Made by a program: the position numbers and the translations under genes. Source: a virus. Taken from it: a DNA stretch of 22,833 nt. Shown here piece after piece: positions 1-22,833 of this stretch (position 1 is the first letter of the stretch; the number at the start of each line of letters is the position of its first letter). The DNA lies in IMG/VR virus record IMGVR_UViG_3300013094_000293, positions 1 to 22,833 of that record. One strand, given 5' to 3'. The notes under the pieces are model-generated. The model was not told the origin of the DNA, did no database searches, and worked only from the letters and a program-made list of their open reading frames with translations.

Positions 1-303
1 GAAGGCTATCGTAACTACGACAAGTCTGAGTTCGATGTTGTATCAGCTGTTGATGAAGATGATGATAAGATTGAAAAGATCTGGAAGTCTGAGTATTCTC
101 TAAAAGAATTCTTGAATCCAAAAGAATTTAAATCTTATGATGATTTGAAAACCAAGCTAGAACGTGTATTGAATCTAGCTGGAGCATCTAAACCAAGATA
201 TGTAAATGTCGAGGAAGCTGGTGAAGAAGAAATTGTTGAGCCAAGTCTAAGTGAAGATGAGGACGATAATTTGAGCTTCTTTAACAAGTTAGCTGCAGAA
301 TAA
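1..303 (+). CDS. 32: gp32-like single-stranded DNA-binding protein, C-terminal part (5' end outside window)
   Basis: The frame is open from the first base to the TAA at 301-303, so the gene begins upstream; the first in-frame ATG (112) is an internal methionine. The roughly 100 visible residues resemble the end of T4 gp32: an N-Y-D-x-S-x-F segment, then a helix with K-E-F-K-S-Y-D-D-L equivalent to T4 K-D-K-F-K-S-F-E-E-L, then a very acidic tail rich in Glu and Asp ending in S-F-F-N-K-L. In T4, gp32 coats single-stranded DNA during replication, recombination and repair, and its acidic tail contacts partner replication proteins; the DNA-binding core and zinc site would lie outside this window. 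It is the only replication gene here, and it converges on the tail operon on the other strand. A terminator follows directly. Confidence 0.85.
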   Translation, partial: EGYRNYDKSEFDVVSAVDEDDDKIEKIWKSEYSLKEFLNPKEFKSYDDLKTKLERVLNLAGASKPRYVNVEEAGEEEIVEPSLSEDEDDNLSFFNKLAAE

Positions 304-330
304 TTGACCAACTCGTGTTGGATTCAATTG

Positions 331-358
331 GGGGAGAAGAAATTCTCCCCTTTTTTTT
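331..358 (+). terminator. Rho-independent terminator of gene 32
   Basis: A perfect 8-bp stem (GGGGAGAA paired with TTCTCCCC) closes a GAAA tetraloop at 331-350 and is followed by eight T residues at 351-358. This is a textbook intrinsic terminator for rightward transcription out of gene 32. The T run overlaps the stop codon of the converging minus-strand gene (357-359). Read leftward the same hairpin forms but is followed by CAATTG rather than a T run, so it is probably weak in that direction. Confidence 0.9.
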
Positions 359-2306
359 ACATCTTAAAAAGACCTGGGTGTATTACTGGATGATCAAAAA
401 TAGATGCTGTATAGGTTGAGATGCTTGTCTCACTATTTGTCAATTTTAATCTAGCATCAGTTGCTGCTGGTGGCGATACCATCGGTGTTTGTGATTTTAT
501 AATTCCTGATGCTTTAGATTGATCGATAGAAGATTGTAATGCATCAAGTTTATCATGTATATCATCCATATTATTATTCTTTTCAGAAGCAACGTCATCT
601 GCAGTTTGACTCTTTAACTCATTTAATCTTCTCTCAGTTATAACACCTTCTTTACCGTGTAGAACTGCAGGTGTTCCGCTACCAAAATCTTCAATGTCAC
701 TTCCTGTTGCTGTATGACTTCCTTCTCTACGATGAACGACTTTTCCTGAAAGCTCGGATTCCTTACCCTCAATTTTCGCTACTGATGTTCCTTCATTTGA
801 TTTCTCATAATGAGATCCAGTATCAACTTCTTTATCTTTATCGTCGCCGCCATCTTTTGACTTAGATGCTAACATAAGTCCAGCGCCAACAGCTAATCCG
901 ACAGGTCCTAATGCTGCAAGCGCAGCTTCTCCGCCAGCAAGAGCAGCTCCACCTTCTACAGCAGCTGCAGCGCCACCACCCTCAGCTGCCACTAAGCCTG
1001 CAGATTCAGCTTTAGATGCAGTTGATGCAGCTTTCAATGCATTTGATTCTTCTGCGGCAGTTTTAGCAATGTCAGCATTTTTAGAAACTTTATCAGCTTG
1101 ATTTGTTTTTTTAATTTGTTCTTCAAGTAAATCTGCTGCTTTTTCTTCTGACTTTCCAGATCCTTCTATATTTTTAGGATCTTTCTTACTAAACATATTT
1201 TTAATAAGATTATATCCAGAATTTTTATTCTTATTTGCTTTATCTACTTTATCTTGCCCAAACAGATCAGCGAAAATATCTTCAGCGAAAGTATTTTCTG
1301 GCTTTTTATCTTTATCTTTTTTTTCTTTTTCTTTAGAATTGATTTTTTTATTAATTTCTTTAACAATAGTTAAAATCTCACCAATCTTTCTAATATCGCT
1401 TCTAGGTATTCTGTCTGTTCTTTTTGCTTGTTGCGGTTGTGGCGTTTCAGTATTATTTTCTTTTTTAACTTCTTCAGATTCTGATTTTTTATCAAATTGC
1501 ATATATGATGCTTTAGTTAAAACTCTATTAGCATCAGATTTAGAAGCAAATCCTCCAACTTTTCCACTCTCAGTTATTCTTTTAACTTGTTTGTTTTCAG
1601 GTCCCAGCGGATCATATGCGAAGTATTTTTTTTCGCCGCCCTCTTTAATGGTGATGCTCTTTACGGACAATCTGTCATAGATTTTATCTATTTTAGCAGA
1701 AAGATCAGGATAATTGCTGCTTGTTTTGTTTACGGCGTTGCTTAGATCGTCTAACTTATCTTCTACTTTTTCAAGATTGTCATCTAAATCATCTATTTTA
1801 TTTTTTATGATTGTAGTAGAAAGTATCAAATCATCAATCTTATTTGAAGCTCTTTCTTGATCAGGGCTATCGCTTCTTGTTACTTCTTCTTTGTCTCCAT
1901 CATTAAAAATACTTGTTGATATTTTATTAGAAATGTCTTTTCCGCCAGTGAATATATTTTTAAATTTTTCCTTTATCATATTGTATCCAGACTTAGGGTT
2001 CTTTGTCATTTTATCTACTGAACCCTGTCCGAATAATTTTGCTACGACATCATCTACGAAGTCATTTTCTCTTTTTTGTTTTTTCCCTGGAGCATTTTTG
2101 GTAATATTTTTTCTAACATTACCAGAAGCTCTTTTTGTAATATTACTTTTGTTTTGTAGCTTGTAGATATCTTCTTCGCTGATTTCTTGATTGAGAGCTT
2201 CTTTAAAGTCTAAATTTTTATTCTCTTGTAGAATGAGATTCGCAAGATCATTTAATGTGATGCTCGCGCTTGATGTGGAAATTTTTGGTGCGGTTTTTCT
2301 TGCCAT
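357..2306 (-). CDS. Candidate tail tape-measure protein (gp29-equivalent), 649 aa
   Basis: No direct family match is recognised; the tape-measure call is inference. Visible features: a lysine-rich N-terminal third, a strong heptad coiled-coil stretch (about residues 154-215), a 35-residue duplication (81-115 and 338-372), a second charged helical region (about 300-335), a long Ala/Gly-rich hydrophobic segment (about 436-480) that could insert in a membrane, and a G-T-P-A-V-L-H-G-K-E-G-V-I motif (544-556) resembling ones near the ends of many tape-measure proteins. Length is close to T4 gp29 (590 aa). The start ATG overlaps the stop of the gp51-like frame (TAATG), suggesting translational coupling, as only a weak purine-rich ribosome site precedes it. 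Lying right after a frameshifting chaperone-like pair is the classic tape-measure position. Alternative: another coiled-coil structural protein. Confidence 0.55.
   Translation of the reverse strand: MARKTAPKISTSSASITLNDLANLILQENKNLDFKEALNQEISEEDIYKLQNKSNITKRASGNVRKNITKNAPGKKQKRENDFVDDVVAKLFGQGSVDKMTKNPKSGYNMIKEKFKNIFTGGKDISNKISTSIFNDGDKEEVTRSDSPDQERASNKIDDLILSTTIIKNKIDDLDDNLEKVEDKLDDLSNAVNKTSSNYPDLSAKIDKIYDRLSVKSITIKEGGEKKYFAYDPLGPENKQVKRITESGKVGGFASKSDANRVLTKASYMQFDKKSESEEVKKENNTETPQPQQAKRTDRIPRSDIRKIGEILTIVKEINKKINSKEKEKKDKDKKPENTFAEDIFADLFGQDKVDKANKNKNSGYNLIKNMFSKKDPKNIEGSGKSEEKAADLLEEQIKKTNQADKVSKNADIAKTAAEESNALKAASTASKAESAGLVAAEGGGAAAAVEGGAALAGGEAALAALGPVGLAVGAGLMLASKSKDGGDDKDKEVDTGSHYEKSNEGTSVAKIEGKESELSGKVVHRREGSHTATGSDIEDFGSGTPAVLHGKEGVITERRLNELKSQTADDVASEKNNNMDDIHDKLDALQSSIDQSKASGIIKSQTPMVSPPAATDARLKLTNSETSISTYTASIFDHPVIHPGLFKM
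1191..1295 (-). repeat. Internal protein duplication, copy 2 (candidate tape measure residues 338-372)
   Basis: This is the second copy of the 35-residue segment at 1962-2066, sharing L-F-G-Q, V-D-K and S-G-Y-N. Both copies sit between charged helical stretches and precede a lysine-rich linker. Confidence 0.85.
1962..2066 (-). repeat. Internal protein duplication, copy 1 (candidate tape measure residues 81-115)
   Basis: This stretch encodes a 35-residue segment with core motifs L-F-G-Q-x-x-V-D-K and S-G-Y-N-x-I-K. It matches copy 2 (1191-1295) at 20 of 35 residues by hand alignment, without gaps. The similarity is at protein level; the DNA copies have diverged. Confidence 0.85.
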
Positions 2307-2518
2307 TATCTTCTTCTACTTCTTGATCTTCTTTCCATGTCTTTTATCTTACGCTTCTCTTCTTCTTCTTTTATCTTAGCCGCCAACATATTAACATATA
2401 TGTCTTTTTCCCAAGGAATCATATTATCAAATAAATTAACATCAAATTTGTGGTAGTAGAGTAAAGCAAAATTTAATTTAAAATACTCCGCTAACGCACC
2501 ATCACCAAAACTTAGATA
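2306..2518 (-). CDS. 51: gp51-like segment, predicted to be made only as a -1 frameshift extension of gp26
   Basis: The frame is open from 2554 to the TAA at 2306-2308, encoding 70 residues after the predicted slip. There is no in-frame ATG, GTG or TTG before the ATG at 2422, which would give only 38 residues and drop most of the conserved part. The peptide has a helical segment A-L-L-Y-Y-H-K-F-D, then M-I-P-W-E-K-D-I-Y-V-N-M-L, then a Glu/Lys/Arg-rich tail ending in S-R-S-R-R-R. The pattern of tyrosine/histidine helix, short loop, Pro-aromatic-Glu-(Arg/Lys) helix and charged tail resembles the C-terminal domain of tail assembly chaperones in T4-like marine phages. Position between gp26 and the tape-measure candidate matches gene 51 of T4, whose product helps hub assembly. 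It is much shorter than T4 gp51 (249 aa). Its stop overlaps the next ATG (TAATG). The gp51 name rests mainly on position. Confidence 0.65.
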   Translation of the reverse strand, partial: YLSFGDGALAEYFKLNFALLYYHKFDVNLFDNMIPWEKDIYVNMLAAKIKEEEEKRKIKDMERRSRSRRR

Positions 2519-3240
2519 AAAAAATCGTTGAGACCCTCCAGCACAAAATGGTGCTTAAATTTACATTTTGGACAATCATGATCTATTTCTTTTCTTACTG
2601 TTGGAAGATTATTAAAAAATTCTTCAATTTTCTTATAACGATCAGGGGGCATCGAGTAAATAAAATTCAATAAGTCTTCCAACTTAACATCTTTTGATTT
2701 ATAAATTCCATTTTCATCAAAAACATAATCTATGTTCATAGCTGCAGCTTTAAATTCTGCGTCAGGATCATCATTAAATTTTTCACTTGACAATAAAGTC
2801 ACAGCTTCAAAGGTCGGATACTTCATTTGAACGCCAACATTATCTGTAATCATTATTTTCTTTTGTACATCGGCATTGACCACTGGAACTTCTAACAAAT
2901 TAATTGGAAGTTCTATAACCATTCCGCATTCTTCCTGACTGCTGTTTTTATTCTTACATTTAAAATATGTAATAATATTCTCACCAATAGATCTAGCTCT
3001 AAAATTTAAAAACAATAATTCAAGATCAACAAGTGGCAGCTCATCAACATTAATATTGTCAATTAAACAATTTTGAGCTATTTGTTTGACAATATTAGCT
3101 GTATCCTCAGAAGTTTTTGCTTCTGCCGCCATCAACATAAGTTTCTGTTCTTTAACCAAGAAAGGTCTAAATTTAACAGGCTTATCCTGAGAAAATAACT
3201 TCACTTCATAAGTTGGAGTTGATATATTTGGAAGATTCAT
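2512..3240 (-). CDS. 26: Baseplate hub assembly protein gp26 (T4_baseplate family), probable tail assembly chaperone
   Basis: The 242-residue product (T4 gp26 is 208) resembles the T4 baseplate protein family (PF12322 by recollection): an N-terminal strand region with V-K-F-R-P-F-L-V-K-E-Q-K, a central helical part (D-L-E-L-L-F-L-N-F-R-A-R-S) and a C-terminal C-P-K-C (223-226) followed by G-L-N-D-F-F-I. Cys95 and Cys105 with Cys223 and Cys226 could form a zinc site; that is inference. T4 gp26 takes part in central hub assembly. A good ribosome site (GAGGT) precedes the ATG, and the gp54-like gene ends 22 bases upstream. The conserved Phe-Phe near the end is encoded by the T7 slippery run, so the protein probably also exists as a fusion of about 311 residues with the gp51-like segment. 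Confidence 0.85.
   Translation of the reverse strand: MNLPNISTPTYEVKLFSQDKPVKFRPFLVKEQKLMLMAAEAKTSEDTANIVKQIAQNCLIDNINVDELPLVDLELLFLNFRARSIGENIITYFKCKNKNSSQEECGMVIELPINLLEVPVVNADVQKKIMITDNVGVQMKYPTFEAVTLLSSEKFNDDPDAEFKAAAMNIDYVFDENGIYKSKDVKLEDLLNFIYSMPPDRYKKIEEFFNNLPTVRKEIDHDCPKCKFKHHFVLEGLNDFFI
2518..2524 (-). promoter_or_regulatory. Predicted -1 ribosomal frameshift slippery site (T TTT TTT)
   Basis: Seven consecutive T residues in gp26 codon phase T-TTT-TTT satisfy the X-XXY-YYZ rule for simultaneous -1 slippage. They encode the last two Phe of gp26 (240-241), followed by ATC and the TAA at 2512-2514. Slippage by -1 enters exactly the frame that runs on for 70 residues. No convincing downstream hairpin or pseudoknot was seen by eye. 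Confidence 0.75.
2534..2539 (-). promoter_or_regulatory. Internal Shine-Dalgarno-like element (GGAGGG) upstream of the slippery site
   Basis: GGAGGG lies within the gp26 coding sequence, nine bases before the T7 run. Internal Shine-Dalgarno elements about 10 bases upstream are known to stimulate bacterial -1 frameshifting (dnaX). It is not followed at normal spacing by a start codon in the gp51-like frame, so an ordinary initiation role is less likely. Confidence 0.65.
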
Positions 3241-3262
3241 AAATTACCTCATAAAAACATAA

Positions 3263-3952
3263 TTAACCAAGTGATCCTGCGCCAGCATCTGGTCCATACT
3301 GCTGCGGTTGTTGTATATTTGTCGGTGGTTGAAAACTTACATTTGGTGGCGGTTCAGTTGCTTGATTTAAATTGTTTGGAGTAGTAGTTCCTCCAACTTT
3401 TTCCGCACCAGATGAATACCATTTTCTATAAGCAAATGCAACATTTAATCTTAATGCTTCATCGCTTCCCCAATTTAAAGCCATTGGTTCTATTGAAATA
3501 GGAAAGGCTTCTTCCAACATAACGGAATATTGTAGATCGCCAGCTCCACTGTATTGGTTGATTTTTATAGTTGCCTTACTTTGACTATTATTGTCATCTG
3601 GATATATTAATAGTCCATTTGAAATTGGAATAATTGAGTTTACCCATGAATCAAAAAATATTCTTTCTTGCATCTTTCCCGTGCATATAAAAGTCAAACT
3701 TATTGGTTGGAAAGAAATATTTCCAGGAATCTTTTGTGGCACTCCATAGTTCAAAAACTCAATTGGCGATACAGTAATTCCAGGAAGCTCAGCGTTTTCG
3801 CATAATAGAGAAAGACCTCTTGCTCCATCAGAGATTTTCATTATTCCTGGAGCTGTTGGCATTTTTACAAACTGTACATCAAATCTATAGGCTTTTGCAA
3901 TTTCTTTTTGCCCATTGATATTGCTCAGAAAGTCGTCTATTTTAAAAGTCAT
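3263..3952 (-). CDS. 54: Baseplate tail-tube initiator, gp54-like (tail-tube fold)
   Basis: The 229-residue protein aligns by eye with the conserved parts of T4 gp54 (320 aa): an N-terminal helix with D-D-F-L, an E-L-P-G-I strand, then I-S-L-T-F-I-C-T-G-K-M with F-D-S-W-V-N-S-I (T4: M-Q-D-W-V-N-S-V), and F-P-I-S-I-E-P-M-A-L-N-W leading to V-A-F-A-Y-R-K-W (T4: V-T-F-A-Y-R-V). gp54 caps the hub and nucleates gp19 tube polymerisation. The fold is shared with tube protein gp19 (163 aa), so a tube paralogue is the main alternative. The last 45 or so residues are a Pro/Gln/Gly-rich, probably disordered tail. The start overlaps the end of the preceding gene by 11 bases; the ribosome site is weak (AGAAG), consistent with coupling. 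Confidence 0.7.
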   Translation of the reverse strand: MTFKIDDFLSNINGQKEIAKAYRFDVQFVKMPTAPGIMKISDGARGLSLLCENAELPGITVSPIEFLNYGVPQKIPGNISFQPISLTFICTGKMQERIFFDSWVNSIIPISNGLLIYPDDNNSQSKATIKINQYSGAGDLQYSVMLEEAFPISIEPMALNWGSDEALRLNVAFAYRKWYSSGAEKVGGTTTPNNLNQATEPPPNVSFQPPTNIQQPQQYGPDAGAGSLG

Positions 3953-4571
3953 TTTGTTTTTCTTCTTTGTAAGGATCTTTACTTAAGTTTAAAATCTGTT
4001 GCATAGATTCTCTTTGAACTGTGGCTTTTCTAGCCCCCACAAAATATTCAGAAGGTAAAAATGATACAATCTCCCAATCATTAAAAGGTATCTCAACGAT
4101 TCTAGACTCTATATGTTTTGTTAGATATCTTTTTAAGCATGGTCTAAATTCTTTGAATCTTTGAGTTCCATCTAAAAGATTGTAACTCAATCTGAGTTTC
4201 GTTGACTCGTCATATCTTTCATTATTCAATACCGCATATAATTTATCTAACAGTATTATTCTTATTTTTGGTGGCAAGTAATGTAAGTTGATTCCTAAAA
4301 ATCCATCATTGTATCTTTTAATCGGTATGACCAAAGGGAATCTGTCGTAAAATGGCAGTTCGTCTTTTAGTTTAGGGTCATAAAAATAAAAATACATCTT
4401 TCCTGGAAAAATGACTCTTACAAACTTATTGTCTTTATCTTTTATGAATCTTGGTCTATTAACTCTTATATTGGCTAAATGAGTTTTTAGCCAATTTCTA
4501 GATTCTCTTGTTCTTATTTCTAAGTTGTTAGCAGCTAAATCTTTTTTGATTTTTTCTATTAGATATGACAT
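3942..4571 (-). CDS. Conserved T4-like phage protein of unknown function; possible DNA-end protector (gp2-like)
   Basis: The 209-residue soluble protein has no signal peptide or membrane segment. It starts with a basic helical region (R-E-S-R-N-W-L-K) and has a distinctive core at about 56-101: P-G-K-M-Y-F-Y-F-Y-D-P-K, F-Y-D-R-F-P-L-V-I-P-I, D-G-F-L-G-I-N-L-H-Y-L-P-P. Then follow a Y-N-L-L-D-G segment, R-P-C-L-K-R-Y-L and W-E-I-V-S-F-L-P-S-E-Y-F. I recall this combination as widespread in aquatic T4-like phages, sometimes labelled DNA-end protector. In T4, genes 2 and 4 are adjacent and both act on finished heads (gp2 protects DNA ends), so position fits, but gp2 is 274 aa and I see no clear alignment. 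Its ATG shares one base with the gp4 stop (TAATG), indicating coupled translation. Confidence 0.45.
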   Translation of the reverse strand: MSYLIEKIKKDLAANNLEIRTRESRNWLKTHLANIRVNRPRFIKDKDNKFVRVIFPGKMYFYFYDPKLKDELPFYDRFPLVIPIKRYNDGFLGINLHYLPPKIRIILLDKLYAVLNNERYDESTKLRLSYNLLDGTQRFKEFRPCLKRYLTKHIESRIVEIPFNDWEIVSFLPSEYFVGARKATVQRESMQQILNLSKDPYKEEKQNDF

Positions 4572-5014
4572 TATTTTATGTTTAACTCTTTTTCCGTAAG
4601 GATTTTAAATTCCCAACCTCTGTCTGCGCAAAATTCCTTAGCTGCTTTAAACTTGGCTTCATTAACTCCCCAAGTTGCAATTTCATTTAAAACTCTTCTC
4701 GTTACCTTTTTTGGCTTCTCAGGTGGTTTGGTTTGTTTCTCTGGTTTGACCTCGATAACAAACTTCTTATAACTACCATCTCTAGTCCTGATCTTTGCGA
4801 CAAAATCAGGAAAATATCTATGGTATTTATTGTCTATTGGCGAAATATAAGGTATTATCAGTTCCTCGCTAGACCATTCCACAACGGTACTATTTCGATC
4901 TAGCCAATCCATAGTTTTTCTTTCCCATAGACTTCTATACCAAATGTTAGATGGGTCTCCTCTATACTTCTGTGGGTTTATCGGAGAATATCTTCCAGAA
5001 TATGTTTTCGCCAT
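4571..5014 (-). CDS. 4: Head completion protein gp4 (PD-(D/E)xK nuclease-like)
   Basis: The 147-residue product aligns with T4 gp4 (also called gp50/gp65, 150 aa) along its whole length: S-G-R-Y-S-P-x-N-P-x-K-Y-R-G-D-P near the start, Y-R-S-L-W-E-R-K, F-P-D-F (69-71 contains P-D), I-E-V-K-P-E-K-x-T-K-P-P (87-98) and N-E-I-A-T-W-x-V-N near the end. Glu31, Asp70, Glu88 and Lys90 form a plausible TnsA/PD-(D/E)xK nuclease site. In T4, gp4 is needed for DNA-filled heads to become able to join tails. It is the first gene of the leftward operon, 46 bases from the divergent gp48 gene, with AGG about 9 bases before its ATG and a late-promoter-like box at 5039-5046 on its strand. Confidence 0.88.
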   Translation of the reverse strand: MAKTYSGRYSPINPQKYRGDPSNIWYRSLWERKTMDWLDRNSTVVEWSSEELIIPYISPIDNKYHRYFPDFVAKIRTRDGSYKKFVIEVKPEKQTKPPEKPKKVTRRVLNEIATWGVNEAKFKAAKEFCADRGWEFKILTEKELNIK

Positions 5015-5021
5015 ATAAATA
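5014..5021 (+). promoter_or_regulatory. Late promoter -10 box for the rightward baseplate operon (TATAAATA)
   Basis: An exact match to the T4 late promoter consensus, 39 bases before the gp48 ATG. It begins at the first base of the divergent gp4 gene. A ribosome site (CAGGAA, 5050-5055) follows before the ATG at 5061. It probably drives the run of ten genes to the end of the window. Confidence 0.75.
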
Positions 5022-5038
5022 ACCTATTAATATTGTTT

Positions 5039-5046
5039 TATTTATC
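5039..5046 (-). promoter_or_regulatory. Late promoter -10 box for the leftward operon (GATAAATA)
   Basis: On the minus strand this reads GATAAATA, seven of eight matches to the T4 late promoter TATAAATA, which is read by sigma-gp55 RNA polymerase and normally has no -35 box. It lies 24 bases from the gp4 ATG, leaving room for a short leader with its AGG ribosome site. Confidence 0.6.
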
Positions 5047-5060
5047 ACTCAGGAATAATA

Positions 5061-6161
5061 ATGGCTGCACAACCTATTGCTGGAGTCAAAGCTACCACTA
5101 CAGGGCAAGGAACTGGTGGTGGAGAATTAGCTGCTCTGCATGATACTCGTAATGTGTACGATATAACAAGATATCCTTTAGATTTAGGAAATTCTCCTGA
5201 TCAATTACATTATGTCCAGTTTTGGATCAATTTACCTGAAGCTTCTAAAACAGAAAAGCAAATCATATCAGGCGCTCAAAGTGCTTCTCAGAGTAATAAA
5301 CAATTACTCGGAAACGGTAGATCTACAAGTCTAGGGCAAGCTGCAGGAAGTGTTGCTGCTGGGGCTGTTTCAGGATTTATTAGTGGTGGTTGGAAAGGTG
5401 CGGCAGTTGGCGCCATTGGTAATGGCGTTATTGCTGGAGTTTTAGCCACTATTGAAACCAAACCAAAATTACAAAGAATTAGAGAATCAATTGCCATTTA
5501 TATGCCAGATACAGTTGTTGCTGATTATGGTCATAGTTATATTGAAGAATCTTTAACAGAAGCTTTGGGCAAATATGGGCAAGATGCAGCGATGGCAGCT
5601 GGTAGTGTGGCAATAGCAGCTGATGTCGTTTCTGGAGGAGGTTCTAGTAGAGCAGGATTCACCAGCGGTTCAGCAAGATTGGAAACTACAGCCGCAGCGT
5701 TAGAAAAAACAGGACAAGTCGGAACGCAATTTAAAGATTTTGCTTTAAAAAGTAGTGGCGCTTCTATTAATCCTCAAGTCGAACTTATGTTTAAAGGTAC
5801 GCAAAATAGAGAATTTATTTTCCAATTTAATTTTGTACCTAAAACAGCAGCTGAGTCTCAATCAATTAAAAACATAATTAGAACATTTAAGCGTTATGCT
5901 GCGCCAGAATACAATAGCGATCAGAATGGTCGTTACTTTATTAACCCAGCGCAATTTGATATTGGTTTCTTCTTCAATGGTAAAGAGAACTTAAACCTTA
6001 ATAGAATTTCAACTTGCGTATTAGAAAATGTAATGGTAAACTACTCACCTCAACAGTATACAACTTTCCAAGATGGTATGCCTGCACAAATCACAATGCA
6101 ACTAAGATTTAAAGAAGCAGATATCATTTACCGCGAACTCATCGACACATTTGGATATTAA
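5061..6161 (+). CDS. 48: Baseplate tail-tube cap protein gp48
   Basis: The product has 366 residues, nearly the length of T4 gp48 (364). The C-terminal half carries recognisable family features: N-P-Q-V-E-L-M-F-K-G (237-246), F-x-F-x-F-N-F-V-P-K, I-I-R-T-F-K-R-Y-A-A-P-E (272-283) and a final P-A-Q-I-T-M-Q-L-R-F-K-E leading to I-D-T-F-G-Y. gp48 sits on the hub below gp54 and starts tube growth. A Gly/Ala-rich, hydrophobic glycine-zipper-like stretch at about 92-130 replaces the Ser-rich region of T4 gp48 and is unusual for a soluble cap protein. It is the first gene of the rightward operon, with a good CAGGAA ribosome site. The end has tandem stops (TAA TAA) just before the gp53 ATG. Confidence 0.85.
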   Translation: MAAQPIAGVKATTTGQGTGGGELAALHDTRNVYDITRYPLDLGNSPDQLHYVQFWINLPEASKTEKQIISGAQSASQSNKQLLGNGRSTSLGQAAGSVAAGAVSGFISGGWKGAAVGAIGNGVIAGVLATIETKPKLQRIRESIAIYMPDTVVADYGHSYIEESLTEALGKYGQDAAMAAGSVAIAADVVSGGGSSRAGFTSGSARLETTAAALEKTGQVGTQFKDFALKSSGASINPQVELMFKGTQNREFIFQFNFVPKTAAESQSIKNIIRTFKRYAAPEYNSDQNGRYFINPAQFDIGFFFNGKENLNLNRISTCVLENVMVNYSPQQYTTFQDGMPAQITMQLRFKEADIIYRELIDTFGY

Positions 6162-6164
6162 TAA

Positions 6165-6836
6165 ATGCGTTATTTCGATTATTTTAATTTAATACCATAC
6201 ACAATACAAATGAGCGACGGCTCATATAGTACATTCTATGTAAAGAATATATTTGAACGTGTTAAAATGTTAGACCCTGTGGTGACAAACATAACATCAT
6301 ATTATCAATACGATATGAAAGATGGCGACACGCTTGAGAACATAGCATATAGATATTATGGAGATGTAAACAAATACTGGATTATTATTTTTACAAATAG
6401 AATACTAGATCCTTTTTATGACGTTCCATTAAAATACGAACAATTTCTATCATATATTACAGACAAGTATGGATCAGTCGCAAATGCTGAAAGCATCATA
6501 GATCATTACGAAAAACAAATTACAAAAAAGTTAACCAATACTGCTAATGGATACTATTCTTCTGAAACAACAGTAACATACTACGCTAACACAACATACT
6601 CAATAGATGGAAGCACAACATTCCCAACAATAGCTAATCCTGTTCTTCCAATATCTGGTCCATCTCCAATTACTATCGATCATAATCTAACATTATCTGA
6701 AACAATAAATCTAGTGGCTGTAAATGCATATGATACCGAAAACACATTAAATGAGAGCAGAAGACATATAAACCTCATTAAGAAAGAATATGCGTTAACA
6801 ATTGAAAACGAACTACAAAAACTATTGACACAATAA
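6165..6836 (+). CDS. 53: Baseplate wedge protein gp53
   Basis: The 223-residue protein (T4 gp53 is 196) starts with F-D-Y-F and contains the LysM-like core typical of gp53: D-G-D-T-L-E-N-I-A-Y-R-Y-Y-G-D (53-67), then Y-W-I-I-I-F-T-N-R-I-L-D-P-F-Y-D (71-86). T4 has the matching N-A-I-Y-G-N-P-Q-L-Y-W-V-L-L and N-D-N-Y-D-P-Y. gp53 attaches to completed wedges and is needed for them to join around the hub. Compared with T4, an extra Thr/Ser/Pro-rich stretch (about 124-170) precedes the final helix (about 194-221). The gene begins four bases after gp48 and ends one base before the gp27 ATG, so translation is probably coupled. Confidence 0.88.
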   Translation: MRYFDYFNLIPYTIQMSDGSYSTFYVKNIFERVKMLDPVVTNITSYYQYDMKDGDTLENIAYRYYGDVNKYWIIIFTNRILDPFYDVPLKYEQFLSYITDKYGSVANAESIIDHYEKQITKKLTNTANGYYSSETTVTYYANTTYSIDGSTTFPTIANPVLPISGPSPITIDHNLTLSETINLVAVNAYDTENTLNESRRHINLIKKEYALTIENELQKLLTQ

Positions 6837-6837
6837 T

Positions 6838-8169
6838 ATGGCTGATCCATCAATATCTTCAACTAATCCTCAAGAGAAAGGTTCATATACCGCCAGTGAC
6901 TATCAACTGAACGTGTATGTGCTAACCAGCGACGGTAATCTTTTCACAATATCCAATATAATTTTAAACTTTAATTTATATGAAAACATATTTACGCCAT
7001 ATGTGAGCGGTGATATTGAAATAGGTGATGCTCAAGATTTGCTTTTCAATTATTCTTTTAATGGAAACGAATATCTTAAAATTGTTCTTTCTAAGCCAGG
7101 AGAAAATGAGCCAGGAAATGAACCAATACAAAAATATTTTAGAATTTATAAAGTTTCAAATAGAGTTTTAAAGTCTCAGTCTTTACAGAATTATACAATA
7201 CACTTTTGTTCTGAGGAAGCCATTTTATCTACACAAACCTTAATAAGAAAATCTTATAAAGGTATGCCTGTAAGCGACATTATACAAGACATTGTAAAAA
7301 ATGTATTAAAGGCATCGCCAGATAAATTAAACGGCGGTGTTTCAAAAACAGCAGGTAATTATGACATTATTGTTCCAAGAATGCAACCCTTTGAGGCAAT
7401 AAGCTGGTTAAAGACAAGAGCATACGACACAGATAAAACTGCATACTTTTTTTATGAAAATAGATTTGGATATAATTTTTTATCATATGAAGATTTATTA
7501 AATCAGACAACATATAGAACATATGATAGATCGCCTAAAGTTGATCCTGATCCTTCTAAAGCACAAAATTCAATTTACCATATTGGTTTTGCTGAAGAAT
7601 TTGATATTATTAAAGGAAACAGATATGGAGCATTTGCCACATCTCTATTAACCTTTGATTTATTATCAAGAAGTTATAATAAAACAACATTAAGCGCTCC
7701 TCAATTGGATTTACAAAAGAACTTTCTAAACAAATACCCATTTGCAAACTTCAGTCAAAATCGTTTTAATAAAACTTTATTTGATAATGAAGAATCAATG
7801 CAAAAATTCTATTTGACAACTGATTCAGATAAAAATACTAATCCTACCTTTCCTCAGAAGTGGTTGATAAAACAAGCGATTAAATTGGCTGAGTTGAATA
7901 GTAGAAAAGTTATCATTAATATTCCTTTCGACGCATTAGTCACCGCAGGTGCAATTGTTGAATTAAATATTCCTGTGATGAGACCTCAAGATAAAAAATA
8001 TGAAAAAGATAAATTTAAAAGCGGCAGATATTTGGTTTCTTCAGTTCACCATGGGATTACTGGTGATGCTGCATCTACAACTTTAGAATTGTTAACAGAT
8101 TCTATTGGCGATCAACTTCCAAATGCTGCAATATTTTCTGGAACTTTACAAGACTTTAAGAGCTCATAA
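6838..8169 (+). CDS. 27: Baseplate central hub protein gp27
   Basis: The 443-residue protein (T4 gp27 is 391) has the expected arrangement of the hub protein, which forms a trimeric ring holding the gp5 spike: an N-terminal beta domain (about 23-130: I-I-L-N-F-N-L-Y-E-N, G-D-I-E-I-G-D-A, Y-F-R-I-Y-K-V-S), a helical linker with S-D-I-I-Q-D-I-V, then R-M-Q-P-F-E-A-I-S-W-L (181-191) and a second beta domain ending in G-R-Y-L-V-S-S-V-H-H (396-405). It lies directly upstream of gp5, its physical partner. In T4, gene 27 lies with 26, 51, 28 and 29; here it has moved into the wedge operon away from 26 and 51. Confidence 0.85.
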   Translation: MADPSISSTNPQEKGSYTASDYQLNVYVLTSDGNLFTISNIILNFNLYENIFTPYVSGDIEIGDAQDLLFNYSFNGNEYLKIVLSKPGENEPGNEPIQKYFRIYKVSNRVLKSQSLQNYTIHFCSEEAILSTQTLIRKSYKGMPVSDIIQDIVKNVLKASPDKLNGGVSKTAGNYDIIVPRMQPFEAISWLKTRAYDTDKTAYFFYENRFGYNFLSYEDLLNQTTYRTYDRSPKVDPDPSKAQNSIYHIGFAEEFDIIKGNRYGAFATSLLTFDLLSRSYNKTTLSAPQLDLQKNFLNKYPFANFSQNRFNKTLFDNEESMQKFYLTTDSDKNTNPTFPQKWLIKQAIKLAELNSRKVIINIPFDALVTAGAIVELNIPVMRPQDKKYEKDKFKSGRYLVSSVHHGITGDAASTTLELLTDSIGDQLPNAAIFSGTLQDFKSS

Positions 8170-8171
8170 TT

Positions 8172-10184
8172 ATGATGGAAAAGAATTTTGCTGGATTAGA
8201 TGGTTTTGTTTTGTGGATCGGCGTCGTAGAAAATCGTCAAGATCCACTAAAGCTTGGTCGTTGCCAAGTCAGATTTTTTGGATATCACTCAGATTCATTG
8301 GTTGATATTCCAAGCTCAGATTTACCATGGGCAGTTCCTGCTCATTCATTGAACAATCACACCTTCGCTACACCTAAAGAAACGGATGTTGTTTTTGGAT
8401 TTTTCGCAGACGGTCCAAGTAAACAATTACCTGTGATGATGGGCATTATTCCTGGAGTTGAAACTAATTCTCCAAACACAGGAGCAGGTTATCATGATCT
8501 AAGAGATCAGAACACAATTAAGCTGGCTCCAAAGTTTCCAGTCGGAAGAACATATAACACTGACGGGACTGGTGTAATTATCGCTGAAGCGAATACTGCC
8601 AATAATGAAGTATTAGAATCTTTAAGATATCCAAGAACAACAGATTTAAATGCACCATCAATTACAAGTTTAGCATACGGTGAATTATTGCCAACCGATG
8701 TAACGCAAGCTCGTATTGATGAACCTAATCCTGTAGTTGAAACGGCTGGCGGTCAGTCATGGAGAAAACCTTCTCCGACCTTCGCTCCAACATATCCGTA
8801 TAACAGCGCATATCGTTCAGAGTCGGGTCATACGCTTGAGTTTGACGATACCCCAGGGGCTGAGCGAGTTACGCTCCAGCACCGTTCTGGGACGTCCTAT
8901 GATGTAATGCCATCAGTTAGCAGAGTTGAGGAAATCGTACTCAACAATTACAAAATAGTTTTAGCTGACGATCACATTCACATTATGGGTCATGCTTATG
9001 TAACAATTGATTCTGATGCATTTATTAGAGCAAATGGTGACGTGTATCTTGAAGCTGGCAATGACATGAATATGAATGTCTCTGGCGCATTAAATTTAGC
9101 AGTTGGTGAAGAATTTAACATTAGAGCCAAATCTGTAAACTTCAATGTGGATGAAACTGCGACTATAGTTTCAGGTCAAGAAACTTATATTACAGCTGGC
9201 GGTAAAATGAACTTATACGCTGACAGTGGACTACTTGGTTCATCTGGAGGTGATATTGACTTCAATTCATCAGGTGATACCAATATTGAAGCTGGCGGAA
9301 ACGTTAATGAGATCGGAACTAAGATTAATATGAACTCTGGCGGCAGCGCTGCTGAAGCAGATAAGGGCGTCGGTACAGGGTTAATTCAGCCAGCAAGAAT
9401 GACTAAGAACGATAATCCGCAAATTACAGACGGAGCTTCACCATTTGAAGTTGCAGCGATAACTGATGATCTGAATGCATTCTCTGCGGAAGAATATGAT
9501 CAAATTAGAGCAATAAATGGATTGCCTCCAGCCTCACCTGAAGGTCCACCATTAGTTCCTCCTACAACACCTTCTGGCGGTGGAAAGATTATTTCGGCTG
9601 TTTGCGGCGACGTCAAGTATGACGAGAATTACAAAAATGTCAAGCTTTCAGAACACTTTACGTTGGCTGATTATACAGACGGCGGTAGACGTAGATTGAG
9701 CGATACGGATGTCGATACAGTAGAAAACCTATTATGTTGTGCAACCCTACACGCAAGAAACATATTAGAACCTCTATATGCTGCAGGCTATAGATTTAAA
9801 ATTAATTCGGCTTTTAGAAGAGGAAAGCGCGATCTAGACCAGAAGACTATCGCTCAACTTACCTCAATATGGCATGGTCAGTGGAGAAATTCAGACCACG
9901 ACTATGCGGCAGCAACCGACCTTGTAAATATTACATATAATGGGCAAAAATTATCCGCATACGACGCTGCAGTTGGAATGTATCAGGTCGTTGGTAACGT
10001 TGCAAGACAGTTTTTATTAGAATATGCAACATCAGGCGGCAATGGTTGGGTGCATATCGCATACAACCCTCATAACCCAAACGGCGCGAAAGCTCCGCTA
10101 CAATTCGCAACTCTGGTTAACAATAGTCCAGACCCTCAAGGCGCAAGAAACAAGTTCTTGAAGCTGAGAGACGCTCCTTGTTAA
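8172..10184 (+). CDS. 5: Baseplate hub spike gp5 with C-terminal peptidase M15-like domain
   Basis: Residues 10-97 are a gp5/VgrG-type OB-fold (F-V-L-W-I-G-V-V-E-N-R, G-R-C-Q-V-R-F-F-G, ending V-M-M-G-I-I-P-G). A linker follows, then a VgrG-like beta-helix needle (about 219-395: H-T-L-E-F-D-D-T-P-G, H-I-H-I-M-G-H, repeated short beta units). A Pro-rich linker (451-467) leads to a domain from about 473: L-S-E-H-F-T-L-A-D-Y, I-N-S-A-F-R, S-D-H (574-576), A-T-D (581-583), W-V-H (626-628). These match the peptidase M15 plan, with His576, Asp583 and His628 as zinc ligands. T4 gp5 (575 aa) instead carries a lysozyme domain between OB-fold and needle; none is seen here. The enzyme probably cuts peptidoglycan peptides during injection. 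The Gly usual between the His and Asp ligands is Ala. Two ATGs in a row (8172, 8175) leave the exact start open. Confidence 0.88.
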   Translation: MMEKNFAGLDGFVLWIGVVENRQDPLKLGRCQVRFFGYHSDSLVDIPSSDLPWAVPAHSLNNHTFATPKETDVVFGFFADGPSKQLPVMMGIIPGVETNSPNTGAGYHDLRDQNTIKLAPKFPVGRTYNTDGTGVIIAEANTANNEVLESLRYPRTTDLNAPSITSLAYGELLPTDVTQARIDEPNPVVETAGGQSWRKPSPTFAPTYPYNSAYRSESGHTLEFDDTPGAERVTLQHRSGTSYDVMPSVSRVEEIVLNNYKIVLADDHIHIMGHAYVTIDSDAFIRANGDVYLEAGNDMNMNVSGALNLAVGEEFNIRAKSVNFNVDETATIVSGQETYITAGGKMNLYADSGLLGSSGGDIDFNSSGDTNIEAGGNVNEIGTKINMNSGGSAAEADKGVGTGLIQPARMTKNDNPQITDGASPFEVAAITDDLNAFSAEEYDQIRAINGLPPASPEGPPLVPPTTPSGGGKIISAVCGDVKYDENYKNVKLSEHFTLADYTDGGRRRLSDTDVDTVENLLCCATLHARNILEPLYAAGYRFKINSAFRRGKRDLDQKTIAQLTSIWHGQWRNSDHDYAAATDLVNITYNGQKLSAYDAAVGMYQVVGNVARQFLLEYATSGGNGWVHIAYNPHNPNGAKAPLQFATLVNNSPDPQGARNKFLKLRDAPC

Positions 10185-10186
10185 CA

Positions 10187-10194
10187 AATAAATA
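10187..10194 (+). promoter_or_regulatory. Possible late promoter box before gene 25 (AATAAATA)
   Basis: Seven of eight matches to TATAAATA in the 35-base spacer between gp5 and gp25, the widest gap inside the rightward operon, 25 bases before the gp25 ATG. An AGGTAAG ribosome site follows at 10204-10210. It could provide a second late transcript for genes 25, 6, 7 and 8. Confidence 0.45.
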
Positions 10195-10219
10195 AAACAA
10201 TTAGGTAAGATATAAAAAG

Positions 10220-10636
10220 ATGCCGTCAGTAAACCAAGCTCCTCCTTCTAACATTACTAGAATCTATAGAGATTTAGAAGTAGGATTTACAACAAATCCA
10301 GTTACTGGTGACCTCAATATGGTCACTGGAACTAATTCTGTTGTTCAGGCATTAATGAACTTAGTGCAACTAAATAACTACGAAAAACCATTTCATCCAG
10401 AAATCAGTTCAAGTATTAGAAGTCTTTTATTTGAGCCTATGGATCCGATAGTGGCAAACTCCCTTAAAGTAGAATTAGTGAATCTTATAGGGAATTTTGA
10501 GCCACGTGTCACAATTATAAGTCTAGATGTGACTCCTGATTATGAAAATGACTTATTCAACGTTGTTATAGAATTTTATGTGTTAAACAACACACAACCA
10601 ATTACAATCAACGCATTCCTACAAAGAGTTAGATAA
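10220..10636 (+). CDS. 25: Baseplate wedge protein gp25
   Basis: The 138-residue protein (T4 gp25 is 132) belongs to the gp25/lysozyme-like family found in all contractile injection systems. Key signs are the D-L-E-V-G-F segment near the N-terminus, N-S-V-V-Q-A-L-M-N-L-V, the K-P-F-H-P-E-I-S-S-S-I-R turn (56-67) and the E-P-R motif (94-96). In T4 and related systems gp25 joins gp6 and gp53 in the inner baseplate and contacts the sheath, starting sheath assembly; it is not an active enzyme. The ribosome site is AGGTAAG. The stop overlaps the gp6 start (TAATG), so gp6 is probably translated by coupling. Confidence 0.92.
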   Translation: MPSVNQAPPSNITRIYRDLEVGFTTNPVTGDLNMVTGTNSVVQALMNLVQLNNYEKPFHPEISSSIRSLLFEPMDPIVANSLKVELVNLIGNFEPRVTIISLDVTPDYENDLFNVVIEFYVLNNTQPITINAFLQRVR

Positions 10637-12696
10637 TGGCTAATACAAGTCAATTACAAATCAATAATCTAGATTTTGACACAATCAAGAAAAATCTTAT
10701 AACCTATCTGCAGAGTCAGACTCAATTTCAAGATTATAATTTTGAAGGTTCATCGCTCAATATCATTTTAGATATCTTAGCATACAACACATTCTATAAT
10801 TCATTTTATATGAACATGATTGCTAATGAAATGTTTTTAGATTCTGCTATTTTAAGATCATCAGTTGTTTCGCAAGCCAAAGCTCTTGGGTATACTTCAA
10901 GATCAGCAACTGCAGCCCAGGCTTCTTTAAACGTTTCAATATTCAAATCTTCTTCTGATACCACAACAAGTTTATATCTTCCAAGATTTACGCAATTCGC
11001 AAGTCAATCAGTAAATGGTAAGTCATATTCATTCTATACTGTTGATGATACAGTTTCAGTAGCCAACAGTGGAAACACTTTCAGCTTCAGTTACATAACT
11101 GTAAAAGAAGGAACTCCAGTAATTAAACAATTCGGAGTTGACAACTCTACAAATCCAACACAAACATTTGATCTAGTGGATGCGAACATTGACACATCAA
11201 CATTGATGGTGACTGTTCAAAATTCTATTACAAATCCAACATATAATGTGTTCACTTTAGCTGAAGACGCAACACAAGTTTATGCAAATTCAAATGTATA
11301 TTTCTTAGAAGAAGGCGATAATCAAAATTATGTTATCTATTTCGGCGATGGAGTTCTTGGCGCTCAACTTCCTGATCAAAGTTTAATTACAGTAAGTTAT
11401 CTTACAACTGACAGCGATCAAGCCAATGATCTTGGAACTTTCTATCTACAGTCTGCTATTTTATCTGGAGCAACTTCATCTGTTACTGCGATTGCTCCAT
11501 CTTCAGGCGGTTCTCAACAAGAATCTATAGAAAGCATAAAATATACAGCTCCTAAATCATGGATTGCTCAAAATAGAATTGTAACAAAAAATGATTACAT
11601 TACTATGATTAATAAAAATTATCCATACTTTGATGCTGTAACAGTGTGGGGTGGAGAAGAATTAAATCCACCAGTATATGGTAAAGTATTCATTTCAGCA
11701 AAACCAAAAGGCGGTTTTGTTGTTACATCTGATCAGAAAAATTATTTAATAAACAATGTTCTTAAACCATTAAGCGTTTTAACAGTAACTGCAGATTATG
11801 TTGATGCCGATTACAACTATTTAAATTTCATATTAAATGTAAACTATGTTCCATCACAAACATCATACAGCCAACAACAATTAGCATCATTAATTGCTAA
11901 CACTGTATCAAATTACGCAAATACAAACTTAAATGCATTTAATGGATCATTCAAATATTCTAAATTCTTAACAGCTATCGATGAGACTGATCCATCTATT
12001 CAATCTTCTTCATCTTTAATCTACTTGGAGAAAAAATTATCTCCAGCTCTCAATACTGTTGCAACATATACTGTAAATTACGGTACAGCATTACATCAAG
12101 GCATCACAAACGACAGATTATACACTTCCCCATATTTTATCAGTAAAGATGCATATGGAAATGAACAGCAATGCTATATCGAAGAAACACCGTTCTCATA
12201 TGGTGGGCTTATCGATGTTTTAATTGAAAATCCAGGGTCAAAATATATCACAGCTCCAAAAATTTTAATTGAGGGTGACGGATTAGGCGCGAACGCTTAT
12301 CCAGTTCTAGTTAATGGACAAATTAATTCTGTGGTAATTGATGCAGCTGGAAACAACTACACCACAATGACTATGGTTCTAACTGGCGGCGGCGGTTCAG
12401 GCGGTTCTCTATATCCAATTATTTCTGGATCAACTGGTAAATTAAGAAGTTATTATTTTGACACCAATAATGTAAAACAAATTTTAAATCCTTCAGCTGG
12501 AACAATTGATTATCAGAAAGGAACAGTAACAATTAATAATTTGTATCCTCTTGCTATTGGTGGAACACAAGATGTGATCTCAATTTATGTTCAACCTTAT
12601 AATTATAATTTCTCATCAAACAATGAGATTATTTTGACATACGATTACACCAATCCAACAGCATTATCTACAACACTAAAACCAGTTTCAGCATAA
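10636..12696 (+). CDS. 6: Baseplate wedge protein gp6 (gpJ-like)
   Basis: The 686-residue product (T4 gp6 is 660) shows the gp6/gpJ N-terminal signature: F-D-T-I-K-K-N-L-I-T-Y-L, F-E-G-S-S-L-N-I-I-L-D-I-L-A-Y-N-T (36-52) and A-L-G-Y-T-S-R-S (83-90). It continues with Y-F-G-D-G-V-L-G (235-242), the family's I-V-T-K-N-D-Y segment (315-321) and the V-Y-G-K-V-F-I-S-A-K-P strand (347-357). gp6 dimers form the ring that ties the wedges together and change shape on contraction. At about 523-598 it carries a GxGY-type beta-repeat with a GGGGSGG turn, a module that recurs in gp7 and gp8 here. It overlaps gene 25 by one base, and gp7 begins one base after its stop. Confidence 0.92.
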   Translation: MANTSQLQINNLDFDTIKKNLITYLQSQTQFQDYNFEGSSLNIILDILAYNTFYNSFYMNMIANEMFLDSAILRSSVVSQAKALGYTSRSATAAQASLNVSIFKSSSDTTTSLYLPRFTQFASQSVNGKSYSFYTVDDTVSVANSGNTFSFSYITVKEGTPVIKQFGVDNSTNPTQTFDLVDANIDTSTLMVTVQNSITNPTYNVFTLAEDATQVYANSNVYFLEEGDNQNYVIYFGDGVLGAQLPDQSLITVSYLTTDSDQANDLGTFYLQSAILSGATSSVTAIAPSSGGSQQESIESIKYTAPKSWIAQNRIVTKNDYITMINKNYPYFDAVTVWGGEELNPPVYGKVFISAKPKGGFVVTSDQKNYLINNVLKPLSVLTVTADYVDADYNYLNFILNVNYVPSQTSYSQQQLASLIANTVSNYANTNLNAFNGSFKYSKFLTAIDETDPSIQSSSSLIYLEKKLSPALNTVATYTVNYGTALHQGITNDRLYTSPYFISKDAYGNEQQCYIEETPFSYGGLIDVLIENPGSKYITAPKILIEGDGLGANAYPVLVNGQINSVVIDAAGNNYTTMTMVLTGGGGSGGSLYPIISGSTGKLRSYYFDTNNVKQILNPSAGTIDYQKGTVTINNLYPLAIGGTQDVISIYVQPYNYNFSSNNEIILTYDYTNPTALSTTLKPVSA

Positions 12697-12697
12697 A

Positions 12698-15600
12698 ATG
12701 ACTAAAATAGCAAATGGCACTTCAGTTCTAATAGACAGTCAAGTACCTGAATTCATCACGTCAAGCGGATCGAATTTAAATGCGTTCTTGAAAGCATATT
12801 ATTCTTGGCTAGAAGATAGCCAATATACTGGAGCAAACGGTGGTGGCGTATTATACCAAACAAAAAACTTATTAAACTATAAAGATCTAGATAAAACAAC
12901 TGACGAGTTTATAAGTTATTTTGTAAACGATTTTCTTCCGTACTTTCCTCCTGAAATAGTTGCTGATGAAAGAAAACTCATCAAAGTCGCAAGACAATTT
13001 TATGCAACAAAAGGCAGTCTTAATTCTTTAATATTCTTACTAAGAGTTCTATATGGTTTAGACGCTCAAGTGTTCTATCCAAAAGAAAATATACTAAAAG
13101 TTTCAGATGGCAAATGGTATATTCCTAAAGCATTAAGACTTATTCTTTCTACGCAAAATGAGAATTTCCCTATAACTGATCTCGCCATGAGAGAAGGTAG
13201 AGGATCTGTTTCAAATGCAACTTGCATTATTGAAAATGCATATCACACCATAGATCCAATTAATGGCATACAAGTTGTAGAGATTTTTGTTTCAAACGTC
13301 AATAGAGAATTTATTCCTGAAGAAAATCTTATTATTGAGGGAACTTATTCTTCTAATAATAATCCTTTCGTTTTTGAAGAAAAGATTATAGCTGAGATTT
13401 CAGGTTTAACAATTAATCCGAAGTACCAAGGATTAAGATATCGTGGCGCAAACACAGCGAATGGATATGCAGGAGATCCTGTTGTATTTTATGGCGGTCT
13501 AGCCAATACACCATTGGCTCAAAAAGCCATCGCATTTGTGGGCAATACAAGTAATGGTTTTATTTCAGGCGTCGCATTAAATGATGGCGGATTCGGATAT
13601 ACAACCTTTCCAAATACTTCTGTAACTGTCGTTGGTGGCGGTGGAAGTGGAGCAAATGTAGTTGTTCAAACAATTAATGTTTCAGGCAATATTTTAGTCT
13701 CAAATGATTCTATAAACTTTGAAAAAAATACAACTCTAAATTCAAGCTTTTATGTAAACTTCTCTAATGCAAGTTTACTGATTGCTAATACTAATGGTCC
13801 AGGAAACACGAACACAACAATTAATTTAAAAACTCAAACTTTTAGCGCAAGCTCAGTTGATAATGCATATAAAGGGTTTTTAATAGAATATGTCAGTGGA
13901 ACTGGAGAAGGCACAGCAGCTAATATTACTGCTTATAATGGAACAACGTCAATCGCAACAATAACACCATATCCAGGTGTTGGTTCAAACACAATAGTTC
14001 CAGCTGACGGTACAACTACTGTCAGAATGTATTATGCTAATGTCAATACAGCTATTGGTCAAGCTTTTTCTTTTGAAAATGTAACTGTTGGTAGTATAAC
14101 ATCAATGAATGTTATTGATGGCGGTGGCGGATATACTGACGTCCCAACATTAAATATAGATTCTACTTATGAGACTGATTGGTCTTTAGACGAATTAGCA
14201 ATTTATCAAGAACATCCTACGCCATCTAATTTTGCAAATTATGCAGCGACAAGACAACATTTAAGAGACTTAGGTCAAATACAAAATGTAACTGTTTTAT
14301 TTGGCGGCACAGGATACGATCCAGAATACGACACGATTGTTGTTAATAGCGCATATGGTGAAGGTGCAACATTTAGTTTTGAAACAGGAGCAGGCGGTTC
14401 TATTGTCTCAGTAGATGTATTAACTTCTGGTAATGGATATATTCCACCAATAAGCACAACTACGCAATTATCTGTTGCAAATACTCTCTATATTCAAAAT
14501 TATCTTAACAATGTTTCTAATGCTGGCGTCTCACCAAATCCAAGAGGAACTGGCGCTCAGTTAGTGGCGTATGGATTAAGCGAAGGCGCTAACACAGACG
14601 TTTCTGTTGCTCAAATTGGTCAAATCTACGACTTTAATATTTACAGTAGAGGTTTTGATTATATCTCTACTCCAAATGTATCTTTAAGAGTTGTTGATGT
14701 TGGCGTTAGAACTAATGTTCAGATAAACGGATTAATTGGCGCAGGCAATACAACATCTTCAGTTAATTTAAACAGCTTAATCTTTAAACCAAGTGAAATT
14801 AATAATTTTTATGTTGGTAAAACTTTACAGATCGTAAGCGGATATGGTCATGATATGACGCCTAATAGCGCAGTAATTAATGCGTATAATGGGACATCAG
14901 GGCTGGCTTCTCTTGCGACAACTTTAGCTGTTGCGCCAACATCATTAAGCAACGTCGTTATTTTAAATTCAAACGTAGACTTTACTGTATTGGGAATGAA
15001 AGAAGGCGACTTCGTTTATCAAGGAACTGATCCAGGAAATACAACATTCTCAGGATTCTTAGATAATTTTGGTTCAGCATTCTCTTATGAATCTAATCCA
15101 TCACTATACTCTAACTCTACAGTAAGATTGTATAATTGGGCTGGAAATCCAAATACCAATAAGCCATTAATATTCTCAAATGCTAATTTATCATTTATGA
15201 TTCCAGCAACAAATGGATATAATTTCTACGGGAATGGATTAGCAAGAGCTAACGTTCAATTCTTAAATGGATTAATTATTTTCCCTGGATATTATATTAA
15301 CACTGACGGTCAAGCTAGTGCAGATCAATATCTTCAAGCTAATACCAAGTATCATAATTTCTCATATGTCGTACAAATTGAAAAATCATTAAATGAGTAT
15401 AAGAGTGCTCTTATGAATATCATTCATCCATCTGGAACTGAGATGTTAAATGATATGGTAATTCTAGATACTAAAAATAACAACACCGTATTGGGTCAAA
15501 ATTTATCAACTCAATTAATATCATCAACTGGTTCAATCTCTATAAACGCATATTCATCTAATAATCAAGTTGTAGGAACAGGAACCCACTTCACATCTAA

Positions 15601-16003
15601 CGCAAACGTTGGTGACTTGTTGATTATAAATTATGGATTATCTAACAGAGAACAAATTAAAACCATAACCAGTATTGTTGACAATACTCATATTATTTTA
15701 GAGAGCAACACTAAGTTCTTAGGTCCTGGATATTTGGAAATTCAAAATTCATCAAACACATTTAACCTTCCAAATACGGCAAATATATATGGTATGATAC
15801 AAGTTGGAGATCAAATTGAATTTGATCTAGGCGTTTCAGAAACATACTTCTTAGCAAATGTAATCAACATTACACCAAATGGTTATTCTTTAACAATTGA
15901 TACACCTGAAAATGAATTAACCAGTGGAAATTCAAATGTGTCTTATTATGTTTATCCGCAAACTACTTCTGCAGTCTATGCTATCATAAACAACAGGGAT
16001 TAA
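12698..16003 (+). CDS. 7: Baseplate wedge protein gp7 (marine T4-like form)
   Basis: The 1101-residue product has the length and position of gp7 (T4: 1032), between gp6 and gp8, though it does not resemble T4 gp7 at the N-terminus. Features of the aquatic form: Q-V-P-E-F-I and F-L-K-A-Y-Y-S-W-L-E (14-39), Q-F-Y-A-T-K-G-S-L-N-S (100-110), and near the C-terminus F-P-G-Y-Y-I-N-T-D-G-Q (862-872), D-Q-Y-L-Q and I-H-P-S-G-T-E-M (909-916). In T4, gp7 starts wedge assembly by binding gp10 and then gp8. Between these parts are inserted beta modules: GxGY repeats at about 288-325, 466-490 and 530-580; Y-x-G-K/F-x-L modules at about 372-446 and 683-756; and a G-T-G-T-H-F-T module at 943-1016. Identification rests on order and these motifs. 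Confidence 0.8.
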   Translation: MTKIANGTSVLIDSQVPEFITSSGSNLNAFLKAYYSWLEDSQYTGANGGGVLYQTKNLLNYKDLDKTTDEFISYFVNDFLPYFPPEIVADERKLIKVARQFYATKGSLNSLIFLLRVLYGLDAQVFYPKENILKVSDGKWYIPKALRLILSTQNENFPITDLAMREGRGSVSNATCIIENAYHTIDPINGIQVVEIFVSNVNREFIPEENLIIEGTYSSNNNPFVFEEKIIAEISGLTINPKYQGLRYRGANTANGYAGDPVVFYGGLANTPLAQKAIAFVGNTSNGFISGVALNDGGFGYTTFPNTSVTVVGGGGSGANVVVQTINVSGNILVSNDSINFEKNTTLNSSFYVNFSNASLLIANTNGPGNTNTTINLKTQTFSASSVDNAYKGFLIEYVSGTGEGTAANITAYNGTTSIATITPYPGVGSNTIVPADGTTTVRMYYANVNTAIGQAFSFENVTVGSITSMNVIDGGGGYTDVPTLNIDSTYETDWSLDELAIYQEHPTPSNFANYAATRQHLRDLGQIQNVTVLFGGTGYDPEYDTIVVNSAYGEGATFSFETGAGGSIVSVDVLTSGNGYIPPISTTTQLSVANTLYIQNYLNNVSNAGVSPNPRGTGAQLVAYGLSEGANTDVSVAQIGQIYDFNIYSRGFDYISTPNVSLRVVDVGVRTNVQINGLIGAGNTTSSVNLNSLIFKPSEINNFYVGKTLQIVSGYGHDMTPNSAVINAYNGTSGLASLATTLAVAPTSLSNVVILNSNVDFTVLGMKEGDFVYQGTDPGNTTFSGFLDNFGSAFSYESNPSLYSNSTVRLYNWAGNPNTNKPLIFSNANLSFMIPATNGYNFYGNGLARANVQFLNGLIIFPGYYINTDGQASADQYLQANTKYHNFSYVVQIEKSLNEYKSALMNIIHPSGTEMLNDMVILDTKNNNTVLGQNLSTQLISSTGSISINAYSSNNQVVGTGTHFTSNANVGDLLIINYGLSNREQIKTITSIVDNTHIILESNTKFLGPGYLEIQNSSNTFNLPNTANIYGMIQVGDQIEFDLGVSETYFLANVINITPNGYSLTIDTPENELTSGNSNVSYYVYPQTTSAVYAIINNRD

Positions 16004-16004
16004 A

Positions 16005-17615
16005 ATGAGCAGTATTATAACAATAAATGAATCAGTCAGTCAAGCATATTCTATTTTTGAAGACTGGGTGAACACATCAAATACCTATGTTGGTTTAGGC
16101 AAAGTCACGCCATGGAGTAACGGTATCATATCGACTGCGAATAATAGCACAGATTCAACTTTCTCAGTTTTTGATAATTTATTTGCATTAGTTAAAATCA
16201 CAGGCGCAGATCTACAACTTGTAATTCCACGTGTGGATTGGGCAAGCAATACTGTATATTATGCATACGATAATAGTATAGACATGTTCAAAACTGAAGT
16301 TGATATTCAGAAATCTGGATCTATAACTGCTACCTCTGGCAGCAATGTTCTTACTGGTTCTGGAACACATTTTACAATGGATTTTGTTGTTGGAAGTTTT
16401 GTTAAGTTTGTTGATTCTGAAAATAACGTTTATCTAAAAGAAGTTATTTCAATAACAGACAATCTAACATTGACAGTCAATTCTGTGTTCACATCTACCG
16501 TAACAACAAACACATATTATAATTACACAAATACTTACCCATACTATGGTCGTCCATTTTATATAAGAAATTCATACGATCAAGTGTATAAATGCCTTTA
16601 TAACAACAATGGTGCAGTTTCTACAGTCATGCCTCAAATAAGCTTGGCTGGAGATTTACCAACCGACCCATATATTCAAACTTCCGATGGATATAAATGG
16701 AAGTACATGTACACCATTCCAAGCGGATACAAACAAAAGTTTTTTACTAATAAATGGATGCCAGTTGTTACTGATTTGACTGTTGAAAGTTCATCTGTTC
16801 CTGGCAGAATTGACATTATACAAGTATTGAATACTGGTAATGGTTATAATGAGAACGTTTCAACCAGTAATGCGAATATCATAACAATTGTCGGAGACGG
16901 CGTAGGAGCGAACGTAGTTGCAGTTGTGACTTCTAGCAATGGAATTAATGGGCTTATTACCGATACTCAAATTATTGATGGCGGTAGAGGATACACCTAT
17001 GCAAACGTTGTAATTGACTCGGGGTCAACAGGAAATGGTAATGCTTCGCTAAGAGCTGTAATTTCTCCAGAAGGGGGTCACGGTTCTAACTGCGCTCTTG
17101 AACTTGGAGCTTCAAATATGATGCTCTGCGTAGAAGTTGACGGTAATATGGGTGGATTGATTCCAGTCGGATCTTCTTTGACTTCAACTCCGCTTGAATA
17201 TTATCAAATTTCTATAATTAAAAATCCAGTTTTAGCGGCAAATGGAGATTTCGCTTCAGCGCCAATTTATGCGACAACGACTCAGTGTCTATTGGGACCA
17301 GTTCCACCAGCATATTACTTCCAGATCGGAGATACGGCATATCAAGGCTCAAGTTTGGATACAGCAACATTCTCTGGAACCGTCATATCATGGGACGAAA
17401 AAGATAGCGTTGTTTCACTAAATAATTTAAGAGGTACTTTCACACCATATTCGAATTTCACCTCTTCTTCGTTGGGGATAAATATAACTGCATTCAATTT
17501 GGTTCCACCTGCAATAAAACCTTACACTGGAGAACTTCTATATGTACAAAATAGAACTGCAGTGTCTAGAAATGAATTTCAAGTAGAACAAATTAAAATC
17601 ATATTAGAACTATAA
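16005..17615 (+). CDS. 8: Baseplate wedge protein gp8
   Basis: The 536-residue protein contains the scattered signature of T4 gp8 (334 aa): Y-V-G-L-G-K-V-T-P-W-S-N near the start (T4 I-T-F-G-R-S-E-P-W-S-S), V-I-P-R-V-D-W (73-79; T4 V-I-P-R-R-D-W), Y-K-C-L-Y-N, D-G-Y-K-W-K-Y-M-Y-T-I-P (228-239; T4 D-G-Y-V-W-E-Y-L-F-E-I-P), Y-Q-I-S-I-I-K-N-P (400-408) and G-E-L-L-Y-V-Q-N-R at the end (T4 G-E-M-I-Y-M-E-N-R). gp8 dimers bridge gp7 and gp10 in the wedge. The extra 200 residues are inserted beta modules: a G-S-G-T-H-F-T unit (104-172) like that in gp7, a GxGY repeat block (269-360) and a Y-Q-G-x-S unit (446-481). It starts two bases after gp7. Confidence 0.92.
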   Translation: MSSIITINESVSQAYSIFEDWVNTSNTYVGLGKVTPWSNGIISTANNSTDSTFSVFDNLFALVKITGADLQLVIPRVDWASNTVYYAYDNSIDMFKTEVDIQKSGSITATSGSNVLTGSGTHFTMDFVVGSFVKFVDSENNVYLKEVISITDNLTLTVNSVFTSTVTTNTYYNYTNTYPYYGRPFYIRNSYDQVYKCLYNNNGAVSTVMPQISLAGDLPTDPYIQTSDGYKWKYMYTIPSGYKQKFFTNKWMPVVTDLTVESSSVPGRIDIIQVLNTGNGYNENVSTSNANIITIVGDGVGANVVAVVTSSNGINGLITDTQIIDGGRGYTYANVVIDSGSTGNGNASLRAVISPEGGHGSNCALELGASNMMLCVEVDGNMGGLIPVGSSLTSTPLEYYQISIIKNPVLAANGDFASAPIYATTTQCLLGPVPPAYYFQIGDTAYQGSSLDTATFSGTVISWDEKDSVVSLNNLRGTFTPYSNFTSSSLGINITAFNLVPPAIKPYTGELLYVQNRTAVSRNEFQVEQIKIILEL

Positions 17616-17626
17616 GGTAGAAATAG

Positions 17627-20600
17627 ATGTTAAATTTTGATGTAGCACCATATTATGATGATTTTGATGCGGAAAATGGCGCAATCAATAACAACTACAT
17701 GCGTATTCTGTTTAAGCCAGGATATGCAGTACAAGCAAGAGAATTGACTCAAAGTCAATCAATTTTGCAGAATCAGATTTCTTCTTTTGCAGATAACATC
17801 TTTCAAAACGGATCACCAGTTAGTGGCGGTCATTTGACATATGATAATACAGTTTCAGCAATTCAGTTGCAGCCAACTTATCAAAATGCTCCAGTTTCTA
17901 TTTCTGATTTCCAAGATCAACTTATAACAAATAGCCAAACTCAAATTTTACAAAAAGCAATTGTAGTTGCAACTGACGATTCATTGTCAAGCAATACTTC
18001 TGCTGGTGCTATTGTTGTAAAATATATGTCAGGGTTTCAATTTGGGTTAAACGATGTTATTGTTACAGATTCTCCTGGAGAAACACAATACACCGCTCAA
18101 ATTTTATCAGCTAATGTAAGCAATACAAATCTTGCAATATCAGATGGATCTATTGTAAGTATTAATGATGGCGTGTTTTATGTAAATGGTTTCTTTATTA
18201 AAGTTCCAGCGCAAACAATTGTTCTAGATTCTCAAAATACCGCTCCATCATATAGAGTCGGTCTAGAGATTCAAGAAAGTATAGTCAACTATACTGCAGA
18301 TTCATCTCTATTAGATCCAGCTCAAGGATCATTTAATTATCAAGCTCCAGGAGCTGATCGTTATCAATTTAATTTAGTTCTATCAAAGAGATCATTAAGT
18401 CAAATCGATGATTCCGCTTTCTTTGAATTAATGAGAATTGAAAACGGAATTATCACTAATCAAGTAAACTACTCATTGTATTCAAAAATTGGCGATACAA
18501 TGGCTAGAAACATTTATAATCAATCAGGCGACTTTACAATCACTCCTTTCGTATTAACTGTGAAAGATAATCAAACAGATAATTTAGGAAGTACATTCTT
18601 GATGTCATTGTCTCCAGGATGGGCATACATTAAAGGATACGAGTTCCAAACTCTCGGTTCTACCGTGATGACGAACAAGAAAGCCAGAACATCAAATACT
18701 TCTACTGACTATACAATAAGTCTAGAATACGGAAACTATTTAATTGTTAATAACGTGCATACTGGAACAGCAGCAAGTATGAATATTGCTGGGTATACGC
18801 AATACGATTTAAACATTCTACCGAGCGGATTAATCAATACTCAAAATGCTACTGCATATGCTAACAGCACAATTGGCACAGCAAAACTAAGAAACTTAGA
18901 GTATGATGGTTCTTCAGCGTTAAGTACAACATATTATGCATATCTTCTTGATGTAAACGTCCACGGATTAGTCGGAAATGCTTATGGTCATTTAACAGAC
19001 ACTTCCAACACTATTGCTTTACAATTACCTCCAACATTTGCTGATGTTCCTGATCTTTATATCGGTAAAACATTAAGCGTTCTAGCTGGCAATTGTTCTG
19101 GTGATGTTAGAACTGTTACTGCATATGATGAAGCTAATAATAGATTAGTTGTTTCAAGTAATTTCTCACAATTACCTGACAGCAATACTCAATTCTCATT
19201 AAACTTCACTATTGGTGACGTTAACTCATTAGTTGTTCCTCCGTCAACATTTACACAAAACGTATATTCAACTCAACCTGGATTTAATCCTGCAGTAACA
19301 TATCCTAGCATGGATATTGACGTTACTTCAAAAAATCCAGTTGCTGCTAACGGAAGTACAACATTATATCTAACAAACGATGATTGTTTAGTATTTGAAT
19401 TGCCGCAATCATATATCGTGCAAGACTCAATTAACAATGTAACATTCTATAACAGAAAATTCTTCCCTAATGTTTCTTTTGACGCAACAGGATCTAGTAC
19501 ATTTGCTGTTGGTAATAACTTATCATCAACTGAAACATTTGATTTTGGATATACCAACGCATTTGTTCCACGCAACCAAGCAAATTCTAAAGTAATAGTT
19601 GCTATTAGAAGTAACGTTGAAAGTCAATTAAACTTTGCTAATGGTTCATTATTGAGTTTTGATTATGATGGTCCAGGAGGTGTTTCATCCTTTGGTAACT
19701 CAGTTTATCAAACTGATGCATCATCAATTACAATTAAAGCTAACAGCGCAATAGCATGTAGTAATGCGTTTATTGCTGACGTTATTTTAACTGTTAAAGA
19801 AAATGCTGGAGCAATCTCAGTAAGAAGAAGTAAATATGCATTTGGTAATACGTCAAATACACAATTGAAAACAACTGATACTCCATTCAACGGAACAGTT
19901 GTACAAGGTATCCCTGACAGTTCAGTCAGAGTAGACTCATCAAATGGTTATATCTGGTTCACAAACCCAGCTATTTTAAATACTTCTCCAGGATCAGCGC
20001 AAAGTCTTTATATTCCTGACGTCACAGATTTGATTAAAATATATGATTCAGGAAATCCAGCTTATGCGCCAAATGTGCAAAATACCTTAATTGATATTAC
20101 AGACAGCTATATTCTAAATTCTGGACAAACAGATAACTATTACGATCATGCTTCATTGATTCTAAGAGCAGGATATCCAGCTCCAACTGGTCAAATTGTT
20201 GTAATGACGAGATACTATAATCATAGTAATACTTCTGGATTCTTTACAGGTAATTCATATCCTTCTGTAGACTATCAGACTGGAAAAATTCCTGTTTACG
20301 TTTCACCAGCTAAAGGTTCTCTAAACTTAAGAGACGCAATTGACTTTAGACCAACAAGAGCAAATGGTATCGTAACTGATGTTAGAACATTTACTCTACA
20401 AGGTGCAGTTACACCTCAACCTGATCTCAATATGCAGTTATCTTATGCATATTATTTACCAAGAATTGATAAGTTGACATTAACCAAAAATAAACAATTT
20501 AGAATTATTTCTGGTGCGCCGTCAACAAACCCAGTTCCTCCAAGTGATGCCAGCGATGCCATGACATTATGGCAAATTAATATTCCTGCATACACTGACG

Positions 20601-21517
20601 ATATCAGCAAAATTCAATTAAATTATGTTGATAACAGACGTTATACAATGAGCGATATCGGTGGGTTGAATAAGAGAATTACTCAACTAGAATATTATGT
20701 AACATTAAATCAGCAACAACAAAATGCTTTAAATCAAACTACAACATATGTAAACGATCCTTCGCTATCAAAAACTGCTTATGGTATCGTAGCTGATTCA
20801 TTTACAGATTTCAGTATTGCTGATAATTCTTCAACAGATACACTATGCTACATTTATAATGGAACAATGAAACCATTCCATTCAACAACACCAATTTCAT
20901 TTAATCTATTAAATGTCGTTGGTCCATATTCTGATAATGAAAAAACATATTCATTGGAATATACTGAAACGCCTGCAGTTGTACAAAATACAGCGAACTC
21001 AACAGTTGTGGTGCAGCCATATGCATTCGGTCAGTTCTTAGGTGAGTTATCATTAACTCCGCAGACTGATGTATTCTACAGTCAAGCACTTCCACCTGTT
21101 TACGTTTCACCAACAGTTCCAACACCACCTATTACATCTCCACCTCCACGTGTTCTTCCTCCTGTTAAGATTCCTTGGCCAGTCAGTTCAAATGCAGCGC
21201 CTGTTCTTTGCACAGGATCAGTAGTTGTGGGATCTAAAGTTAGAGGTGGAGGATCAATTCCAACTCTACCGTCAAGATCAGTTGCTCCATCAACTGGAAT
21301 TACAACTGTTGGAGGAAGCGAGGTGAATCTTGGTTCATCTACAAATATTTTTGCTTGTGGATTTGGAGCTTCACTAACTTCTAGATGTTGTGGAAAAAGT
21401 TTACTTGGTTGCTGGTCAAGTGGTAGCACCACACCAGTTGGAACAACAATAACATCTCAACAAGGTTGTTTAGCAAATCCACTTCCAAGTTCTTATAATG
21501 GAACAAACAAAACTTAA
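17627..21517 (+). CDS. Large virion structural protein, DUF4815-type
   Basis: The 1296-residue protein opens with the family signature: P-Y-Y-D-D-F (8-13), Y-M-R-I-L-F-K-P-G-Y-A-V-Q-A-R-E-L-T-Q (24-42) and L-Q-N-Q-I-S-S-F-A-D (47-56). Further family marks are R-D-A-I-D-F-R-P-T (902-910), R-R-Y-T-M-S-D-I-G-G-L-N-K-R-I (1004-1018) with L-E-Y-Y-V-T-L, and G-E-L-S-L-T-P-Q-T-D-V-F (1139-1150). Such proteins occur downstream of baseplate genes in many aquatic T4-like phages and are thought to be baseplate- or fibre-associated; the exact role is unknown. A Y-I-G-K-T-L beta module lies at about 459-526. From 1156 the sequence becomes Pro-rich, and the last 102 residues hold six of its ten cysteines. 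AAGGT precedes the ATG. gp9/gp10-like function is possible but unproven. Confidence 0.75.
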   Translation: MLNFDVAPYYDDFDAENGAINNNYMRILFKPGYAVQARELTQSQSILQNQISSFADNIFQNGSPVSGGHLTYDNTVSAIQLQPTYQNAPVSISDFQDQLITNSQTQILQKAIVVATDDSLSSNTSAGAIVVKYMSGFQFGLNDVIVTDSPGETQYTAQILSANVSNTNLAISDGSIVSINDGVFYVNGFFIKVPAQTIVLDSQNTAPSYRVGLEIQESIVNYTADSSLLDPAQGSFNYQAPGADRYQFNLVLSKRSLSQIDDSAFFELMRIENGIITNQVNYSLYSKIGDTMARNIYNQSGDFTITPFVLTVKDNQTDNLGSTFLMSLSPGWAYIKGYEFQTLGSTVMTNKKARTSNTSTDYTISLEYGNYLIVNNVHTGTAASMNIAGYTQYDLNILPSGLINTQNATAYANSTIGTAKLRNLEYDGSSALSTTYYAYLLDVNVHGLVGNAYGHLTDTSNTIALQLPPTFADVPDLYIGKTLSVLAGNCSGDVRTVTAYDEANNRLVVSSNFSQLPDSNTQFSLNFTIGDVNSLVVPPSTFTQNVYSTQPGFNPAVTYPSMDIDVTSKNPVAANGSTTLYLTNDDCLVFELPQSYIVQDSINNVTFYNRKFFPNVSFDATGSSTFAVGNNLSSTETFDFGYTNAFVPRNQANSKVIVAIRSNVESQLNFANGSLLSFDYDGPGGVSSFGNSVYQTDASSITIKANSAIACSNAFIADVILTVKENAGAISVRRSKYAFGNTSNTQLKTTDTPFNGTVVQGIPDSSVRVDSSNGYIWFTNPAILNTSPGSAQSLYIPDVTDLIKIYDSGNPAYAPNVQNTLIDITDSYILNSGQTDNYYDHASLILRAGYPAPTGQIVVMTRYYNHSNTSGFFTGNSYPSVDYQTGKIPVYVSPAKGSLNLRDAIDFRPTRANGIVTDVRTFTLQGAVTPQPDLNMQLSYAYYLPRIDKLTLTKNKQFRIISGAPSTNPVPPSDASDAMTLWQINIPAYTDDISKIQLNYVDNRRYTMSDIGGLNKRITQLEYYVTLNQQQQNALNQTTTYVNDPSLSKTAYGIVADSFTDFSIADNSSTDTLCYIYNGTMKPFHSTTPISFNLLNVVGPYSDNEKTYSLEYTETPAVVQNTANSTVVVQPYAFGQFLGELSLTPQTDVFYSQALPPVYVSPTVPTPPITSPPPRVLPPVKIPWPVSSNAAPVLCTGSVVVGSKVRGGGSIPTLPSRSVAPSTGITTVGGSEVNLGSSTNIFACGFGASLTSRCCGKSLLGCWSSGSTTPVGTTITSQQGCLANPLPSSYNGTNKT

Positions 21518-21529
21518 CGGAAAAGAAAT

Positions 21530-22833
21530 ATGACATTAGCAGTAAATAACCCATTCGTACCTGGATATATTGTATCCCCAACAGGATCAGGATCTGTGCA
21601 GACAACAAATATGGCTGTTGTTCCGCATATGAGAAAGAATGAAATTGAATTTATTTCAAATAATTTAAACCCATATAAACAAGCTCATTTCTTTTTCGAA
21701 AATGTTTTAGTTGACAGATTTGTACAAAATCCTTCCGTACTTGTATTAGACGGTCTAGGTTCAAACACAGCTAACTCTTGGAATCAAGGCGATTTACTAT
21801 ATTGTAATACTACACATGCTTTAGCAAGCGTTATTACATATTCTGGCGCAAACACATTATACTTAAATGACAATTATGTTTGCGTAAACGTAACGCCTGT
21901 TGGTTCAAATACTTTAGACAGTACATATTTCTATAGCGGTGATGTTGTAACACAGTATATTCAAAATTATTATAATTTTGCTACAGGAAATACTTTTGAT
22001 ACATCTAATGGTTATTATACAAGAGCTTTCTCTGGTCGTGTTGAATACTTTAATCCGACCGATGGCGTTATTGCGTTAACACCAATTGATGGAACTCTAA
22101 CTTTTGGAACTAATGCCAATACCATGTTATACAATAATGACATGGCTAGAAATAAGGTAGTAAATCCAATCAATCAAGTTGCAGGTGACAGATTCCCTGT
22201 TTCTTCTGTTGTGACAAATTTAACCACACCATTCCAATCATATACTGCTCCATCAAACAATTATATTGCATATTCTGGAGCTATACAATACACAGCAACA
22301 AATGTTGTTAAACTACAATCCAACGTTTCTTCAAATACTATTGGGCAATACATTTATTTGACATCTGGTAATAACTATGGTCAAATTTCTCAAATTACAG
22401 GTATTGCTACAGACAACGTCACATTAACATTGTCTGATCCATTATACCCTATGACTAACACCACATATTCTATTGGTTCAATGAGCGTGGATCAATATGG
22501 CGTGTTAGCAGGAATATTTAATTTACCTGAAGCTCAAAACATGGCATTCTTGTCTGGAGCTGGATTATTTACAATTATTGACAGTACAGTAGTCAATGAT
22601 CCTTCAGCAACTATGAAAGCTTCGGCTGTTTATTATGTTGGTGGTTCTATACCAACAACAAGTGGCGCTACTCCTGTAATTACTCCTGATACTGTTCTTC
22701 CAGGAGGAATTCCTTTAATTGCTCCTGTTTCTCCAACATCTTCAGGATCAGTTCCAACACCAACTATTCTAGTTGACACTTCAAGCGCTGGATTACCTCC
22801 AGGGCAAGTTGATACAACAACTACAAATCCATC
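21530..22833 (+). CDS. Large virion structural protein, 3' end cut by window edge
   Basis: The frame opens at ATG 21530, 12 bases after the DUF4815-type gene, with GGAAAAG as ribosome site, and is open for 434 codons to the last base. Near the start are M-A-V-V-P-H-M-R (28-35) and L-N-P-Y-K-Q-A-H-F-F-F-E-N-V-L-V (46-61), resembling the I-R-x-R and F-F-D-G-V-x-V segments that follow the DUF4815-type region, often in the same polypeptide, in related phages. A beta module (254-316) resembles ones in gp7 and the preceding protein. At 323-371 is the G-V-L-A-G-I-F-N-L-P ... S-G-A-G-L-F-T-I-I-D-S pattern with A-S-A-V-Y-Y-V-G-G, also known from such proteins. From about 372 it turns into a Pro/Thr/Ser-rich linker. 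Function is probably baseplate periphery or fibre attachment, by inference. Confidence 0.75.
   Translation, partial: MTLAVNNPFVPGYIVSPTGSGSVQTTNMAVVPHMRKNEIEFISNNLNPYKQAHFFFENVLVDRFVQNPSVLVLDGLGSNTANSWNQGDLLYCNTTHALASVITYSGANTLYLNDNYVCVNVTPVGSNTLDSTYFYSGDVVTQYIQNYYNFATGNTFDTSNGYYTRAFSGRVEYFNPTDGVIALTPIDGTLTFGTNANTMLYNNDMARNKVVNPINQVAGDRFPVSSVVTNLTTPFQSYTAPSNNYIAYSGAIQYTATNVVKLQSNVSSNTIGQYIYLTSGNNYGQISQITGIATDNVTLTLSDPLYPMTNTTYSIGSMSVDQYGVLAGIFNLPEAQNMAFLSGAGLFTIIDSTVVNDPSATMKASAVYYVGGSIPTTSGATPVITPDTVLPGGIPLIAPVSPTSSGSVPTPTILVDTSSAGLPPGQVDTTTTNP

Follow-up and report, generated by a model that had tools for sequence, protein, structure and literature searches.

Gene 26 of a divergent T4-like phage as a predicted frameshifted tail-assembly chaperone gene with a conserved Shine-Dalgarno-like element ahead of its slippery run

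In the 22,833 nucleotides of viral DNA analysed here (IMG/VR record IMGVR_UViG_3300013094_000293, positions 1 to 22,833; hereafter the window), gene 26 closes on a run of seven T's, and beyond its stop codon a second reading frame continues that has no early start of its own. The question raised by this locus is whether gene 26 yields a single protein, or whether ribosomes slipping on the T run extend a part of its product into the second frame. The first-pass annotation had predicted a programmed -1 frameshift that fuses gp26 to a gp51-like domain, and had regarded genes 26 and 51 as the T4-like counterpart of the lambda G/GT pair. We examined the anatomy of the junction, its conservation among relatives and the relationship to the two T4 genes.

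Anatomy of the gene 26 locus

Gene 26 lies on the minus strand (2512-3240) and encodes a predicted short-form tail-assembly chaperone of 242 aa, which matches PF12322 (E=6e-54) and phrog_150 (E=6e-57). It scores 183 bits where the cut-off is 24.5 and is thus a member of PF12322, a T4 baseplate family, and its identity to annotated phages of approximately 37% or lower indicates a divergent lineage. The tail tube gene precedes gene 26 in the window. The next gene (357-2306, minus strand), whose start overlaps the stop of the -1 frame (TAATG), encodes a protein of 649 aa; neither the family searches nor tblastn against annotated phages gave a match for it, and by its position it is probably the tape-measure protein. 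The AlphaFold2 model of gp26 has a pLDDT of 92. A Foldseek search of viral models with it returned chiefly relatives of the baseplate-hub protein gp26 and unnamed proteins, and the matches in the PDB included the HK97 tail chaperone 2ob9 at a non-significant level (probability 0.35, E=1.3). Elsewhere in the window (17627-21517, plus strand), downstream of baseplate wedge genes, a protein of 1296 aa matches phrog_358 (E=2e-201), a family of unknown function.

The end of the gene reads GAT TTT TTT ATC TAA, as the first-pass annotation had described, and its T's (2518-2524, minus strand) form the heptamer T_TTT_TTT, of the X_XXY_YYZ type, in the phase of gp26 and within the overlap of both frames. 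The zero-frame stop TAA (2512-2514, minus strand) follows one codon past the heptamer. In the -1 frame no stop occurs between 2554 and the TAA at 2308-2306, and after the slip this frame encodes an extension of 70 residues (YLSFGDGALAEYF...) plus the stop (2306-2518, minus strand), which matches phrog_634 (E=1.6e-19) and shares homology with the C-terminal end of T4 gp51. Translation through the slip joins 241 residues to these 70 at the junction NDFF-YLSF, and thus gives exactly the fusion of about 311 aa that had been estimated. The reported scarcity of starts also holds, as the first ATG, GTG or TTG in the -1 frame past the slip is residue 33 of the extension and falls only past half of the conserved domain; from the gp26 stop to the next ATG (2306) there are precisely the 205 bases that had been described as an apparent gap.

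Conservation of the slippery run and of the element ahead of it

The junction was compared among 89 distinct loci, the window included, which remained after dereplication of 10 relatives (annotated or from contigs) and a further 80 loci retrieved by gp26 alignment. The search patterns covered the N-terminal half of gp26, and the loci were thus chosen independently of the junction. The heptamer T_TTT_TT[C/T/A], in gp26 phase and 0-9 nt ahead of the stop, is present in 89 of these 89 loci, the 80 fetched loci being the best 80 of 598 matches and the sample therefore skewed to window-like genes. It takes the form TTTTTTC in 55 loci, TTTTTTT in 33 and TTTTTTA in one, and it recurs in four separately fetched lineages, i.e. 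Acidovorax ACP17, Stenotrophomonas Mendera, Aeromonas AsFcp_4 and the Vibrio Schizotequatrovirus. As a control, the other ORFs of these loci were screened from 100 aa upwards, and a near-stop heptamer occurred in 13/626; eleven of these were further copies of gp26, which leaves 2/615, and none of the 615 combined the heptamer with an open -1 frame of at least 50 codons. Codon choice at the site is similarly constrained: the first Phe codon is TTT in all 89 loci, against 746 of 1050 elsewhere in the same genes, and the Ser, Asn or Asp codon preceding it ends in T in 86/86 cases, against 2272/3052 elsewhere. Slippage needs both of these preferences and the protein needs neither. The ORF controls and codon tests rule out a chance occurrence, and conservation over 89 loci together with the many TTTTTTC relatives rules out a sequencing error in the homopolymer. 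The alignment of homologues proposed in the first-pass annotation bears out the T run and the -1 frame, which is open throughout; the expected absence of ATG starts is partial, since 22 of 83 relatives have an early ATG, at or before the Tyr-Phe position. At the gp26 end of two loci (L063 and L073) the run is extended (TTTTTTTTA), and slippage would be possible there at two overlapping heptamers.

Nine nucleotides ahead of the slippery run lies GGAGGG (2534-2539, minus strand), a Shine-Dalgarno-like sequence and putative frameshift stimulator, singled out by its anti-Shine-Dalgarno pairing, a GAG bias and its position profile. A purine-rich [A/G]GG core is found 8-9 nt ahead of the heptamer in 75 of the 89 loci, and in 65 of them at 9 nt. 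Mean pairing with the 3' end of 16S rRNA has a sharp optimum at this site. The element overlaps a conserved Leu-Glu-Gly, and codon choice was tested for that reason. Where the residue is Glu, the codon is GAG in 48/69 loci (70%), against 386/2001 (19%) elsewhere in the same genes (p=1e-18, a value overstated by the treatment of related loci as independent). The pairing also exceeds that of synonymous recodings, with a mean rank of 0.21 (p=6e-13, overstated for the same reason) and a rank of 0.03 in the window. The upstream element is under selection at the nucleotide level.

It is unlikely that the slip is real and GGAGGG a mere by-product of the Leu-Glu-Gly peptide, with no stimulating action. 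The LEGL peptide is itself conserved, its Gly is kept in T4 gp26 and the core is missing at 8-9 nt in 14 of the 89 loci, all of which would fit such a by-product; against it stand the GAG bias, the excess over synonymous recodings and the loci in which Lys, Gln, Val, Ser or Arg replaces Glu, most of which still form [A/G]GG there. Stimulators of -1 frameshifting have been reported 9-14 nt upstream of slip sites, for example in dnaX and in many IS elements (PMC5009743). Downstream of the heptamer, a possible weak RNA hairpin (2440-2517, minus strand) has a z of -1.9 in the window, where values range from -0.2 to -1.9 with the stretch folded; across loci the mean z over 70 nt is a modest -1.25. 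A downstream hairpin or pseudoknot as the main stimulator was set aside, as the folding signal, which covers structures other than pseudoknots, is weak. The chances seem to us evenly balanced that, throughout the T4 superfamily, frameshifting in gene 26 and its homologues is driven by a conserved internal Shine-Dalgarno sequence approximately 9 nt upstream, in the manner of dnaX, and not mainly by downstream RNA structure, and that this is unreported for phage tail chaperones. A literature search that left aside the 2022 Virology paper discussed below found no mention of a Shine-Dalgarno-like element upstream of these tail-chaperone slip sites.

The -1 frame extension and its translation

The extension is open in every locus, and in the 83 loci where the contig end does not cut it, its length is 53-80 sense codons. 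Its median pN/pS is 0.16 among the 40 most similar pairs, and dN/dS lies between 0.04 and 0.39 where computable, which indicates purifying selection. Its positions 9, 16, 17 and 23 are 91-100% conserved, and all of them precede the first start of the window at residue 33; an independent start of the extension is therefore rejected for the window. In the cyanophage S-BM3 (L015:1517-1701) the gp51-like domain has no annotated gene, yet the -1 frame is open and conserved, and other records annotate gp51 merely as a truncated gene.

Alternatively, the extension could be a separate small protein with its own start, translated by re-initiation or coupling after the gp26 stop, in which case GGAGGG would be its ribosome-binding site. 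Many phage records annotate it so, those of cyanophages as 'gp51', and the early ATG in 22/83 relatives would suit this arrangement, as would two Vibrio phages that belong to the Ackermannviridae or lie close to them and have an ATG across the gp26 stop. In 53 of the 83 relatives, however, no ATG occurs before residue 16 of the extension, few loci have a -1-frame start at ribosome-binding distance from GGAGGG, translation from residue 33 in the window would omit the conserved residues named above, and the phased T run in all 89 loci would be left unexplained. We therefore consider a separate protein very improbable. The Vibrio phages 207E48.1 (Ackermannviridae) and K474 (no family in the record) and the Salmonella Kuttervirus GOT are a different case, as the heptamer was not found at their gp26 ends (L104:2217-2405, L105:2172-2354 and L017:2301-2465, all Ackermannviridae or near). 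In K474 and 207E48.1 the stop of gp26 is overlapped by an ATG that belongs to the C-terminal domain (TAATG), and an independent start of that domain looks right for these two; in the Kuttervirus the -1 domain is without an early ATG and without a clear heptamer. The missing slippery run thus goes with an own start in the two Vibrio phages, whereas the slippery group is often without a usable early start.

Six T's make a short run for transcriptional slippage. A slip of RNA polymerase instead of the ribosome on the T run, which would give mRNAs with an altered number of U's, is scarcely credible: T7 runs can promote it, and this may be why E. coli genes avoid UUUUUUU (PMC4066793), but 55 of the 89 relatives have just six T's and then C, a heptamer that does permit a tandem slip, the phase suits tRNA re-pairing in every case and an anti-Shine-Dalgarno element would be irrelevant to the polymerase.

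T4 genes 26 and 51, related systems and the proposed mechanism

Genes 26 and 51 of T4 are transcribed from opposite strands, and their products, of 208 and 249 aa, are paralogues; both match PF12322, and they align by BLASTP with 20% identity (E=2e-6). In the alignment with the window, T4 gp26 ends right after the shared Phe-Phe, at the slip position, and the T run is broken in its gene (TTC TTT), while T4 gp51 runs on into a C-terminal domain that aligns with the -1 extension of the window and matches phrog_634. T4 therefore has a separate gene for each of the two forms, gp26 corresponding to the short form of the window phage and gp51 to the long, where the window phage has one gene and a predicted slip. 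As gp51 is a complete gp26 paralogue plus the extension, the 'gp51' labels on the short -1 ORF of cyanophages denote fragments of the long form. The proposed equivalence of genes 26 and 51 to G/GT is supported by the phased run, the start-less extension, the comparison with T4 and a gene order in which the tape-measure gene is presumed, and it needs correcting in one respect, namely that gp51 is not the extension alone. Within the Straboviridae, the Schizotequatrovirus and an Aeromonas Angelvirus retain a TTTTTTC site (L102:2190-2390, L103:2290-2490, L106:3790-3989) and T4 uses separate genes; the two-gene arrangement thus seems to have arisen inside this family.

The abstract of the work by Vladimirov, Gautam and Davidson reportedly describes frameshifting in some T4-like phages and short and long genes in others, and is said to name genes 26 and 51. 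This work concerns the tail-assembly chaperones of T4-like phages (Virology 2022; 566:9-15), and as cited by later authors it found that frameshifting is replaced in some T4-like phages by a short gene together with a longer, fused one (PMC10885494) and that their TAC-N genes carry poly-T frameshift signals (PMC12846349); an older review had regarded T4 as an exception to G-T frameshifting (PMC5009743). By these citations, the gene family, the short and long forms and the poly-T frameshifting in some groups are those seen here, and the frameshifted chaperone of T4-like phages is largely published.

In lambda G/GT, as is predicted for the window, ribosomes that slip by -1 shortly before the first gene ends append a C-terminal domain, and the locus follows the tail tube gene and precedes the (here presumed) tape-measure gene (PMC5009743). 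The lambda heptamer is a different one, however, and the N-terminal protein of the window is larger; the likeness drawn here is one of layout. The tail-chaperone frameshift of the Vandenendeviridae and Andersonviridae (phage Adele, PMC12846349) resembles the one predicted here in its conserved -1 shift at a T-rich site and in a downstream ORF that was wrongly annotated as a gene of its own; it differs in its GTTTTT motif and in the phage family. Escherichia coli dnaX has an upstream Shine-Dalgarno sequence ahead of its slippery heptamer, but that heptamer is A_AAA_AAG instead of T_TTT_TTN, a clear hairpin lies downstream and the protein is unrelated.

We propose that gene 26 very probably encodes a tail-assembly chaperone in two lengths through -1 slippage. 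The sequences show the anatomy, conservation, coding selection and homology described above; that ribosomes slip, how often they do so, what the element contributes and that the products act as chaperones is inferred from them. The majority of ribosomes would halt at the TAA and release the short form of 242 aa. A minority would slip back by one base on U_UUU_UUU, probably aided by pairing of 16S rRNA with GGAGGG nine bases upstream, and would continue in the -1 frame to give the form of 311 aa with its extra C-terminal domain. If the two forms work as lambda gpG and gpGT do, they may act as chaperones on the tape-measure protein, probably the product of the next gene, which would be covered by numerous copies of the short form and a small number of the long, the additional domain serving to bring in subunits of the tail tube or hub. 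From its paralogous genes T4 would obtain both products.

The sequence evidence supports in substance the earlier reading of a gp26 and gp26-51 pair like lambda G/GT, and what the present analysis adds is a divergent member and evidence for a putative conserved upstream stimulator. The annotation of many T4-like phages would be corrected accordingly: the cyanophage 'gp51', often annotated as separate or truncated, or missing altogether, would become the C-terminal part of a frameshifted chaperone, and in T4 a pair of genes, 26 for the short form and 51 for the long, would stand in for the frameshift. The selected Shine-Dalgarno-like element offers a concrete and cheap handle on how slippage may be tuned in tail assembly.
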